From Phycisphaerae bacterium (GTDB taxonomy: Bacteria > Planctomycetota > Phycisphaerae > UBA1845): DNA of 64,000 nt. Shown one piece after another: positions 1-64,000 of the stretch (position 1 is the first letter of the stretch; each line of letters starts with the position of its first letter). The DNA is taken from NCBI GenBank assembly GCA_024102815.1, contig JAGFJJ010000031.1, positions 124,001 to 188,000 of the forward strand. The letters run 5' to 3'. The notes beneath the pieces are model-generated. The model saw nothing but the letters and a program-made list of their open reading frames with translations, was not told the DNA's origin and did no database searches. A program made the translations under genes and the position numbers.

Positions 1-1
1 C

Positions 2-316
<315 letters not shown>

Positions 317-333
317 TCGGCGAAGGGGCGCAA

Positions 334-642
334 ATGATCGAGCTGATAGAAAAGCATCGTGCGCGTCTTGACGAGCTGTGCCGCGCGTTCGACGTACACC
401 GGCTATACTTGATCGGCTCCGCGCTCCGAGGGGATTTCGACCCACAGCGGAGCGACCTCGATTTCGTCGTTGAGTTTAACCATTTCACCGTGCATGAGGC
501 CGCGGATCGATTTTTCGGTTTGTTGGTTGATCTGGAGGAGCTCTTCGGGCGAAAGATTGACCTCATTTCCTATCGCGCGATCCGCAATCCCGTCTTCAAG
601 CGGATCGTCGATGAGCGTCGGATGATGTTGTATGCCGCCTGA
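334..642 (+). CDS. MNT-type nucleotidyltransferase antitoxin (MntA-like)
   Basis: This 102-residue minimal nucleotidyltransferase has the Gly28-Ser29 motif followed by the metal-binding pair Asp41-x-Asp43 (SDLDFVVEF) and a further acidic strand (KIDLIS). Family knowledge: MntA proteins are the antitoxins of HEPN toxins and inactivate them by adding AMP to a tyrosine near the toxin active site. The gene overlaps the HEPN gene by 11 bases, the usual arrangement of this module, so coupled translation is likely. It lies 18 bases after the hpd stop, inside a tyrosine-catabolism operon where it has no metabolic role. Function is assigned from motifs and partner only. Confidence 0.85.
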   Translation: MIELIEKHRARLDELCRAFDVHRLYLIGSALRGDFDPQRSDLDFVVEFNHFTVHEAADRFFGLLVDLEELFGRKIDLISYRAIRNPVFKRIVDERRMMLYAA

Positions 643-970
643 AACGACTAAGTTGCTGTTGGATATGGCGGCGGCTGCCGACCGGATCACCCGATTCACC
701 GCGGGCAAGGCGTTTGAGGACTTCGCGGGAGATGAACTATTGCGCTCAGCCGTCGAGCGCCAATGCGGCATTATCGGCGAGGCCATGGTTCGACTGATTC
801 AATGCGACTCGACGGCAGCGGAGAGCCTTACCGACTACCGCAAGATTGCAGGATTTCGACACGTGCTCGTACATGGATACGACGCGATCGATGATGAGGT
901 GACCTGGAGCATTGTAACGGAGAAGCTTCCCGTCCTGCGCTCGGAATTGGAGAAGCTGCTTGCCGGATAA
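632..970 (+). CDS. HEPN-domain toxin (HepT-like)
   Basis: This 112-residue all-helical HEPN protein of the HepT/DUF86 group has the RX4H RNase motif at Arg76-His-Val-Leu-Val-His81, followed by Tyr83, which is the tyrosine AMPylated by MntA in studied pairs. HepT toxins are ribonucleases that cut RNA and stop growth when not modified. The start ATG lies inside the end of the antitoxin gene, so the pair is translationally coupled. After its stop come 102 bases before hmgA. That stretch contains a near copy of the hpd 3' end, suggesting how the module was inserted. Confidence 0.83.
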   Translation: MPPETTKLLLDMAAAADRITRFTAGKAFEDFAGDELLRSAVERQCGIIGEAMVRLIQCDSTAAESLTDYRKIAGFRHVLVHGYDAIDDEVTWSIVTEKLPVLRSELEKLLAG

Positions 971-1030
971 GGTCGCGGTGACGCCTGAGGGTTGGCTGCC
1001 GCGGCTGCCAGACAAATTGACATCTGAAGT

Positions 1031-1066
1031 CTCAAGGCCTTCATCAGCATCGCGCGGGAGCAGGAG
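1031..1066 (+). repeat. Repeat of the hpd 3' coding end, located after the toxin-antitoxin pair
   Basis: Bases 1032-1066 match hpd bases 261-298 at 33 of 35 aligned positions, with one 3-base gap. The translated remnant reads KAF-ISIAREQEL against [13 protein letters not shown] in hpd, and it runs in frame into the hmgA ATG at 1073. A stop (TGA, 1024-1026) lies just upstream, so the remnant is not translated as part of a longer gene. It also supplies the AGGAG ribosome-binding site of hmgA. It reads as the original or duplicated hpd end left behind when mntA/hepT arrived. Confidence 0.85.
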
Positions 1067-1072
1067 CTTATC

Positions 1073-2287
1073 ATGATCCACTACCACCGACTCGGCAGCG
1101 TTCCCCCCAAGCATCACGTCACGCACTACGAGGACGGCAAGCTCCTTATGGAACAGTGTATGACCCGCGTGGGGTTCGACAGCACCTACAGCATTCTCTA
1201 CTACCGCACGCCGCCGACGGACGAGTTCAGCGTGCGATCGATGGAGGTGGCGGGGTTCTGTCCCATCGAACCGGTGGCCGAGCAGCCGCTGCACCGGCGG
1301 CACATCCGCACGCAGGACCTGAAGACCGACGGCGACTTCCTGACGGCTCGCCGAACGGTGCTGATGAACGACGACGTGCGCGTGGGCATCTGCAAAACAA
1401 GCAGGCCGGCGGAGCACTGGTTCAACAACGGCGAGGGCGACGAATGCTGGTTCGCGTATGACAAGGGCGGGACGCTTGAGAGCGTGTACGGCCTGCTGCC
1501 GTTTCGCAAACACGACTACGTGATCATCCCCAAGGGGACGCCGTATCGGCTGCACGTGGAGGGTGATCGGGGGACGTTCCTCGTTTTTGAGTCACCAAGT
1601 TACATCGATCTGCCCAAACAGTATCGCAACGAGAGCGGGCAGGTGACCATGGACGCGCCGTACTCTCACCGCGACTTCCGCGTTCCGACGGAGATGCTCA
1701 CGTTCGACCCGGCGAAACACGGCAAGGGGCCGTATCCGCTGGTGGTCAAGCACGGCAACCGGCTGACGGTGCACGAGTATCGCCACTTTCCGTGGGACAT
1801 CGCCGGGTGGGACGGGCTCTCTTATCCCGTGGCGTTCAACATTCACGACTACCAGCCGCGCACGGCCAGCGTCCACCTGCCGCCGACCACGCACATCACC
1901 TTCGCCGGCCGGGGGTTCATCATTTGCAGCTTCGTGCCCCGCAAGGTGGACTACTACGACCGCAACGGGGTCAAGGCCATTCCCTGCCCGTACGGCCACG
2001 CCAGCGTGGACTGCGACGAGATTCTCTATTACGTGGAGGGCAATTTCACCTCGCGGAAGGGGATCGAATCGCAGTCGATCAGCCTGCACCCTATGGGCGT
2101 GCCGCACGGCCCGCACCCGGGCACCTATGAGAAGAGCATCGGCCACGACCGCACGCTGGAGCTCGCGGTCATGTGCGATACGTTCAAACCGCTCCGCCTG
2201 ACGTCCGTGGCCGACGCCGTCGAGGACAAGGATTACCACTACACGTGGGTGAAGCGGGAGAACGAGGCGATGGAGACGAGTAAGTAG
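1073..2287 (+). CDS. hmgA: Homogentisate 1,2-dioxygenase
   Basis: This 404-residue ring-cleaving dioxygenase converts homogentisate to maleylacetoacetate, the step after Hpd in tyrosine catabolism. The cupin core is clear. The region around residues 300-350 holds DEILYYVEGNF, whose Glu is an expected iron ligand, and MGVPHGPHPGTYEKSIG with conserved His residues. The ATG at 1073 follows AGGAG with good spacing, within the hpd-like remnant. Length is slightly under the roughly 440 residues of well-known homologues, as in the short bacterial group. No fahA or maleylacetoacetate isomerase gene is present downstream; an unrelated Fic cassette follows. Confidence 0.93.
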   Translation: MIHYHRLGSVPPKHHVTHYEDGKLLMEQCMTRVGFDSTYSILYYRTPPTDEFSVRSMEVAGFCPIEPVAEQPLHRRHIRTQDLKTDGDFLTARRTVLMNDDVRVGICKTSRPAEHWFNNGEGDECWFAYDKGGTLESVYGLLPFRKHDYVIIPKGTPYRLHVEGDRGTFLVFESPSYIDLPKQYRNESGQVTMDAPYSHRDFRVPTEMLTFDPAKHGKGPYPLVVKHGNRLTVHEYRHFPWDIAGWDGLSYPVAFNIHDYQPRTASVHLPPTTHITFAGRGFIICSFVPRKVDYYDRNGVKAIPCPYGHASVDCDEILYYVEGNFTSRKGIESQSISLHPMGVPHGPHPGTYEKSIGHDRTLELAVMCDTFKPLRLTSVADAVEDKDYHYTWVKRENEAMETSK

Positions 2288-2351
2288 GGGGTGGGTGGCA
2301 TGGCCGCGCTTCGTGTCCACGAATGATAAGGGACGCGTTGCCGGCCGAACA

Positions 2352-2370
2352 TGCCCAAGAAGGGTGGGCA
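2352..2370 (+). terminator. Small hairpin after hmgA (possible terminator)
   Basis: TGCCCA (2352-2357) and TGGGCA (2365-2370) form a 6-bp stem with a 7-base loop, 65 bases after the hmgA stop. There is no U-tract, so termination is uncertain. The rest of the 198-base gap 2288-2485 shows no gene. Confidence 0.3.
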
Positions 2371-2485
2371 AGGCATCCGGCGGTCCGCGTGGCTTTGTTC
2401 GGCTACCGACCCGCAAGTGCAGCGCTTGGCATGCACTGCAGGGCATGATAAGATTAGATTGGGCTTGGACTAGCGGAGCATCGAT

Positions 2486-3232
2486 ATGGCGGGCCAGCAC
2501 TTCGAGTTCACAAGAGAGGGTGCCAACGAGCTAATCGAGAAGGTTGGCATCACCGTCGCGCCGACGATAGAGTTGAGCCTTGAGCGACCACATTTCCTGG
2601 AGTTTTTCAACTGCGTTTCAAAGGAGTATCCGAACCTTTTCGAGTCGATGCGATTGAATCCTTCTGAGTTTTCAATCTTCAAGACGTTTGAATTCCCAGG
2701 CAAGGGTTCCGCCGAGGCGCCGACCTTTGTGCTCGGTTCACGCGGGCCTTTGCTAATACTCCCCCGCCGACTTTCAGCGATTGACGCTGAGACTTCGTTG
2801 CAGGCGACCGATAATGACGTTATGAAAATCCTTAAGAGTTTTCGGACGTGCTTTCGGCAACTCAGGATTTATCGGGTCGGAAAGATTCGCGAATATATAT
2901 TTGATTGTGGTGAAACCGATTCGAATGACATGGTGCGACGTGCGTTCCTGGGAATCGATTCACCGACCAGCGAAATCCTCCTGCGAATAAACGTCGGAGA
3001 TGCAGTGAACAATAAGATCTTTACGGTCCAGCCGGTTCGACGACATACCGCTGATGCGACTGGAAGGATCGAACCGACCGGCTTTGGGATCAAAGTCTCG
3101 GTGGATTTCAATAATGCTGATGTGTCTAGGGAGTTGAACGATGATGAAATAGTTGCGTTACTGCATCGTAGTAACGACTTTCACGATAGTGCTGCAATCG
3201 ATTTTCTCAATAGCCGGAGGCTAGGTCAATGA
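2486..3232 (+). CDS. Hypothetical protein, first gene of a Fic cassette
   Basis: This is an unrecognised 248-residue soluble protein with no signal peptide or membrane segment. The pattern of an N-terminal proline-containing beta segment (VAPTIELSLERP), a helix ending KEYPNLFESM, and a later conserved-looking RIYRVGKIREYIF strand recalls the sporadically distributed TIGR04255 family. That resemblance is from memory of the layout and is not confirmed. ATG 2486 follows GGAG at a proper distance. Its stop overlaps the next start (ATGA at 3229-3232), so the two are translationally coupled. Base composition is visibly more AT-rich than the hpd/hmgA genes, which hints at transfer. Confidence 0.6.
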   Translation: MAGQHFEFTREGANELIEKVGITVAPTIELSLERPHFLEFFNCVSKEYPNLFESMRLNPSEFSIFKTFEFPGKGSAEAPTFVLGSRGPLLILPRRLSAIDAETSLQATDNDVMKILKSFRTCFRQLRIYRVGKIREYIFDCGETDSNDMVRRAFLGIDSPTSEILLRINVGDAVNNKIFTVQPVRRHTADATGRIEPTGFGIKVSVDFNNADVSRELNDDEIVALLHRSNDFHDSAAIDFLNSRRLGQ

Positions 3233-3537
3233 TATTCTTACCTCCCATTCAAACAAGCTGCGCTGTGCCCGCGACAATTGACACGCGGGTCGTCGAGTCG
3301 CGTTGGCCGAGTTCGACAACTTCAGTCCAAGTTGTGATTCCTGGCGCGTGGAACAAGCGATCTGCTGTCTCTCTATATTCGGCGGCGGTCGCAGGAGTCA
3401 TAACGATGTTGGAATCATCATTGGATCGACGGATGGCGGTTGAACGCGCACTAAACTCCCAGGCGGATATCCGCAAACAGAGCATTGATGCTTGGGCAGA
3501 CGAGCTTGCACGCAATGTGGGACCTGCAGGGGATTGA
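3229..3537 (+). CDS. Small hypothetical protein, second gene of a Fic cassette
   Basis: This 102-residue protein is of unknown function. A mildly hydrophobic stretch (AVSLYSAAVAGVITML, around residues 45-60) is followed by a charged helix (DRRMAVERALNSQADIRKQSIDAWADEL). It starts inside the preceding stop (ATGA) and overlaps the Fic gene by 23 bases, so all three are likely co-translated. Its size and position make it a candidate antitoxin, adaptor or immunity partner of the Fic protein. It lacks the (S/T)xxxE(G/N) inhibitory helix motif that regulates many Fic enzymes. Function unknown. Confidence 0.55.
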   Translation: MIFLPPIQTSCAVPATIDTRVVESRWPSSTTSVQVVIPGAWNKRSAVSLYSAAVAGVITMLESSLDRRMAVERALNSQADIRKQSIDAWADELARNVGPAGD

Positions 3538-4174
3538 AGTACACCCGCCAGATTGCCCCCCATGGGGGTATGACGCCCATCCAGAACGGGGCACCCGCTT
3601 GCATTCCGCGGTAGCTGCTATTTGCGCGGATATCCGAAATGACGCCGCTGTTCTTCTGGCGGCGCTTGCGGATACACGGCCGATTCATAAGCGACTATTC
3701 ACGAAATTAACTCCGCCCGGATACGATTATTATGCTGGCAACTACCGAGGCGACCACTATAGGTGTTTGCGAAACTACCGGAATTGCATTCCGGGGGATG
3801 AGCGAGTCAGCGTGCATCCCTGGGAAGTCGGTGCGGCAATGCGAGGGCTGCACGAACAAATCGGGCAGTTGACGGCAGTGATCGACAGCGCCGTTGACGT
3901 CTCAGCGGCACAGAGGTTGAACATGGCTGTCATTGCAGGCACGGCGGTCCTCGTCGACTTCCTTACGATCCATCCGTATATGGATGGAAACGGTCACGTG
4001 GCACGTATACTACTTTGGAGTGTGTTGGGCAGATACGGATACTGGCCTGACCCCAAGAGGTGGCGAATTGAACCCCGTACGAGGCACCCGGATTATGTCG
4101 ACGGGCTGTTCAGGTACCGTCGGGGACAACGAGAGATTCTCGAGAACTTCGTATTGTGGACATTGGGTGCGTAG
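3515..4174 (+). CDS. Fic-domain protein
   Basis: This is a Fic/Doc-fold protein of about 219 residues. The core motif is HPYMDGNGHVAR (bases about 3970-4005), matching HPFx(D/E)GNG(R/K)xxR with Tyr for Phe and His for the Arg/Lys that normally binds the ATP phosphates. Fic proteins usually transfer AMP, and some transfer phosphate or other groups, to target hydroxyls. ATG 3515 (MWDLQGIEVHPP) is chosen. TTG 3485 and ATG 3488 are in-frame alternatives but lie deeper in the upstream gene. No inhibitory (S/T)xxxE(G/N) motif is seen in this protein or its two partners. A three-gene toxin-antitoxin or defence unit is an inference. Confidence 0.8.
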   Translation: MWDLQGIEVHPPDCPPWGYDAHPERGTRLHSAVAAICADIRNDAAVLLAALADTRPIHKRLFTKLTPPGYDYYAGNYRGDHYRCLRNYRNCIPGDERVSVHPWEVGAAMRGLHEQIGQLTAVIDSAVDVSAAQRLNMAVIAGTAVLVDFLTIHPYMDGNGHVARILLWSVLGRYGYWPDPKRWRIEPRTRHPDYVDGLFRYRRGQREILENFVLWTLGA

Positions 4175-4263
4175 GCCCCACGGCCGTGGCGATTTGAGAA
4201 TCGGCTCCGTTGAGGCAACGGGCACGCCAGTGCTGATGAGCATCGCAGCGGGGGTTACTCACC

Positions 4264-5121
4264 TCACCTCATCCCCACGCATTTCCTCTGCGGCAGTTGG
4301 GCCAGGGTCAGGACGAGGAGGTAGAGTCCGCCGGCGATGACGATCGTGGTCGCGCCGGGGGGGAGTTCCGGGCCGTAGCTCGCGGCCAGTCCGCCGGTGG
4401 TGACCACCGCGCTGATGAGCGTCGAGAGCAGCATCACCTGCCAGAGCCGGCCGACAAAGTGCCCGGCGATGGCCACGGGCAGCGTCAGCAGGGCGATGAC
4501 CAGCACCAATCCCACCACGGTTACGAGCACGACGACGGTCAATGCCGTCAGGCAGAGCAGCAGCAGGTAGTAGAACTCCACGCACACGCCGCGGAGTCGG
4601 GCGAATTCCTCGTCGAAGCAGACGGCGAGCAGCTTGTTGTAGAAGAGCAGGCCGGTGCCGACGACGAGCACGTCGAGGCCGGCGATGAGGGCGAGGTCCT
4701 CGCGGGAGACGAGCAGGATGTTGCCGAAGAGGTAGCTCATCAGGTCCTGGTAGTAGCCGGGCGTCTTGGCGATGAAGAGGACGCCGACGGCCATGCCGAT
4801 CGCCCATAGGGCGCTGATGACGGTGTCCTCCCGCTGGCGGGATTTCAGGCTCACCCAGCCGATGATCACCGCGGCGAGCAGTGCCGCGACGATGGCACCG
4901 TGCAGGGGGGTGAGGAAGGTCCAGCCGTGGACCTCGGCGAGGTAGCGGGCGACGCCCATGCCGCCGAGGGTGCAGTGGGCCACGCCGCCGGCGATGTAGG
5001 TGATCCGCCGGGCGACGACGTAGCTGCCGACGACGCCGCAGGCGATGCTGGCCACGATTCCGGCCAGCAGGGCGTATTGCAGGAAGGCGTTTTCGGCGAC
5101 AGCTCGGAGGAATTCGCTCAC
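4264..5121 (-). CDS. Metal ABC transporter permease (ZnuB/MntB type)
   Basis: This 285-residue integral membrane protein of the ABC-3 family has about eight hydrophobic segments. Family traits are the N-terminal NAFLQYALLAGIVASIACGVVGSYVV and RRITYIAGGVAHCTLGGMGVARYL, where Planctomycetes and others keep the GGxxH/C loop that contacts the ATPase. The chosen start is GTG 5121, which overlaps the ATPase stop (GTGA). Longer in-frame translation upstream is only a shadow of the ATPase gene. It works with the ATPase to import Zn2+ or Mn2+; the exact metal cannot be read from the sequence. No periplasmic binding protein gene is adjacent. Confidence 0.9.
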   Translation of the reverse strand: MSEFLRAVAENAFLQYALLAGIVASIACGVVGSYVVARRITYIAGGVAHCTLGGMGVARYLAEVHGWTFLTPLHGAIVAALLAAVIIGWVSLKSRQREDTVISALWAIGMAVGVLFIAKTPGYYQDLMSYLFGNILLVSREDLALIAGLDVLVVGTGLLFYNKLLAVCFDEEFARLRGVCVEFYYLLLLCLTALTVVVLVTVVGLVLVIALLTLPVAIAGHFVGRLWQVMLLSTLISAVVTTGGLAASYGPELPPGATTIVIAGGLYLLVLTLAQLPQRKCVGMR

Positions 5122-5909
5122 GGCTTGGCTCCGGCGGCGTTGTTCACGTGGTGGAGGAAGCGGACCGGCCGGCCGTACATGTCCGCGACGCGCTGCTCGG
5201 TAAGCTCGCTCGTCGAATGCGTGTGCACGTGGTGATCGACGCAGACGACGGTGCGGAAGTGGGCGGAGACGAAGCCGATGTCGTGCGAGACGATGACGAC
5301 GGTGAGGCGCTCGTTGAGGCCGCGAAGGAGCGTGTAGAGACTTTCCTGCACGGCGGGGTCGAGGTTGGCGGTGGGCTCGTCGAGGAGGAGGATTTCCGGC
5401 TCGCAGGCCAGTGCCCGGGCGATGAGCACGCGTTGCCGCTGTCCGCCGGACAGGGCGGAGAAGGGGCGCGCCGCGACGGAGTCGAGCCCGACTTCGCATA
5501 GCGCATTGCGGGCGAATTCGCGGTCCGCGCGGCGGTATCGGCCGAGGATGGAATCCCGGCCGAGGCGACCCATGAGCACGACGTCCATCACGCTGACGGG
5601 GAATTGCGGGTCGAGCTGCACGCGCTGGGGCATGTAGCCGATGCGGCGGCAGGCGTCGGAGGGATCGCGGCCGAGGACTTCGATGTCGCCCTTCTGCGGT
5701 TCGAGCAGGCCGAGGATGAGTTTGAGCAGGGTGGTCTTGCCGCCGCCGTTGGGTCCGATGATGCAGGCGTAGTCGCGGCGGGCGATGGTGAGGCTCACGT
5801 CGCGGAGGACGGGGGCGGCGTCGTAGGCGAAGGTGACGCCGGCAAGGCGGATCGCCGGCTGGTCGGTGTTGTCGAGGTTGCGTTGGCCGTTGCGCATGGG
5901 GCGTTCCAT
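5118..5909 (-). CDS. Metal ABC transporter ATPase (ZnuC/MntA type)
   Basis: This ABC ATPase of about 263 residues energises the adjoining permease. Walker A is GPNGGGKTT, the signature is LSGGQRQR, Walker B is ILLLDEPTANLD and the switch His lies in VSHD. The C-terminal HHVHTHSTSELTE segment is His-rich, as is common in zinc-uptake ATPases. ATG 5909 is used; ATG 5897 (MRNGQRN, with GGAA upstream) is an equally good start. The longest frame (6017) would overlap the regulator and is less likely. Gene order regulator-ATPase-permease suggests one operon controlled by the ribbon-helix-helix protein. Confidence 0.9.
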   Translation of the reverse strand: MERPMRNGQRNLDNTDQPAIRLAGVTFAYDAAPVLRDVSLTIARRDYACIIGPNGGGKTTLLKLILGLLEPQKGDIEVLGRDPSDACRRIGYMPQRVQLDPQFPVSVMDVVLMGRLGRDSILGRYRRADREFARNALCEVGLDSVAARPFSALSGGQRQRVLIARALACEPEILLLDEPTANLDPAVQESLYTLLRGLNERLTVVIVSHDIGFVSAHFRTVVCVDHHVHTHSTSELTEQRVADMYGRPVRFLHHVNNAAGAKP

Positions 5910-5961
5910 TCCCGGTGCATTGGTAGCCGATTCGGTCGTTCGGACTGTTTCCGTTTTCGAG

Positions 5962-6282
5962 CTAGCTCGAATCCCCGCGGCGACTCCGGCGGCGAGCGCG
6001 TCGCGGGCGATGTTCATTCGCCGCCGGATCGTGGGCGCAGACGAGGTGCCATTCGTGGCAGTCGTCGCACTCTTCCACCTTGTGGTCGGCCGAGAACTCC
6101 GCCCAGTGGTTGCGCTGCTGGGGGTTCAGGATGCCCGAGCCCTGGCAGAGCGGGCACATGTTGTCGAGGGCGGCGAGCACGGCCGAGCGGATGAAGGACG
6201 ACCGGTTGGGCACGGCGCGTAGGGCGTCTATGAGCGAGGCGTCGGCCTTGAAGGTGACGATGGAGTGCTTGGGCGATGACAT
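5962..6282 (-). CDS. Ribbon-helix-helix regulator with Cys/His metal-binding tail
   Basis: This is a 106-residue protein. Residues 5-40 (HSIVTFKADASLIDALRAVPNRSSFIRSAV) fit a CopG/NikR-like ribbon-helix-helix DNA-binding domain. The C-terminal half carries Cys43-x2-Cys46, Cys72-x2-Cys75, His59, His67, His76, His79, Cys82 and His84, enough for one or two zinc sites. ATG 6282 has GGAG ten bases upstream. It is the first gene before the metal ABC genes, so a role as metal-dependent repressor of that operon, analogous to Zur or NikR but of another fold or ligand set, is inferred. A perfect palindrome lies 28 bases upstream of its start. The basic tail (RRARRRSRR) may aid DNA contact. Confidence 0.75.
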   Translation of the reverse strand: MSSPKHSIVTFKADASLIDALRAVPNRSSFIRSAVLAALDNMCPLCQGSGILNPQQRNHWAEFSADHKVEECDDCHEWHLVCAHDPAANEHRPRRARRRSRRGDSS

Positions 6283-6309
6283 GTGGGCGTCTCCGCAGAA
6301 TCCGATCCC

Positions 6310-6328
6310 GGTAATATAAAGTATTACC
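6310..6328. promoter_or_regulatory. Palindromic operator candidate for the RHH metal regulator
   Basis: GGTAATA (6310-6316) and TATTACC (6322-6328) form a perfect 7-bp inverted repeat with a 5-base AT-rich centre. It stands out in a GC-rich region and sits 28 bases upstream of the regulator start, where it would overlap a promoter. Autoregulation and control of the metal ABC operon are inferred. Confidence 0.6.
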
Positions 6329-6392
6329 CGAGACCGGGAGAAAGGCAAGGCGCGACGCGGCGCATCGTGGGCGCCGTGGCGGACGGGTTGCG

Positions 6393-6866
6393 TTACCGAA
6401 GCTGCTCCAGGATCGATGTCCAGCGGGAGGGCAGGTCGGACCAGTCGTAGGGTTCGCCGCATTCGGGACAGCGGCCTTGGGGGTAGCTGCCGTGGAGGTC
6501 GTAGAGGCAGTTGGCGCAGCGGCGGTATTGGATTTCCTTGAGTTCGGTGGCCAATCGGGCCCAGCGGCGAGGTTGAAGAAGATACTTATCACCGAATACG
6601 AAGGCACCACAGAGAAGGCCTGGAATGCCATAGTAGGACGTTCGGAAGTACAACATGCAGATCATGAGTGCCACCGCGGTAATAGCGCAGGTGATCCGCA
6701 CGGGCCACGGAGCCATCATCTTATATCGCAATGTCCAAGTCACGCCCTGTTTGGTCAGGTTGCGATTGAAGTAATAGGCGCAGCCGAACGCCACGGCAGC
6801 GATCGCCGCGAGAAAGATCCACGGAATCAGCGAGACGGCAGGCATAATCCCAGGACAAATCTCCAT
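6393..6866 (-). CDS. Zinc-ribbon membrane protein
   Basis: This 157-residue protein has an N-terminal membrane segment (about residues 9-32), a second hydrophobic pair (about 54-90), and a C-terminal zinc ribbon CANCLYDLHGSYPQGRCPECG followed by EPYDW. This ribbon with the YDL(R/H)G and PECG..YDW pattern is widespread in small membrane proteins of Phycisphaerae-type planctomycetes, where its role is unknown. It overlaps the end of the upstream paralogue by about 40 bases (ATG 6845 would shorten this to 19), so the two are probably one transcription unit produced by duplication. Confidence 0.7.
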   Translation of the reverse strand: MEICPGIMPAVSLIPWIFLAAIAAVAFGCAYYFNRNLTKQGVTWTLRYKMMAPWPVRITCAITAVALMICMLYFRTSYYGIPGLLCGAFVFGDKYLLQPRRWARLATELKEIQYRRCANCLYDLHGSYPQGRCPECGEPYDWSDLPSRWTSILEQLR

Positions 6867-7312
6867 CGCTCACGCAAGCGCTGCCAATCATATTCGTGGC
6901 CACACTCAGGGCACTTTCCGTGAGGAGGGCTCCCGCGCAAATCATAAAGGCATTCGTCGCATCGACGGAAGTGACAGGCTTCGAGTTCCGCGAGAAGGTT
7001 GGGGCCTCGTCGCGGGCCAAAGTACGTTCCCTCAGCCACGAAGCCCGCCGTTCCAAGCAACATCAGTGGCCAGGAAAGCCACACGTCCGCCTCGGCGAGC
7101 TTCAACGCGAAACCCGGAATTACAAGAGAGCCGAGTGCAATCACAAGAAGGGGTGGTCGCAGGCGTGCCTGAAGTGCCGGCGAAAGATGGAGAATGCGTT
7201 GTCTCTCCCGGAACTGCCGATAGCCCGAATAGAGCGTTACCGCCAAGGCGAGCGCTACAGACAGGCAAGCTGCCCATCGGGCGATCTTCTGGACGAATTG
7301 CGAGAGAAGCAC
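6827..7312 (-). CDS. Zinc-ribbon membrane protein, paralogue of the next gene
   Basis: This is a 161-residue protein with three hydrophobic segments (about residues 15-32, 50-72 and 76-95) and the C-terminal ribbon CDECLYDLRGSPPHGKCPECGHEYDW. It has the same layout as the downstream gene: TM segments, a short basic linker with LLAELE, then the ribbon. The start is GTG 7312 with GAGGAA somewhat far upstream, so the exact start is uncertain. A role in protein-protein contact at the inner membrane is possible, but no function is known. Confidence 0.68.
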   Translation of the reverse strand: MLLSQFVQKIARWAACLSVALALAVTLYSGYRQFRERQRILHLSPALQARLRPPLLVIALGSLVIPGFALKLAEADVWLSWPLMLLGTAGFVAEGTYFGPRRGPNLLAELEACHFRRCDECLYDLRGSPPHGKCPECGHEYDWQRLRERWRFVLGLCLPSR

Positions 7313-7333
7313 GTCCAGTTGGTATTCCTCACT

Positions 7334-8959
<1,626 letters not shown>

Positions 8960-9021
8960 TGTCTTCTCTCTCCCCCAAGAAAAAGGATGTTTCCCCAGCC
9001 TCGCCGATGCGGGGCGGCGCG

Positions 9022-10581
9022 TCAATGGTGCTGGAGACCCTCCGTGTCGACATCCCGTGCCAGCATGAGCGGACCGACGGCGTCCTCCACGGCCTGAAGG
9101 ATCGAACCATCGGCCACCAGCTCGCCGATGGCCGCGATGTCCGGGTGCAGGGGGCGGTCGTCGACCAGCCTGGGGACCTTGGCCCGGATGACGTCGTACG
9201 CGGCGGCCGTTCCCTTGCCGGGGCGGCGTCCCTCGTGGAACTCGAAGGCCTGCGCCGCCGACATCATCTCGATGGCCAGGACGGTGCGGACGTTCTTGAG
9301 GATCTCCGTGCACTTGCGGACCGCGATCGGTCCCATGCTGACGTGGTCTTCCTGGTCGGCCGAGACGCTGATGGAGTCCACCGACGCGGGGTGGGACAGC
9401 ACCTTGTTCTCCGAGACCAGCGCCGCCGCAGTGTACTGAGCGACCATCAAGCCTGAATTAAGACCTTTGCCCTCGACGAGAAAATCCGGGAGGCCCGAGA
9501 GCACGGGGTTCATCAGGCGGTTGGTGTGCCGCTCGGAGAGATTGGCCACTTCGGACATCGCGATGCAGAGGAAATCGATGACCATGCCCACGCCCTGGCC
9601 GTGAAAATTGCCGGCGGCGAAGTACTCGCCCTCTTCCCCGAAGAAGAGCGGGTTGTCAGCGGCCGAGTTCATCTCGATGTCGATGATGCGGCGGACGTGT
9701 TCGAGCGTGTCCAGCGAGGGCCCGAGGATCTGCGGCGTGCAGCGCATGCTGTAGCCGTCCTGCACTTTTCCGGTTTTGTTTGCCAGAATCGCGCTTCCGG
9801 CGAGCATCCGCAGGAGATTCGCCGCGACGGCATTCTGGCCGGGATAGGGGCGTACGCGATGGACGAGGGGGTGGTAGGCCCGCTCGACGGCGCGAAGTGC
9901 GTCCAGCGCCATGGCACCGGCAATCATGGCGTTCTTGAGCACGCGCTCGGCGTCGTAGACGAGCAGGGCCGCCCCGGCCGTCATCATCTGTGACCCGTTG
10001 ATGAGCCCCAGGCCTTCCTTGGGCGTCAGGTCGGTGGGCTCGACACCCGCGCGGCGCATGGCCTGTCCGCCGGGCATGAGCTCGCCTTTGTAGTACGCGC
10101 GACCTTCGCCGATGGCCACTTCCGCGAATTGCGACAGCGGGGACAGGTCGCCGCTGGTTCCGAGCGACCCCTTTTCCTGCACGTACGGCACAACACCCTT
10201 GTTGATCATGTTCACGATGGTGTCGATGAGTTTCAGGCGCACGCCGGAAAAGCCCTTGGCCAGCGTATTCGCGCGGCAGGTCATGGCCGCCCGGACGACG
10301 TCCTCAGGCTGGGGATTTCCGGTTCCGGCGGAGTGGCTGTAGATGATGCGGCGCTGGAGCTCGGCGCTCTGCTCCGGCGAGATGCGGATGCGGGCGAATT
10401 CGCCGATGCCGGTGGTTACGCCATAGATGGCGACGTTTTCCTTGATGAAGCGCTCGATGACCTCGCGGGAGCGCTGCATCCGCTCGCGCGATTCGGGAGC
10501 GACGGAGACGGTGGCCCCATGGCGTGCCACGGCGCAGAGCGATTCAATCGTCAGGGATTTGCCGTCCAGTACGACTTCCAT
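9022..10581 (-). CDS. MIO-family aromatic amino acid ammonia-lyase or aminomutase
   Basis: This 519-residue enzyme belongs to the histidine/phenylalanine/tyrosine ammonia-lyase superfamily. It shows the catalytic Tyr53 in YGVTTGIGE, the substrate-pocket segment LQRRIIYSHSAG, the prosthetic-group motif GSLGTSGDLSPLSQ (Thr142-Ser143-Gly144), and later GLGLINGSQ, RPYPGQ, SAADNPLFF, FHGQ and EDHVSMGP. The methylidene-imidazolone cofactor normally forms from Ala-Ser-Gly. Thr-Ser-Gly is reported for the Pantoea phenylalanine aminomutase, so aminomutase activity is an option. The Ser-His pair in the pocket resembles histidine lyase. No urocanase or other hut gene is near. ATG 10581 follows GGAAAGGAAG. 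Confidence 0.88.
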   Translation of the reverse strand: MEVVLDGKSLTIESLCAVARHGATVSVAPESRERMQRSREVIERFIKENVAIYGVTTGIGEFARIRISPEQSAELQRRIIYSHSAGTGNPQPEDVVRAAMTCRANTLAKGFSGVRLKLIDTIVNMINKGVVPYVQEKGSLGTSGDLSPLSQFAEVAIGEGRAYYKGELMPGGQAMRRAGVEPTDLTPKEGLGLINGSQMMTAGAALLVYDAERVLKNAMIAGAMALDALRAVERAYHPLVHRVRPYPGQNAVAANLLRMLAGSAILANKTGKVQDGYSMRCTPQILGPSLDTLEHVRRIIDIEMNSAADNPLFFGEEGEYFAAGNFHGQGVGMVIDFLCIAMSEVANLSERHTNRLMNPVLSGLPDFLVEGKGLNSGLMVAQYTAAALVSENKVLSHPASVDSISVSADQEDHVSMGPIAVRKCTEILKNVRTVLAIEMMSAAQAFEFHEGRRPGKGTAAAYDVIRAKVPRLVDDRPLHPDIAAIGELVADGSILQAVEDAVGPLMLARDVDTEGLQHH

Positions 10582-10751
10582 CACAGCTTCCTTTCCATTG
10601 AGCACGAGTTGGGTGTGGATGATACAGCGACCGGTGCCAAATCCCAATGTGGCGAAGGCAAAGGGGAAGGTCCGCGTTCCGCGGTCCGATTCGCGGGATG
10701 GCCCGTGGGACGGCGGGCGGCGTTCGCTCGGTCCATTTTTTGCGTCGTGGA

Positions 10752-10767
10752 TGGCATGCGAATTGCC
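10752..10767 (+). promoter_or_regulatory. Weak sigma-54-like element upstream of the TPR gene
   Basis: TGGCAT-N5-TTGCC (GG and GC 10 bases apart) resembles the sigma-54 -24/-12 consensus with one change in each box. It lies about 120 bases before the TPR start. This could easily be chance. The rest of the 306-base divergent gap 10582-10887 shows nothing recognisable. Confidence 0.25.
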
Positions 10768-10887
10768 CATTGGCCACGCAGGGGGAGGTGCGCGCTGATG
10801 CGCGCCCTCATTGCCCCGCAAGCAGTGTCTGTTGAATTCGTATTCCGGTTCTGGGCGTCAGTGCCCAGCCCTGTCGGAGGAAAGAGA

Positions 10888-11733
10888 ATGCCACGAGTCA
10901 TTTTGCCGGGAATCAGCGTTTTCATCGTTCTTGCAGGCACGGCATGGGCCGGACCGGGTGGTGGCGGCGAGGCTTTCGATCGCGGCAACGCGGCCCTGGC
11001 TCGAGCCGACTTTGATGCCGCCGTCGAGGCATTCCAGGCTGCGGTTCGCGCCGAACCGGAGAACCAGGAGTTCATGCAGACCTTCGCGCTCGTGCGGCAG
11101 ATCCGAGACTTGCGAGAGTCCATCGGGGATGAGCCCGATCCCCTCCGCTGGAGACAGTCCGCCGCCGCGCTCCATGCTTTTTACGCAGAGCATGGATTGT
11201 ACGGCGAGTCGCTGCCGGTCGACCGGAAGCGCTACGACCGGGTTCCATCAGTGGAATCGGCCGCTCTTCTGGCCGAGACGCTGCTGGCGCTCGATCGCGA
11301 TGACGAGGTGATCCAACTGGCCGGCAAGATCGAGCCAAAGAATCGCACGCCGCACCTGAATGCACTGTTGGGTCTCGCGCGGTTTCGTTCGGGCAATAAG
11401 GCGGAGGCCGCGGCGAGTCTTGTGCCTCCGGAGCTGATCTCGGCCGATGCCGGGCCTTCCTGTTTTCTTGCCGTCGCCCGGCTGGCGGCATCTCTGGGAG
11501 ATACCAAGACAACGCTCGCCGCACTCCAGCGGGCGCTCGAGCTGACTCATCCGGGAAGGATTGAAGCGGAGCGGAAGCGGGTGGATGGTACGGCCGAGTT
11601 CGCATCGATGGCGGGCACGCCCGAGTTCCGGGCGGTGCTGGCGACGTCGTCCAAGGTTCACGAATCCAGTTGCAGCGGGGGATCGTCCTGCGGGAGTTGC
11701 CCGAAGCGCGCCCAGTGCAGTGGCGGGAAGTAG
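10888..11733 (+). CDS. Exported TPR protein with Cys-rich tail
   Basis: This is a 281-residue protein with a signal peptide (residues 1-20, GISVFIVLAGTAWA) and a tetratricopeptide repeat (FDRGNAALARADFDAAVEAFQAAVRAEPEN, about residues 28-57). More degenerate helical repeats follow to residue 250, and the tail is SSCSGGSSCGSCPKRAQC with four Cys. ATG 10888 is preceded by GGAGGAAAG. The tail could bind metal or an iron-sulfur centre. It overlaps the downstream polyferredoxin membrane protein, so the two probably act together at the membrane. The substrate is unknown. Confidence 0.75.
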   Translation: MPRVILPGISVFIVLAGTAWAGPGGGGEAFDRGNAALARADFDAAVEAFQAAVRAEPENQEFMQTFALVRQIRDLRESIGDEPDPLRWRQSAAALHAFYAEHGLYGESLPVDRKRYDRVPSVESAALLAETLLALDRDDEVIQLAGKIEPKNRTPHLNALLGLARFRSGNKAEAAASLVPPELISADAGPSCFLAVARLAASLGDTKTTLAALQRALELTHPGRIEAERKRVDGTAEFASMAGTPEFRAVLATSSKVHESSCSGGSSCGSCPKRAQCSGGK

Positions 11734-12974
11734 TCGTTGGATTGGTCGGGGGGCCGTTGAAGCATCCGCTACGAATTTCGCGCTCGGGAGTGCATTCCCC
11801 GGGAACGCTGCGCCGCGTGACGCAGGCCGTATTCCTGCTGCTGACCGTGGCCGGTGTGTTCGTCGTTGCCGGGAACGCCGAGCGCTGGTGCCCTTTCGGC
11901 GGCGTGGAAGCGTTGTACACCTACGCGGTCGAGGGCAACATGACCTGCTCGCTGGGGGTGTCGAACTTCTACATTCTCGGCGCGGTCCTGGTCATGACGC
12001 TGCTGCTTCGCCGCGCCTTCTGCGGTTACGTCTGTCCCGTGGGCACAATTTTCACGTGGACGCGCGGCATCGCCCGCCGGAGCGGCGTTCGGGCCCACGA
12101 GGTTCCAGCGACGCTGGACCGGGCGCTGTCGGTGCTCAAGTATGTGGTCCTCGCGATCATCCTGTTTTTCACATGGCGTACGGCCGAGCTCGTTTTTCGA
12201 GGGTACGATCCCTGTTACGCGCTCATCGGCCGGCACGGAGATGACATCACGTTCTGGGCGTATGTCATCTCCGGCGTTCTCCTCGTCGCGTCGGTATTTC
12301 TTACGATTCCTTTCTGTCGCTGGTTGTGTCCGCTGGCTGCCGTGCTGAACCCGTTCTCGTGGTTCGGGCTGGCGCGTGTGAAGCGCATCGAATCTGACTG
12401 CGTGGAATGCGGGCGCTGCGCCCGGGTCTGCCCGATGGCGATTCCGGTGGATCGCCTCCGCGAAGTGAAAAACGCGCGTTGCATGGCTTGTTTGAAGTGC
12501 GTGGAATCCTGCCCGACCGGCCACGACGGGACCATCGTGTGGGGTCCCCCCGATCGCCTCGGGCGTCGCTGGCCCAGCGGGGTGGCGGTCGGCCTTATCC
12601 TGCTTTGCACATCCGCCGCCGTCGCCGCGGCGTACCTTGCTCCTCTCCCATCATTCCGAACGCACCGTGGCGCGGCGCCGTCGGTGGCCGATCACCTCGA
12701 GCTGCGCATGAACGGGCTCGATTGTCGCGGCCGGGCCAACCTGCTGAAGTACTTCCTGGAGCGCGACGACCTGTACGCAGTTGACGGCTACGTTCAACTG
12801 GAGGCGTGGCCGGGACCCGGGCTCGCCCGGGTTCGGATCTCTTTCGATCCGCAGCGTGCCGACGCCGCCCGCATCCGCCGGGCGATTACCGAGCCCTACT
12901 ATGATGCGGGTTCGGGTATCTTCCGCTTTCCACCCTTTGAGATTGAAGACTACGACGCATTGGCGACACCGTAA
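11715..12974 (+). CDS. NapH/NosR-like membrane polyferredoxin with C-terminal HMA-like domain
   Basis: This is a 419-residue protein with about five transmembrane helices. It has two CxxxCP motifs typical of NapH/NosR/CcoG-type electron-transfer proteins (CGYVCPVG and CRWLCPLAAV). A cytoplasmic double [4Fe-4S] ferredoxin domain follows (CVECGRCARVCP and CMACLKCVESCP), then another TM helix. The last 90 residues (LELRMNGLDCRGRANLL...ARVRISFDP) look like a heavy-metal-associated domain, but with one Cys where CxxC is usual. The likely role is moving electrons across the membrane to an unidentified reductase. The start is uncertain: GTG 11715, TTG 11670 or TTG 11757 are all possible, and all overlap or abut the TPR gene. 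Confidence 0.8.
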   Translation: MQWREVVVGLVGGPLKHPLRISRSGVHSPGTLRRVTQAVFLLLTVAGVFVVAGNAERWCPFGGVEALYTYAVEGNMTCSLGVSNFYILGAVLVMTLLLRRAFCGYVCPVGTIFTWTRGIARRSGVRAHEVPATLDRALSVLKYVVLAIILFFTWRTAELVFRGYDPCYALIGRHGDDITFWAYVISGVLLVASVFLTIPFCRWLCPLAAVLNPFSWFGLARVKRIESDCVECGRCARVCPMAIPVDRLREVKNARCMACLKCVESCPTGHDGTIVWGPPDRLGRRWPSGVAVGLILLCTSAAVAAAYLAPLPSFRTHRGAAPSVADHLELRMNGLDCRGRANLLKYFLERDDLYAVDGYVQLEAWPGPGLARVRISFDPQRADAARIRRAITEPYYDAGSGIFRFPPFEIEDYDALATP

Positions 12975-12994
12975 CGCAGCCGACGTTTCGGCAT

Positions 12995-13396
12995 TTACGC
13001 GTCGGCCGCGCCCATTTGCGTGGTGATCAGGATAATTCCGGCGAATATCAAGGCGATGCCGACAAGCTGGGGCACGTTGAGCCGCTCCCGCAACAGGGGG
13101 TGGAACCGCGCCGCCAGAGCGATTAGCGCAAATCCTCCGCCGGTCATGATGGGATAAGCCAGGCTGATCTTGAGCATCCGGCTCTGGAGGGCGTACATGT
13201 AGAACGCGGCGTTGAGGCCGAAGCATAGCAGCCCGATCACGAGCCACGGACTGGTAAGGACTTGCCGGATCGCTCCGCCGAATCCATCACGAAGCAATCC
13301 ACCCGACTGCTGTATCGGCTGTGTTCCAATCTTCATCAGCAGATTGGCGGCGGCGTTCAGAACGAGGGCGACGAACAGTGCGACAACGTGCTTCAT
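12995..13396 (-). CDS. Small four-helix drug/metabolite transporter (SMR/EmrE-like)
   Basis: This is a 133-residue protein with four hydrophobic helices (about residues 4-22, 43-64, 72-92 and 103-127), the size and layout of half-size drug/metabolite transporters that dimerise. ATG 13396 follows GGGAAGGAG at the right spacing. Features such as NAAANLLMKIG in helix 1 and ISLAYPIMTGGGFALIAL in helix 3 fit SMR-like or ArnE/ArnF-like EamA half-transporters. The SMR Glu in helix 1 is not evident. It is transcribed away from a full-length EamA transporter 146 bases off, suggesting related regulation. The substrate is unknown. Confidence 0.75.
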   Translation of the reverse strand: MKHVVALFVALVLNAAANLLMKIGTQPIQQSGGLLRDGFGGAIRQVLTSPWLVIGLLCFGLNAAFYMYALQSRMLKISLAYPIMTGGGFALIALAARFHPLLRERLNVPQLVGIALIFAGIILITTQMGAADA

Positions 13397-13542
13397 GCGA
13401 CGGACTCCTTCCCGGCGGACCAACCCAACATGGCTTGCGCGGCATTCATAGCGGAATCGCCCGCAACGGACAAATTCCCTGACAGTGCCCCCCGTTTCGG
13501 TCCGTTCGTGCAAGTTGATTTCGGCATCGGTATAGTGCGGAC

Positions 13543-14460
13543 ATGAGCGGGATGTCGGCAGACCTTGTCGGGCAACTATACGCATTGGGGGCGGCCTTGA
13601 CCTGGTCGATCAGCTTGGTGCTGTTTCGCCTTTCCGGCGAACACGTCCCTCCGCTTGCGCTCAACCTCTACAAGAACGTAGTGGCCATGGTTCTGCTGGC
13701 ACTCACGCTGATCATTACCGGTGACAGCGCTGACGTCATCCGCACGTTTCATTGGGAAGACCACGCCATCATGGTCATCAGCGGTTTTCTCGGCATCGCC
13801 CTGGCCGACACCGCCTTTCTCTATGCCTTGAACATGGTCGGCGTGGGGCTTGTCACGGTCATCGAGTGCCTTTATTCCCCGCTCGTCGTTCTTTTCGCCT
13901 TCTTGATGCTCTCGGAGTCCATGACTGGTCTGCAGATCGCCGGGGCGATTTTCGTTCTTTCCGGACTGTTCGTTTCGTCGCGCCACGAGCCGCCGCGGAA
14001 TCGCACGCGCGGGGAGTTGCTCAGCGGCTTCCTGTTTGGAGCGGTCTCCATTGCCCTCATGGCCTACGGCATCGTCCTCGCCCGGCCGGTGCTGGTCGTC
14101 GTGGGATATCCGCTGATCTGGGCGGCGCTGCTTCGACTATCCGCTGGCACGGCCGCGCTGGCGCTGATCGTGCTCGCGTCGCCCAAGCGGAAGCGCTACT
14201 GGTCGGTGTTCAGACCGTCACGTGTCTGGTGGACCTCCGCACCGGCGGCATTCTTCGGAACCTACCTCGCAATGGTCTTCTGGATCGGGGGCTTCAAGCA
14301 CACCCAGGCGGCGATTGCCGCCATTTTGAACCAGACCTCCGTGGCCTTTGCCCTGATTCTGGCCACGTTCATCCTGCATGAACCATTCACGCGGAGGAAG
14401 GCGGTGGCCGTTGCCTTCGCAACGGTCGGCGTAGGGCTGGTCGTGGGCGGCGCGAAATGA
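13543..14460 (+). CDS. EamA-family drug/metabolite transporter
   Basis: This 305-residue protein has ten predicted membrane helices in two five-helix EamA repeats (residues about 8-145 and 160-303), the standard DMT layout. The motif GxxFxLSGLF closes repeat one, and a similar VGVGLVVGG closes repeat two. It is likely an inner-membrane exporter of small metabolites. It starts at ATG 13543; ATG 13552 (MSADLVG) is an alternative. It is divergent from the small transporter on the other strand. Confidence 0.85.
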   Translation: MSGMSADLVGQLYALGAALTWSISLVLFRLSGEHVPPLALNLYKNVVAMVLLALTLIITGDSADVIRTFHWEDHAIMVISGFLGIALADTAFLYALNMVGVGLVTVIECLYSPLVVLFAFLMLSESMTGLQIAGAIFVLSGLFVSSRHEPPRNRTRGELLSGFLFGAVSIALMAYGIVLARPVLVVVGYPLIWAALLRLSAGTAALALIVLASPKRKRYWSVFRPSRVWWTSAPAAFFGTYLAMVFWIGGFKHTQAAIAAILNQTSVAFALILATFILHEPFTRRKAVAVAFATVGVGLVVGGAK

Positions 14461-14641
14461 CGGCGTTTTCGCGGCTCCCCGATGGATGCGCCGCGGTTGC
14501 GACAGGAATCGACAGGATTGAAGGAGTAATCTCCCCACGTCCAGTTGTTTTCCTGTCGTCGCAGCGTGCGTTGGTCAGATGATCTCGGTACGCTGTGATC
14601 CAGGGCCGGAATCGAAAATCTAGACAACCCGAGGAGAAGCC

Positions 14642-15469
14642 ATGTTGACGCCCGATGTCGATCGCCGGATGTTCCTTGCCTTGAGCGCGGGCTCGACCGT
14701 CGGGCTCAGTTTGTGGGGCTTGCCTGACCATGCGCATGCCCAACCTGCGACTGAACATGCGTCAGGCGATGCCGTGGAGCTTCTCGACGGCTTTCCGCAG
14801 CAACCAATTGCCCTGGTACGGGAGGCCGTGACGGTTGCCCACGGGCGATTTGAGCGCCTTCGGGAATTGGTCGACCGCATGCCCGAGTTGGCCAAGTGCC
14901 GTTGGGACTGGGGCTTTGGAGACTGGGAATCGCCGATCGAGGCCGCCTCCCATACGGGCAATCGCGACATCGCCGCGTACCTGATCGACAAGGGAGCGCG
15001 TCCCACCATCTTCACGTTTGCCATGCTCGGGGATCTGGCCGTGGTTCGCGCGATGATTGAATCGCGTCCGGAGTTGCGCCAGACCACGGGACCACATGGA
15101 CTCACCCTGGCTCATCATGCCAGGGTCGGAGGAGAGGCAGCGGCGTCTGTGCGTGGTTACTTGGAAGAAATTGGTCTTGCCGATGACCCCGTTGCCGAGA
15201 TTCCGGATGATGCCCGGCAGCTCGTTCTCGGTCGATACGCCTTCGTCGATGCGGGTGGTGCGGTCTTTGAAGTACAGCACGGCAAGCGCGGTCTGGTCGT
15301 TAAGGGAGAGGGTGGGATCGCAAGGAGCCTCGTACAGATCTCCCCGGACACATTCCATCCGGTCGGAGCTCCCAGCGTGCGTTTCAGATTTGCCCGGGAA
15401 AACGAACGGGCGGCCGGAGGATCTCTGACCTACGGCGGGCGCAGCATCCGGTTCGCGCGGCAAAGCTAG
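14642..15469 (+). CDS. Exported ankyrin-repeat protein
   Basis: This 275-residue protein has an RRMFLALSAGSTVGLSLWGLP signal, a twin-Arg-like (Tat-style) leader, and a likely cleavage after AHAQ. Residues about 55-170 contain ankyrin-like helices (SPIEAASHTGNRDIAAYLIDKGARP, then FAMLGDLAVVRAMIESRPELR, then TLAHHARVGG). The C-terminal 90 residues are beta-rich (LGRYAFVDAGGAVFEVQ). ATG 14642 follows GAGGAG. It is probably a periplasmic or surface protein that binds a partner; the function is unknown. It stands alone between the EamA transporter and the Msr gene. Confidence 0.7.
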   Translation: MLTPDVDRRMFLALSAGSTVGLSLWGLPDHAHAQPATEHASGDAVELLDGFPQQPIALVREAVTVAHGRFERLRELVDRMPELAKCRWDWGFGDWESPIEAASHTGNRDIAAYLIDKGARPTIFTFAMLGDLAVVRAMIESRPELRQTTGPHGLTLAHHARVGGEAAASVRGYLEEIGLADDPVAEIPDDARQLVLGRYAFVDAGGAVFEVQHGKRGLVVKGEGGIARSLVQISPDTFHPVGAPSVRFRFARENERAAGGSLTYGGRSIRFARQS

Positions 15470-15588
15470 TTCGAGCGCGCCGCGGCGTCTCTGCCTTTTC
15501 CCTTGCGTACCCGCGCCGGCGGGGCGCCGTTACATTGCTGTTTCGTATCCTTGTTCGGTCGCGAACAGGGAAATTCCGTTGCCGGCCC

Positions 15589-15594
15589 TATAAT
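15589..15594 (+). promoter_or_regulatory. Probable -10 element upstream of the msrBA gene
   Basis: A perfect TATAAT lies 110 bases before the MsrB-MsrA start, without a good -35 box at 16-18 bases. A short inverted repeat GTTCG/CGAAC (15553-15566) lies just upstream. It supports a start downstream of this point rather than at earlier in-frame codons. Confidence 0.4.
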
Positions 15595-15703
15595 CTCTGG
15601 AGAACGGCGCTTGTGCAACGTACGCCGCGGAGATTGCATCCAAGACGGCAATGTGCATTGGCCGAAATCTGAAAGAGGTTTCGAATACGACGGGAGCATC
15701 GAG

Positions 15704-16783
15704 ATGAAGTCGTTTGAGGGAGTTGGTTTACTGCTCATCATGGCGATCGTTGGATCTGTCGTCCTGCTTCGGATGACCGGACCGCGCAGCAAGGCGGGGG
15801 AGAGCTACGCGGGAACGCCGGGGGCGGGTGAGAACGCCAAGCCGACCCAGGCCAAAATCTCGCGCAGCGGTTACGACGTCACGCCGCTCAGCAAGAGTGA
15901 AGTTGAGAAACTGAGTCAGAAGCTGAACGAGCAGGAGAAGGATATTCTGTTGCGCGATTGCACCGAGCCCGCGTTCACCGGCGGCCTGGTGAAGAACAAG
16001 GACACGGGGATGTACGTCTGCAAGCTCTGTGGACTTCCCCTCTATGCCAGCGATACGAAGTTTGAGTCCGGCACGGGCTGGCCGAGCTTCTTCAAGCCCA
16101 TTGATCCCGATCATGTGAGGGAAGTGCGGGATACCAGCCACGGCATGGTTCGGACGGAGATCGTCTGCGCCCGCTGCGGCGGTCACCTGGGTCACGTGTT
16201 CGAAGACGGACCGGCGCCCACGGGACAGCGCTATTGCATGAATTCTGCCGCGTTGGATTTCGTCAAGGAGGGCAAAGATATGCCGGAAGGGTCACTTCCT
16301 GTCGACAAGAAGACGGCTTACTTCGCCGGCGGCTGTTTCTGGGGAATTGAGGATCAGTTCCAGCAGGTTCCGGGCGTGCTCGACGCCGTATCGGGCTACC
16401 AGGGTGGTCAGACGAAGGACCCCTCGTACAAAGAAGTCTGCACCGGCACGACGGGACATGCGGAAACGGTGCGCGTGACCTATGACGCCAACCGCGTTTC
16501 GTATCGCGAGCTGCTCGAGTGGTTCTTCAAATTCCACAATCCGACGCAGCTCAACCGCCAGGGTCCGGACGTGGGCGAGCAGTATCGCTCCGCGATTTTC
16601 ACCGTGGATGAGGATCAGGCGCGCAAGGCTCGAGCGTACATCGAGGAGCTTTCCAAGTCCGATCGCTTCAAGGGGAAGAAAATCGTGACGCAGGTCGAGC
16701 CGGCCGGTCCCTTCTACGAGGCCGAGCAATACCACCAGGATTACCATGCCAAGCACGGTGGCTCGTGCGCGTTGCCGGGTTAG
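15704..16783 (+). CDS. Fused methionine sulfoxide reductase MsrB-MsrA, membrane anchored
   Basis: This is a 359-residue bifunctional enzyme. An N-terminal membrane segment (residues about 6-24) is followed by MsrB (about 55-190) with zinc motifs CKLCG and CARCGGHLGH and the catalytic Cys178 in RYCMNSAALDF. MsrA follows (about 200-355) with the catalytic Cys211 in GGCFWG and the GYQGG, TGHAETV and GEQYRS motifs. MsrB reduces Met-R-sulfoxide and MsrA reduces Met-S-sulfoxide. The anchor places both in the periplasm, where they would repair oxidised envelope proteins. The order B-A is the reverse of the more familiar A-B fusions. ATG 15704 follows GGGAG; upstream in-frame codons lie before the promoter. 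Confidence 0.92.
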   Translation: MKSFEGVGLLLIMAIVGSVVLLRMTGPRSKAGESYAGTPGAGENAKPTQAKISRSGYDVTPLSKSEVEKLSQKLNEQEKDILLRDCTEPAFTGGLVKNKDTGMYVCKLCGLPLYASDTKFESGTGWPSFFKPIDPDHVREVRDTSHGMVRTEIVCARCGGHLGHVFEDGPAPTGQRYCMNSAALDFVKEGKDMPEGSLPVDKKTAYFAGGCFWGIEDQFQQVPGVLDAVSGYQGGQTKDPSYKEVCTGTTGHAETVRVTYDANRVSYRELLEWFFKFHNPTQLNRQGPDVGEQYRSAIFTVDEDQARKARAYIEELSKSDRFKGKKIVTQVEPAGPFYEAEQYHQDYHAKHGGSCALPG

Positions 16784-16807
16784 TCCACCGGGCGCGCCGC
16801 GGCCGGA

Positions 16808-18268
16808 TCATTGCGACTTCTTCTTGATCTTCTCGTAGGCCGCCAGGGCCCGGTTTCGGGCCTCGGCGTGGTCGACGATAGGCTCGGGATATTGCTGTCC
16901 CAATTTTACCCCTGCTTCGGCCAGGACACTGTCCGGAGCCTCCCAGGGTGCGTGGACGTACCGATCGGGCAGTTCCCGCAGTTCCGGGACCCACTTGCGA
17001 ACATAATCGCAGAGTGGATCAAACTTCTGGCCTTGGGAAACCGGGTTGAAGATGCGGAAGTAGGGGGCAGCGTCGGCCCCGCATCCGGCGGTCCATTGCC
17101 AGCCAAGCGTGTTATTGGCGAGGTCGGCATCGACAAGCGTGTCCCAGAACCACTCCGCGCCCCGTTGCCATGGGATCAGCAGGTCCTTGACCAGAAACGA
17201 AGCTGCGACCATCCGCACGCGATTGTGCATCCAGCCGGTGGTCCATAGTTCCCGCATCCCGGCGTCGACGATCGGATAGCCGGTCCTTCCCTTCTGCCAG
17301 GCGCGGAGGAGTTTCGAATCGTCCTTCCAGGGAAACGCGGCGAATTGGTCGCGCAGCGGCTGGTCCACCGTATGCGGGAAATGATGGAGAAGATGGTGGG
17401 CGAACTCCCGCCAGCCGAGCTCCGACAGGAAGCTCCGCCGCGACGCCGGCATCTCGCGGCCGTCGGAATCAGGGTTCTGATCCATGGCATGGAGAATCTG
17501 CCCGGGGCTGATCTCCCCGAGATGAAGGTGCGGTGAAAGTCGGGACGTCCCTTCGACATCAGGTCGGTTGCGCTGATCGGCGTAATGTCCAAGCGATCGA
17601 TCCAGGAAACGCTCCAGCTGCGCCCTGGCGCCTCCCTCGCCCGGCGTCCAGTTTTCCCGAAGCCCGCCGACCCAGTCGACGGAAGGCTCCAATTGAAGCG
17701 CCTCGAGTTCGACGCTTTCCGGCCAACGACCCGGGGCTTGTAGCTTCCGTGGTGCGCCTGACGGTGCTTGCCGTCTCAACTGCTTCGAACAGTTACGCCA
17801 GTACGCGGTGAATACCTGGTAAGGTTCGCCTTCGGCATTGGCAATCTCCCACGGCTCAAAAAGTAGCGCACCGTTGAAGGTATGCACTTCGAGGCCATCT
17901 TCGCGCAGTTCCTTTTCGATCTTGCTGTCCCGCTTTGCGGCCGTCGGCTCGTATTGCCGGCTCCAGTAGATCGCCTGTGCTTTGGTCTCCGCGGCGAGCC
18001 GGCGCAGCTCCTCCAGCGCGTTGCCGCGGCGGACAATCAGTCGTGAACCGAGGTCGCGAAGGGCGTTGTCAAGCGCGGCCAGTGATTGATGGAGCCACCA
18101 TTTTCCGGCAGCGCCCGGCTTCCAGGCGCCGCCTTCATCGGGTGACCAGATGAACGTCGGAATGATAACAGCGTCGTTTTGGGTTGCCGCGAGCAGCGCA
18201 GGATGATCCGCCAGCCGCAAGTCTCGGCGAAACCAGAGAATCGTACGTCGCGACGCGGAGGAACTCAT
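16808..18268 (-). CDS. phrB: Deoxyribodipyrimidine photolyase (class I)
   Basis: This is a 486-residue photolyase. The N-terminal Rossmann domain (TILWFRRDLRLADHPAL, residues about 8-25) binds the antenna cofactor. The C-terminal helical FAD domain includes LSPHLHLGEISPGQI, FLSELGWREFAHHLLHHFP, GRTGYPIVDAGMRELWTTGWMHNRVRMVAASFLVKDLL and DADLANNTLGWQWTAGCGADAAPYFRIFNP. These Asn, Trp and Arg residues match CPD photolyases rather than cryptochromes. It reverses UV cyclobutane pyrimidine dimers using blue light. ATG 18268 (MSSSASRR) is chosen, although its ribosome-binding site is weak. The organism probably meets sunlight. Confidence 0.93.
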   Translation of the reverse strand: MSSSASRRTILWFRRDLRLADHPALLAATQNDAVIIPTFIWSPDEGGAWKPGAAGKWWLHQSLAALDNALRDLGSRLIVRRGNALEELRRLAAETKAQAIYWSRQYEPTAAKRDSKIEKELREDGLEVHTFNGALLFEPWEIANAEGEPYQVFTAYWRNCSKQLRRQAPSGAPRKLQAPGRWPESVELEALQLEPSVDWVGGLRENWTPGEGGARAQLERFLDRSLGHYADQRNRPDVEGTSRLSPHLHLGEISPGQILHAMDQNPDSDGREMPASRRSFLSELGWREFAHHLLHHFPHTVDQPLRDQFAAFPWKDDSKLLRAWQKGRTGYPIVDAGMRELWTTGWMHNRVRMVAASFLVKDLLIPWQRGAEWFWDTLVDADLANNTLGWQWTAGCGADAAPYFRIFNPVSQGQKFDPLCDYVRKWVPELRELPDRYVHAPWEAPDSVLAEAGVKLGQQYPEPIVDHAEARNRALAAYEKIKKKSQ

Positions 18269-18377
18269 CGCACTCAACAGGAATTGTAGTTGGTGCCGGT
18301 CGATTCCGCATTGCAATTCGGACAGCAAATAAAGAAAAAAGCTCGCCGGATGGAAGCTGGACTGGCCCGATGTTGCC

Positions 18378-18983
18378 TCAGGCTGGGTTGCCGCTCTCGG
18401 GGCGTTGGGGGTTTCCCAATCCGCCAACCCGTTTGGTAAGCTCGTTCAACTGGCGGCGCAGCTCGGCGAGTTCCTGAGCGTACGTGTCCGCTTCGCTTTC
18501 CGAGCCGCTAGTCGAGGTTGTTTCTTCCTTCTTTCCATTGTTCGACGCGGCTGGTGTCGTTGCGAAGAGGGACATCATCCGCCCTGCCCATTCTGCCGGG
18601 TTTACCGCAGCGCCGCTGATCGCCTGGCGGAGGTATACGTCGAACTGCTTTTGCGAAGTGGCCAGAACGGTCATGAACGGTCCAAAGAACTGCTCGATCG
18701 TGCTTTGCAGTACTGGCAGGTTGGCGCGGATCGCCTGGTGGATCAAGGCAGACGGAAAAAGGTCAAGCTTCGGAGGATCGCGGTCCAAAAGGACCTGGAG
18801 GAGAACCAGGCTGGTAATGTCCTGGTTGGTACGCGAGTCCGTAATACAAACGTCGTGTCCCGCCCGGACCAGGTCGTAGACCTCGTGAAGTGTTACATGA
18901 CAACTGCGGGTCGTGTCGTAATACCGCCGATTCGGATATTTCTTGATCTGTAGGAGTTGAGACTTGGAAGCTTCTTCAGTCAT
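18378..18983 (-). CDS. phaR: PHA synthesis regulator
   Basis: This is a 201-residue protein. Residues about 12-75 (IKKYPNRRYYDTTRSCHVTLHEVYDLVRAGHDVCITDSRTNQDIT) are the conserved DNA-binding domain of PHB/PHA accumulation regulators, followed by a helical granule-interacting segment and a C-terminal coiled coil (AQELAELRRQLNELTKRV). Family knowledge: PhaR represses the phasin gene and itself until PHA granules bind and remove it. It is divergent from the phasin gene. Its own promoter and several TTGCA motifs lie in the shared gap, one of them directly before its start codon. Confidence 0.92.
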   Translation of the reverse strand: MTEEASKSQLLQIKKYPNRRYYDTTRSCHVTLHEVYDLVRAGHDVCITDSRTNQDITSLVLLQVLLDRDPPKLDLFPSALIHQAIRANLPVLQSTIEQFFGPFMTVLATSQKQFDVYLRQAISGAAVNPAEWAGRMMSLFATTPAASNNGKKEETTSTSGSESEADTYAQELAELRRQLNELTKRVGGLGNPQRPESGNPA

Positions 18984-19143
18984 GTTGCAATCCTAGCCCG
19001 AATGTGGAAAGCGAGCATAGTGCGAATGCGCTCGAATGTCAACGAGTGATCATTTGAAACGTTGCAAAGTGTTTTATATAAAGCATTTATAATCGTTTAA
19101 GGTTCATGCTGCAATTGCACGATATTTCTTGACGCAGTTGCAC
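18984..19143. promoter_or_regulatory. Array of TTGCA motifs, probable PhaR operators
   Basis: Within 160 bases between phaR and the phasin gene there are four related elements: GTTGCAA at 18984-18990, GTTGCAA at 19061-19067, the perfect palindrome TGCAATTGCA at 19110-19119, and GTTGCAC at 19137-19143. The last two bracket the -35 box of the phasin promoter, a position that suits repression. The first touches the phaR start and suits autoregulation. Confidence 0.55.
19014..19042 (-). promoter_or_regulatory. phaR promoter
   Basis: On the minus strand, TTGACA (19042-19037) and TATGCT (19019-19014) are 17 bases apart. This is a good housekeeping-type promoter, 31 bases before the phaR ATG. Confidence 0.6.
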
Positions 19144-19156
19144 AAAACAATATACT
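19129..19156 (+). promoter_or_regulatory. Phasin promoter
   Basis: TTGACG (19129-19134) and TATACT (19151-19156) are 16 bases apart, close to the sigma-70 consensus, in a locally AT-rich stretch. A TTGCAC element sits between the boxes and the TGCAATTGCA palindrome sits just upstream. Confidence 0.65.
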
Positions 19157-19237
19157 GTGTTCGTTGTGGCGGGTTCCTTCGTCACGAGTGCAAGTCAGGG
19201 TCGGTGGAAAAAAAGACAAATCTAAGGAGATGATGTG

Positions 19238-19693
19238 ATGGTGGCGGAATCGCAGGAGACGATGAAGCGGATGTTTGATTCGGTGGCGGAGACGGCGCGG
19301 ACGACGTACGAGGCGGGTCGGCGCATGCAGGAGTCGTGGTTCGATGCGGTTGGCTCGGGCCTGAATGGGGAATCGCAGAAGAAGTTCTCCTTTAATGGCG
19401 AGGGCTTCATGAAGCAGTGGTTCCCAATGGTCGGGCGAAACCTGGGCATCTGGCTCGATGCGACCAATGAGGCGTTCCAGGCGAACATGAACGTCCATCG
19501 CCGCACGTGCGAGACCATCGGTAAGTTCGGCGAGAAGGACTTCGTGGAAGAGCAGCGCCAACTGGCGGACGCCAGCGCGACCTCGTTCCGCAGCACGATG
19601 GACGCCTACACGAAGGCCGGCCAGGCGGTCTCCGAGAACTGGACGAATTGGTGCCGGTCGGCGACATGCTGCAGCGGGTCGGGAAGCGAGTAG
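19238..19693 (+). CDS. Phasin-like PHA granule protein
   Basis: This 151-residue helical, amphipathic protein is rich in aromatic and charged residues (WFDAVGSGLN, MKQWFPMVGRNLGIWLDATNEAFQANM, STMDAYTKAGQAVSENWTNW), like phasins that coat PHA granules. ATG 19238 follows AAGGAGA; GTG 19235 is next to it. It has its own strong promoter with PhaR-type motifs and is divergent from phaR, as in known phasin/phaR pairs. An odd Cys-containing tail (CRSATCC) ends the protein. A shift of frame after the final Trp would instead give an amphipathic GDMLQRVGKRVDQG, so a late frameshift cannot be excluded. Confidence 0.75.
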   Translation: MVAESQETMKRMFDSVAETARTTYEAGRRMQESWFDAVGSGLNGESQKKFSFNGEGFMKQWFPMVGRNLGIWLDATNEAFQANMNVHRRTCETIGKFGEKDFVEEQRQLADASATSFRSTMDAYTKAGQAVSENWTNWCRSATCCSGSGSE

Positions 19694-19742
19694 ATCAAGG
19701 CCGAGAGGTTCTGTGTCGTGTTTCAGAGCAAGACGTCCTCGC

Positions 19743-19758
19743 TGGCACAGCTATTGCT
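19743..19758 (+). promoter_or_regulatory. Sigma-54-type promoter upstream of the thiolase gene
   Basis: TGGCAC (19743-19748), five bases, TTGCT (19754-19758) match the -24/-12 consensus TGGCAC-N5-TTGCW exactly, with GG and GC ten bases apart. It sits 122 bases before phaA. It implies nitrogen- or activator-dependent control of the PHA biosynthesis genes, if used. Confidence 0.5.
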
Positions 19759-19879
19759 CGCCCGGTTCGCCGGAGGCGCGAAGTCCGCGCGCTCTATTTT
19801 CGGCTCGTGTCGGCCGATCGGTCCGCCCATGCGGCCGCGGCGAGTGGGCCTTCCTTCCTACCCTGGAGCGAGGTGAGCC

Positions 19880-21064
19880 ATGGTGAAGAACGTTTACATT
19901 GCCGGTGGCGTGCGGACGCCATTCGGGTCGTTTGGCGGGTCGATGAGCGGATTGTCGGCAGCGGAGCTTGGAGCGCTGGCGATCCGGGGTGCACTGAAGC
20001 GAGCCGGGGTCGACGGCAAGCATGTTGATGAAGTGATGATGGGCAATGTGATCGGCGCCGGACTGGGCCAGAACATCGCCCGGCAATGCACGCTGGCCGC
20101 CGGGCTGGACACGTCGGTCGGCGCCACGACGATCAGCAAGGTTTGCGGGTCAGCGATGCGTGCGGTCATTCACGCGGCACAGGCTATTGAGTGCGGCGAT
20201 GCCGAGCTGATGGTCGCGGGCGGTACGGAAAGCATGAGCAACGCGCCGTACCTTCTCCCCAAGGCGCGGACGGGGTATCGCATGGGCAACGGCACGCTGG
20301 TCGACGCGATGATCAACGACGGCCTGTGGGACGTGTACACCAATCGGCACATGGGGACCTGCGGGGATCAGTGCGCGACCAAGTACGACATTACGCGCAA
20401 GGATCAGGATGACTTCGCCGTCTCCAGCTTCGAGCGGGCCATCAAGGCGTGGGACGAGGGCTTCTACAAGGACATCGTGGTTCCGGCAGAGATCAAGATC
20501 AAGAAAGCTACGACCGTCGTAGAGCGCGACGAGGGCATGAGCAAGTACCAGGGGGCCGACAAGCTGCGCTCGCTGGCACCTGCGTTCGGACCGGAGAGCA
20601 CGATCACGGCGGGCAATGCATCGAGCATCAGCGACGGTGCGGCCGCGATGATCGTTGTGGGCGAAGAGAAGATGAAAGCCCTGGGAATCAAGCCCGAAGC
20701 CCGAATCATCGGGCATGCCAACGTGGCGATGGAATCGGACTGGTTCACGATCGCGCCGATCCATGCCATCCGGAAGCTGTGTGAGAAGATCAAGGTCAAG
20801 CCCGGTGACGTGGATCTATATGAGATCAACGAGGCATTCGCCGTTGTGAGCGTGGTGGCGATCCGCGAGCTCAAGCTCGATCCGGCGAAGGTGAACGTTG
20901 CGGGCGGGGCGGTTTCGATCGGGCATCCGATCGGAGCGACCGGCGCGCGATTGATTTCGACGCTGGCGCGGGCGCTGGAGCGGCAGAACAAGAAGCTGGG
21001 CATCGCCTGTCTGTGCATTGGCGGCGGAGAATCGAGCGCCATCGCGATCGAGCGCGTGGCATGA
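19880..21064 (+). CDS. phaA: Acetyl-CoA acetyltransferase (beta-ketothiolase)
   Basis: This 394-residue thiolase condenses two acetyl-CoA to acetoacetyl-CoA, the first step of polyhydroxybutyrate synthesis. The acyl-carrying Cys89 lies in SKVCGSAMRA. Other motifs are GGTESMSNAPY, the NEAFAV signature, GHPIGATGAR with the catalytic His, and the C-terminal active-site Cys region CLCIGGGESSA. ATG 19880 has GAGCGAGGTGAG upstream. It is followed 38 bases later by the PhaE-like gene and then the synthase, forming a biosynthetic operon that may start at the sigma-54-type promoter. Confidence 0.93.
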   Translation: MVKNVYIAGGVRTPFGSFGGSMSGLSAAELGALAIRGALKRAGVDGKHVDEVMMGNVIGAGLGQNIARQCTLAAGLDTSVGATTISKVCGSAMRAVIHAAQAIECGDAELMVAGGTESMSNAPYLLPKARTGYRMGNGTLVDAMINDGLWDVYTNRHMGTCGDQCATKYDITRKDQDDFAVSSFERAIKAWDEGFYKDIVVPAEIKIKKATTVVERDEGMSKYQGADKLRSLAPAFGPESTITAGNASSISDGAAAMIVVGEEKMKALGIKPEARIIGHANVAMESDWFTIAPIHAIRKLCEKIKVKPGDVDLYEINEAFAVVSVVAIRELKLDPAKVNVAGGAVSIGHPIGATGARLISTLARALERQNKKLGIACLCIGGGESSAIAIERVA

Positions 21065-21102
21065 CGACAACAGGCGAGAACCATCAGCCATAAAGGGAAA
21101 CC

Positions 21103-21582
21103 ATGAGCGGATCATCACAGCAGCCGGCGGACATGTTCACGAAGTTCTGGACGGACATGATGTCCCGAATGACGTCCGCAGCATCGACCATGCCGGGCAT
21201 GGCCCCGGCATCGCCTCCACCCCCGCCGCCGGAGGAATTTCTCAAGCAGATGCGGCAGTCGTTTTTCGACGCGTGGGCGAAGTACTGCGAAGAGTTCATG
21301 CGCTCGGACCAGTTCATGGAGATGATGAAGCGCTCGATGGACAATGCCCTGGCGTTCCGCCAGCAGATGAACGAGTTCATGACCAAGGCCCTTGGCGAAG
21401 GGCAGATGCCGTCACGGCAGGATACGGATGCGATCATGGACGTGCTCCGTGGCTTTCAGGGACGCGTCCTGGATCAGCTGGAGTCGTTGTCGCAGCGGGT
21501 GGAAGCGCTAGAGCGGCGGGCGGGTCAACCGCCCGCCGCCGCGACATCCTCCGGCGGTTCGTCGCGGAGGACCAAGAAATGA
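21103..21582 (+). CDS. PHA synthase accessory subunit (PhaE/PhaR-type, short)
   Basis: This is a 159-residue Met-rich helical protein with a Pro-rich linker (about residues 35-43), a central aromatic helix (FFDAWAKYCEEFMRSDQFMEMMKRSMDNALAFRQQMNEF), then MPSRQDTDAIMDVLRGFQGRVLDQLESLSQRVEALERR, a C-terminal coiled coil. Similar motifs end the small subunits of class III (PhaE) and class IV (PhaR of Bacillus) synthases. Its stop overlaps the synthase start (ATGA), the strongest hint that it is the synthase partner. It is much shorter than typical PhaE (about 350 residues) and nearer class IV PhaR in size. Confidence 0.75.
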   Translation: MSGSSQQPADMFTKFWTDMMSRMTSAASTMPGMAPASPPPPPPEEFLKQMRQSFFDAWAKYCEEFMRSDQFMEMMKRSMDNALAFRQQMNEFMTKALGEGQMPSRQDTDAIMDVLRGFQGRVLDQLESLSQRVEALERRAGQPPAAATSSGGSSRRTKK

Positions 21583-22682
21583 CGACGGCGGCCGCCCCGA
21601 ATATGCCCTGGTTCCCCCATCCGGCTGATGTGCAGCGGTTCTGGGAAGATGCGTTCCGCAAGGTCGCGGCGATGCCCAAGGTGCTGGAGGTCGCTCGCAA
21701 GGTGCGGAAGGGGGTCACGCCGAGCGAACCGGTCTATCAGTTTGACCGCGTTCGCCTGATGCAATACGAGCAAGCCGTCGAGCAGGTCCATGGGACGCCG
21801 CTGATCTTCGTCTTCGCTCTGGTCAACCGGCCGTACATCCTCGATCTTGGGGCCGGGAAAAGCGTGGTCGAGCATTTCGTCCAAGGCGGGTTCGATTGCT
21901 ACAACGTCGATTGGGGCATCCCCACGAGCGCGGACCGTCACCTGGGGATGAGGGAATACGTCGAGGGGTACCTCGATGACGTCGTGAACCACGTTCGCGA
22001 GCGCACCGGCAGCGATAAGGTGAGCATCCTCGGCTATTGTATGGGTGGTTCGATGAGTGCCATGTATACGGCACTTCATCCCGAGAAGATCGCGAACCTG
22101 ATTCTGCTGGCGGCGCCGGTGGACTGGTCGAACACGGACCATCTGCTCGGCCGGTGGGTTGATCCTTCGGTATTCGACGTGGACCGGCTCATCGACGTCT
22201 GCGGCAACGCCCCCGCGGATATGCTCCAAGGGTCTTTCCTCCTGCTCAAGCCCGTTTCGAATCTCGTAGAGAAATACGTACGATTCTACGAGAACATGGA
22301 GAACGAGAAGTTCCTGGAGGACTTCTTCGCCATGGAGACCTGGCTGAATGACAACATTCCCGTGGCCGGGGAGATGTTCCGGCAGTTCGTCAAGCGGTGC
22401 ATGCAGGAGAACCAGTTGATCCAGGGACGCCTGCGGATCGGCGGACGGACGGTCGATCTGCGGAACATTACATGCCCGGTGCTGAATCTCACCGCCCAGC
22501 ACGATCACCTCGTCCCCTGCGGGCAGAGCCAGCCGTTCTGCGCCGCCGTGGGTTCGGCGGACAAGGAGACGATCACGTTCCCGGCGGGGCACATCGGGAT
22601 GGCGGTGGGGTCCAAGGCCAACCGAGAGCTCTGGCCGCGCGTGAAGGACTGGCTCGCTCAGCGATCGGAGCCGATGGCGTAG
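21579..22682 (+). CDS. phaC: PHA synthase, class III/IV size
   Basis: This 367-residue alpha/beta-hydrolase polymerises 3-hydroxyacyl-CoA. The lipase-like box GYCMGG carries catalytic Cys154. The catalytic Asp lies in TAQHDHLVP and the His in AGHIGM. The stretch PYILDLGAGKSVVEHFVQGGFDCYNVDWG is typical of PhaC. Length and sequence fit the two-subunit class III/IV enzymes, and the overlapping upstream gene supplies the second subunit. ATG 21579 is chosen because it overlaps that stop; longer frames are shadows. It acts at the granule surface. Confidence 0.93.
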   Translation: MTTAAAPNMPWFPHPADVQRFWEDAFRKVAAMPKVLEVARKVRKGVTPSEPVYQFDRVRLMQYEQAVEQVHGTPLIFVFALVNRPYILDLGAGKSVVEHFVQGGFDCYNVDWGIPTSADRHLGMREYVEGYLDDVVNHVRERTGSDKVSILGYCMGGSMSAMYTALHPEKIANLILLAAPVDWSNTDHLLGRWVDPSVFDVDRLIDVCGNAPADMLQGSFLLLKPVSNLVEKYVRFYENMENEKFLEDFFAMETWLNDNIPVAGEMFRQFVKRCMQENQLIQGRLRIGGRTVDLRNITCPVLNLTAQHDHLVPCGQSQPFCAAVGSADKETITFPAGHIGMAVGSKANRELWPRVKDWLAQRSEPMA

Positions 22683-22717
22683 TCGCGGTCCCGGGCGAAA
22701 CAAGCTGGAATCATCGC

Positions 22718-23539
22718 ATGGAATTGAAAGATCGAATCGCGGTTATCACGGGTGGGGCGAGCGGCATCGGACGGGCGGTCTGCCGGAAGCTTGCCGAGGA
22801 GCACGTCAAGGCGGTTGGCGTCGTCGACATTTCGGATAATGTCGGGGCGGTCTGCGCCGAGATGAATGCGGGGTTCGGCCGGGATGTATTGCTTCCCTAT
22901 CGGGGAGACACGACCCACGCCGATTTCCGCGAGCATGTCTATACGGATCTGGAGCAGCGATTGGGTCCGGTGACGTTGTGCGTACCCGCGGCCGGCATCA
23001 CGCGCGATCGCCTCAGCGTGAAGGTGCGTCAGGACAACGGCACCATCAAGCCGGACATTTACAGCGAGGAAGACTTTCGCCGTGTCATCGAGATCAACCT
23101 GACCGCACCGATCTACTGGGCCATGCGAATGATTGCCTCGGTGGCGATGGACCGGGCGCGGCGCGGGCTGGGGCGCTGGGTGCCGGAGGAGACGATGCAG
23201 GGCGCCATTGTCCTCATCGGTTCGGTCTCGTCGGCGGGCAACCGGGGCCAGATTTCCTATGCGACGTCCAAGGCCGGGCTGGAGGGCGCGCAGGCGACAC
23301 TGGCCACGGAAGCGGTGTTTCACGGCGTGCGTTGCTCGATGATCCACCCGGGTTACACCGACACGGCGATGGTTCAGGCGCTGGGAGAAGATCTGATTCG
23401 CGACAAGATCCTTCCGCACACGCAGCTTCGGCGCTTGATCCGACCGGACGAGATCGCTTCCGCGGTGTGCTTCATGCTGAAGAACTCGGCCGTAAGCGGT
23501 CGGCTCTGGGCGGATGCGGGCTGGCATCCGTCGGCGTAG
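22718..23539 (+). CDS. Short-chain dehydrogenase/reductase in the PHA cluster
   Basis: This is a 273-residue SDR. The cofactor motif is TGGASGIGRA near residue 12, and the catalytic set is Ser in GSVSSAG followed by SYATSKAG (Tyr and Lys). The AGITRD motif after strand 4 is shared with PhaB and FabG, although the Asn-Asn-Ala-Gly loop is replaced by PAAG. It lies 35 bases after phaC and before phaB, so it may be a second 3-ketoacyl-CoA reductase or 3-hydroxybutyrate dehydrogenase. Several insertions (DNGTIKPDIYSEEDF; DRARRGLGRWVPEETMQ) separate it from standard PhaB. The substrate is not certain. Confidence 0.85.
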   Translation: MELKDRIAVITGGASGIGRAVCRKLAEEHVKAVGVVDISDNVGAVCAEMNAGFGRDVLLPYRGDTTHADFREHVYTDLEQRLGPVTLCVPAAGITRDRLSVKVRQDNGTIKPDIYSEEDFRRVIEINLTAPIYWAMRMIASVAMDRARRGLGRWVPEETMQGAIVLIGSVSSAGNRGQISYATSKAGLEGAQATLATEAVFHGVRCSMIHPGYTDTAMVQALGEDLIRDKILPHTQLRRLIRPDEIASAVCFMLKNSAVSGRLWADAGWHPSA

Positions 23540-23573
23540 ACCAGCCACGTACAAGCGACCACCGTCGATTCGC

Positions 23574-23606
23574 GTGCAAATCAGCTTGCCGTTTTCGCGT
23601 TTGCAC
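23574..23606. promoter_or_regulatory. GTGCAAA/TTTGCAC inverted repeat upstream of phaB
   Basis: GTGCAAA (23574-23580) and TTTGCAC (23600-23606) form a 7-bp inverted repeat 19 bases apart. They share the TTGCA core with the phaR/phasin operators. A TTGACA box (23629-23634) follows but has no convincing -10. It is a possible PhaR site. Confidence 0.35.
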
Positions 23607-23737
23607 AAATCGGATCGCGCTGTTTTGATTGACAGCCTCCTGCGCATGCCGCACGATTCCCTCGTCCGTTCGATCGGAGAGGCGGTCGGCTGCTGCACAT
23701 CTGCGCCTCTCTAGCGGCATCCACAAAGGAGAGCGTC

Positions 23738-24478
23738 ATGCTTTCGGGCAAGGTCAGTCTGGTTTCAGGATCGTCTCGGGGTATCGGACGGGCCATAGCC
23801 TTGGCGCTGGCCGAGGCCGGGAGCGATGTCGTGGTTAACTACGTTTCCAGTGAGTCCGCTGCCGAGGGTGTCGCGGAAGAAGTGCGCAAGCTGGGGCGCC
23901 GGGCGATTGCCCTTCGAGCGGATGTTTCCGATTCGGCCCAGTGTGACGCCATGGTCGACAAGGCCGAGGCCCACCTCGGACCGATCCAGGTCCTGGTCAA
24001 TAACGCGGGGATTACACGAGACCGGTCGTTTCTCAAGCTGAGCCGGGAGCACTGGGAGGAAGTGCTCATGGTTAACCTGCACGGTCCGTTCAACTTGACG
24101 GGACGGATTCTTCCGGAGATGGCCAAGGCGGGCTGGGGGCGGGTGATCAACATATCGTCGATCGTCGCGCAGATGGGCAACTTCGGGCAGTCGAACTATG
24201 CCGTGGCGAAGGGGGGATTGATCGCGTTCACGAAGACGTTGGCGCGGGAGGTCGCGTCCAAGGGTGTCACGGTCAACGCCATTGCCCCCGGATTCATCGA
24301 GACGGACATGACGGCGGCGGTACCGGAGAAGGCACTGGAGTTCGTTCGCGAGCTCACGCCCGTGGGCCGGCTGGGCACGCCGGACGAAGTGGCGATCGCG
24401 GCGGTGTTCCTGGCCGATCCCAAGGCTTCGTTCGTGACCGGACAGGTCATCAACGTCAACGGCGGCATGTACATGTAG
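23738..24478 (+). CDS. phaB: Acetoacetyl-CoA reductase (PhaB/FabG family)
   Basis: This 246-residue SDR reduces acetoacetyl-CoA to (R)-3-hydroxybutyryl-CoA with NADPH, feeding the synthase. Motifs are GSSRGIGRAIA (cofactor), NNAGITRD, ISSIVAQMGNFGQSNYAVAKGG (Ser, Tyr, Lys) and the C-terminal VTGQVINVNGGMYM. The NFGQxNY motif is typical of PhaB. ATG 23738 follows AAAGGAG. It has its own gap of about 200 bases upstream with a TTGCA-type inverted repeat, so it may be separately regulated. FabG activity is an alternative, but the context favours PHA synthesis. Confidence 0.9.
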   Translation: MLSGKVSLVSGSSRGIGRAIALALAEAGSDVVVNYVSSESAAEGVAEEVRKLGRRAIALRADVSDSAQCDAMVDKAEAHLGPIQVLVNNAGITRDRSFLKLSREHWEEVLMVNLHGPFNLTGRILPEMAKAGWGRVINISSIVAQMGNFGQSNYAVAKGGLIAFTKTLAREVASKGVTVNAIAPGFIETDMTAAVPEKALEFVRELTPVGRLGTPDEVAIAAVFLADPKASFVTGQVINVNGGMYM

Positions 24479-24583
24479 CGCCGTGGCGGGCGGCGTTGGG
24501 CGCTGAACTTGCATTGCCCCGGGCGCAGTGAATTGCAGTGCCAAGTTCTTGACACTGCGGCGCAATTCGCGACATGAGCGCAT

Positions 24584-24686
24584 AAAAGAAGCCTCGACAC
24601 CGCAGCAACAGCGCGGCACACCCGAGGCTTCGAGAGAATTACTGTTCCGAACCTTGGTTCGGAACGAGGTCTACCGACCTCTTGCG
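24584..24686 (-). ncRNA. Small RNA candidate with three stem-loops and own promoter
   Basis: In the 345-base gap between phaB and a lipoprotein gene, the minus strand carries a promoter (24720-24692) followed by a run of perfect hairpins. These are GAGGTC/GACCTC with a GGTA loop (24681-24676 / 24671-24666), GTTCCGAAC/GTTCGGAAC with a 4-base loop (24665-24657 / 24652-24644), and GAAGCCTCG/CGAGGCTTC (24631-24623 / 24596-24588) ending in TTTT, an intrinsic terminator with an inner GCCGC/GCGGT pair. The product would be about 100 nucleotides. No open frame fits. Target and family are unknown. Confidence 0.6.
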
Positions 24687-24691
24687 CTTTT

Positions 24692-24720
24692 ACTATACAC
24701 GATCTTTCAGCGGAAATCAA
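24692..24720 (-). promoter_or_regulatory. Promoter of the small RNA candidate
   Basis: On the minus strand, TTGATT (24720-24715) and TATAGT (24697-24692) are exactly 17 bases apart. Transcription would begin near 24686 and run straight into the three-hairpin region. The site is downstream of the lipoprotein gene on the same strand, so it does not serve that gene. Confidence 0.6.
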
Positions 24721-24823
24721 GAGAAAAACGGCTTCTTGCCGATGGAATTCGTAGCGAGAAAGGTCGTTATTCCTGCCGTGGATCGGCGAGTTCGAATGGG
24801 CGGCTGCGCTGCGTGTGTCGGCC

Positions 24824-25471
24824 CTATTCGTCCGGCGTCTGGGCGCGGATTGCGTTCGCCAGATCGCTGGCTGGTGCCTGCGGCGTATCCTGCTGGATGC
24901 GATCGCGCAACCACGTCTTCAAGCGCGGAGGTGGTTCGGCCAGGCGCCATTGGCCTTTCTCGGAGATCAGCATCAGGATCACGTCGCGCTCGGGAGAAGT
25001 GCGCCGTGCCAGGCGGTGGTTGGGATCGATGGAAACGTCCGCGGCCAACAAGTAGACCGTCACAAGCTCGTTGCCGGTTTTTTCCGGGTTCGGCAGACCA
25101 GCCACTTTGACTTTTTCGAGCGCGCGAAGCTTGACGGCCTGAACGGCCGACCAGCCCTCTTCGTACTCCCGTCGTGAAATCGGTTTTTCAAAGGCCGACC
25201 AAAGCAGGCGGTAATTGTCGTAGTCGCCCTGCGTCGTCGTGCGCATGGCTTCGAGCACAAAGTGGTTCACGGACTCGTCCGGGCAGTGGAGCGCCTCCGG
25301 GAAGATCACACGCGGCGCATTCGCAGGCTTGCTGGACGCGGTCGAGGCTGATGCGGGTTTTGCGCCAGTGGGCGTATTCGGGGTCGGATTGCGCTCGCAG
25401 CCGGACGAAAGCGCCGCGACTGACAGAACCGAGAGCACGCCCACCCCGCCGCGCCGGGCCAAGTATGCCAT
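24824..25471 (-). CDS. Lipoprotein of unknown function
   Basis: This 215-residue protein has a lipoprotein signal: MAYLARRGGVGVLSVLSVAALSSGC with the lipobox LSSGC at residues about 20-24, then a Pro/Thr/Ser/Ala-rich linker (to about 50). The globular domain includes PDESVNHFVLEAMRTTTQGDYDNYRLLWS and a region ending in GQWRLAEPPPRLKTWLRDRI. ATG 25471 follows AGGATCG; ATGs further upstream would precede the leader and are less likely. It probably sits on the periplasmic face of a membrane. No family was recognised. It lies downstream of fliC on the same strand but is separated by 305 bases with a hairpin. Confidence 0.65.
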   Translation of the reverse strand: MAYLARRGGVGVLSVLSVAALSSGCERNPTPNTPTGAKPASASTASSKPANAPRVIFPEALHCPDESVNHFVLEAMRTTTQGDYDNYRLLWSAFEKPISRREYEEGWSAVQAVKLRALEKVKVAGLPNPEKTGNELVTVYLLAADVSIDPNHRLARRTSPERDVILMLISEKGQWRLAEPPPRLKTWLRDRIQQDTPQAPASDLANAIRAQTPDE

Positions 25472-25738
25472 TACGATCCTGCATGCGGTGTTGAATCGCG
25501 CAACAATCGTCAGCTCTGTCATATCAATGTCACTCATGTAGCGGAGTAACTCGACTCTCGTAAAGGGGAGTATATCCCTTGGGGAGCTTCTCGAACAGCG
25601 AGCGCGAGACAGATCGCCGCGGTGCGCACGGAACCGGCCGGCAGGGCGCTGCGCTGGTGGCGCACCCACCGGCCGGTACAAGTTGTTCGGGAAGGAGGAC
25701 AGCCTCCGGACCGCGAGACCTCGCTTTCCCGCGCGGGC

Positions 25739-25755
25739 GGCGGGTCCGACCCGCC
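25739..25755 (-). terminator. Strong hairpin just after fliC
   Basis: GGCGGGTC (25739-25746) and GACCCGCC (25748-25755) form a perfect 8-bp inverted repeat 21 bases beyond the fliC stop. There is no U-tract. It may end or stabilise the flagellin transcript. The remainder of the gap 25472-25776 shows no gene. Confidence 0.4.
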
Positions 25756-25776
25756 ACCCGGTTACGTCAGCCGTGT

Positions 25777-27228
25777 TTACCCGCCGAGCAATTGGAGCAC
25801 GTTCTGGGACTGGGCATTGGCGATGGCCAGAATGCTGTTGCCCGCCTGAACCAGAATTTGTGCCCGCGTGAGCTCGGAAGTCTCCTCGGCGAAGTCGGTA
25901 TCGCGAATGACCGACTGCGACGACGTCAGGTTTTCGGCCGTGATCTGCAACTGGTTGATGTTGGGCTGGAGCGTATTGCGCTCGAACGAGCCCAGTCGAC
26001 CGCGAAGCACGGCGACCTGCGTGATCACTTCATCAATGACGTCCGACGCCTCCTTGAGGTTGCCGGTGTTCAGTGCATAACGCTGGCCGTCCTTCAAATC
26101 GGCGAGGTATCCCACCAGCGCATTGCCGAGGCGATTGGCCTGCATGCTGCGGACGGCGATGTTCTCCTGCAGCACCGTGCTGACCTCGGGCCCGAGCTGG
26201 AAGAGGGCGCCGCCGCCGGTGACCTCGAAGGAACTCGTGCCCAGCGGCAGGGTCCCGTTGCCAAATTCCTCGGCGAGGACCAATTGAACGGCAAGCGTGT
26301 TGTCACTGACGCCGAGCTTGAGGCCGTCAGAGGTCGTGGCGACACCGTTGATGGTGGCTTCCGCGTCGCGTCCGACCGTGTGCGTGACGACGCCGCCCTG
26401 GCGGTCCTGAACGTCGAAAGCGGCGCTATTGGGCAGGGCGGTGACGCTCACGAAGGCGTTGCTTCCATACTGGAGCGACTGAATGACCAGTCCCGCGGAT
26501 CCTCCGACGCCTGTGGCGGAGGCGAATACGCCGGTGTCGTCGGTGCGGGCGTTGATGGCGTCAGCGATCTCGTTGCTGGCCTGGCTGGCAGGGAAGCTGA
26601 GGGTGATGATGCCGTCGGGTCCGGCCAAGGTTACCGTGGCCCCACTGGCGCCCACGCCGGGCGACGGGAAGGTGAGCTGGGCCTGCTGGGCGGACTGGCT
26701 GACGTTGACATTTACGGGCACGAAGGAACGTGTCCCGAACCGGGCGCCGAGTACCTGCACGTCGGACAGTTGGGTGGAGTCCACGCTGCTGAGGACGTAG
26801 TCGAGTTCCCCGTTGAGCAGCTTTCGTCCGGCGAAATTGGTCGTGTTGGCGATGCGGGTGATCGAATCGATGGACAAGTCGATCTGGAGCTGATTGGCCT
26901 TGATCTCGTCATCGGAAAAGGCGCCGGTGTTGGCGGCCTCGATAACCAGGGCCTTGATGTCGGTGAGCAGGGAGGCGACCTCGTCGAGGGCGCCTTCCGT
27001 GGTGGCGATGACGTTGATCGCGCGGCTGGAGTTTCGAATGGCCTGGTTGACCGAAGAGATCTCCGAGCGGAGCCGTTCGGAGACGATCAAACCGGCGGGG
27101 TTGTCCGCTCCGCGGTTGATCTTGAGTCCGCTGGACAGTCGTTCCAGAGAAAGCCTCAGGGCGTGCTGAGAATCCTGCAAGTGCCGCTGGGCGACGAGGG
27201 ACGGTACGTTACTGTTGATCCGGGACAT
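25777..27228 (-). CDS. fliC: Flagellin
   Basis: This 483-residue filament protein has the conserved N-terminal helix pair (SRINSNVPSLVAQRHLQDSQHALRLSLERLSSGLKINRGADNPAGLIVSERLRSEI), a variable surface domain (about 150-390) and the C-terminal D0 helix (IRDTDFAEETSELTRAQILVQAGNSILAIANAQSQNVLQLLGG). ATG 27228 has AAGGAGG seven bases upstream. An ATG six bases earlier is unlikely. It is the last gene of the cluster, directly after csrA and fliW, and its leader carries a hairpin close to the ribosome-binding site, the arrangement expected for CsrA-controlled flagellin translation. Confidence 0.95.
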   Translation of the reverse strand: MSRINSNVPSLVAQRHLQDSQHALRLSLERLSSGLKINRGADNPAGLIVSERLRSEISSVNQAIRNSSRAINVIATTEGALDEVASLLTDIKALVIEAANTGAFSDDEIKANQLQIDLSIDSITRIANTTNFAGRKLLNGELDYVLSSVDSTQLSDVQVLGARFGTRSFVPVNVNVSQSAQQAQLTFPSPGVGASGATVTLAGPDGIITLSFPASQASNEIADAINARTDDTGVFASATGVGGSAGLVIQSLQYGSNAFVSVTALPNSAAFDVQDRQGGVVTHTVGRDAEATINGVATTSDGLKLGVSDNTLAVQLVLAEEFGNGTLPLGTSSFEVTGGGALFQLGPEVSTVLQENIAVRSMQANRLGNALVGYLADLKDGQRYALNTGNLKEASDVIDEVITQVAVLRGRLGSFERNTLQPNINQLQITAENLTSSQSVIRDTDFAEETSELTRAQILVQAGNSILAIANAQSQNVLQLLGG

Positions 27229-27251
27229 GAGCAATCCTCCTTGATTACCCC

Positions 27252-27273
27252 CGATGACAATTCTGTGTCATCG
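27252..27273 (-). promoter_or_regulatory. Hairpin in the fliC leader
   Basis: On the minus strand, CGATGACA and TGTCATCG form a perfect 8-bp stem with a 6-base loop. It ends about 10 bases before the AAGGAGG ribosome-binding site of fliC. It could be the end of the csrA message or part of a CsrA-responsive leader, since the GGA of the adjacent binding site is the core that CsrA recognises. Confidence 0.5.
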
Positions 27274-27323
27274 GATTCTGAATGTCGAAGAGTCCGGCTT
27301 TTCCACGCGTTCCTTGCGTTGGG

Positions 27324-27611
27324 TCAGGACTTCTGGTTCGGGTCGGTCTTGGGTCGGGTCGGTTCGATGCGCGGTTCGGCGCCGTTTCCGTTCTCGCCGT
27401 TGACCGCCCGACTGACGTCGTCGACGCGCAGCTGGGCCGCCTGTTGATTCTCCCGTTTAATGGCTTCGTAAACTTCCTTACGATGCACCTGTATATGCCG
27501 CGGGGCGGTGATTCCCAACCGCACCTTGTCTCCGCGGATATCGACGACGGTAATCTCCACGTCGTCGCCAATCATGATCGTCTCGTCGCGTTGTCGTGAT
27601 AGCACCAACAT
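27324..27611 (-). CDS. csrA: Carbon storage regulator CsrA
   Basis: This is a 95-residue RNA-binding protein. Residues 1-55 ([51 protein letters not shown]) are the full CsrA beta-swapped dimer domain with RNA-contact residues at Leu4 and Arg44-region. The last 40 residues are a longer, charged tail than in E. coli CsrA. ATG 27611 follows GAAGGAG. CsrA binds GGA motifs in the flagellin leader and blocks translation. FliW, encoded by the upstream gene, antagonises CsrA until flagellin titrates FliW. The gene order fliW-csrA-fliC fits that homeostasis loop. Confidence 0.95.
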
Positions 27612-27831
27612 AGTCGGCTCCTTCCTTGCCATGCCGATGCGTGGTTCGTCCGTTGCAGCTCATCCCGCGAAGGGCGGGATGCATACCGCGCGACCGCCGA
27701 GCTATCCGGCTTCCGGCGACCGCCTGCGAATCGAACCACCGAGTGTCGGTTGCAGCGGCACTGATGTGGCAAGCCTGTTTCCCACTCCGGGCGATTCTAG
27801 GCCTGCTTGTACCGTGCCGACCACCTGAATC

Positions 27832-28281
27832 TCAGGCGGACTTGCTGACCGCCATCGGCTTGGGGAGCCGCATGAGCGGGTGACGCGTCGAATACCGCTT
27901 GTCACTCAAGACCAGTTGACGCGCCTGGCGCGTTTCCACGTTGACGACTACGGGACCCTGGAAGTTACCGGTCAACAGCTCATTCACCTTGTTGACGATG
28001 ACAAACACCTGGGCCCGTCCCGGGTCGGAAAGTCCGATAGATTGGAGGTCATCCAGCTTTACCGGAACCTGGTAGTCGGCCACGAAAAGACGCGGATCGC
28101 AGACCACAAACGCCAGGTCGGGGGTGTCCACCGACTGCAGCCAGTAGAACCCGCTTCCCTCCCCGGTTTGCACCAGGGCGTAGCGCTTCTGAAGCGGAAA
28201 GCCCAGAATGCCCTCGGGGAATTCGATCAGCCGTCGTTCGTCAACCTCCAGTTGCCCGAAACGTGATGTCTGCAAGATCAT
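27832..28281 (-). CDS. fliW: Flagellar assembly factor FliW
   Basis: This is a 149-residue FliW: MILQTSRFGQLEVDERRLIEFPEGILGFPLQKRYAL and DLAFVVCDPRLFVADYQV are family hallmarks. FliW binds CsrA and relieves its block on flagellin translation, and is itself titrated by unassembled flagellin. It is followed, 220 bases on, by csrA. The gap on each side (27612-27831 and 28282-28499) shows no gene and no clear promoter. Confidence 0.95.
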   Translation of the reverse strand: MILQTSRFGQLEVDERRLIEFPEGILGFPLQKRYALVQTGEGSGFYWLQSVDTPDLAFVVCDPRLFVADYQVPVKLDDLQSIGLSDPGRAQVFVIVNKVNELLTGNFQGPVVVNVETRQARQLVLSDKRYSTRHPLMRLPKPMAVSKSA

Positions 28282-28499
28282 CGCGTCGCTCCCGTGGCCT
28301 GTTCTCCTGAAACGGGCGTCGCCGCGCCGGACCTCCGATTGGGCTCGGGAGTCCCGGTTTGGTGACGCGCGAACGAAACACGTCCGTCCGCTCCGTCACT
28401 CCACTACGGTCCGTTTTCTGCGAGCCGCCGACTCCCGGCCACGGGGATGTCGCGTGCTCTGAGCCGTCTCATGATGACCTTCGCCGCCGTGCGGAAAGA

Positions 28500-30440
28500 T
28501 CATCCCAGGTAATCCAGTAGCGACACGTTCAGCAGGAGCGAGCTGGTCGAGAGACTCGCCTGAAGCTGCGTGCCGGCCGATTGCAGTTTCGTGATCGCCT
28601 CGGCGTAATCCAGGTCCTGGACTTCGGAGAGGAAGACCTTCGTGGCCGAAGCCGCGTCTTCCATCTGCGTGAAGCGATCGCGCATCGCCTGCGAGCGGGC
28701 CCCCACGATTCCGTGTACCCGCGTCACTTCCTTGGAAAAGCGTTCGAGTCGCTGGGCGGCGCGGGTGATACCCGTCGTGTCATCCCCGCGCAGGGCGTTT
28801 TCGAGTTCCACCAGTGCGCCCAAGGCCCCTTCCGTGCGGACCAGGGCGCGATCCTCGCCGACGAGGGTGGGGTCGGGACCGGTGACCGTGCCGAGGATGC
28901 CGAGATCGAGCGCCGCCGCTGACTGGTTCAGCAGGCTGACCTGGAGGTCGCCGGTTCCGCCGGTGGCATCCTGAAGGGCAATTCCATTGCCGACCGTCGT
29001 GAGCTCCGCGGTGATGTTCACGCCGGCGGTCTGGGCGGCATCGTTGATCCGCTGGATTACATCGCCGATGGTGTCTGCACCGTCGAGGTTCACGTCGATG
29101 GTCGAGCCGTCGCGGGCGGTGATGCGGAAATCGTCCTGACCTTCGATGCGGGTGACACCTTTCCCGAAGTTCAGGCTGTCAAGCGTCGTGGCGGCATTGA
29201 AGGTACGCAGGCCGAGGTCGGCGGCAGTGGTGCCATCGTTCTCGCCGACGCTGAGCGTCGTGCCCGAGACCTGGTTGAAGATGTTGATGGCCGTGCCGCT
29301 TTCATTGATGCGGGCGAGCACGAACACGCCGGCGTTGTTGATCCTGTTGAGGATGTCCTGGACGGTCTCAGCCTGGCTCAGGTCGACGGTGACTGTCTTG
29401 AGCCCGTTGGTGATGACGAGGCCGGAATCGAGATCGATGCCCGCGCCTCGGGCCAGATCCGCCACGGAGGTCAGCGGGGTGATGCGAACGCCCAAGGCCG
29501 CACCGGTAATTTCCGTGCCCGAGGGGGTTGGCGTGAGGATTCCCAACTGCGCGGCCACAAGTCCCGTGCTTGTGTCGGTTACGGAGACAGGCGAGTTGCC
29601 CGGCGTGAGGACGAGGCCTTCGTCACCGAGCGAAGCCGTGACCGAGGCGCCGGCCTGCGTGGCGGCATCGTTGATCCGCTGGACGATGTCGCCAATCGTA
29701 TCGGCCGAAGCCAGGTCGACGCGAAAGACGCCAGCGCCGCCTTGCTCATTGAACACGAGTGTGCCGGTCCGGATGCCGGCGCCGGTCGCTCCGCCGAGCT
29801 CGTCGAGACGCGTATTCTCGGTGAGGTTCGGCGTAAGGTCGGCGTCCGAGGCGATCCGAGCCGAGAGGGCATCGAACAGTATGTTTCCAGGAACGTTGAT
29901 CGAGGCATCGGCATCCTCGCCGACGCGGACGGTGATGTCGCCGGTGTCGCCGATATAGGCGATTCCGCCGAGTGCATCGACAAACGGACGCTGCGTCGTG
30001 TCACGGCCGGCGAATAAGAACCGCCCGTTGAATTCTCGATTGCCAACGTCCTGGAGTTGTCGCCGGATGCCGGCGATCAGATCGGCGACCGACTCACGCT
30101 CTGCGCGGCTGGTCAGATTGCTGACGTTGTCGCTGGCAATAGTCTGGGCCTCGATGAGCAGGCTGTTGACCTCGGTCATGGCGCTGTCGGCGGCGGCCAG
30201 CGTGTTGTCCGCGTGCCGCAGGTTGGTGAGGAACTGGTCGCTGCGGGTGAGTGCCTGGGAGAGATCGACAGCGCGGGAAGCGGCGACGGGATCATCGCCC
30301 GCCGAGGCGAACTGCCGACCGGTGGCGATTCGTGCCTGCTCGTTGAACACGGCGAGCTGGTTCTGTCGCAAGGCCTGAATGACGAAATCCGCCCGCAGGT
30401 TGCTGCTCAATCGAGTCACATTGATGGGTCCGACGGCCAT
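28500..30440 (-). CDS. flgL: Flagellar hook-filament junction protein FlgL, enlarged
   Basis: This 646-residue HAP3 is about twice the usual length. The conserved N-terminal (RLSSNLRADFVIQALRQNQLAVFNEQARIATGRQFASAGDDPVAASRAVDLSQAL) and C-terminal (DLDYAEAITKLQSAGTQLQASLSTSSLLLNVSLLDYLG) flagellin-like helices bracket a long central domain. That domain holds three copies of a repeat with the core T-(I/V)-x-D-(I/V)-(I/V/L)-x-RIN(D/N)A, near residues 247, 360 and 453. The copies resemble the flagellin IN-type modules. Surface exposure and repeat expansion suggest a decorated junction. It lies 60 bases after flgK. Confidence 0.92.
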   Translation of the reverse strand: MAVGPINVTRLSSNLRADFVIQALRQNQLAVFNEQARIATGRQFASAGDDPVAASRAVDLSQALTRSDQFLTNLRHADNTLAAADSAMTEVNSLLIEAQTIASDNVSNLTSRAERESVADLIAGIRRQLQDVGNREFNGRFLFAGRDTTQRPFVDALGGIAYIGDTGDITVRVGEDADASINVPGNILFDALSARIASDADLTPNLTENTRLDELGGATGAGIRTGTLVFNEQGGAGVFRVDLASADTIGDIVQRINDAATQAGASVTASLGDEGLVLTPGNSPVSVTDTSTGLVAAQLGILTPTPSGTEITGAALGVRITPLTSVADLARGAGIDLDSGLVITNGLKTVTVDLSQAETVQDILNRINNAGVFVLARINESGTAINIFNQVSGTTLSVGENDGTTAADLGLRTFNAATTLDSLNFGKGVTRIEGQDDFRITARDGSTIDVNLDGADTIGDVIQRINDAAQTAGVNITAELTTVGNGIALQDATGGTGDLQVSLLNQSAAALDLGILGTVTGPDPTLVGEDRALVRTEGALGALVELENALRGDDTTGITRAAQRLERFSKEVTRVHGIVGARSQAMRDRFTQMEDAASATKVFLSEVQDLDYAEAITKLQSAGTQLQASLSTSSLLLNVSLLDYLG

Positions 30441-30500
30441 GGTGGCTCACCTGTTCTTTCGACGACTTCCTGACGGGGTTCTCCCGCGCGCTCCTATCTG

Positions 30501-32228
30501 CTAGCGAATCAACGAGACCAGCTCGCTGATGAGCTGATCGACAACACTTACGAATCTCGATGCGCCCTGAAACGCCCGCTGATACTTGACGAGGGCAATG
30601 GCTTCCTCGTCGAGGTTCACACCGCTGATGCTCTCCCGCTGCGATTGCAGGGAGTTGAGCACGGTGCCCGTGGCATCCTGGGCATCCTGCGCGGCCGCTG
30701 ACGACACCGCGACGTCATTGGCGACGGCGTTGTAGTATTCCAGGAGCGTCTGGCCACTGAGACGCTGCGAAGCAGTGGTATCCAGTGCCGCGATGCGTCC
30801 GGCGGTCGTGCCGTCGCCGGGCAGGAAGGCCGACGCCGATCCCAGTCGGCGCGGGTCTTCCAGCAGCGATGCGTTGACGCCGATGTTCGTGGCGTCCGAA
30901 CCGGTGAACAGCGTATTGACGCCCAGCGCGGCGAGCACGCCGGAGGTGTCCGCTCGGGCGGTGCTTCCATCGAACCCGAACACGAAGCTGCGGTCCTGGT
31001 CAGCGACCAGTCGCAATCGGCGGTCCGGCGTGATCGAGGCGGTCACGCCGTCGACTTCGGTGTTGATCGAATCGACGAGCGATTCCAGGGTCGTGTCGGT
31101 GTCGTTCCCTTCGAGCTGAACGTCGATACGATAGGAGGCCGGAGTCGAAGTCGCGTCGTCGAGAACGGTGACGTAGAAGCTGCCCGAGGTCGGCGGGAAG
31201 TTCAGCCCGGCGGCGGTGCTGTCGAGTGCGGCGTTCGTCGCCAGCACATCGAACGATCCGGTGACGGCGCGATAGCCCGTCAATCCCTGCCCGTCGGCGT
31301 GAATGGCGTTGACCTCGCCAATTACCGCTCGGGCCAGTTCGTCCAGCGCCGCGATTCGCCCGAGCGCGTGCGTGTCTCGCGCGGCAATGAGCCCGGCAAG
31401 TCTGCCACCCCGAATATCCACGTCGGCGTTGGTGTCCGCGAAGCGAACCGCAGTGCGTGTCGTCTCGCCGTCGGTTCGGGGTACGGCGATCAACTCCCGC
31501 ACGGAGCGGCCCTGTACGAGAGCCTCGCTGCCGACGTAGACGTTGATGGCTCCGTTGGGCTGCTCGCGGACGGTTACGTCGAACAGCCGGCCAAGCTCGC
31601 GGAGCAACCCGTCGCGCTGGTCGCGAAGCGCCGTGGCCTGGCCATTGCCCGCTTCGACGCGGGTGATCTCCTCGTTGAGCTCGGCGACTTTCTCGGCCAG
31701 CGAGTTGGCGCTGGTCACGAGGTCGGAAATTCCTTCGTCGAAGTCGGAGGCGAGCTGGACGAGCTCGCTGCGCGTGCTCCGTAGCGACTCGGCCAGTTGC
31801 CGGGCGCTGGTCAATGCAAGGTCGCGTACGGCGGAGTCCTCCGGCAGATTGCGTACTTCGTCGAAATTGCTGAAGAAATCCGCGAGGCGGGAGGCGACGT
31901 CCGTCCCACCCAATTGATTGAAGAGCGACTCGACGCGCGATAGTGCGCCGCGCTGCTCTGTCACAGATTCCTGGGCTCCGATCGCCAGACGGACGCGACC
32001 CTCCAGGGCTTCATCGATGTTGCGCTGGATCCCACTCATGGCCACGCCCGCGCCGGGGTGCAGATCACCCTGGAGCGCCTGACCCTGCAAGGCGGCGAGA
32101 TCAGGGGTTACCCGCGTGTAGTCCTCGTTGCCGGCGTTGCTGATGTTGTTGCCCACCAGTTGCAGCGCGTTCTGATAGGTCAGGATCGCGCTGCTGCCGA
32201 CGTGCAAGGCTGAGTTGAGCAGTCCCAT
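30501..32228 (-). CDS. flgK: Flagellar hook-associated protein FlgK
   Basis: This 575-residue HAP1 joins hook to filament. The N-terminal motif (LLNSALHVGSSAILTYQNALQLVGNNISNAGNEDYTRVTP) is the axial-protein signature. Long coiled-coil segments follow (about residues 80-210), and the end VNLDEEAIALVKYQRAFQGASRFVSVVDQLISELVSLIR is typical. It follows the FlgN-like chaperone gene by 5 bases, in keeping with FlgN being the export chaperone of FlgK and FlgL. Confidence 0.94.
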   Translation of the reverse strand: MGLLNSALHVGSSAILTYQNALQLVGNNISNAGNEDYTRVTPDLAALQGQALQGDLHPGAGVAMSGIQRNIDEALEGRVRLAIGAQESVTEQRGALSRVESLFNQLGGTDVASRLADFFSNFDEVRNLPEDSAVRDLALTSARQLAESLRSTRSELVQLASDFDEGISDLVTSANSLAEKVAELNEEITRVEAGNGQATALRDQRDGLLRELGRLFDVTVREQPNGAINVYVGSEALVQGRSVRELIAVPRTDGETTRTAVRFADTNADVDIRGGRLAGLIAARDTHALGRIAALDELARAVIGEVNAIHADGQGLTGYRAVTGSFDVLATNAALDSTAAGLNFPPTSGSFYVTVLDDATSTPASYRIDVQLEGNDTDTTLESLVDSINTEVDGVTASITPDRRLRLVADQDRSFVFGFDGSTARADTSGVLAALGVNTLFTGSDATNIGVNASLLEDPRRLGSASAFLPGDGTTAGRIAALDTTASQRLSGQTLLEYYNAVANDVAVSSAAAQDAQDATGTVLNSLQSQRESISGVNLDEEAIALVKYQRAFQGASRFVSVVDQLISELVSLIR

Positions 32229-32233
32229 GATCG

Positions 32234-32764
32234 TTATCCCAAGGCGTCCACAAGCTGCGGCGCGCTACCCGCGGCAACGGCACCAGACTGCCCGTAGGTA
32301 TCCACTCTGGCCGCCGCGGGTCGCACGGATGAGAGCACCGCGCTCAGATGGCCGAGCAGGTCGCGCGTCGTCACCGTGGCGACGCGCTGCAAGCGGGCGG
32401 TTACGCCGCCGACACTGCGAAGTCGATCGCGGGCAGTGCGAAGCGCCCGCGCATCGTTGCCATCGAGAAGATCAGCCAATTCGGAAAGCGAGATTCGTTT
32501 GTTCCTGAGAACCGCAAGTCCGTGCGATCGGGCTATGGAGTCCATTTGCCGTTGGCGCGCCTGATCGTGTTGGGTGATTGACTCTGCCAATTCGCGGGCT
32601 TCTTCCTGCGTCGCGCGCATCGTGTTCAGGTCGGCCTTTCGTACTGCCTGGAGGTGGCGGTCAATGAGCATGCCCAGACGTTCGTGGGCCCGCTCGAGTC
32701 GTGTCAGCGTGCCGAGCAGTTCCGGAATCGGACTGGATCCATTACTTGCGTTTGACTCACGCAT
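32234..32764 (-). CDS. flgN: FlgN-like flagellar export chaperone
   Basis: This is a 176-residue, almost entirely helical protein (LLGTLTRLERAHERLGMLIDRHLQAVRKADLNTMRATQEEARELAESITQHDQARQRQMDSIA). Helical-bundle shape, size and position directly before flgK and flgL fit FlgN, the chaperone for both junction proteins. The C-terminal tail (RVDTYGQSGAVAAGSAPQLVDALG) resembles the conserved xYxxxG end seen in FlgN-family proteins. ATG 32764 overlaps the end of the rod-binding gene by 8 bases. Assignment rests mostly on context. Confidence 0.75.
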   Translation of the reverse strand: MRESNASNGSSPIPELLGTLTRLERAHERLGMLIDRHLQAVRKADLNTMRATQEEARELAESITQHDQARQRQMDSIARSHGLAVLRNKRISLSELADLLDGNDARALRTARDRLRSVGGVTARLQRVATVTTRDLLGHLSAVLSSVRPAAARVDTYGQSGAVAAGSAPQLVDALG

Positions 32765-33092
32765 GGATTGTCTCCTGCATCGAGGCGGCGCTTTCTGCCT
32801 GCAGTCGGCCGGTCTTTCCAGCCAGGTGGCGGTAGAGCGCATCGGCCAGTCCGTCCGCCTGGGCGGCGCCGGCGCGTTCCGCCAACATTTCGTGAAGCTG
32901 TGCGGAGAAGACCTCCTCGCCGCGCCCGCCGTGGCCGTATTTCCCCTTGAGCGGGCTCTCCCGCATCGTCTTGAGCAGCTTTCCGTAGAACACCGAACCG
33001 ACGATTTCGCCGCTGAGTTGGCGCAGCTTGTCCGGCGCCGGCTTGGCACTTCGAATCAGCTCGAAGGGAGGTTGGCTGCTCTGAATCTCCAT
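32757..33092 (-). CDS. flgJ: Rod-binding protein, FlgJ N-terminal domain only
   Basis: This is a 111-residue protein. The segment KLRQLSGEIVGSVFYGKLLKTMRESPLKGKYGHGGRGEEVFSAQLHEMLAERAG matches the N-terminal rod-capping domain of FlgJ. The muramidase half found in gamma-proteobacterial FlgJ is absent, as in many other phyla, so peptidoglycan opening must be done by another enzyme not seen here. It starts 2 bases after flgI and overlaps flgN. Confidence 0.88.
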   Translation of the reverse strand: MEIQSSQPPFELIRSAKPAPDKLRQLSGEIVGSVFYGKLLKTMRESPLKGKYGHGGRGEEVFSAQLHEMLAERAGAAQADGLADALYRHLAGKTGRLQAESAASMQETIHA

Positions 33093-33094
33093 GA

Positions 33095-34222
33095 CTAGCC
33101 TTCGTACAGAATTCGAGCGTGGAGCTTTCCCGCCCGGTGGATTTCTTCCAGAATCGCCACACGATCCTCGAACGGCACCTTGAGTCGATTGAGCGCTTCC
33201 AGCAGGTCGCGAACGTTGGGCAGCCGCTGTGCTTCCACATCCATGGGGACGAAGTCGTGACGCTCGAATTCCGGAATGGGTACGATGCCGTCCGGACCGG
33301 GGTTCGCCACGGTTACCGTCATGCCGCGCTGCGAGATGATGATGGGTGACAAACGCGTGTCTCCCGTGACCACGATTGTTCCCGTCTGGCGGTTGATCGT
33401 GACGCGGGCTTCATTGCTTTCCATCAGAAGCGGCGTTCGTTCGACGTCGCGGATCCACGAGGCCGGGTCACCCAACTGGTGGTCCGGGACGAGCACGACG
33501 ATGTTCTTGCTGTCCAGCGCCAGGGCGACGCGATCCACGTCTGCGGAGATGCTCAGCTCCTTGTCTACCGCCTGAGCGATCGCCGCGGCCAGCGACCAAC
33601 CCGCGTGGGCGTCATCGAGCACCAGCGTGATGTAGTGCTTTCCCGTCTCGATCCATGGATGGCGGAATCCGGCGGCGAAGAGTTCGCTGCCCCGGGCGAG
33701 CACGTTGGTCAGAACATCCTGCTCCATGCGCGCCCCGTTGCGGATGCGACCGGCCGTGGGGAGATCGTCCGAGACCTCGATCATGCCCGACGCGAATCCG
33801 AAGAGCCCCTGCACGTTCTTGTCATGATAAACCAGTGGAGTGGGGATCAATCTCCCGCCGGCGAGGCTCTTGGCGCCATGGGCCGTGACATACACGTCGA
33901 GCAGTTCTCCCTCGCGTGCCCCGTGTTCGGGAATGGTCACTTCGACCGATACGACAGCGACGTTTTTGGCGGCGGCGAGGTCATCGAGTGACGGGACGTC
34001 GGTGCCGAACCCGGCCAGCAGTGTACGAAGCTGGTCCATCGCGGGGCGATACTTGCCACCATCGCCGGTGCCGTTAAGTCCGGTCACCAGACCCATGGCG
34101 ATCAAGACGTTCGTGCCCTGACCCTGAAGGTGGGTCACGTCGCCGACGCGCACCGTGGGGATCTGCCCAAGTGCCCCGGACGGCATCAAGGCGACAAGCA
34201 GGATAACGATTCGATTCAGCAT
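33095..34222 (-). CDS. flgI: Flagellar P-ring protein FlgI
   Basis: This 375-residue protein forms the periplasmic ring around the rod. The signal peptide is MLNRIVILLVALMPSGALG. Family motifs are VRVGDVTHLQGQGTNVLIAMGLVTGLNGTGDGG, VSVEVTIPEHGAREGELLDVYVTAHGAKSLAGGRLIPTPL, and the C-terminal LPNVRDLLEALNRLKVPFEDRVAILEEIHRAGKLHARI. Presence of FlgI and FlgH shows an outer membrane. It is followed immediately by flgJ'. Confidence 0.95.
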   Translation of the reverse strand: MLNRIVILLVALMPSGALGQIPTVRVGDVTHLQGQGTNVLIAMGLVTGLNGTGDGGKYRPAMDQLRTLLAGFGTDVPSLDDLAAAKNVAVVSVEVTIPEHGAREGELLDVYVTAHGAKSLAGGRLIPTPLVYHDKNVQGLFGFASGMIEVSDDLPTAGRIRNGARMEQDVLTNVLARGSELFAAGFRHPWIETGKHYITLVLDDAHAGWSLAAAIAQAVDKELSISADVDRVALALDSKNIVVLVPDHQLGDPASWIRDVERTPLLMESNEARVTINRQTGTIVVTGDTRLSPIIISQRGMTVTVANPGPDGIVPIPEFERHDFVPMDVEAQRLPNVRDLLEALNRLKVPFEDRVAILEEIHRAGKLHARILYEG

Positions 34223-34284
34223 GGCCTTATTCGCGATTCCTGTTGAATCAATTCACTCGCACATTCAACGTTCGATTCCTTCGC

Positions 34285-35007
34285 CTAAATCGGCCGCAGC
34301 AGATCGATCAGCTTCGGAATCCAGCCGCGCTGGGACGCCGAACGAAGCGCGCCTTCGTTTTGCACGACAATCTGAAGGTCGGCGATCTGCGTGCTCAGCA
34401 CCGTGTTGTCTGCCGTAACGTCATCCTTGCGGCAGGTTCCCACGATGGTGATCTCGCTGATCTCCTCGTCATGCTGCACGCGTGCCCGTCCCTCCAGAAC
34501 GAGGGTTCCGTTCGGCTTGATATCCAGAATCTTGGCCGTCAGCCGGGTCGTGAACGTGTCCTCGCGCTTGGTGTCGCCCTTGCTGTCGAGCTTGTTCTTG
34601 AACTGGTAGTCGACGTTGGGCTTGCCGCGATCGAAAACGGCTGCGCCGACCTGTCCGCCGATGAGCTGCGGAAACATCTCGAGTTCGCTGCGCACGTCCC
34701 ACTTCTTGTCCGTCTTGAGGTCTGACTCCGCCTCAAAGCTACGCTGCTGGCGAACGATGATGGTGAGCAGGTCACCGGGGCGATACGTCTTCGGCGGCTT
34801 CACCGGCGAGGTCGTCCACGAATACTTGTCATAGACGGGATTCCGGGCCACGGCCTGCGCTTCGCGGGGCGTGACGGGCGGGGGTTCCTGGGCTTTGGCC
34901 TGCCGATCCCGCACGCCAATGGATGATGTCTGCGCCACGGCGCCGCTCGCCGTCAGGACCAGCGTGAGCGCCGCGTAAGGGATTCGGGCGGGCCGGCGAT
35001 GATTCAC
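34285..35007 (-). CDS. flgH: Flagellar L-ring protein FlgH
   Basis: This 240-residue outer-membrane ring protein has a signal peptide RIPYAALTLVLTASGAVAQ. Motifs are YRPGDLLTIIVRQQRSFEAESDLKTDKK, a central FKNKLDSKGDTKREDTFTTRLTAKILDIKPNGTLVLEGRARV, and the end STQIADLQIVVQNEGALRSASQRGWIPKLIDLL. A classical lipobox Cys is not evident, unlike proteobacterial FlgH. GTG 35007 overlaps the flgA stop (GTGA) and has GAGAGGAA upstream, so this start is preferred over longer frames. Confidence 0.93.
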   Translation of the reverse strand: MNHRRPARIPYAALTLVLTASGAVAQTSSIGVRDRQAKAQEPPPVTPREAQAVARNPVYDKYSWTTSPVKPPKTYRPGDLLTIIVRQQRSFEAESDLKTDKKWDVRSELEMFPQLIGGQVGAAVFDRGKPNVDYQFKNKLDSKGDTKREDTFTTRLTAKILDIKPNGTLVLEGRARVQHDEEISEITIVGTCRKDDVTADNTVLSTQIADLQIVVQNEGALRSASQRGWIPKLIDLLRPI

Positions 35008-36164
35008 GGTGCATTCCTCTCCGTGGATGCCAAACGGGTCGAAGATCCTGCCGATTCGCCGATGCGCACCACGCCCGGACCGGTTACAACCGCGTCGTAT
35101 TGCACGCGGCGCGCATCCGCGGCGCGTACCGGGACGCTCTCGCCGAGGAGCCCATCCGCTTCCGCCCTTCCGCTGGTGACGATCGTCACCGCCCCGGAAA
35201 CACACTCCAACGTGACGAGCTCTCCCCGACGAACCAACGGGACCGGCTCAAACTGGTCCGCGGTAAGCAGCGTTCCCTGGGGGATGAACCGCTTAGCGCG
35301 CTGCCCGACGACCGTGGCGGGGTCGTCCGTCCACGGCGCGTCGAGCCGATCGACAATGACTTCCGAAACGGTCAGGTCGGACGTCTGTACGGTTGCACCC
35401 TGATTAATGGCCTTCGCCGCCGAGACGAATTCGCGGCGCAAGGTGACTTGCGTGACAAGGGGCACGGTCTGCACGATCCGCCCGTCGTTGGTAACGTCGA
35501 TCTCCAGGGGGGTCAGTCCCAGCGGCGAGCCGCCGCGGCGACGAATCTGAAATCCGAAGGGAGGGCTGGTCAGATCGAGCACCTGGTCGGAGGCGCGATC
35601 AAAGACCACATCGATCGATCCGCCGTATCGACCGAGTTCGTCAGTCAGGTGCTGCTTAACGGCCTGTCGCAGTGTCCGGGCGTCGGATTCAACTTGCCGT
35701 CCGGTGGCTCCGGCTTCGCCCGAGCCGGCGTCCGGGAGACGGGTCTTCGCGGACTCCCGGCCGGAGTCGGCCTGCCTTGCGCCCGTCGTGGGGCGTCGGA
35801 CGGTGCAGCGCGTTGCTCCATTCAAGGTTAGTGTCGCCAAGTTGGCACCGGATTTGGACAGGGCGGCACGAACCGCGTCAAGTGCGATGATCCGTGAACC
35901 CCCCGCGGGCGGGGCCTGGGCGATATGGATGTTGCTCAATTTCTCAGCCTCGTCGCGATCCAATCCCTGCAAATCCGCCATGTCGATGAGCCGAACCGAA
36001 TCGTCGACCACGACTGCCTCGGACCACAAGCGAATGGACCCGGCCCGAGCCGGTGCCGCAGCGAGTATCACCGCGGTGTATGCGATCGCTGCGCCAGCCC
36101 ACCGGTTCGGCGTGCCTCCCTGCACGCGTCTGCCGGTGTGAGAATGGCAATCCTTGCACGTCAT
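35004..36164 (-). CDS. flgA: Flagella basal body P-ring formation protein FlgA
   Basis: This is a 386-residue periplasmic chaperone for P-ring assembly. A leader (GAAIAYTAVILAAAPARAG) precedes an N-terminal domain. The C-terminal SAF/AFP-like part is clear: VSAAKAINQGATVQTSDLTVSEV, VVGQRAKRFIPQGTLLTADQFEPVPLVRRGELVTLECVSGAVTIVTSGRAEADGLLGESVPVRAADARRVQYDAVV. It is longer than E. coli FlgA (about 220) because of an added N-terminal domain, as in other phyla. ATG 36164 is used; ATG 36212 is a possible earlier start. It is followed by flgH with a GTGA overlap. Confidence 0.9.
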   Translation of the reverse strand: MTCKDCHSHTGRRVQGGTPNRWAGAAIAYTAVILAAAPARAGSIRLWSEAVVVDDSVRLIDMADLQGLDRDEAEKLSNIHIAQAPPAGGSRIIALDAVRAALSKSGANLATLTLNGATRCTVRRPTTGARQADSGRESAKTRLPDAGSGEAGATGRQVESDARTLRQAVKQHLTDELGRYGGSIDVVFDRASDQVLDLTSPPFGFQIRRRGGSPLGLTPLEIDVTNDGRIVQTVPLVTQVTLRREFVSAAKAINQGATVQTSDLTVSEVIVDRLDAPWTDDPATVVGQRAKRFIPQGTLLTADQFEPVPLVRRGELVTLECVSGAVTIVTSGRAEADGLLGESVPVRAADARRVQYDAVVTGPGVVRIGESAGSSTRLASTERNAP

Positions 36165-36241
36165 ACGAGCGTCCTGCTCCGTTTGCGGCGGGAGAATCCG
36201 CTTCTCCCGCAAGCCCTCAATTCATCCTGTCAACGCGCCGT

Positions 36242-37051
36242 CTACGCCCGGCGAAGGTTCGACACGATCTGGAGCGATTGGTCAGCGCTCTGGATCGACT
36301 GACTGTTCAGTTCGAATGCCCGCTGTGTGGTGATCAGGTCGATCAGTTCCCGCACGGGGTCGACGTTACTCAGTTCCAATTGCCCCTGACGTACGGTTCC
36401 CAGTCCGTCCGTCTGCGGCGTTCCCGTGAGGGGTGTGCCGGAGGCGTCCGTTTCGATGTACAGATTCCGCCCGATCTGTTTGAGGCCCTCGGGGTTGACA
36501 AAGCGGGCGAGCTCAATCTGCCCGATCGCGTTGAGCGTCGAGGTTCCCTGCTGGCGGACGCGGACCTCGCCGTTGCCGCCGACGACGACTTCGAGGGCGT
36601 CATCGGGAATCGAGATGGGGGGGTCCAGGACCGGTCCGCTGCTGCTGCCCAGCACGACGTTGCCTTCAGCATTTCGGGCGAAGTCGCCGGCTCGCGTGTA
36701 CGCGGTGATCTCGTTACCGTCGTGGATCGTGAGCACCTGAAAGAACCCGTCGCCCTCGATCAGCCAGTCCAGAGGCCGATCGGTGGGGTCCACGGAGCCT
36801 GGTGCGAAATTGAGCTGTGTGCCCGATACCGCCACTCCGGTTCCCACGAGAATGCCGTGCGGAACCGGCTCATCCTGTGCGTTGAGCACGCCCGGCTCGC
36901 GTTTGACCTGATACAACAGGTCCTCGAAATTGACCCGCGAGCGTTTGAAGCCCACCGTGTTGATGTTGGCCAGATTGTTGGCCACCACGTTGAGCTTCTC
37001 GTCAAGGGCCCGCATGCCAGAGGCTGCTGCATGTAGCGCCGTTACCGCCAT
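36242..37051 (-). CDS. flgG: Flagellar distal rod protein FlgG
   Basis: This is a 269-residue rod protein: MAVTALHAAASGMRALDEKLNVVANNLANINTVGFKRSRVNFEDLLYQ is the FlgG axial signature. Residues near 95-115 (PLDWLIEGDGFFQVLTIHDGNEITAYTRAGDF) are the rod/hook core, and the end DLITTQRAFELNSQSIQSADQSLQIVSNLRR is the conserved C-terminal helix. It follows flgF by 13 bases. Confidence 0.95.
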   Translation of the reverse strand: MAVTALHAAASGMRALDEKLNVVANNLANINTVGFKRSRVNFEDLLYQVKREPGVLNAQDEPVPHGILVGTGVAVSGTQLNFAPGSVDPTDRPLDWLIEGDGFFQVLTIHDGNEITAYTRAGDFARNAEGNVVLGSSSGPVLDPPISIPDDALEVVVGGNGEVRVRQQGTSTLNAIGQIELARFVNPEGLKQIGRNLYIETDASGTPLTGTPQTDGLGTVRQGQLELSNVDPVRELIDLITTQRAFELNSQSIQSADQSLQIVSNLRRA

Positions 37052-37064
37052 ATCCCGTCAACTC

Positions 37065-37832
37065 CTAGGCGACCCGTCCAACGGTCGAAACCGCCTGCCC
37101 GGTCACCTGGTCCTGAAGCTGCACCAGCGTTGCGTTGAGCTGATACGCCCGCGACGCCTCGATCATCATGGCCAGTCCCTTCAGCGGATCGTAGTTCGAC
37201 GACTCGCGCGACTCGGATCGCAGATGCGCCGGAACCGGCTGCATCTCCGCTACCCCCGCGTCGAAGAGATTCTCACCGAACTTGCGCATTGACTGGCGAT
37301 TGCCTGTGTCATGGAGGCCGAGTTGTCCGACGACTTCGTTCCGTTGACGGATCGTTCCGTCATCGGAGATACGCACCGTGCCACCCGCCGGATCGAGCTG
37401 GATGGTCGCCCCGTCCGCATCGAGCACCCGCCACCGACCACCGCCGGTCGATAGCACGAGTTCGCCGTTCAGGTTCATGGTGAACTCGCCGTCTCTCGTG
37501 TACCGGGTTGCGGTTCCATCGCTGACTGCGAAGAAGCCGTCTCCTTCGATAGCCACGTCCAGAGCTCGATTGGTGCGCTCGATGTTCCCCTGGGCGAAGT
37601 TGTGGAAGGTCGGCATGACCTCTGCGCCCCCGGACATTCCGTCCAGGACGGGATGCGAAAAGCCAAACCCGTCCACGGATTCGCGACTCTCAACGGGCCG
37701 AGCCATGACCACGGCGAGGTCTTCCTTGAATCCCGTCGTTTGGGCGTTGGCCAGGTTGTTGGCGTGCAGCGTCTGGCGAAGATCGTTGATCTTCATACCC
37801 GCCGCTGAAAGCCAGAATCCGTAGCTGCTCAT
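37065..37832 (-). CDS. flgF: Flagellar proximal rod protein FlgF
   Basis: This 255-residue rod protein is related to FlgG but distinct. The N-terminus SSYGFWLSAAGMKINDLRQTLHANNLANAQTTGFKEDLAVV, the central NRALDVAIEGDGFFAVSDGTATRYTRDGEF and the end GLAMMIEASRAYQLNATLVQLQDQVTGQAVSTVGRVA are typical. It is the first recognised gene of the minus-strand flagellar cluster. Only a small unknown ORF precedes it, 4 bases upstream. Confidence 0.93.
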   Translation of the reverse strand: MSSYGFWLSAAGMKINDLRQTLHANNLANAQTTGFKEDLAVVMARPVESRESVDGFGFSHPVLDGMSGGAEVMPTFHNFAQGNIERTNRALDVAIEGDGFFAVSDGTATRYTRDGEFTMNLNGELVLSTGGGRWRVLDADGATIQLDPAGGTVRISDDGTIRQRNEVVGQLGLHDTGNRQSMRKFGENLFDAGVAEMQPVPAHLRSESRESSNYDPLKGLAMMIEASRAYQLNATLVQLQDQVTGQAVSTVGRVA

Positions 37833-37836
37833 GGCC

Positions 37837-38124
37837 CTACTTCCGCCTGTCCGCCTCGGCCGTTCCCGCCGGAGGCGGGGGCCGCAAACCTGGATCGCTC
37901 ACACGTTCATCGTTCGCGGCGATGCCGTAATGCTCCGCCACCGCTTGAGCCGTCTGCCTGCGGACCAAACGGCCGATGCCGGCCCAGTCGAGTGCCAGAT
38001 CGTTGACACGTGTGCGAGTCGGATGATCCTGGCCCGTCCGCGGCATCCTGCTGACTCCTGCACGCTCCACCCATGGAGCGATTTCCAATCCCCGGCCTGC
38101 CGCATAGGACAAGGCGCGTGCCAT
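37837..38124 (-). CDS. Small hypothetical protein at the head of the flagellar cluster
   Basis: This 95-codon frame ends 4 bases before flgF, and its last codons (GGCGGAAGTAG) would supply the flgF ribosome-binding site. ATG 38124 has AAGGTGGG close upstream. The predicted product is basic and helical in the middle (RVNDLALDWAGIGRLVRRQTAQAVAEHYGIA) with a Pro-rich tail. No family was recognised. Tight spacing with flgF supports a real gene, but coding quality is unproven. Confidence 0.4.
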   Translation of the reverse strand: MARALSYAAGRGLEIAPWVERAGVSRMPRTGQDHPTRTRVNDLALDWAGIGRLVRRQTAQAVAEHYGIAANDERVSDPGLRPPPPAGTAEADRRK

Positions 38125-38314
38125 CCCACCTTGACCATGGAACGAACGGCGATGTGCGGGTACACCTTGGTTGCCGTAAGTAGCTTACTGGAAGAGATTT
38201 ACATCAATCGGAAAAACTCACTGTCTTCGGATTGCGGGTAGCACACGGGGTCGGATGATTCGCGCAGCAATTGCAGGCGGTCGGCAAGGATCGCGCGTGA
38301 GCGATAGTGCGCGA

Positions 38315-38332
38315 AGGCTCGAACGCGAGCCT
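38315..38332 (-). terminator. Hairpin between the EIIA gene and the flagellar cluster
   Basis: AGGCTCG (38315-38321) and CGAGCCT (38326-38332) make a perfect 7-bp stem with a 4-base loop, 65 bases beyond the EIIA stop, without a U-tract. The 272-base gap 38125-38396 also holds the palindrome GTAAG-TAG-CTTAC (38176-38188). No convincing sigma-28, sigma-54 or sigma-70 promoter for the flagellar genes was found there. Confidence 0.35.
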
Positions 38333-38396
38333 CGCGTGAGGTCTCGTTTTCGACTCGCAATCGAGCGATTCGATCAAATCGTCACGGGGAACCGAA

Positions 38397-38855
38397 TCAG
38401 TCCTGTTCGTGCAGGCGAATGGCCTCGTAGAGCTGGGCCGGGGTGGTCGCCTCACTGACCGCCATCCGCAGGCTGGGTTTGAGCCACATGCGACTGATGT
38501 GGGCGAGGGCCTGAATGTGCGGACCGGTCTGGTCGATCGGGCTTACCAGGAGGATAATCAACTCGCAGGGCAAGCGGTCAGCGCTGGCAAAATCAATGGG
38601 TGTGTCTGCCTTGCCCACGGCCATGACCAACTGTGAGCAGGTGCGGGCCTTGCCGTGAGGGACAGCCAATCCATGACCGATGCCCGTGGAGCGTACCCGT
38701 TCGCGATCGAGCACGGCGCGGAGCACCTCGTCGCGATCGCCGATGCGCTGCCCGCGATGGAGCACGTCGACGAGTTCCGTGATCGCGGCGGTCTTGTCCT
38801 TGGCCTCGAGAGGAACTCGTAGGCTGTCCTCGCTGAGAATGTCCGAAATCTTCAT
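38397..38855 (-). CDS. PTS EIIA-like protein (PtsN/fructose type)
   Basis: This is a 152-residue PTS EIIA domain of the mannitol/fructose/nitrogen class. The phospho-accepting His lies in GIGHGLAVPHGKAR. Other marks are the N-terminal KISDILSEDSLRVPLEAKDKTAAITELVDVL and LIILLVSPIDQTGPHIQALAHISRML-like segment. There is no membrane EIIC domain or HPr gene nearby, so it is probably regulatory like PtsN rather than a sugar transporter. It stands alone between a glycosyltransferase and the flagellar cluster. ATG 38855 has a weak ribosome-binding site. Confidence 0.88.
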   Translation of the reverse strand: MKISDILSEDSLRVPLEAKDKTAAITELVDVLHRGQRIGDRDEVLRAVLDRERVRSTGIGHGLAVPHGKARTCSQLVMAVGKADTPIDFASADRLPCELIILLVSPIDQTGPHIQALAHISRMWLKPSLRMAVSEATTPAQLYEAIRLHEQD

Positions 38856-38988
38856 AATGCTTGCCGGTTTGGGGACAAAACCGCCATTGTAACGCATTCG
38901 TCCGCGATCAGGAAGACGCGACAGAAGGCCGAAACCCACGGGGGCCGGAGATCCTCGCTGCGGGGACTGGCCAAGCAATACGGGCGTT

Positions 38989-41076
38989 TCAGGGCGCGGT
39001 TTGGGACTCGATCCTGGCCAGCATGGTGCGTGCCTCGGCATCGTCCGGGCGGACGCGAAGCAGCTCGCGGAGGTGGTAGCGGACCTGGTCGAGGTTCCCT
39101 TGGCGGGCAAAGAGCCCGGCCAGATTGTAATGCGTGTCAGCGTGGTCGGGGCTCGTGGCGAGGGCGGACTCATACTGTTGGCGGGCTTCGTCGATGCGCC
39201 CCTCCTTGACGTAAATGGCGGCGAGGTTGTTGCGCGCATCGACGTGATCCGGCCGAAGAGCGATCGCGGCTTCGAAATGCCGCCGCGCGGCGTCCAGGTT
39301 ACCCTGTCGGCGGCGGATCAGACCGACAAAGTAGTGTGTGTCTGCGTGATTGGGAACTTGTTCGAGTACGGCAAGGAAGTGATCGAGCGCTGAATCCGCG
39401 TCGCCCTGTTTGGCGAGGGCAAGGCCAAGTCCGTAGTGAGCTTCAGGCGAGCCGGGACGAAGCGTGAGGGCTCGGCGGTGCTGTGCGGCGGCTTCTTCGA
39501 AGCGGTTCTCTTCCAGAAGGGCGTTCCCGAGGTTTGTTCGGGTTATCGCCTCGGGCTGAAATCCGGCGGGAAGAACCGGCCAGTTTGATGCCACCGCGAC
39601 GACGACGGCGAAACCAGCGCCGACAGCAAGTTCCGTGTATCGGCGGCGGCGGACCAGGCCGGGCAAAATCGTCAGCCCCGCGGCAGCCAGCAGCGCCAGT
39701 GGGGCAGCCATCGGATGCCGGAAGCGGGCGAAGACGAAGAAAAGGGAAATACTGGCGGCCAGTGCCAAAAGAATGGCATAAAGGACCAGCAGGTCGGACC
39801 ATCGTTTGCGTGTAAGCCAGGCGCCCATCGCGGCCACGGGAAGCAACACGCCCCAATGCCAGAACGGCACCAAGACAGCGAGGATGCTGGAATCGGACGC
39901 GTACGCTTCGATGGCTTCGGTGTCCGGGACTTCGGCCTTGTTCCACACCAGCATCCATTTTCGCGCAAGCAGTCCCGCCCATTGCACGGGTGATTCTCGA
40001 AGGAATCGCATACCCTGATCGAACCAGTACCGGGACACCTCGGCCGGTGCAAGTTCACGACCCAGTGCCTCTTGCGCAAGAACGGTGGCGTCATCCGCTT
40101 CCTGGCTGGCGTTGCCACCGAAACCGCGAAGGGGCTGGTACAGGCCCGAGGCTCCGGCGTGGTTGCCGATGTAGAAGTTCACACCCATGTTCGACGCCGT
40201 GGGCAGCGGAACGCCGCCGATCGAATAGTTGCGCCAGGCGACCGGCGTGAGGATCACGAGGAATGCGATGACAATTACGGCGGTCGACGTCAGCGCCCCA
40301 CGCCAGGACACGCGGGAAGACTCCGCCGCCAGGAACCTGCCAGAGGGCGGTTCATCGTTGTGGGCGTCAATCGGCACGGCAGGCGTTGAGACAGACGTGC
40401 GTGGCCGCAGCAGAACGGCAAGCACGACGATCGGCAGGAGAACGACTGCGTTCTCACGTGTGAGCACGAGCAATCCGAGCAGCGCGCCGGTTGCCGCAGA
40501 CCAGAACAGGCTCTTCGCCGTGTGGATTCTCGTGAGGGAGAAGAGCATGAGGACGAGCAGTACCAAGGCAATCGCCGCTTTCTGGATGATCAGGTCGAAG
40601 AAAATGGCGGGTGGATACAGGGCAAGCAGAAGTCCCGAGAGGACTCCCGTTCGAAAGTCAAAGAAGTGTCGGCCGACCGGCACGAGCATCGCACATGCCG
40701 CGGCCCCCAGCACCACCTGGACGCATCGAACGATCAGCGGCCAGATGCCGAATACACTGTAGAGCAACCCAACGGAGTAGGGGTAAAGTGGCGCCTGATA
40801 GAAAACCTCCCGACCCAGCCAGTCGCCAGCAGCAATCTCCCTTGCCCACTGGTCGTAGGCCCGGGCATCGCCCATCAGGACGCTGAGAAGCGGGGAATCG
40901 GCCAAAGTAAACAGTGCAAGGACACGGACGAGAAGGCCGAGGGCAAAAACCGCCAGCGCGGCGTTCCAGATGGATGGTGGGGAGGTTTGACCATCGGAGC
41001 GGACGGCACGGATCTTGTCCCGCGGGCGCCTCCCAAGGTCTGGGCGCATGCTGTTCTTGCGCCGTTTCACGGACAT
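38989..41076 (-). CDS. GT39-like membrane glycosyltransferase with C-terminal TPR domain
   Basis: This is a 695-residue protein. The N-terminal two-thirds has about ten transmembrane helices and the lipid-linked mannosyltransferase pattern, with an early acidic loop (GDARAYDQWAREIAAGDWLGREVFYQAPLYPY) matching the GT39/PMT_2 superfamily. The last 200 residues are at least five TPR units (NLGNALLEENRFEEAAAQHRRALTLRPGSPEAH and following). It probably transfers a sugar from a polyprenyl donor to a protein or lipid acceptor, with the TPR part binding the acceptor or a partner. ATG 41076 (MSVKRRKNS) is used; ATG 41049 is an alternative. Confidence 0.8.
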   Translation of the reverse strand: MSVKRRKNSMRPDLGRRPRDKIRAVRSDGQTSPPSIWNAALAVFALGLLVRVLALFTLADSPLLSVLMGDARAYDQWAREIAAGDWLGREVFYQAPLYPYSVGLLYSVFGIWPLIVRCVQVVLGAAACAMLVPVGRHFFDFRTGVLSGLLLALYPPAIFFDLIIQKAAIALVLLVLMLFSLTRIHTAKSLFWSAATGALLGLLVLTRENAVVLLPIVVLAVLLRPRTSVSTPAVPIDAHNDEPPSGRFLAAESSRVSWRGALTSTAVIVIAFLVILTPVAWRNYSIGGVPLPTASNMGVNFYIGNHAGASGLYQPLRGFGGNASQEADDATVLAQEALGRELAPAEVSRYWFDQGMRFLRESPVQWAGLLARKWMLVWNKAEVPDTEAIEAYASDSSILAVLVPFWHWGVLLPVAAMGAWLTRKRWSDLLVLYAILLALAASISLFFVFARFRHPMAAPLALLAAAGLTILPGLVRRRRYTELAVGAGFAVVVAVASNWPVLPAGFQPEAITRTNLGNALLEENRFEEAAAQHRRALTLRPGSPEAHYGLGLALAKQGDADSALDHFLAVLEQVPNHADTHYFVGLIRRRQGNLDAARRHFEAAIALRPDHVDARNNLAAIYVKEGRIDEARQQYESALATSPDHADTHYNLAGLFARQGNLDQVRYHLRELLRVRPDDAEARTMLARIESQTAP

Positions 41077-41350
41077 CCTCCGGCCGAACGCGAAATGCAA
41101 GGATCGACGCAAAAGCGCAGTTGGAAGACTGTCGGCCGGTCCGCCGTGTGATGTGAACGAGGCGCCCGGTTTCGTGACGGCCCTCTGACCTGCCGTGACA
41201 ATAACATACAAGTTCCGACGACTGCGTTCAAGAGGCAGGAACGTAGCGGACTCATCGGCAGGAGGTATCGGAGAGTTCCGGTTCGGCGGTCAAGATTCGC
41301 CGGGTGCGTTGGCGTGCGATCCGCCCGGGGTCGGTCTAGGATCACTTTCC

Positions 41351-42391
41351 ATGGCCGCAATTGAAGTCCGCAATCTTCGAAAGACCTACCGGGTGGTCCA
41401 AAAGCCCCAAGGGCTCGCCGCTTCGTTGAAGGCGTTGTTTGTGCGTCGTTACAAGGAGGTGCGCGCCGTCGGCGGGATCGATTTTACGATTGAACCAGGC
41501 GAGATGGTGGGCTTCCTCGGCCCCAACGGTGCCGGAAAGACCACCACGCTGAAAATGCTCAGTGGGCTGATCTACCCCACCGGCGGGGAAGCGAAGGTAC
41601 TCGGGTTCGTTCCCTGGGAGCGCAAGAACGCCTATCGCCGGCAGTTCGCCCTGTTGATGGGGCAGAAAAACCAGCTCTGGTGGGATCTGCCCGCGTCCGA
41701 GTCGTTTCGCCTGCACAAGGAAATCTACGACATCGAGGAGCGGAAGTTCCTTGCCGTGCAGGAGGAGCTTACCACGCTGCTGAATGTCCAGGGACTTCTG
41801 GACCAGCCGGTGCGCGAACTCAGCCTGGGCGAGCGAATGAAAATGGAGCTGATCGCAGCCCTGCTTCACTCGCCGCAGATTCTCTTCCTGGACGAGCCGA
41901 CGATTGGACTGGATGTGGTGGCACAGTCAGCCATTCGGCGCTGCCTCCGCGAATACAATGAGCGGCGAAGAGTCACGGTACTCCTGACCAGCCACTACAT
42001 GCAGGACATCGAAGCGCTGTGCGACCGCGTCATGGTGATCAACCACGGCCGCCTCGTGCATGACGGTCCGCTGGCCGAGATCGTGTCACGATTCTCGGCC
42101 TACAAACTGCTTACACTCCGATTCGCCGACGGCGTCTTCCCCGAGTCGATCCGTGAGTTCGGAGAGGTGGTTGCGCTCCGTCCGCCGGAGGTAACCTTGC
42201 GTCTGCCACGCGCTGAATCCGCACGGCGGGCAGGGGAAATCCTGCGGACCTTCGACGTGATCGATTTGCGGGTGGGCGATCCACCGATTGAGGAAGTCAT
42301 CTCGGCCGTGTTTGCGGAGAGCGCTGCGGAACCGGGAGAGACTCGCTCGCCCCGGCGAGGAGTCCAGGAGATTGGGCAGGGGTCGATCTGA
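41351..42391 (+). CDS. ABC-2 exporter ATPase (COG4586 type)
   Basis: This 346-residue ABC ATPase has Walker A GPNGAGKTT, the signature LSLGERMKME (LSLGE in place of LSGGQ), Walker B ILFLDEPTIGLD and the switch His in LLTSHYMQ. The long N-terminal strand with FVRRYKEVRAVGGIDFTIEPGE and the MGQKNQLWWDLPASESF segment are typical of the COG4586 group, which works with two ABC-2 permeases. It is followed by both permease genes in order, 12 and 5 bases apart. The exported substrate is unknown. The neighbouring CgeB-like glycosyltransferases hint at a glycan or glycolipid, but this is only positional. Confidence 0.9.
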   Translation: MAAIEVRNLRKTYRVVQKPQGLAASLKALFVRRYKEVRAVGGIDFTIEPGEMVGFLGPNGAGKTTTLKMLSGLIYPTGGEAKVLGFVPWERKNAYRRQFALLMGQKNQLWWDLPASESFRLHKEIYDIEERKFLAVQEELTTLLNVQGLLDQPVRELSLGERMKMELIAALLHSPQILFLDEPTIGLDVVAQSAIRRCLREYNERRRVTVLLTSHYMQDIEALCDRVMVINHGRLVHDGPLAEIVSRFSAYKLLTLRFADGVFPESIREFGEVVALRPPEVTLRLPRAESARRAGEILRTFDVIDLRVGDPPIEEVISAVFAESAAEPGETRSPRRGVQEIGQGSI

Positions 42392-42403
42392 GGAGGCGGA
42401 AGT

Positions 42404-43222
42404 TTGTCGTATCGCGCCCTTGCCAAGTATGCGATTGTCTTTCGCGTGGCGCTGTCCGAGCGCCTCGTCTACCGCGTGGACTTTTTCGTATCCACGTTTC
42501 TCAGGTTCATCCCCATTATCACGACGATTCTGCTCTGGCGGGCAATCTATACCGGCGGCGACCGGGAGATGGTGGGCGGGCTAAGCTATCAGCAGATGGT
42601 CGCCTACTACCTGCTGGTCATGGTCAACCGGGCCTTCGGGTCCATGCCCGGTCTGGCGACGGAGATCGCCGGGGACATCCGGGAGGGCGAGCTCCGCAAG
42701 TATCTCATTCAGCCCATCGACTATCTCGTCTATCAGACGACCTTACGAATGGCCCACAAAGCGGTCTACTTCCTGATGGCATCCGGACCCTACGCCATCA
42801 TTTTCTGGATATGCCGGGACTACCTTCCCGGCTGGCCGACGCCGACGATGTTCCTGCTTATCGTGCTTTCCTGCGTGCTGACCTTCTTTCTCGGTTTCGC
42901 AATAAACGGGATGATCGGCATGCTCGGTTTCTGGTTTCTGGAAGTTGCCAGCTTCGTCCATGTCTTCATGACGGCACAGTACTTTCTCAGTGGACATATG
43001 TTTCCCCTGAGCCTGCTGCCACCCGTAGTGCAGAAAGCCGTGACCTGGATGCCGTTCGCCTACGAAACCTATTACCCCACGCTGATTCTGCTGCAAAAGC
43101 TGAGCGTACGGGAAAGTATGGGCGTGATTGCCGTTCAGGCGGCATGGGTGGTAACGCTGCTGCTGCTGATGCGGATTGCCTGGGCCATGGGACTGCGGCG
43201 ATATGCGGCCTTTGGGGGTTAG
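42404..43222 (+). CDS. ABC-2 exporter permease 1 (COG4587 type)
   Basis: This 272-residue membrane protein has six helices and an amphipathic N-terminal segment (RALAKYAIVFRVALSERLVYRVDFFV). It starts at TTG 42404 with a strong GAGGAGGCGG upstream. The conserved DIREGELRKYLIQPIDYLVYQ segment between helices 2 and 3 is typical of this family. It forms the transmembrane channel with the next gene's product. Only 5 bases separate its stop from the second permease start. Confidence 0.88.
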   Translation: MSYRALAKYAIVFRVALSERLVYRVDFFVSTFLRFIPIITTILLWRAIYTGGDREMVGGLSYQQMVAYYLLVMVNRAFGSMPGLATEIAGDIREGELRKYLIQPIDYLVYQTTLRMAHKAVYFLMASGPYAIIFWICRDYLPGWPTPTMFLLIVLSCVLTFFLGFAINGMIGMLGFWFLEVASFVHVFMTAQYFLSGHMFPLSLLPPVVQKAVTWMPFAYETYYPTLILLQKLSVRESMGVIAVQAAWVVTLLLLMRIAWAMGLRRYAAFGG

Positions 43223-43227
43223 ATCGG

Positions 43228-44031
43228 TTGCGAGCCCGCTACGGCAGAATCCTCCTGCGTTTCTGGAAGAACAGCCTCCTTCGAGAGATGAGCTTCCGGG
43301 GTCATTTCCTGGTCAATGCCGCCAGTGAAATCGGCTGGGTTGTCCTCCTGCTGATCTTCGTGAATGTCATTTTCCGGAACACGGCGCATGTGCAGGGCTG
43401 GAGTGAGGGGCAGTACCTGTTCCTTCTGGGAACGCACATGCTCGTAACCAGTTTGTTCGAGACGTTCTTTTTCGGGAATTGTTGGCGCATCAGCCAGCAG
43501 GTACGAACGGGGAACCTCGATTTCGTGCTCGTGCGACCGGCCAATGCCCAGTTTCTCCTGAGTTTCCATCAAGTCGATTATGCAGCGCTGGCCAATGTGC
43601 CGGTGGGAATCGGATTGTGCGTCTATGCGGGATCACTCGTGGGTCGACCGATCACGACCGGGCAAATTGCCATGTTCGCACTCTTGATTGTCGGCGGCGT
43701 GATGATTCTCTATTCCGTATTATTCATGTTCTCGATGACCAGCATCTGGCTGATCCGCCAGACGGGTGTGGATCATCTATGGTTCTATGCCGTCAGCCTG
43801 GCGCGCTATCCCGCGGAGATCTACCAGAGGTTTGCAGGGGGCGTGCTCTGGTTTGCGCTGGTGTTCGTGATTCCCATCCTCATGGTGTCCAATCTGCCGG
43901 CCAATGTCATGGTGCGGACATTCAGTGCCGGGATGGTCGGCTACGTAATGCTCGTGGCGATATTGTTGGTGGGACTTTCGTCGGTGGTGAGTCGTCTGGC
44001 ATTGCGGAAATATCGATCGGCCAGCAGCTAA
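43228..44031 (+). CDS. ABC-2 exporter permease 2 (COG3694 type)
   Basis: This is a 267-residue membrane protein with six helices and the same layout as the preceding permease (VRTGNLDFVLVRPANAQFLLSFHQVDY corresponds to its DIREGELRKYLIQP loop). TTG 43228 is preferred as start because GGGGG lies nine bases upstream and the preceding gene also uses TTG; ATG 43289 would remove the N-terminal amphipathic segment. Its TAA stop shares bases with the TAG stop of the convergent glycosyltransferase. Confidence 0.87.
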   Translation: MRARYGRILLRFWKNSLLREMSFRGHFLVNAASEIGWVVLLLIFVNVIFRNTAHVQGWSEGQYLFLLGTHMLVTSLFETFFFGNCWRISQQVRTGNLDFVLVRPANAQFLLSFHQVDYAALANVPVGIGLCVYAGSLVGRPITTGQIAMFALLIVGGVMILYSVLFMFSMTSIWLIRQTGVDHLWFYAVSLARYPAEIYQRFAGGVLWFALVFVIPILMVSNLPANVMVRTFSAGMVGYVMLVAILLVGLSSVVSRLALRKYRSASS

Positions 44032-45326
44032 TCTCTGACGGAGGCTGCGGCGGTTGAATGCGAGACCGGCTCCGCCTGCCATTCGCTGTCCATCGGCGGG
44101 TGCGGAAGCAGGCCGCGATCGCGAAGCAATTCGACGACACGTGTGATTCGGTGGCTGTAGAGATGTTCGGACAGCGTCCTTCTCTGTCCGGCCAGGGCGA
44201 TCTCCCGTCGGCGCTGCGGATGGGCGAGGTAATACTGGATCTTTTCGAGTAGCTCGGCTTCGCTCCGGAAGACATCACATTCTTCGCCGACCTTGAAACA
44301 CTGGTGCAGCTCCGGTGTCTCGTAGGTCAACATGAAGCCGCCGTTGGCAGTAATCTCGAAATGGCGAATGTTCAATCCGCTTTCCAGGCAGCCCTTCATG
44401 AGATTCAGGCAGATCGGGACACGGCGCATACGCTGGTGCAGGACACTCATGTCCCAGATGCGCGGCGTATGGGGAAGTCCGTAGTACTCTTCCCAGTGAT
44501 CACCAACGAGTTCGAACAGGTCGCCCAACTTGTTCTTGAGAAATCGAGCGAAGCGGTCGCGCTGACGGACCGCGAGATAGGCGTTGTAGGCGAACTTCTG
44601 GCTGAAATACTCAGCGGACTTCCGCACCCGCGCGGCAAAATCCTCCGTTGGCATCGGTGGTGTGGCAAAATCGTGGAGATCGAAATAGATATTGTGGAAA
44701 GCCAGGTCGGGCATATCGGCGCGCACGGCAGCGGCGGTGAGCCCGGCGAACAGGTCTCGGGAGCCGATGGACTGATTGTTGTGGAACCAGGAAGACGCCG
44801 GATGACCCATGAACGCCACCACAGGGCCGGCGTCGGGTTCCGGCGGTGGGCTGGTGTCGTACGGTCGGTTCGCCGCGGCCATGGGAAGCATGAGGACCTG
44901 CGGCACGCCGAGCTTACGCAGCTCGTCGCCATGTGCGGTTTCAAAGATCCATTTGATCCAATCAGGACTCTCGAGCAGCTGCCAGTGATCCGCCCACGGC
45001 ACGCGCTGCATGGTAGACGTAACGGGGTCGAGATAGGAGGCTACGTAGGGAATGCCCATGACGGCCGCGGTCATGGCGAACCGCTCTTTGTCGCCTTCGA
45101 CGGGTACAAGAGTCATGGTCTCGGTGTTGTGATCGAGAAGCATGTCGATGTCATGCTTTTCGAGGAAGGGGCGCAAAACAGCGCCGTCGGCAAGTCGCTG
45201 CGTGAGGGGGCGGTGAAAGTCGAGTCCGGCATCGTCCAGGGGCACGCGGTAGGCTTCGAAGCCGGCCTCGCGTACGGACTGCTCGAGCTGTCCGGTCGTG
45301 GCGATACGCAGCGGACGGCGGACCAT
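44028..45326 (-). CDS. CgeB-like glycosyltransferase 1
   Basis: This is a 432-residue protein of the glycosyl-transferase group 1 / CgeB (PF13524-like) type. The C-terminal GT-B half has GCLESGLNIRHFEITANGGFMLTYETPELHQCF and EECDVFRSEAELLEKIQYYLAHPQRRREIALAGQRRTLSEHLYSHR. The His-Phe-Glu with a later Gly-Gly and a (L/A)(E/D)KIxYYL helix are family marks. ATG 45326 overlaps the stop of the upstream paralogue (TGATG). It is likely a cytoplasmic glycosyltransferase acting on a cell-surface polymer. Donor and acceptor are unknown. The 3' end overlaps the convergent permease stop. Confidence 0.8.
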   Translation of the reverse strand: MVRRPLRIATTGQLEQSVREAGFEAYRVPLDDAGLDFHRPLTQRLADGAVLRPFLEKHDIDMLLDHNTETMTLVPVEGDKERFAMTAAVMGIPYVASYLDPVTSTMQRVPWADHWQLLESPDWIKWIFETAHGDELRKLGVPQVLMLPMAAANRPYDTSPPPEPDAGPVVAFMGHPASSWFHNNQSIGSRDLFAGLTAAAVRADMPDLAFHNIYFDLHDFATPPMPTEDFAARVRKSAEYFSQKFAYNAYLAVRQRDRFARFLKNKLGDLFELVGDHWEEYYGLPHTPRIWDMSVLHQRMRRVPICLNLMKGCLESGLNIRHFEITANGGFMLTYETPELHQCFKVGEECDVFRSEAELLEKIQYYLAHPQRRREIALAGQRRTLSEHLYSHRITRVVELLRDRGLLPHPPMDSEWQAEPVSHSTAAASVRD

Positions 45327-46618
45327 CAACGCCTCTCCATCGCGGGTTCTCGATCGCGAGCGCTTTCGGCATGAGCGTCGCGTCCACCGCCAGACGCGTC
45401 TTCGATGAAGGTAATCAACTTGCGCAGGCGGTGGCTGTAAAGATGTTGCCTCAGCGTGCGGCGCTGTCCGGCCAGGGCGATGTCGGCGCGCTCAGCCGGA
45501 TGAGAGAGATAGTAACCGATCTTCTCCAACAGGTCGGACTCGCCGGTGAATACGGCGCATTCCTTCCCGGGCGTGAAGCACTCACGAAGTTCGGGCTGGT
45601 CGGCGCAGAGCATGAATCCGCCGGAAGCGGTGATTTCGAAGTGCCGCATGTTCAGGCCGGTCTCAGCGTTCCCGTTGACGAAGTTCAGGTTGATGGCGGA
45701 CTGTCGGAAGCTGGCGAGGTATTCATTCGTGGTGGCGTACTGCGAGCGGCACGGAATGCCGTAGGCCTTGTCCCAGCCGGTGCCAACCAAATCGAAGACG
45801 TTCTCGAGTCGCCGCGCCAGGAAGAGGACGTAACGGTCGCGATTCCGCAGGCAGAGCGCGGCGTTGAAGAACAGTTTGGCGTTGTAGAACTGCACGATCT
45901 TCTCCAGCCTGCGGCGAGGCTCGTCATCGGGTTGGGGCGCCTCGCCGAGCGAGAAGAGATCGTGGTAGATTTCGTCGAACGTGTAGGCTCCGAGGTCGCC
46001 TCGGACGGCATGGGCAATCGTTCCGGGAAGCAATGACCCCGTTGGGACGGCGGCATTGGAAGAGAAATAGGTGGTGTTCTGGCCGCCGACAAAGGCGACA
46101 ACGGGGCGCTGCTGGCCGGGGTCGATGGGCGTCGTATCGTAGTCGCGGTCCGGCGCGGCCATCGGCAAATGGCAGACATTGGGCACGCCGAACCGCAAGA
46201 GTTCTCGCGCCTGGGCTTTGTCCCATACGGCCTTGGTCCACGTACCGCTCTGCAGGCACTGCCAGACAGCTGGCCAGGGCAATCCCTGAAAAGTCGTGAC
46301 CAGCGGGTCGATAATGTGCGAAACCAGGCGCTTTCCGCATCGTTCATGGAGGAGCAGGTAGTCATTTTCGCGGTCGGGGTTGGCCGCGAAGGTCAGCCCC
46401 GCGCCGCCGCAATCAAGCAGGAAATCGACCCCTTGCTGCGAAAGCTGCCTGTCGATGGCACTTCCGCGGCCAACCCGGGCCTGAAGGTCAGCGGCATAAA
46501 GGTTGCCTTCGAACAGAGAGTCATCACCGACGATCGCGTGGTCCAAGCTGGCCGCACGGCAGGCGTCGATCCACCATCCGCTTCCAACGCTGAGAACACC
46601 GATTCTTCGCAAGACCAC
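45326..46618 (-). CDS. CgeB-like glycosyltransferase 2
   Basis: This 430-residue paralogue of the downstream gene shares GNAETGLNMRHFEITASGGFMLCADQPELRECFTPGKECAVFTGESDLLEKIGYYLSHPAERADIALAGQRRTLRQHLYSHRL, almost co-linear with the neighbour. The pair therefore came from tandem duplication and has since diverged (the N-terminal halves differ strongly). The start is GTG 46618 or TTG 46612, both just after GGGAGG. The longer frame to 46723 lacks a ribosome-binding site. The two are translationally coupled. Confidence 0.78.
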   Translation of the reverse strand: MVLRRIGVLSVGSGWWIDACRAASLDHAIVGDDSLFEGNLYAADLQARVGRGSAIDRQLSQQGVDFLLDCGGAGLTFAANPDRENDYLLLHERCGKRLVSHIIDPLVTTFQGLPWPAVWQCLQSGTWTKAVWDKAQARELLRFGVPNVCHLPMAAPDRDYDTTPIDPGQQRPVVAFVGGQNTTYFSSNAAVPTGSLLPGTIAHAVRGDLGAYTFDEIYHDLFSLGEAPQPDDEPRRRLEKIVQFYNAKLFFNAALCLRNRDRYVLFLARRLENVFDLVGTGWDKAYGIPCRSQYATTNEYLASFRQSAINLNFVNGNAETGLNMRHFEITASGGFMLCADQPELRECFTPGKECAVFTGESDLLEKIGYYLSHPAERADIALAGQRRTLRQHLYSHRLRKLITFIEDASGGGRDAHAESARDREPAMERR

Positions 46619-46764
46619 GCCCTCCCGCTCGAAACTCGCGACCCTTCGCACACAACGCAGCGTCGACCGAGTTGGGTACCCACGAGGGTTATCGGCCTCG
46701 GTGGGAGGACCGGTTGACCGCAATCGGCGGATTCGCCGTGGTTCGTTCGGATGTGCGACGAGTC

Positions 46765-48150
46765 TCAGTCGTTTTCCGAAGCTGATGTGGCCGGTCCGGA
46801 TTCGGCGCCGCCTGGTTCACTCTTTGCGGAGGCCAGTTGTTGCGTGACACGTTCCGCGTCACCGCCGATGGTCTCTTCGAGGTAGATCTCCCCGAGGTCG
46901 ACCTTGTCCACATCGCGGCGAAGGAGGAAGTAGAGAATCGTGGCGCTGCAAAAATAGAACGAGATCAGAAACGAGAACATAAGTCCAATGACCAGAAGCA
47001 CGGTCAGGCCGATGAAGAATGCGGAGATGTACTCGTACCAAGCGAGATGGCTGCCTTCCGGCCATGTATAGAGCGCGCTCGGTCCCTTTAGACTCCACAG
47101 CAGATCAAGCTTGTTGGCGGGCTCGACGACGGTTCCCCGTTCCCACCATGAGGCACCGAAGTGGATGACTTCGTGGCTGATATACAGCGCCAAATAGGTG
47201 AAAAGGTTGATGAACACCCAGCAGAAACTGGCGAGGACGAGGGCGATAATTGCGTAAATCGCCGTTTTCCACACGCGGGTGAAGGCATAGTTGAGGGCGC
47301 GGGCGAATGCGTCCAGGGCATCCTGGCCCTCCGCGGCAACTGCCGGCCACATGAGGTGTCCCCCGACGAGCAATCCGATAATCAGTGTGGCTACTGCAAA
47401 GCCCGCCAGAATGGCAACAGGAAAAAAAACGCCGGCGAGCACATCCCCGATGAAGGGCAATCGAAGTACGGCACCGAAGATCGCCAGCGTGATCACGCCC
47501 AGGAGGGCGAAGAAGAGCGGCACGCACGGTGCGAGGATGAACCCGTTGAAGAGGTGCCGCTGCGCGTAGGCAATTCCCTGCGAAGCGGTGAGCTTATCGT
47601 CCTGGGCGAATTGAACGGCGGCAAGCCGGCAGATGGCGCCGCCGCCCCAACTCCAGAGTACGAGACAGCCTGCCCAGAAGATCAGGAAGAAGGCGGGATG
47701 TTGGTCCCACATCCACCAGATTCCAACGCCAAGTGAGGCAATGTTGCGAAGCGGCCCCCGCTGGGCGTGGTAGGCGAAGTACTCCCCAAGCGGCGTCCCC
47801 TCGGCAACCGATGCGCCGGGGATGGACGATGTGAACAGTCCGAAAATCTTCCGTTGCGTGTGCTCACGCCAGACCTCGAACACGCCGGCATTGCCCGGCT
47901 GGCTCTCGTACTCGGTGCCCAATTCCTTGGAGGCGATGAAGCGGTCGACGGCCGCGCTGTCCACGCCGCCGCGGATGGCCCACAGGGCGTCGAGGAGGCT
48001 GCCGAACAGAAAGGTCAGGATCAGTGTGAGCAGGGCGAGCCCCAGCTTTCCGGGTTGGAGCGAGAGCCCAATAGCCCTAAATATGTGCAGCAAACCCGTC
48101 TGTTCGAGCCAGCCGCCGGAGTTCGTTGCGTGTTCCGATGCCTGCGACAT
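46765..48150 (-). CDS. Multi-pass membrane protein of unknown function
   Basis: This 461-residue protein has about seven hydrophobic segments (near residues 33-60, 150-180, 190-215, 235-290, 320-350 and 395-430) and a soluble insertion (about 65-140). The C-terminus is a charged, Ser/Glu-rich cytoplasmic tail (VDKVDLGEIYLEETIGGDAERVTQQLASAK). ATG 48150 (MSQASEHATNSGG) has a modest GAGG upstream. No family was recognised; similar long membrane proteins are frequent in planctomycetes. It stands alone. Confidence 0.65.
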   Translation of the reverse strand: MSQASEHATNSGGWLEQTGLLHIFRAIGLSLQPGKLGLALLTLILTFLFGSLLDALWAIRGGVDSAAVDRFIASKELGTEYESQPGNAGVFEVWREHTQRKIFGLFTSSIPGASVAEGTPLGEYFAYHAQRGPLRNIASLGVGIWWMWDQHPAFFLIFWAGCLVLWSWGGGAICRLAAVQFAQDDKLTASQGIAYAQRHLFNGFILAPCVPLFFALLGVITLAIFGAVLRLPFIGDVLAGVFFPVAILAGFAVATLIIGLLVGGHLMWPAVAAEGQDALDAFARALNYAFTRVWKTAIYAIIALVLASFCWVFINLFTYLALYISHEVIHFGASWWERGTVVEPANKLDLLWSLKGPSALYTWPEGSHLAWYEYISAFFIGLTVLLVIGLMFSFLISFYFCSATILYFLLRRDVDKVDLGEIYLEETIGGDAERVTQQLASAKSEPGGAESGPATSASEND

Positions 48151-48510
48151 GAGAAGGCCTCGCGAGAGAACGGTTGCTTTCGAAACTGCCGGGTTCGGCC
48201 GGTTGATTCCCACCTGATACACTCGGCCGCCCGATCGGGCGGCATTATAGGCCGCAGAGTTTGACGGGCCAGACTCCGACAGGGTGGCTCGACATCCCCT
48301 GGATGGTCCCCGCCTGTTCGGTGAACACAAACGTTTGCCATCGTGAAGATTAGGCCACGCGCGGCGGATCGCACGCGGGGGGCGATTTTGCCGCAATGTG
48401 CCCCCGAAGAGAGATCAAGTTCCGCAGCAGAAAATGACGAAATCGTTAAGAGTGGAGTCCCGGTCGGCAGCAAAAAACGTCCGTTTTTCTTTCTGCCCGA
48501 CCGGTGCGAG

Positions 48511-48519
48511 TGATATAAT
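48511..48519 (+). promoter_or_regulatory. Extended -10 promoter of the structured RNA
   Basis: TGATATAAT is a perfect extended -10 (TGn-TATAAT). Transcription would begin around 48524-48527, exactly where the closing stem of the RNA candidate begins. No strong -35 is needed for this promoter type. Confidence 0.6.
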
Positions 48520-48523
48520 GATT

Positions 48524-48769
48524 CGGTCTGATCGGAGCGGCTTTCATGCTCGACCGAGGGCATTCATTGGCCGAACCGATGCGGAACCCAAGGGCGACAA
48601 TACGACGGTCATCAACGACGTACCGGTCCCTTTGAGACTGGCGGTCCGCGACCCGTGACGCCGCCCACCTTAGCGAAGGGTTCTGCCAACCGCCCTTACC
48701 GGCATTACGACGGTTGCCCGTTCGGACTGCAAGAGAGCCTGTGCCCCCTCGGCGCAGGCTCGTTTTTTT
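48524..48769 (+). ncRNA. Structured RNA candidate with 6S-like rod fold and terminator
   Basis: The region is non-coding and folds as one long irregular hairpin of about 205 bases. The 5' end 48524-48535 pairs with 48718-48729 (11 of 12 positions, counting G-U). Then 48551-48556 pairs with 48711-48716, 48570-48573 with 48700-48703, 48590-48596 perfectly with 48691-48697, and 48628-48634 with 48674-48680. An inner GGCGG/CCGCC arm (48640-48644 / 48661-48665) completes it. A strong promoter stands at its 5' edge and a strong intrinsic terminator at its 3' edge. Size, closing of both ends and interrupted rod shape are those of 6S RNA, but no conserved primary sequence could be checked. It may instead be an attenuated leader of the GlmU-like gene 104 bases downstream. 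Confidence 0.55.
48735..48769 (+). terminator. Strong intrinsic terminator
   Basis: GAGCCTGTGC (48735-48744) and GCGCAGGCTC (48752-48761) pair at all 10 positions (one G-U) around a 7-base loop, followed by G and seven T. It ends the structured RNA upstream of the GlmU-like gene. Confidence 0.9.
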
Positions 48770-48873
48770 GGACAATTGAGCACATCGGCTGACGGGACCA
48801 CTTCGCGGCAAGGTCCCGGCGCATCTCCACCGGTGCCGCAGGCAGAGCGCGCTCGCTTCCGCGCGGACCAGAT

Positions 48874-50091
48874 ATGAGCGAACTCATTCTCTTTGAAGAT
48901 CACGGCTGGAAACAACTTCTCCCGCTGACGTATTGGCGGTCCCTCTTCGAGTTGCGCGTGGGACGCAAGATCATCCTGGATCGGACCGCCCAGCAACTCG
49001 GACAAGCCGTCGCCGGTATTTGGTGCCGGCCATGGATGGCGAATGTCGCTCGGCAGCGGTGCGGCGCGCCGGCCAATAGTCCCGCATCCGGCGGCACGAT
49101 ACTCGTTAATGCGCGCTGGTTGTTCGACGGTACTGGCTCGCTTCCGCAGCCACCATGCGTGGGGATGGTCGACGGCGAGATCGCCGTCGTCTCCTGTGAC
49201 GAGGCCTTGGCGTCGCGGCTCAGCGCCGAGACGCTCCTCGATCCCGGGACGTCGGGTGAGGCCCTCGCCAAAGTGCCGCGCGTTTCATTGCAGGGGCAGA
49301 TGATTCGATTCCCCTGGGATTTGATTCGCGACGTAGGCCGCCTGATCGAAGGGGACTGGCACGAAGGTGACGCGCTGATCGACGGCGAAGTCGATCCCGC
49401 GTCGATGGATAATCCCGCACGTCTGCATGTCGGGCAACGGAGTCATGTGCACCGAACGGCCGTGCTGGACTCGACGGGGGGCCCCATCTACCTGAGCCAC
49501 GACGTACACGTCGGAGCGCTGGCTGTGCTCCAGGGCCCGTTGTACGTCGGTCCGGGCACGCGCGTCCATCCACGCGCGTACCTCCACGGAGGAAATGCCA
49601 TCGGACCGGTCTGTCGCATCGCCGGCGAGGTACACGGCTGCGTCATCGACGGCTACAGCAACAAGCAGCACGAAGGCTTCCTCGGGCATTCGTACGTGGG
49701 CAGCTGGGTCAATCTCGGCGCAGGGTGCACGAATTCTGATTTGAAGAATACGTACGGATCGGTTCGCGTCCGGCTGCCGATCGGCGAGGCGGATACCGGC
49801 GAGACGTTCCTCGGCTCGATCATCGGCGACCACGCCAAAGTGGGCATCAACGCCAGTCTGCCGACCGGCTGCGTGATCGGCATGGCCGCCTGCGTGGCGA
49901 CGACGCGCCTGGTTCCGTCATTCGTACCTTCGTTCGGATGGCTGGCGGAGGAGGGCCTGCGCGCGGGCGACGTCGAGAAACTGCTGGACGTGGCCACCAG
50001 GGTCATGGCCCGCCGCGACGTGGACATGACCGACGAGGAAGTCGAGTACTTTCTTGAACTCGGGCGGCGCTGTCGCGAACTGGAGTCCTAG
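48874..50091 (+). CDS. GlmU-like sugar-phosphate nucleotidyltransferase/acyltransferase
   Basis: This is a 405-residue protein with an N-terminal nucleotidyltransferase-like domain (LILFEDHGWKQLLPLTYWRSLFELRVGRKIILDR) that differs from classical GlmU, and a C-terminal left-handed beta-helix (about residues 190-340). The helix segment includes GEVHGCVIDGYSNKQHEGFLGHSYVGSWVNLGAGCTNSDLKNTYGSV, matching the alternative bacterial GlmU family described in Bacteroidetes and Planctomycetes (TIGR03991 as I recall it). It would make UDP-N-acetylglucosamine for the cell envelope. ATG 48874 has a weak ribosome-binding site. A terminated RNA lies upstream. Confidence 0.85.
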   Translation: MSELILFEDHGWKQLLPLTYWRSLFELRVGRKIILDRTAQQLGQAVAGIWCRPWMANVARQRCGAPANSPASGGTILVNARWLFDGTGSLPQPPCVGMVDGEIAVVSCDEALASRLSAETLLDPGTSGEALAKVPRVSLQGQMIRFPWDLIRDVGRLIEGDWHEGDALIDGEVDPASMDNPARLHVGQRSHVHRTAVLDSTGGPIYLSHDVHVGALAVLQGPLYVGPGTRVHPRAYLHGGNAIGPVCRIAGEVHGCVIDGYSNKQHEGFLGHSYVGSWVNLGAGCTNSDLKNTYGSVRVRLPIGEADTGETFLGSIIGDHAKVGINASLPTGCVIGMAACVATTRLVPSFVPSFGWLAEEGLRAGDVEKLLDVATRVMARRDVDMTDEEVEYFLELGRRCRELES

Positions 50092-50126
50092 GCATCGATC
50101 GGTCTGCTCAATTCCGTCGGGGCGAA

Positions 50127-50777
50127 ATGTCCTCGCGATTGGCGGATTTCAGTCAGGCAGAGAGCGCTGGGGTGAGCGGCGCTGCGGACTCACTGCCCGG
50201 TGAAGACCTCTATTGTCCTCACTGCGGCTACAACCTGCGAGAGATCCCCGAGAGGCAATGCCCGGAATGCGGGTTCGGATACGACCATCGCGGTGTGCGT
50301 TCCGTCAGTGTGGCCGAAGCAGTGGAGCGCGATCGGGCATGCCGACACGTTAATCGTCTCGCGACATTTTCCATCGCCATATTGCTGGCGCCGCTCATCG
50401 ATCCGGCATCCCAAGGTTCGTTGATGACCCTGGCCATCGCGTTCGCGGGACTGGTCGTTGCGGTCGCCGTAGCCCGGCGTCTGGGCGATCCGACGCCACT
50501 CGGTTCGGGGTTCGGGCCGATTCCCATGTTCTTGCTCATGCCCTTACTGCTGATTCCTTCGGCCGTTGCAGCGTTCTTTCCCGCGGTTGCCTTGATCACA
50601 GGAACCGCAATTGCCGTTCGCGGCTGGTGGATCTTTCAGCGGATACCGGGAATGGCGCCGTTTTCCGAGAAGAATCTCGGCGAAAATGACCGCCGGTTTC
50701 TTCATCGCCGCTACATCCAAGCGCTTGCGCTTCTGACGATTTCTTCGATCTTCGTGGTTTCGGCATGGATGCAATGA
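50127..50777 (+). CDS. Zinc-ribbon membrane protein
   Basis: This 216-residue protein has an N-terminal zinc ribbon CPHCGYNLREIPERQCPECGFGY (residues about 30-52), then two pairs of hydrophobic helices (about 75-115 and 125-155) and a last helix (about 192-212). It has the same planctomycete-type ribbon as the two genes at 6.4-7.3 kb, but with the ribbon first. Function unknown. It starts 35 bases after the GlmU-like gene and may be co-transcribed. Confidence 0.7.
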   Translation: MSSRLADFSQAESAGVSGAADSLPGEDLYCPHCGYNLREIPERQCPECGFGYDHRGVRSVSVAEAVERDRACRHVNRLATFSIAILLAPLIDPASQGSLMTLAIAFAGLVVAVAVARRLGDPTPLGSGFGPIPMFLLMPLLLIPSAVAAFFPAVALITGTAIAVRGWWIFQRIPGMAPFSEKNLGENDRRFLHRRYIQALALLTISSIFVVSAWMQ

Positions 50778-50807
50778 GCCCGCATTCGTCTCCATGGGCG
50801 CGGACGA

Positions 50808-52274
50808 CTACGGAGTCGACATTGGCAGTGCGAACCAGCCTGCCGGAGCTGATACATTCGCAGCATCGCCCGGAGTCGTAACCGGTGGAATCGAGTCGAC
50901 AAATACCGGCCGTGTCGCTGCCGATTCCTCCGCAAAGGTCCACGCGTCGTCCACCATCCCCCATGCGTACCGCCGCGGCTGGCGGATGGCTTCAACGAGC
51001 GTGACGTCCGGCCGCATGCCGTGAACACGCTGAAAGTAGACCATCGGTGCGAATTTGTACCAGTCGCAAACGGCCACCGCGTCAGGCGGAAACCGCTCCA
51101 GCGATGCGGTAACGAAGCTGGTTACGGGCCGCGCGGTTGACTGCGGCGGATGATCAAAGAGTCCGACAACAAGCAGCCACGCCGTAACGATAATGGGAAT
51201 CGCGGTTCCCGCTGCTTCCCAGAAACGTCGCTTCCGTTGTTGCATCCACGCGAGTCCGCAAGCCAGGAATAGGCAGATCAGGAAGTAGGACGGATTGATC
51301 ATCTCCTGGTAGTCCACCCACGGATGGCCGGTGAAGTAGAGGAAATTGCCGGCGAACATCAATCCCAAGGAGATGACGAGCCCCCGGGAGCGTCCCCAGA
51401 GCACGGCGACGCCAATCGCTGCTGGAATGATCCCAATCCATGAGAGCGAGGCGAGGACGTGCAGGCCGTGCTCGATCAGCCGGCCAAGATAGAAACCCGG
51501 CGGCTGGACCATAGTCGTACCAAATTGGGCTCCGCTGAGATAGCGGAGCAATCCGCCCAGAGTATTCGGGACATATTGCGTGCCCAGCGGCAGGTACGAA
51601 GCGGCGCGGAAGTAGTTCCAACTCTCGATCAGTGCTCCCGACGCGACGAACATCGCCGCCGTAAGCAGCCCCTGTCGCCATCGGATGGGGCGAACACCGA
51701 AGAACAGCACCAGGAATCCCGGGAGCATCAGCAGATTGGCGAGGCCGCTTCCCAGTGACAGTCCCAGCACCGCTCCCGCCGCCAGCCCGCGCGACAGGAC
51801 TGGCCTTTCCGCCCAGCGAAGAAACAGCAGCAGGCTCAGTGCGACGAAGAAGAGGTTGACGCTGTAAATCTCGGTGATGACCGCGGAACTCCAGATCGCG
51901 GGGACCACTGCCAGCACGCCGGCCGCTCGAGCGCCGGCGCTGACGCTTCCGGTCAGGCGAATCGCGATCAGGCACAGCAGCGCCACCGCGCCGGCCGTCG
52001 ACACGGCGGAGAGCATGCGCGTTCCGCGGGCGGGGTCGCCGAACATCCAGGCGAACCCCTTCCCCGTGAATGTATGGAGCGGGTAGCCGGGGGGATGCGT
52101 AATGCCCAGTTCATGGGCCACCAGCGCCAGTTCGGCTGAATCACCGGGCTGGACCTCGGGTGCCTGAGTTACCACGAAAAGCACGAGGGACAAGAGGGCG
52201 ATGCCCAGTGCCGCCCGTAAGGCGAGGGCGGTGTGAGCCGCCGGGCGCTCCGGTACATTCTCGGTTCGGGACAT
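50808..52274 (-). CDS. DUF2723 membrane glycosyltransferase-like protein
   Basis: This 488-residue protein has about ten transmembrane helices. The first external loop PGDSAELALVAHELGITHPPGYPLHTFTGKGF is the hallmark of DUF2723, a GT-C-like family that includes the animal O-mannosyltransferase TMEM260. The acidic residues there likely bind the lipid-linked sugar donor. The C-terminal soluble part (VCDWYKFAPMVYFQRVHGMRPDVTLVE) is typical too. The likely role is protein or lipid glycosylation in the envelope. ATG 52274; divergent from mnmG. Confidence 0.85.
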   Translation of the reverse strand: MSRTENVPERPAAHTALALRAALGIALLSLVLFVVTQAPEVQPGDSAELALVAHELGITHPPGYPLHTFTGKGFAWMFGDPARGTRMLSAVSTAGAVALLCLIAIRLTGSVSAGARAAGVLAVVPAIWSSAVITEIYSVNLFFVALSLLLFLRWAERPVLSRGLAAGAVLGLSLGSGLANLLMLPGFLVLFFGVRPIRWRQGLLTAAMFVASGALIESWNYFRAASYLPLGTQYVPNTLGGLLRYLSGAQFGTTMVQPPGFYLGRLIEHGLHVLASLSWIGIIPAAIGVAVLWGRSRGLVISLGLMFAGNFLYFTGHPWVDYQEMINPSYFLICLFLACGLAWMQQRKRRFWEAAGTAIPIIVTAWLLVVGLFDHPPQSTARPVTSFVTASLERFPPDAVAVCDWYKFAPMVYFQRVHGMRPDVTLVEAIRQPRRYAWGMVDDAWTFAEESAATRPVFVDSIPPVTTPGDAANVSAPAGWFALPMSTP

Positions 52275-52490
52275 GGGACCCGACGATATCGTCCGGCGCC
52301 CGCCTGTCCAGCGAAGGCATTCAAATTGGGGCGCAGCCGCTGCTCGATAGGAATGTTGGCATCCCGGTTTTTGCGATGATCAGTGCTGCAGTCTGATCCA
52401 GCCACCTTGAACAATCGCCTCCGTTGGCGATACCATCCCTCGCCGGGAGTCACGGAATCCATCGATCCAACAGGGGGTGGTTGTTCAAGG

Positions 52491-54416
52491 GTGCGCAATA
52501 CGTACGACATCATCGTCATCGGAGGCGGACACGCGGGCATCGAGGCCGCTTGGGCGGCGGCGCGCGCGGGAGCCGAAGTTGCCCTGGTCACGATGCAGCG
52601 CGAGGCCATCGGGCGGATGTCTTGCAACCCGGCGATCGGCGGGATCGGCAAGGGGCAAATGGTCCGGGAGGTCGACGCCCTCGGTGGGCTGATGGGCCTG
52701 GCCAGCGACGCCGCCGGCATTCAGTTCCGCATGCTCAACCGTCGCAAGGGGCCGGCGGTCTGGGCTCCTCGCGCCCAAGCCGATCGTCACGGCTATCCGC
52801 ATGTCGTCCAGGAGCTCCTCTGCCGGGCCCGATCACTGGAGATCATTGAAGGATCGGTCGAGCAAATCTTGGCCGACGAGATCCCCTCAGATGATCTCGA
52901 CGTATCTCCCGAAATTGCGTCTTCGTCGGGTGATTGCGCCACCTCCACGCGCGGGCCCAAGCACCGCGTCAGGGGCCTAATCCTTGCCGACGGCCGGAGG
53001 CTCAACGCTCGGGCGGTCATTGTCACCACCGGTACGTTCCTTCGGGCGCTGATGCACTGCGGACCGCAGAGGGTTGAAGGTGGGCGTGTTGGGGAACAGA
53101 GCGCGGTGGGGCTCAGCGATTCATTACGATCGCTGGGGTTCGAACTCGGGCGACTCAAAACCGGAACGCCGCCCCGGGTTCATCGGGACTCGATTGATTA
53201 TTCCCAGGTCGAGGTGCAGTACGGAGACGAGTTTCCCACGCCGTTCTCCGCGATGACCGACGCCATTCTCCAGCCGCAGGTCAACTGCTGGATTACCTGG
53301 ACGAATGAGGAAGTCCATGTCCCAATCCGCGCCAATCTGCACCGTGCTCCGATGTACAGCGGGCAAATCGAATCGCGCGGCCCGCGATATTGCCCGAGTA
53401 TCGAGGACAAGGTGGTGCGCTTTGCCGACAAGTCCCGGCACCAGGTCTTCCTTGAACCGGAGGGCTACGACAACGAGCGCGTGTACTGCAACGGCATCAG
53501 CACATCCCTCCCGGGTGACGTCCAGGATGACATGGTCCGCCGGATTCCGGGTTTGCAGCAGGCACGGATTCTCCAATACGGGTACGCCGTCGAATACGAC
53601 TTCGTCCCCACGCACCAGACGAAGTCGTCGCTGGAGACCAAGCTCGTTTCGGGGCTTTTCCTGGCGGGACAGATCAACGGAACGAGCGGGTACGAAGAAG
53701 CAGCCGGTCAGGGGATCGTTGCCGGAGTTAACGCGGTTCAGTTTCTTCGTGACGCCGAGCCGCTGGTCCTTCGTCGGGATCAGGCCTACATCGGCGTCAT
53801 GATCGACGACCTCGTGACCCGCCCGCCGACTGAACCCTATCGGATGTTCACATCCCGGGCCGAGTTTCGTCTCCTGTTGCGGTCCGACAATGCCGACGAG
53901 CGCCTGACGCCGGTCGGCCGTCGCTTGAGGCTCGTTGATGATATTCGTTGGGAGCGCTTCACGGAGCGGGAGGCGCTTGTCGACGAGCTGGAGCAGCGGC
54001 TTGGTTTGTCCCGAGGCAACGCGCGGATCCTCTCCCAGCTCTGCGGAAACGAAGAGGATCTTGCGGTCGCCGCCCGACTCCTTGGGTCCGGGCCTTCCCG
54101 ACCTGTCTGCAGCGATGTTTTGGAGCGTGTATTGATCGGCGTCCGTTATCGCGGCTACGTCGATCGCCAGGCGCGGCACGTCGAGCGGATGTCACGCCTG
54201 GAGTCCATGGTGATTCCGGAACGTCTCAACTACGCGAGACTCAGCGGGCTTCGGGCCGAGGCTCGTGAACGCCTGGCGGCAGTCGCCCCCCGGACCCTGG
54301 GGCAGGCATCGCGGATCAGCGGAATCAACCCGGCCGACGTAACCGTCCTTTGGGTGGCGCTGAGCGGCGGACGTCGCCGTCGACGGACCGAGGACGGTAC
54401 GGTTCCGGTGGCGTAA
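52491..54416 (+). CDS. mnmG: tRNA uridine-5-carboxymethylaminomethyl modification enzyme MnmG
   Basis: This 641-residue FAD protein (GidA) works with MnmE to add the cmnm5 group to wobble U34 of tRNAs. It shows the FAD motif IIVIGGGHAGIEAAWAAARAG near the N-terminus, NPAIGGIGKGQMVREVDALGG, KTGTPPRVHRDSIDYS, the CPSIEDKVVRF segment and FLAGQINGTSGYEEAAGQG. The start is GTG 52491 with AAGG directly before it; no ATG fits. A 40-residue acidic insertion near residues 125-165 (SSDDLDVSPEIASSSGDCATST) is unusual. MnmE is not in this window. Confidence 0.95.
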   Translation: MRNTYDIIVIGGGHAGIEAAWAAARAGAEVALVTMQREAIGRMSCNPAIGGIGKGQMVREVDALGGLMGLASDAAGIQFRMLNRRKGPAVWAPRAQADRHGYPHVVQELLCRARSLEIIEGSVEQILADEIPSDDLDVSPEIASSSGDCATSTRGPKHRVRGLILADGRRLNARAVIVTTGTFLRALMHCGPQRVEGGRVGEQSAVGLSDSLRSLGFELGRLKTGTPPRVHRDSIDYSQVEVQYGDEFPTPFSAMTDAILQPQVNCWITWTNEEVHVPIRANLHRAPMYSGQIESRGPRYCPSIEDKVVRFADKSRHQVFLEPEGYDNERVYCNGISTSLPGDVQDDMVRRIPGLQQARILQYGYAVEYDFVPTHQTKSSLETKLVSGLFLAGQINGTSGYEEAAGQGIVAGVNAVQFLRDAEPLVLRRDQAYIGVMIDDLVTRPPTEPYRMFTSRAEFRLLLRSDNADERLTPVGRRLRLVDDIRWERFTEREALVDELEQRLGLSRGNARILSQLCGNEEDLAVAARLLGSGPSRPVCSDVLERVLIGVRYRGYVDRQARHVERMSRLESMVIPERLNYARLSGLRAEARERLAAVAPRTLGQASRISGINPADVTVLWVALSGGRRRRRTEDGTVPVA

Positions 54417-54594
54417 TTCCAATAAATCGCCCAAATCCCCGCCGTGCCCAGGTACCCCCAGAACCCGGTACAGTGCCCCCGTCATCTTTTTCGTTGACCG
54501 ATGACGCCTCCGTATGTATCGTATAGGGAATATGGGGAAGCTGGCTAATATGAACGTCCGAGATTCCCAAGGCAGCCAAACGGAGGGGAGCGCC

Positions 54595-55176
54595 ATGGAA
54601 AACCATCGCAGCAAGACCGTTTTCACCACGGGCGAGGTTGCCGCCATCTGCAAAGTGAGCCAGCAAACGGTGATCCGGTGCTTCGACAGCGGACGCCTGA
54701 AGGGTTTCCGTGTGCCGGGTTCACGCTTCCGCAGGATTCCCCGCGAGTCGCTGATCCAATTTATGAAGCAGAACCACATCCCGCTGGATGCGCTGGAAAG
54801 CGGAAAAAAGCGCGTCCTTGTCGTGGATGACGATCCCGCCATTGTGGACATGTTCCAGGAATTGCTGGAACGGGACGGGCGGTTCGAGGTGGCCACTGCG
54901 AACTCAGGCTACCAGGCGGGCATTTTTACCGAGCAGTTCAAGCCGGATGTTCTGTTATTGGACTTCAAGTTGCCCGACGTGAACGGAACGGGGGTCTGCC
55001 GGACGATCCGGGCCAATCCCAGCTACGAGCACATCAAGATCATCGCCATCAGCGGTGTTGCCGATCCAGATGAGGTGAACGAGCTCATGGCGGCCGGTGC
55101 GGATGAGTTCATTCGCAAGCCGTTCGATATCAACCATGTGATCGAGCGCATTGAGCAGTTGGTCAGCGCCCAGTAG
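54595..55176 (+). CDS. Response regulator with N-terminal excisionase-type HTH
   Basis: This is a 193-residue protein in unusual order. A MerR/excisionase-like HTH (FTTGEVAAICKVSQQTVIRCFDSGRLKGFRVPGSRFRRIPRESLIQFM, residues about 8-58) is followed by a receiver domain (KRVLVVDDDPAIV, phospho-Asp in VLLLDFKLPD, Lys in FIRKPFDI). Most response regulators have the receiver first. ATG 54595 has GGAGGGGAG upstream; ATG 54514 is less likely. It partners with the histidine kinase gene that follows. DNA-binding target unknown. Confidence 0.85.
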   Translation: MENHRSKTVFTTGEVAAICKVSQQTVIRCFDSGRLKGFRVPGSRFRRIPRESLIQFMKQNHIPLDALESGKKRVLVVDDDPAIVDMFQELLERDGRFEVATANSGYQAGIFTEQFKPDVLLLDFKLPDVNGTGVCRTIRANPSYEHIKIIAISGVADPDEVNELMAAGADEFIRKPFDINHVIERIEQLVSAQ

Positions 55177-55207
55177 GTCATCACAGACTCCGGACAGCAC
55201 ACCGGGC

Positions 55208-57523
55208 ATGAGTACCACCGCCGAGTCCACGCGCCCTCTTCCGTCGCGTAATGACGCGCATGCGGAGCGACTGCTCGCGCAGGTTGATCGACTTCCGACG
55301 CTCCCGTCCGTAGCCGTACGACTGCTTTCAGTGACAACCGATCCCGATTGCCGCATGGAGGAGGTGGTGCGCCTGATCACGGCCGACGCCGCGCTCACCG
55401 CGGCCGTGTTGCGGCAGGTCCGACGGGCGGATCTGGGAGTGGCCAACCGGGCGATCACCGTTGACCGTGCCGTGGGGCTGCTGGGTTTTCGGGCCATCCG
55501 CAACCTGGTGCTTTCGCTCACGATTTATGCCGCGATCCCTTCGCCCCCCGACGAGGACAGGGCCAGACGGGCTCGGCGCGATCTCTGGAAGCACAGCTTG
55601 GCCGTGGCCTGCGCCGCCGAAATGCTGGCATCGGATACGCGTCCGAAGTCTGACGTGGCTGAGGCGTTTGTTGGCGGCTTGCTCCACGACATTGGAAAGA
55701 TGGCGTTGGACGCCGTGGCTCCGAAGGCATACGCGCGGGTCCTCGATCGCATGGAGCGATTTCACGGGAATTTGTGCGACGCGGAGCGAGAGGTCCTGGG
55801 AATTGATCACACCATCGCGGGAAAGCGCCTGACGAGCCGGTGGGGACTGCCCGCAGCCATCATTGAGTGCACGTGGCTCCATCACCACGTCTGCGAGGCA
55901 CTGCCGGCGGCGACCGAGAACCCGGCCTTGGTCGCCTTGGTCCAGGTTGCTGACGGACTGGTCCGACGGCAGTACATCGGTCTATCCGGATCGGCGGGAC
56001 ACCACGAGGTGCTGGAGCGGGCGGCGCGGCTGGGCGTGTCGCCGGAAGAGCTGGACGACGTGGCCCGCCGTCTGCCTGACGCCATTGAACAGTATTGCGA
56101 ATTCGTCGGGCTCGACACAGAGGTCAGCCGGACGTTGTACGCCGAGTCGTTGGAGCGAGCCAACGGTGATCTGTTCCGATTGAATAGTGAGCTTGAGGCG
56201 CGGAATCGCGAGCTTGCTCGCCGGGCGAAGTGTTTCGACATCATTCGCGATTTCGCGGCGGTTATCTCGGAGCAGAGCGAGCCTGCGGCAGTTTGCGCCG
56301 CCGCCGCGGAATCCATGCGCTCGGTGTTGGGCGTCGGCACGGTCGTCGTGATCGCAGCCGATGAACGAACCGGGCAATTTTACGGAGCGGCTGCGGGAGC
56401 CGCGGACTCACCCTGGCCTGCCGGATCGGGAACATTCGATGCGCTGGCGTATGGAGAGGCTCTTGCCTCTCTCTCTTCCCTCGCTCTTGACCATGCGCTG
56501 CAGCAGGCCGGGGGGGAGTTCATGCCACTGTGGCGATTCTGCACCGGCTCCTATCCGAACGGAACGTTGTGGCAGCTACCGCTCCCGCAGGCGGCCGGAT
56601 TGGGCGGCGCCGTCCTTTTCCAGAGTGCCGAGGATGACATCGGCGACCTTCGCGGGGCTACGGCCGAGTGGCGGGCGCTGGCGGGGACGCTTGCCTTGTC
56701 ACTGGCATCGGCCAAGGCGCGATACATTGCCGAGAGAACCAACGAAGAGCTCCTGGACGCGAACCGGCGGTTATACGAGGCCCAACGAGAGCTCGTGCGT
56801 GCCCGGACCGTGGATATGGTTGCGCAGTGGGCGGCGGGCGCGGCGCACGAGCTGAACAATCCGCTGGCCGTGATCAGCGGTCGGGCGCAGATGGAGATCG
56901 CCCAGACCGCGGAAGGTGATCCGCGGCGAAAGCGGACGCTGGAGCTAATTGAGTCCGAGGCGCGGCGGGCCTCCCAGATCGTGCTGGAATTGATGGATTT
57001 TGCCAAGCCCGACGCGCCCGAACCCGAGTCCGTTGTCGTGGCGACGGTGCTCGAAGCCGGACGGCAGCGCTGGCAAGCACGCTTTGACCTCAGAGACGGG
57101 CAGTTGGATATCCAGATGACCGACCGTGCCAGCACAGTCTGGGTCGATCCGACGCACCTGGAATCGGTGCTGGATGCGCTCATGGCGAACGCCGTCGAGT
57201 TTACGGACGTTTCCCGTCGCCGGATCGTGGTCAACTCGCCCTCGCGGTCTTCCGATGAGACAGTCCGGATTGTCGTCGAGGACAACGGCGCGGGTATGAC
57301 GGCGGAAGTTCTGGAGCATGCCTTCGATCCGTTCTTCTCGAGTCGCCCGGCCGGTCGTAGCCGGGGGCTGGGACTCTCGCGGTCCTATCGACTGGTGGAC
57401 ATCAACGGCGGACAGATTTGGATTCGATCCACGCCACAAATCGGCACGATTGTCACGGTCGAGCTGCCCGCCTGCGCCGCAGGCAGCAAGGCGCGTTCCG
57501 CGCACATCACCCCCGACGCCTAG
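55208..57523 (+). CDS. HDOD-GAF-like histidine kinase
   Basis: This is a 771-residue sensor kinase. Domain order: HDOD (residues about 20-230; RLPTLPSVAVRLLSVTTDPDCRMEEVVRLITADAALTAAVLRQVR and GLLHDIGKMALD, an HD-type dyad); helical linker; GAF-like domain (about 355-520); HisKA (phospho-His in WAAGAAHELNNPLAVISGRAQM); then HATPase (N-box MANAVEFT, G1 DNGAGM, G2 FFSSRPAGRSRGLGLS). No transmembrane segment is seen, so it is cytoplasmic. HDOD fused to a kinase is uncommon. It lies between two receiver-containing genes and likely phosphorylates one or both. Confidence 0.88.
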   Translation: MSTTAESTRPLPSRNDAHAERLLAQVDRLPTLPSVAVRLLSVTTDPDCRMEEVVRLITADAALTAAVLRQVRRADLGVANRAITVDRAVGLLGFRAIRNLVLSLTIYAAIPSPPDEDRARRARRDLWKHSLAVACAAEMLASDTRPKSDVAEAFVGGLLHDIGKMALDAVAPKAYARVLDRMERFHGNLCDAEREVLGIDHTIAGKRLTSRWGLPAAIIECTWLHHHVCEALPAATENPALVALVQVADGLVRRQYIGLSGSAGHHEVLERAARLGVSPEELDDVARRLPDAIEQYCEFVGLDTEVSRTLYAESLERANGDLFRLNSELEARNRELARRAKCFDIIRDFAAVISEQSEPAAVCAAAAESMRSVLGVGTVVVIAADERTGQFYGAAAGAADSPWPAGSGTFDALAYGEALASLSSLALDHALQQAGGEFMPLWRFCTGSYPNGTLWQLPLPQAAGLGGAVLFQSAEDDIGDLRGATAEWRALAGTLALSLASAKARYIAERTNEELLDANRRLYEAQRELVRARTVDMVAQWAAGAAHELNNPLAVISGRAQMEIAQTAEGDPRRKRTLELIESEARRASQIVLELMDFAKPDAPEPESVVVATVLEAGRQRWQARFDLRDGQLDIQMTDRASTVWVDPTHLESVLDALMANAVEFTDVSRRRIVVNSPSRSSDETVRIVVEDNGAGMTAEVLEHAFDPFFSSRPAGRSRGLGLSRSYRLVDINGGQIWIRSTPQIGTIVTVELPACAAGSKARSAHITPDA

Positions 57524-57572
57524 CTTGTGCTGCTCATGGCGCGCTCACTGCCCCGAAAGGGAGAGTGAGCCG

Positions 57573-58130
57573 ATGACGCCGCGCGCCCCCAAGATCATGC
57601 TTGTCGTCGGCGATCCGGCCCTGCTGGAGTTGATCGTGGCTGCGCTGAGTCGGCGCATCGACGCGCAGATCACCTGCGTTCCGGATGCGTCGACCTGCCT
57701 CGACGTGGAGTTGAGCAGTCCGCACGATCTGGTCATCGCCGACCTCGATCCGCCGAACGAGAATATCCTGAAGCTCTGCGAGGAGCTTCGCGTATTGAGC
57801 AGCCGACCCATCATCCTCATGGGCGGCAATCCTTCGCGCGACGAGACGCTCGCGGCGCTGCGCCTTGGCGTGCGTGACTTGTTCATCAAGCCGTTTCCCG
57901 TGGTGGAGCTGCTCGACGCTGCGGAACGGGCACTGCTCGGTCAGGATCTTCATCGCCGTCACGTGCAACGGCACCGCAAGCTGCGTGAGCTGGTGCGACG
58001 AATGGTTCGCGATCGCCGGGAGATGAATCGCCGCGTGGAACTGATCTGCCGCGATCTAGTTGGCGCCCATCGCCGCCTGGTGCAGCGCGTTCTTGCCCGC
58101 GAACAGACGCAGGCGGCGGCGAGCAGCTAG
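57573..58130 (+). CDS. Receiver-domain protein, partly degenerate
   Basis: This is a 185-residue protein. Residues about 5-125 form a receiver-like fold (KIMLVVGDPALLELIV, the Asp in LVIADLDPPNENIL and Lys in LFIKPF). The first acidic position is Gly (GDPA instead of DDxx) and the Thr/Ser after strand 4 is replaced (ILMGGN), so phosphorylation may be lost or unusual. The last 60 residues are a long basic helix (RHVQRHRKLRELVRRMVRDRREMNRRVELICRDLVGAHRRLVQRV) suited to coiled-coil dimerisation or nucleic-acid binding. ATG 57573 follows AAAGGGAG. It is placed after the HDOD kinase. Confidence 0.8.
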   Translation: MTPRAPKIMLVVGDPALLELIVAALSRRIDAQITCVPDASTCLDVELSSPHDLVIADLDPPNENILKLCEELRVLSSRPIILMGGNPSRDETLAALRLGVRDLFIKPFPVVELLDAAERALLGQDLHRRHVQRHRKLRELVRRMVRDRREMNRRVELICRDLVGAHRRLVQRVLAREQTQAAASS

Positions 58131-58146
58131 GCGCGGAGTGCCGCGC
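58131..58146 (+). terminator. GC-rich hairpin after the receiver gene
   Basis: GCGCGG (58131-58136) and CCGCGC (58141-58146) form a perfect 6-bp stem with AGTG loop directly after the stop. There is no U-tract. It lies between convergent genes. Confidence 0.35.
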
Positions 58147-58247
58147 GGCGAGTCCGTCCTCCAGCGCCATCCGAAAATCAGACTGCCAACGAACGTACCC
58201 CGTCTGGACTCGCTCTTTCGCCGGTGTGACGCAGGGCGCGGCCGTAA

Positions 58248-58655
58248 TCAACTCAGCCAAAGTCCCAACAACAGAAGCACTGTGCCGAGCAGGACGCAGG
58301 CCCACCCCGAGTTGGCCGGAGTGCTGACGGCGCGTTTCGCAGCGCGGAGCTTTAGCGCGCCCGGCCGATGTGTGTTTTTCGATTGGGCTCGAACGGCTTG
58401 ATCGATCAATGCACCGAGTTCTACGGGAGACAAACCAAGCTGGGCACCATATTGAATGATGCGGCGGCGCCGGGATCGGCTAAGCGCCCCGCAGCGGCAT
58501 TCAAGCTCGATCAGCGACCGGAAGACGGCGTCCATATCGACCGGACCGCTGCTGAAGCGAGCCATATCGCCGGTCCCGTCGTCGCTACCGGTCGATTCGG
58601 TCCGTATGGCGTGATGACTGCATCGATGATTGTCGCGAATCGGCTCCCGCTGCAT
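58248..58655 (-). CDS. Small single-pass membrane protein
   Basis: This 135-residue protein has a soluble helical N-terminal part (MDAVFRSLIELECRCGALSRSRRRRIIQYGAQLGLSPVELGALIDQAVR) and a C-terminal membrane anchor (GWACVLLGTVLLLLGLWLS). ATG 58655 has GGAGGGGGCTG upstream; ATG 58565 is an alternative. The helical part looks like a small interaction domain. Function unknown. It is probably downstream of the ABC exporter pair in the same direction. Confidence 0.55.
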   Translation of the reverse strand: MQREPIRDNHRCSHHAIRTESTGSDDGTGDMARFSSGPVDMDAVFRSLIELECRCGALSRSRRRRIIQYGAQLGLSPVELGALIDQAVRAQSKNTHRPGALKLRAAKRAVSTPANSGWACVLLGTVLLLLGLWLS

Positions 58656-58805
58656 CAGCCCCCTCCTCCTTCGATTCTAGGCACGGAGGGCCCTGGTTCT
58701 CCCATTTGAGTAGCAGACGAATTCGCTGGCGGGAATATGCGACCGGCTTGCACCGGTTCCGCGTTGCAAGCAGCCTGATTATCGGAAAGCCAGCGGTCGG
58801 GAGAA

Positions 58806-60491
58806 TCAGACTTCGACTCGCTCGAAATGGCGCCGCCCCAGGGACATGGCTCCGCGACCCACGGCGTAGGCCAGGACCATTCCCGCCAGACAGAGCAGGG
58901 CCGAGATTCGATCCGGCGGTGCGTCCTCGGCCAGATTTCCGGCGCGGTAGGTCGCCCAGCCGGCCATGACGAGAACGCCGGTCGCAAGAACGAGCGAGAC
59001 CATCAGGTTGATGGTACCTCCAAGGCCATTGGCGATGCGCGCCGGGTTGGTTTCGCGGAATTGGGGGAGCCGGGCGCCCAGTCCCACGCTGACGCCGCAC
59101 AGACCATAGCACATCGTGATGATCAGGCCGAAGTGCATCAGGGCCCAGGTTCGCTGCATGCCCAGCACGATGATCGCGGGGATCAACGCGGCTAGGCCAA
59201 CCGACATTGTGACGGTCATGGCGAAGGCGAACTTGGCCCTGAGCACGCTGCCTCTTGGCATGGGAAGAAGTCCGACGAGCCAGAGCGTCTGCCCCTCCAG
59301 CGACACGAGGGGGAACACAAACCGGCACGTAAACGTTGCCAGAATCAGGGTCACGGCGCAGAGATTGAGGTATGGGATCGCCAGGTACCAACCATATCCG
59401 GAGAGGTTGGCGCGCAACGTGGGCATGTTTGACAGATACAGGGCGAGCAGGCCGAAGAGAATGGCAAGCTGGCTCCATTGCAGCGGATCACGGAAGAACG
59501 TGCGCAGGTCCTTGGCGGCGATCAGTCGCAGCGGCAAGGGCAGATAGGAGAACAGCCGTCCGGCAAGCCCGCCGGAGGAACGAACCGCCTGGCGCCGGGA
59601 ACCGCCGGCGGCTACGGCCCGGTCGAGGGCATGAAACAACCTGCCGGAAACGACCCGGACCGCGATCCAACTGAGAAACAGCGCGTTCGCGGCCGTGACG
59701 CCGAGGTAGAGCAGGGCGTTCTCGAACCGCTCGTGCATAGCTTCATCGATGCCGGCTGCCACCCAGTAGTTGGGCATGAACGCGCTCTGCAGGATCGCCA
59801 TCCGGGACTGGAAGTCGCGGAGCCAGACTTCGATTTCCTCGTTGCCCAGTTGCATCGAACGGATGCCCGCAAGCACGAGCAACGCAGCGACCACGCCGAC
59901 GCCGACGAACAGGCCCTGCGAGACCCTCCGCGGGAAATACTCGGCCGTGAGCCAGGCCAGTAGCAGACCCAGCGACGCGGGGATCGGGATGAAAGCAATG
60001 AAAAAAACCAGGAAAAGGACATAGAAGAGTGGATTGTCCGTCTGCCTGGCCAGGGCGAGCATCAGTGGAATACCGAGCAGAACCAGGGCCCAACTGGCGA
60101 GGACGAGACTCTCCAGATATTTCAACGTGACGACATCGAGCGGTTCCAGCGGGGCGGAAAGCAGGTAAGCGGACTCGCTCTTGCTGAACAGCGCGGAATA
60201 GACGATGACCGCGTTGGACAGCGTCAGCAGAATAAGCATGGCCACGAAGAAGAAGTTGAATATCAGGGGAAAGGCGACTGTGGCCTCCAGCGGCGTGTGC
60301 CGCAGCTCCCGAAACACGCCCCAGAACATCCCGTACAGCCCGACCCAGATCACGGCGATCATTACCACGGAGAGGCTGAGACGCATGGGCGCTTCGTCAA
60401 CGGCCTGCAGGATGCGGTTTCTCACACAGCGGGTGCGCACCCTCAGGAGAAGTCCGAGCATGGGGCGGGTGGCAGGGGGGGCGTCAGCCAT
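58806..60491 (-). CDS. ABC-2-type exporter permease (large, 10-12 helices)
   Basis: This is a 561-residue membrane protein with roughly ten hydrophobic helices in two similar halves and a large middle soluble loop (about residues 210-340). The SKSESAYLLSAPLEPLDVVTLKYLESLVLASW segment is typical of the ABC-2 permeases that pair with ABC ATPases of the NatA/CcmA type. The 5' end overlaps the ATPase gene by 8 bases. The substrate is unknown. Confidence 0.85.
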   Translation of the reverse strand: MADAPPATRPMLGLLLRVRTRCVRNRILQAVDEAPMRLSLSVVMIAVIWVGLYGMFWGVFRELRHTPLEATVAFPLIFNFFFVAMLILLTLSNAVIVYSALFSKSESAYLLSAPLEPLDVVTLKYLESLVLASWALVLLGIPLMLALARQTDNPLFYVLFLVFFIAFIPIPASLGLLLAWLTAEYFPRRVSQGLFVGVGVVAALLVLAGIRSMQLGNEEIEVWLRDFQSRMAILQSAFMPNYWVAAGIDEAMHERFENALLYLGVTAANALFLSWIAVRVVSGRLFHALDRAVAAGGSRRQAVRSSGGLAGRLFSYLPLPLRLIAAKDLRTFFRDPLQWSQLAILFGLLALYLSNMPTLRANLSGYGWYLAIPYLNLCAVTLILATFTCRFVFPLVSLEGQTLWLVGLLPMPRGSVLRAKFAFAMTVTMSVGLAALIPAIIVLGMQRTWALMHFGLIITMCYGLCGVSVGLGARLPQFRETNPARIANGLGGTINLMVSLVLATGVLVMAGWATYRAGNLAEDAPPDRISALLCLAGMVLAYAVGRGAMSLGRRHFERVEV

Positions 60492-61239
60492 CAGCCTGGG
60501 TCTCCGTCAGTCGCAGGAAGATGTCCTCCAGCGATTGTTGCTGTCGGGCCTGCGAGCGCAACTCGTCGAGCGTGCCGATGGCGATGAGGTCTCCGCGGTT
60601 GATGATGCCGATGCGATCGGCCACCGCTTCGGCAATGTCCAGCGTGTGCGTGCTCATGAATACGGTTCCGCCGGCGCGGGTGTGCTCCACGAACAGGTCC
60701 TTGACGGCGCGAATGGAGCGCGGATCGAGACCGACCATGGGCTCGTCGATGACCAGCACGGCGGGGTCATGGAGCAGCGCGGCCGCGAGAACGACCTTCT
60801 GCTTCATCCCATGGCTGTAGTTCTCGGTGAGCTGATCCAGAAACTCGAGGACATCGAGTCGCCGCAGGAGATGGTCGAGTCGGCGATCGCGCTGAGCATT
60901 CGACAGGCCGTACATCTCCGCGACGAAGTACAGGAACTCTCGGCCCGTGAGCTTTTCGTAAAGAAAGGGCAAGTCGGGCACGTAGGCAAGCTGGGCCTTC
61001 GCTGCGAGTCCGTTCTCCCCGATGGAATGGCCGCAGACGTGCACTCTGCCCGCGTCCGGGCGCAACAGCCCGACGATCATCTTGATGGTCGTCGTCTTGC
61101 CCGCGCCATTGGGACCCAGAAAGGCGAAGAGCTCCCCCCGGGGGACGGACAGGCTGAGTTCGCGGACGGCGAGCTTTCGCCCGTAGGACTTGCGAACGCC
61201 TTCCAGAAGTATGGCTATGTCGTTTAATTCGGAATGCAT
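60484..61239 (-). CDS. ABC exporter ATPase
   Basis: This is a 251-residue ABC ATPase: Walker A GPNGAGKTTT, Q-loop equivalent near LAYVPDLPFLYEKLTGREF, signature YSHGMKQKV (SHGMKQ in place of LSGGQ), Walker B AVLVIDEPMVGLD and switch His in STHTLDIAE. The SHGMKQK signature is usual for this group of exporter ATPases. It overlaps the permease gene by 8 bases. Substrate unknown. Confidence 0.9.
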   Translation of the reverse strand: MHSELNDIAILLEGVRKSYGRKLAVRELSLSVPRGELFAFLGPNGAGKTTTIKMIVGLLRPDAGRVHVCGHSIGENGLAAKAQLAYVPDLPFLYEKLTGREFLYFVAEMYGLSNAQRDRRLDHLLRRLDVLEFLDQLTENYSHGMKQKVVLAAALLHDPAVLVIDEPMVGLDPRSIRAVKDLFVEHTRAGGTVFMSTHTLDIAEAVADRIGIINRGDLIAIGTLDELRSQARQQQSLEDIFLRLTETQADG

Positions 61240-61259
61240 ACTCGGGCTTGCTTACAGTT

Positions 61260-62171
61260 TCAGCGGAAGGAAAACCGCCGTGCGGCGGCCCGTGCGTCCT
61301 CGTCGTATAGCGGTTCGCGATCGATGCGAATGCGCCCTCCGATACCGAGCTCCACTTCCTGTCGATGGACCGTGCCCTTGTCATCCACCCAGGCCTTGGC
61401 GCCCAAGGCTTCCAGCACGAAACACTCCGCCCTTCCCATGTTTGTACTCACGAATTCCCGTCCGGTGACTTTCACCACGACGGAGCGGAACCTCTCACCC
61501 AATCCCGTCAGGACAGCCACCGGGTTGAAGACCTGAATTCGCCAGTGCTGTCCGACCTCGAGTCCTGCCATCGAGCTGAACGGGCTCAGCGCATCGGAGA
61601 TGAGCGTGCCCTCGGTCAGCGGAAACTTGAATGTCCGTTGCAAACGACGCAGCGGTCCGTCCGCGAGCGTGAATGAGAAATCCGAATGAAAGCGCTCGCC
61701 ATGAAGTGTCAGTTGACCGCTGGGATATTCCACCTCAACTGTGAATTCGTCGAGAATCCCGTTCGCCTGGAAGACGGCGTCCGTCGTGACCCGGAGGGGG
61801 GCGATGGGTAAAGGGAATCGCTCGATGAAGACAAGATCCGTCCGCCGGATCGACGTTTCATCAATCGTATAATCCGTCCACATTGTCCCCAGGCGGCCGT
61901 CGTCGTTTGCAATGGTGTACTGCGTTTTCCGACCTTGGGTTTGCAGCCATTCCGTGACCTTCAGCGGCGGAGCAGGGCGTGCCATCCATCCCGGCAGGAC
62001 ATCGCGGGCGAAGAGCCAGCTCATCGCCAAGATCCACAATGGAACGATGATCCATCCGGTTCCGCGGGTGAACAAGACTGACCTCTGGTAAACTGGGCGC
62101 CCGCGTCGGGCGCAGTACGCCGGCCATGCCGCTGCGACAGGGCGCGCGAAGCACGATGGATCAGGCTCCAT
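61260..62171 (-). CDS. Membrane-anchored protein of unknown function
   Basis: This 303-residue protein has one membrane segment (GWIIVPLWILAMSWLFARDVL, near residues 39-60) and a large beta-rich domain (DGRLGTMWTDYTIDETSIRRTDLVFIERFPLPIAPLRVTTDAVFQANGILDEFTVEVEYPSGQL). Repeated beta strands around a lipid-binding-like core recall lipoprotein-localisation folds, but no family is recognised. ATG 62171 has AAGG upstream. It ends 20 bases before the ABC ATPase start, so the three genes likely form an operon. Confidence 0.6.
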   Translation of the reverse strand: MEPDPSCFARPVAAAWPAYCARRGRPVYQRSVLFTRGTGWIIVPLWILAMSWLFARDVLPGWMARPAPPLKVTEWLQTQGRKTQYTIANDDGRLGTMWTDYTIDETSIRRTDLVFIERFPLPIAPLRVTTDAVFQANGILDEFTVEVEYPSGQLTLHGERFHSDFSFTLADGPLRRLQRTFKFPLTEGTLISDALSPFSSMAGLEVGQHWRIQVFNPVAVLTGLGERFRSVVVKVTGREFVSTNMGRAECFVLEALGAKAWVDDKGTVHRQEVELGIGGRIRIDREPLYDEDARAAARRFSFR

Positions 62172-62296
62172 GCGCCTTGGCCATCGGCTTTCGATCCGGG
62201 GCTTTGCATTGTAGGTTATGCCGCGTCGTATCGTCAATTTGGACATGGGCGCGAAGACGACGTTCGACAGTTGCTTGCAAAGGACGGCAGGAGATC

Positions 62297-63004
62297 ATGC
62301 GCGAAAGCGAACCGGCACCGGGAAAGCGATCCGTCCGCAAGCGCGTGATTCGTCGCATTCTGCTCGTATGGTCGCTCGTCTCGGGTGCGGTCGGCCTGTC
62401 CATGCTCCTGGCATTCCAGTGCCGTCCCTCCTGGTACAATCCGGTGGCGGTTGGCGAGGAAGTGCTTCGCCGTGCCCAACGGGAATCGGCCGGGGTGATC
62501 GATGACACTGGCAGGCATCTGGTTCGCCGCGAAGCGTACGAGGTGTCCATCACCCAGCAGCAGATCAACGAGTGGCTGGCGGCCATGCCCAAATTATGGC
62601 CGCGGTGGGGGAACCGCCTTCCGGAGGACGTCCGGAATCTGGCCGCCAAACTCGAGCCCGGCCGTATTCGCATCGGCGCCCTGGTCGATCGCGGCGGGGT
62701 ACGTGTGGTGTTGAACGGCGCCCTGCGAATCTCCCTCGCCAATAATGGCCACGCGGTCCGAATTCAACTGGAGCAGATCCGGGGAGGGAAACTGGCGGTT
62801 CCTCGACGGTTGATTTCGGCCGTTCACGGATTGCTCAATGATTCAGAAGGCAGCGATAACGAGCAGGGTACGTCGATCGTGGACCTGTTCGACGGCGTGG
62901 ATGTCCCTAACGATTTCATCTGGCCCAACGGAGAACGGCGCTTCAGGATCGCTGACATCCGTATCGAGCCCGGCGGCGTTCACCTTCGGCTGGAGCCGCT
63001 CTGA
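62297..63004 (+). CDS. Membrane-anchored protein of unknown function, divergent
   Basis: This is a 235-residue protein with an N-terminal signal anchor (RRILLVWSLVSGAVGLSMLLAFQ, residues about 19-41), and an extracytoplasmic domain with ITQQQINEWLAAMPKLWP and alternating strands (IRIGALVDRGGVRVVLNGALRISLANNGHAVRIQLEQIRGGKLAV). This pattern is like small periplasmic lipid-binding proteins. ATG 62297 follows GGCAGGAG. No family recognised. It is divergent from the exporter operon, 125 bases apart. Confidence 0.6.
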   Translation: MRESEPAPGKRSVRKRVIRRILLVWSLVSGAVGLSMLLAFQCRPSWYNPVAVGEEVLRRAQRESAGVIDDTGRHLVRREAYEVSITQQQINEWLAAMPKLWPRWGNRLPEDVRNLAAKLEPGRIRIGALVDRGGVRVVLNGALRISLANNGHAVRIQLEQIRGGKLAVPRRLISAVHGLLNDSEGSDNEQGTSIVDLFDGVDVPNDFIWPNGERRFRIADIRIEPGGVHLRLEPL

Positions 63005-63071
63005 GCGGTGCCTCATAAGCGCCCGGCGGCCTTTTGCCGATGAATAGACGGTCGCCGTTTGAGGAGCCGTT

Positions 63072-63956
63072 TTGACCAACAACAACCGCAACAACATTGA
63101 GCCGCCGCAGACCGCACGGCTGCTTATCTTCTGCCCGGATCAGCGGGGGATCATTGCCGCCGTTACGGCGTTCATCGCGAAGTACAACGGCAACATTCTC
63201 GACGCGGACCAGCACACCGATCCCCAGCGCAGCGAGTTTTTCATGCGTGTGGAGGTGGACCTTCACGGATTCGAACTCACGCGGGACACGTTTGAAGCGG
63301 CCTGGTCGCCGGTGTCCGATCAATACACCATGCGCTGGCGGGCATACTGGGGTAACCACCGCAAACGCATGGCGATCCTGACGAGTCGCGAGGGGCACTG
63401 CCTGAACGATCTGCTTTGGCGCTGGCGCACGGGAGAATTGAACGTGGATATCCCCTGCGTCGTCAGCAATCACCCCGACCTGCGGGACCACGTGGAGGCT
63501 TGCGGTCTGCCGTACCACGAGTTGCCGGTGGAAAATAACGACGTGAATTCACAAGAGGCGAGGGTGCTCGAACTTCTGGAAGACGCGCGGGTCGATTTCG
63601 TGGTACTGGCACGGTATATGCGAATTCTCTCCGGCACGTTTGTGGCGCGGTACCCGGAGCGCATCATCAATATTCACCACAGTTTTCTGCCAGCGTTCGC
63701 CGGACCCAGACCGTATCACCGCGCGTACGAACGAGGCGTCAAGATCATTGGTGCTACCAGCCACTACGTAACAGAAGTCCTCGACGATGGGCCGATCATC
63801 GCCCAGGCGACGCTTGCCGTGGACCACCGTGACACGGTGGCCGATCTGGTCCGCAAAGGGCGGGACCTGGAACGCGTGGTCCTCGCCACGGCCGTTCGGC
63901 AGCATGTTGAAGATAAGATACTGGTGAGTCAGAACCGGACAATCGTCTTTGATTGA
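63072..63956 (+). CDS. purU: Formyltetrahydrofolate deformylase PurU
   Basis: This 294-residue enzyme hydrolyses 10-formyl-tetrahydrofolate to formate and tetrahydrofolate, supplying formate for purine synthesis and balancing one-carbon pools. The N-terminal ACT domain (ARLLIFCPDQRGIIAAVTAFIAKYNGNILDADQH) is followed by the formyltransferase fold with the catalytic triad segment INIHHSFLPAFAG (Asn/His) and GATSHYVTEVLDDGPII (Asp). TTG 63072 with GAGGAG upstream is the start. No stop-to-start link to neighbours. Confidence 0.94.
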   Translation: MTNNNRNNIEPPQTARLLIFCPDQRGIIAAVTAFIAKYNGNILDADQHTDPQRSEFFMRVEVDLHGFELTRDTFEAAWSPVSDQYTMRWRAYWGNHRKRMAILTSREGHCLNDLLWRWRTGELNVDIPCVVSNHPDLRDHVEACGLPYHELPVENNDVNSQEARVLELLEDARVDFVVLARYMRILSGTFVARYPERIINIHHSFLPAFAGPRPYHRAYERGVKIIGATSHYVTEVLDDGPIIAQATLAVDHRDTVADLVRKGRDLERVVLATAVRQHVEDKILVSQNRTIVFD

Positions 63957-64000
63957 CCGGTGCCTACCGGCGTCCCTTCGTTCGCGCCGTACGCTTCGTT

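Follow-up and report, generated by a model that had tools for sequence, protein, structure and literature searches.

The question raised by this locus is what kind of RNA is encoded by the short stretch that lies in the window (the whole 64 kb of DNA that was analysed) between a minus-strand ORF at 46765-48396, the start of which is uncertain, and the glmU gene at 48874. The original prediction had read it, from its shape, as a possible 6S RNA, or failing that as a leader or small RNA of a new kind placed before a GlmU-like gene. In a 6S RNA a bubble imitates an open promoter and serves the polymerase as template for a short pRNA, whose synthesis begins at U44 in E. coli; refolding of the RNA afterwards releases the polymerase (PMC8876501). 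The comparative evidence set out below makes it nearly certain that what is encoded is the 6S RNA of this planctomycete, and that the locus is its ssrS gene: a known kind of RNA that has been overlooked here.

Layout of the gene and fold of the RNA

The elements of the gene are the following, R1 and R2 being covariance models defined in the next section.

48495..48500, + strand: weak -35-like region, approximate (TT some 22-23 bases before the -10 hexamer)
48511..48519, + strand: extended -10 promoter of the 6S gene, TGATATAAT (sequence; conservation in 28 sequences)
48525..48731, + strand: 6S RNA body, a rod with a central bubble (R1, 166.8 bits; R2, 90.2 bits, E 2e-19)
48735..48769, + strand: intrinsic terminator, an 11-pair stem and then seven T (sequence; stem kept in the first relatives aligned)

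The extended -10 that had been proposed can be read directly in the sequence, and it is conserved in the 28 sequences of the window's group: 22 of them have an exact TATAAT, all 28 have the G of the extended -10 TG, and the distance from this element to the RNA core is near-fixed. A consensus scan returned no sigma-70 hexamer pair at the locus; the upstream TT at -23/-22 occurs in 27/28 and 26/28 of the group sequences, respectively. The 5' end of the RNA is deduced from the promoter, at about six bases past the -10, and the body of about 205 nt that follows closes on itself, its two ends pairing as claimed. The terminator is likewise real and has its seven T, but its stem (48735-48761, followed by GTTTTTTT) consists of 11 pairs rather than the ten originally stated. 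On these sequence features the locus appears to be a stand-alone gene with its own conserved promoter and terminator.

The RNA together with its terminator folds at -108 kcal/mol compared with -90.9 +/- 4.8 kcal/mol for shuffled sequences, a difference of 3.6 standard deviations, and one shuffle in 200 folds as stably. The comparative structure derived from the 28 sequences is a single unbranched rod in which a closing stem of about 52 nt per strand leads through a 14 x 12-nt central bubble into an apical stem of 75 nt.

48526..48577, + strand: closing stem, 5' strand, with GAACC at its end, 48573-48577 (consensus structure, pair counts)
48578..48591, + strand: central bubble, 5' strand, GATGCGGAACCCAA (comparative structure)
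48592..48666, + strand: apical (upstream-DNA-like) stem, GGGCG...GCCGCCC (covarying helices 8-10)
48614..48647, + strand: apical hairpin, AACGACGTACCGG...GGCGGTCC (almost without variation in the 28-sequence alignment)
48667..48678, + strand: central bubble, 3' strand, ACCTTAGCGAAG (small CCUU/AAGG hairpin possible)
48679..48727, + strand: closing stem, 3' strand (comparative structure)

Over the 53 pairs of this structure 89.2% of cells in the 28 sequences are paired, compared with only 31-49% when the partners are slid, a control that favours the structure because it was fitted partly on the same sequences. The compensatory changes in relatives that the original prediction required are present: 25 of the 53 pairs contain double changes, which amount to 108 cells where shuffles give 44.5, and none of 500 shuffles reaches the observed value on any of the five measures used. 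The inner stems depart slightly from the four nested ones of that prediction, and the branched apex obtained when a single sequence is folded is absent from the comparative rod. RNAalifold applied to nine sequences also gave a branched apex, along with a wrong inner helix, and was set aside since GGGAGGC/GCCACCC covary. Despite its distance from the bubble, the apical hairpin at 48614-48647 is the most conserved part of the RNA in the group, and pairing in its helices 11 and 12 reaches 100% of cells.

Evidence linking the RNA to 6S genes

A 6S RNA is expected to be a rod of about 180-200 nt with a large central bubble, and what is found here is a rod of about 205 nt with a bubble of 14 + 12 nt. 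The Rfam model of 6S RNA, RF00013, finds no match in the window or in the genome to which it belongs, even at E<=10, and a search of the window with the whole of Rfam, at gathering cut-offs and at E<=10, returns only matches at chance level (Thr_leader at the terminator, with 21.1 bits against a gathering score of 55, and WT1-AS_4 on the other strand). No tRNA or tmRNA was found when the window was scanned for them, and none of the motifs of SRP RNA, RNase P RNA or tmRNA was noticed in this RNA. Taken alone, the blank result of RF00013 on the window would have pointed away from 6S RNA; it reflects a limit of the model rather than a biological criterion. The covariance search that had been suggested thus comes out differently for the window sequence and for its orthologues in the same family: among 40 relatives RF00013 matches 30 at E<=10, 12 of them over its cut-off, and in the window's family it marks the same places as R1 (for example G022:C81, G006:C91, G016:C761, G010:C48, G015:C45 and G021:C100). 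By this comparison the window copy is among the more divergent 6S copies of its family.

R1 is a covariance model built from the 28 non-redundant aligned sequences of the group. Applied to 20 kb of E. coli DNA, it gives ssrS as the top match, with 33.1 bits and E 3e-7, and the next match has 7.8 bits. It matches 44 of 392 genomes of the phylum, at one locus per genome and nearly always over its full length, and RF00013 marks the same stretch in all 20 of the R1 loci tested elsewhere in the phylum, 13 of them over the gathering score. The reverse search uses R2, a model built from 29 other Planctomycetota loci and E. coli ssrS with none of the 28 group sequences included, and its sole match in the 64 kb is the RNA body itself. 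The members of R2 were gathered with R1, so the two tests are not wholly independent of one another; RF00013 itself recognises the 20 tested loci.

The identification as 6S RNA follows from the detection of E. coli ssrS by R1, the detection of the window by R2, the matches of RF00013 to orthologues, and the alignment of the bubble with that of E. coli, which is described below; the reading originally made from shape is in this way borne out by searches that connect the RNA with accepted 6S genes from either side. A new family of trans-acting RNA with no relation to 6S could account for the absence of an Rfam match and for the invariant apical hairpin, AACGACGUACYG..GGCGGUC, but it is contradicted by the tests with R1, R2 and RF00013, so that at the level of homology it is already refuted and its probability is close to nil.

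Predicted pRNA start and release switch

The window RNA resembles E. coli ssrS in length, in having a rod with a central bubble and in being present as a single copy, and it has in common with it the bubble motif GA(A/G)CCGAU with the U44 start and the conserved segments GGGUUC and CGGCAU on the 3' side. The counterpart of GAACCGAU (48573-48580) in the alignment with E. coli is GAGCCGAU, the last U of which is U44. The positions on which the predicted function depends are as follows.

48580, + strand: predicted template U of the pRNA start, equivalent to E. coli U44 (inferred by alignment with E. coli ssrS)
48581..48589, + strand: predicted central bubble collapse helix, 5' arm, GCGGAACCC (partner 48678-48686; duplex and permutation test)
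48678..48686, + strand: 3' arm used by both closing stem and collapse helix, GGGTTCTGC (structure; duplex test)

The column of U48580 contains U in 24 of the 28 sequences and A in the other 4, the start being placed by alignment alone. The predicted pRNA, 5'-AUCGGUUCGGCCAAU, would be copied from the template at 48580 down to 48566; antisense to 48566-48580, it would begin AUCGGUUC.. and hence with A. The E. coli pRNA also begins with A, that of B. subtilis 6S-1 with G at C40 (PMC8876501).

In the 5' strand of the bubble the stem strand occurs a second time, as GGAACCC, and this copy is able to pair with the GGGUUC of the 3' stem strand that is otherwise paired to GAACC at rest. This second copy is present in all 28 group sequences. 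When each 5' arm is paired with the 3' arm of its own sequence, the energy of the collapse helix is -12.2 kcal/mol, compared with -10.1 +/- 0.35 kcal/mol when the strands are dealt among the sequences, and none of 20000 permutations reaches the matched value, with the same result after the removal of close relatives; finer relatedness does not enter into the permutation, and the energies refer to isolated strands. Matched changes occur as UUCGC/GCGAA (L009, L015), UUUCG/CGAAA (L014, L026) and UUCUG/CAGAA (L018), and both of the alternative helices covary.

In E. coli the alternative pairing is a hairpin within the 3' strand of the bubble, and the relative strengths are reversed there: in the E. 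coli control the collapse helix has -3.1 and the hairpin -13.4 kcal/mol, while in the window RNA an E. coli-type hairpin is missing (-2.8 kcal/mol). The collapse helix is the stronger of the two in 28 of the 28 group sequences, and the hairpin is the stronger in 18 of 30 comparison sequences, E. coli among them. The pairing predicted to bring about release is, on the sequence evidence, the central bubble collapse helix. A helix of this kind has been inferred for B. subtilis and A. aeolicus (PMC8876501), and by the description given there B. subtilis 6S-1 and A. aeolicus 6S are like the window RNA both in this pairing of the 3' closing-stem strand with the distal 5' bubble and in a small hairpin formed by the 3' strand of the bubble, although their sequences differ from it.

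By analogy with E. coli and B. subtilis, from which polymerase binding, pRNA synthesis, release and a growth-phase role are inferred, the RNA would work in the following way. The rod with its central bubble would mimic an open promoter and bind the RNA polymerase holoenzyme with the housekeeping sigma factor, and the bound polymerase would be unavailable to genuine promoters, most probably in periods of slowing growth. Once nutrients returned, the polymerase would copy the bubble from U48580, and the synthesis of the short pRNA would unzip the upper part of the closing stem and free GGGUUCUGC (48678-48686), which could then pair with GCGGAACCC to collapse the bubble and release the polymerase.

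The Ms1 RNA of Actinobacteria also has a 6S-like shape with a bubble, and it binds the core polymerase without sigma. It was first predicted to be a 6S RNA from its shape, and experiment alone proved otherwise (PMC9130861), so the window RNA might in principle be another such RNA, without a pRNA. However, mycobacterial Ms1 is longer, at about 300 nt, and has extra hairpins at its ends (PMC9130861), whereas the window RNA of about 205 nt has none and its ends close on each other; the sequence homology to 6S RNA at the pRNA start and the conserved collapse helix are further arguments against an Ms1-like RNA, which is thus very improbable.

For a 6S RNA, the comparison can be extended to other Planctomycetota, in which R1, R2 and RF00013 mark the same gene. 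Many of these have an E. coli-type hairpin, CUGAGCC/GGGUUCAG, whereas the window group has the collapse helix throughout and its own invariant apical hairpin. At eight loci (L040, L051, L055, L057, L059, L060, L061 and L066) a hairpin of approximately this form, at -10 to -12 kcal/mol, replaces the collapse helix. Judged by the predicted pairings, two designs of release switch appear to coexist in the phylum, so that comparison between them can be used to test how release from 6S RNA evolved. A tentative extension, which we consider possible but rather doubtful as a whole, is that the window group is a distinct 6S subtype in which a 5'-bubble collapse helix took over the release switch from the E. 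coli-type 3'-bubble hairpin, with no change in the shared GGGUUC strand, and in which the apical hairpin gained a specific contact not made by other 6S RNAs, be it with polymerase, with sigma or with some other partner.

Distribution and genomic neighbourhood

A DNA search matches 9 of 40 related genomes, the window's own included, and a pattern of the conserved core has 27 matches in the GTDB genome collection; of these, 26 are titled Planctomycetota or Phycisphaerae and one only 'bacterium'. To judge from these matches, a rod-shaped RNA of about 205 nt is kept across Phycisphaerae-type Planctomycetota. Under strict filters RF00013 marks 129 and R2 marks 134 of 294 sampled genomes of the phylum, so that 6S RNA is present in at least 44-46% of them; the sampled genomes are mostly metagenome assemblies, and absences are therefore weak evidence. 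A 2014 screen, as it is cited in PMC5673643, found 6S RNA to be absent from Pirellula and Rhodopirellula, and PMC5673643 likewise inferred its absence from Thermogutta. Given the proportion of genomes in which it is detected here, and the recovery of a group which is partly invisible to RF00013, an apparent absence of 6S RNA at the level of the phylum can reflect model sensitivity.

The neighbour downstream lies outside the RNA.

48874..50091, + strand: alternative bacterial glmU, TIGR03991 (321.8 bits, cut-off 225.3)

Among related loci, 44 have a glmU of this kind downstream in the same orientation, a count that includes some genomes twice, and in 43 of these its distance from the RNA core is no more than about 450 bases. 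The RNA could then be read as a leader that acts in cis on the glmU-like gene, as a riboswitch or an attenuator, with the terminator in between as the other point in favour of this reading. It is opposed by the homology to 6S RNA, by 6S relatives that have no adjoining glmU, by locus L035, where glmU is 4 kb away, and by the absence of any substantial Rfam leader match, Thr_leader scoring well under its gathering score. The leader proposed as an alternative in the original prediction is unneeded, since the RNA has its own terminator and is explained by 6S homology, and we give it hardly any credence.

Across much of the order glmU follows the 6S gene closely, whereas in E. coli the neighbour of ssrS is fau. 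Conserved co-expression of 6S RNA and glmU, comparable to that of ssrS-fau in E. coli, is possible.

At 44028-46723 there are two adjoining minus-strand ORFs of 433 and 465 amino acids whose C-terminal halves are alike, with common motifs such as LNxxxGxxETGLNxRHFEITAxGGFML and an ending near AGQRRTLxEHLYSHR; the two look as if they had arisen by tandem duplication. Relatives of the second ORF are found near the 6S gene at the loci L014, L031, L032 and L033.
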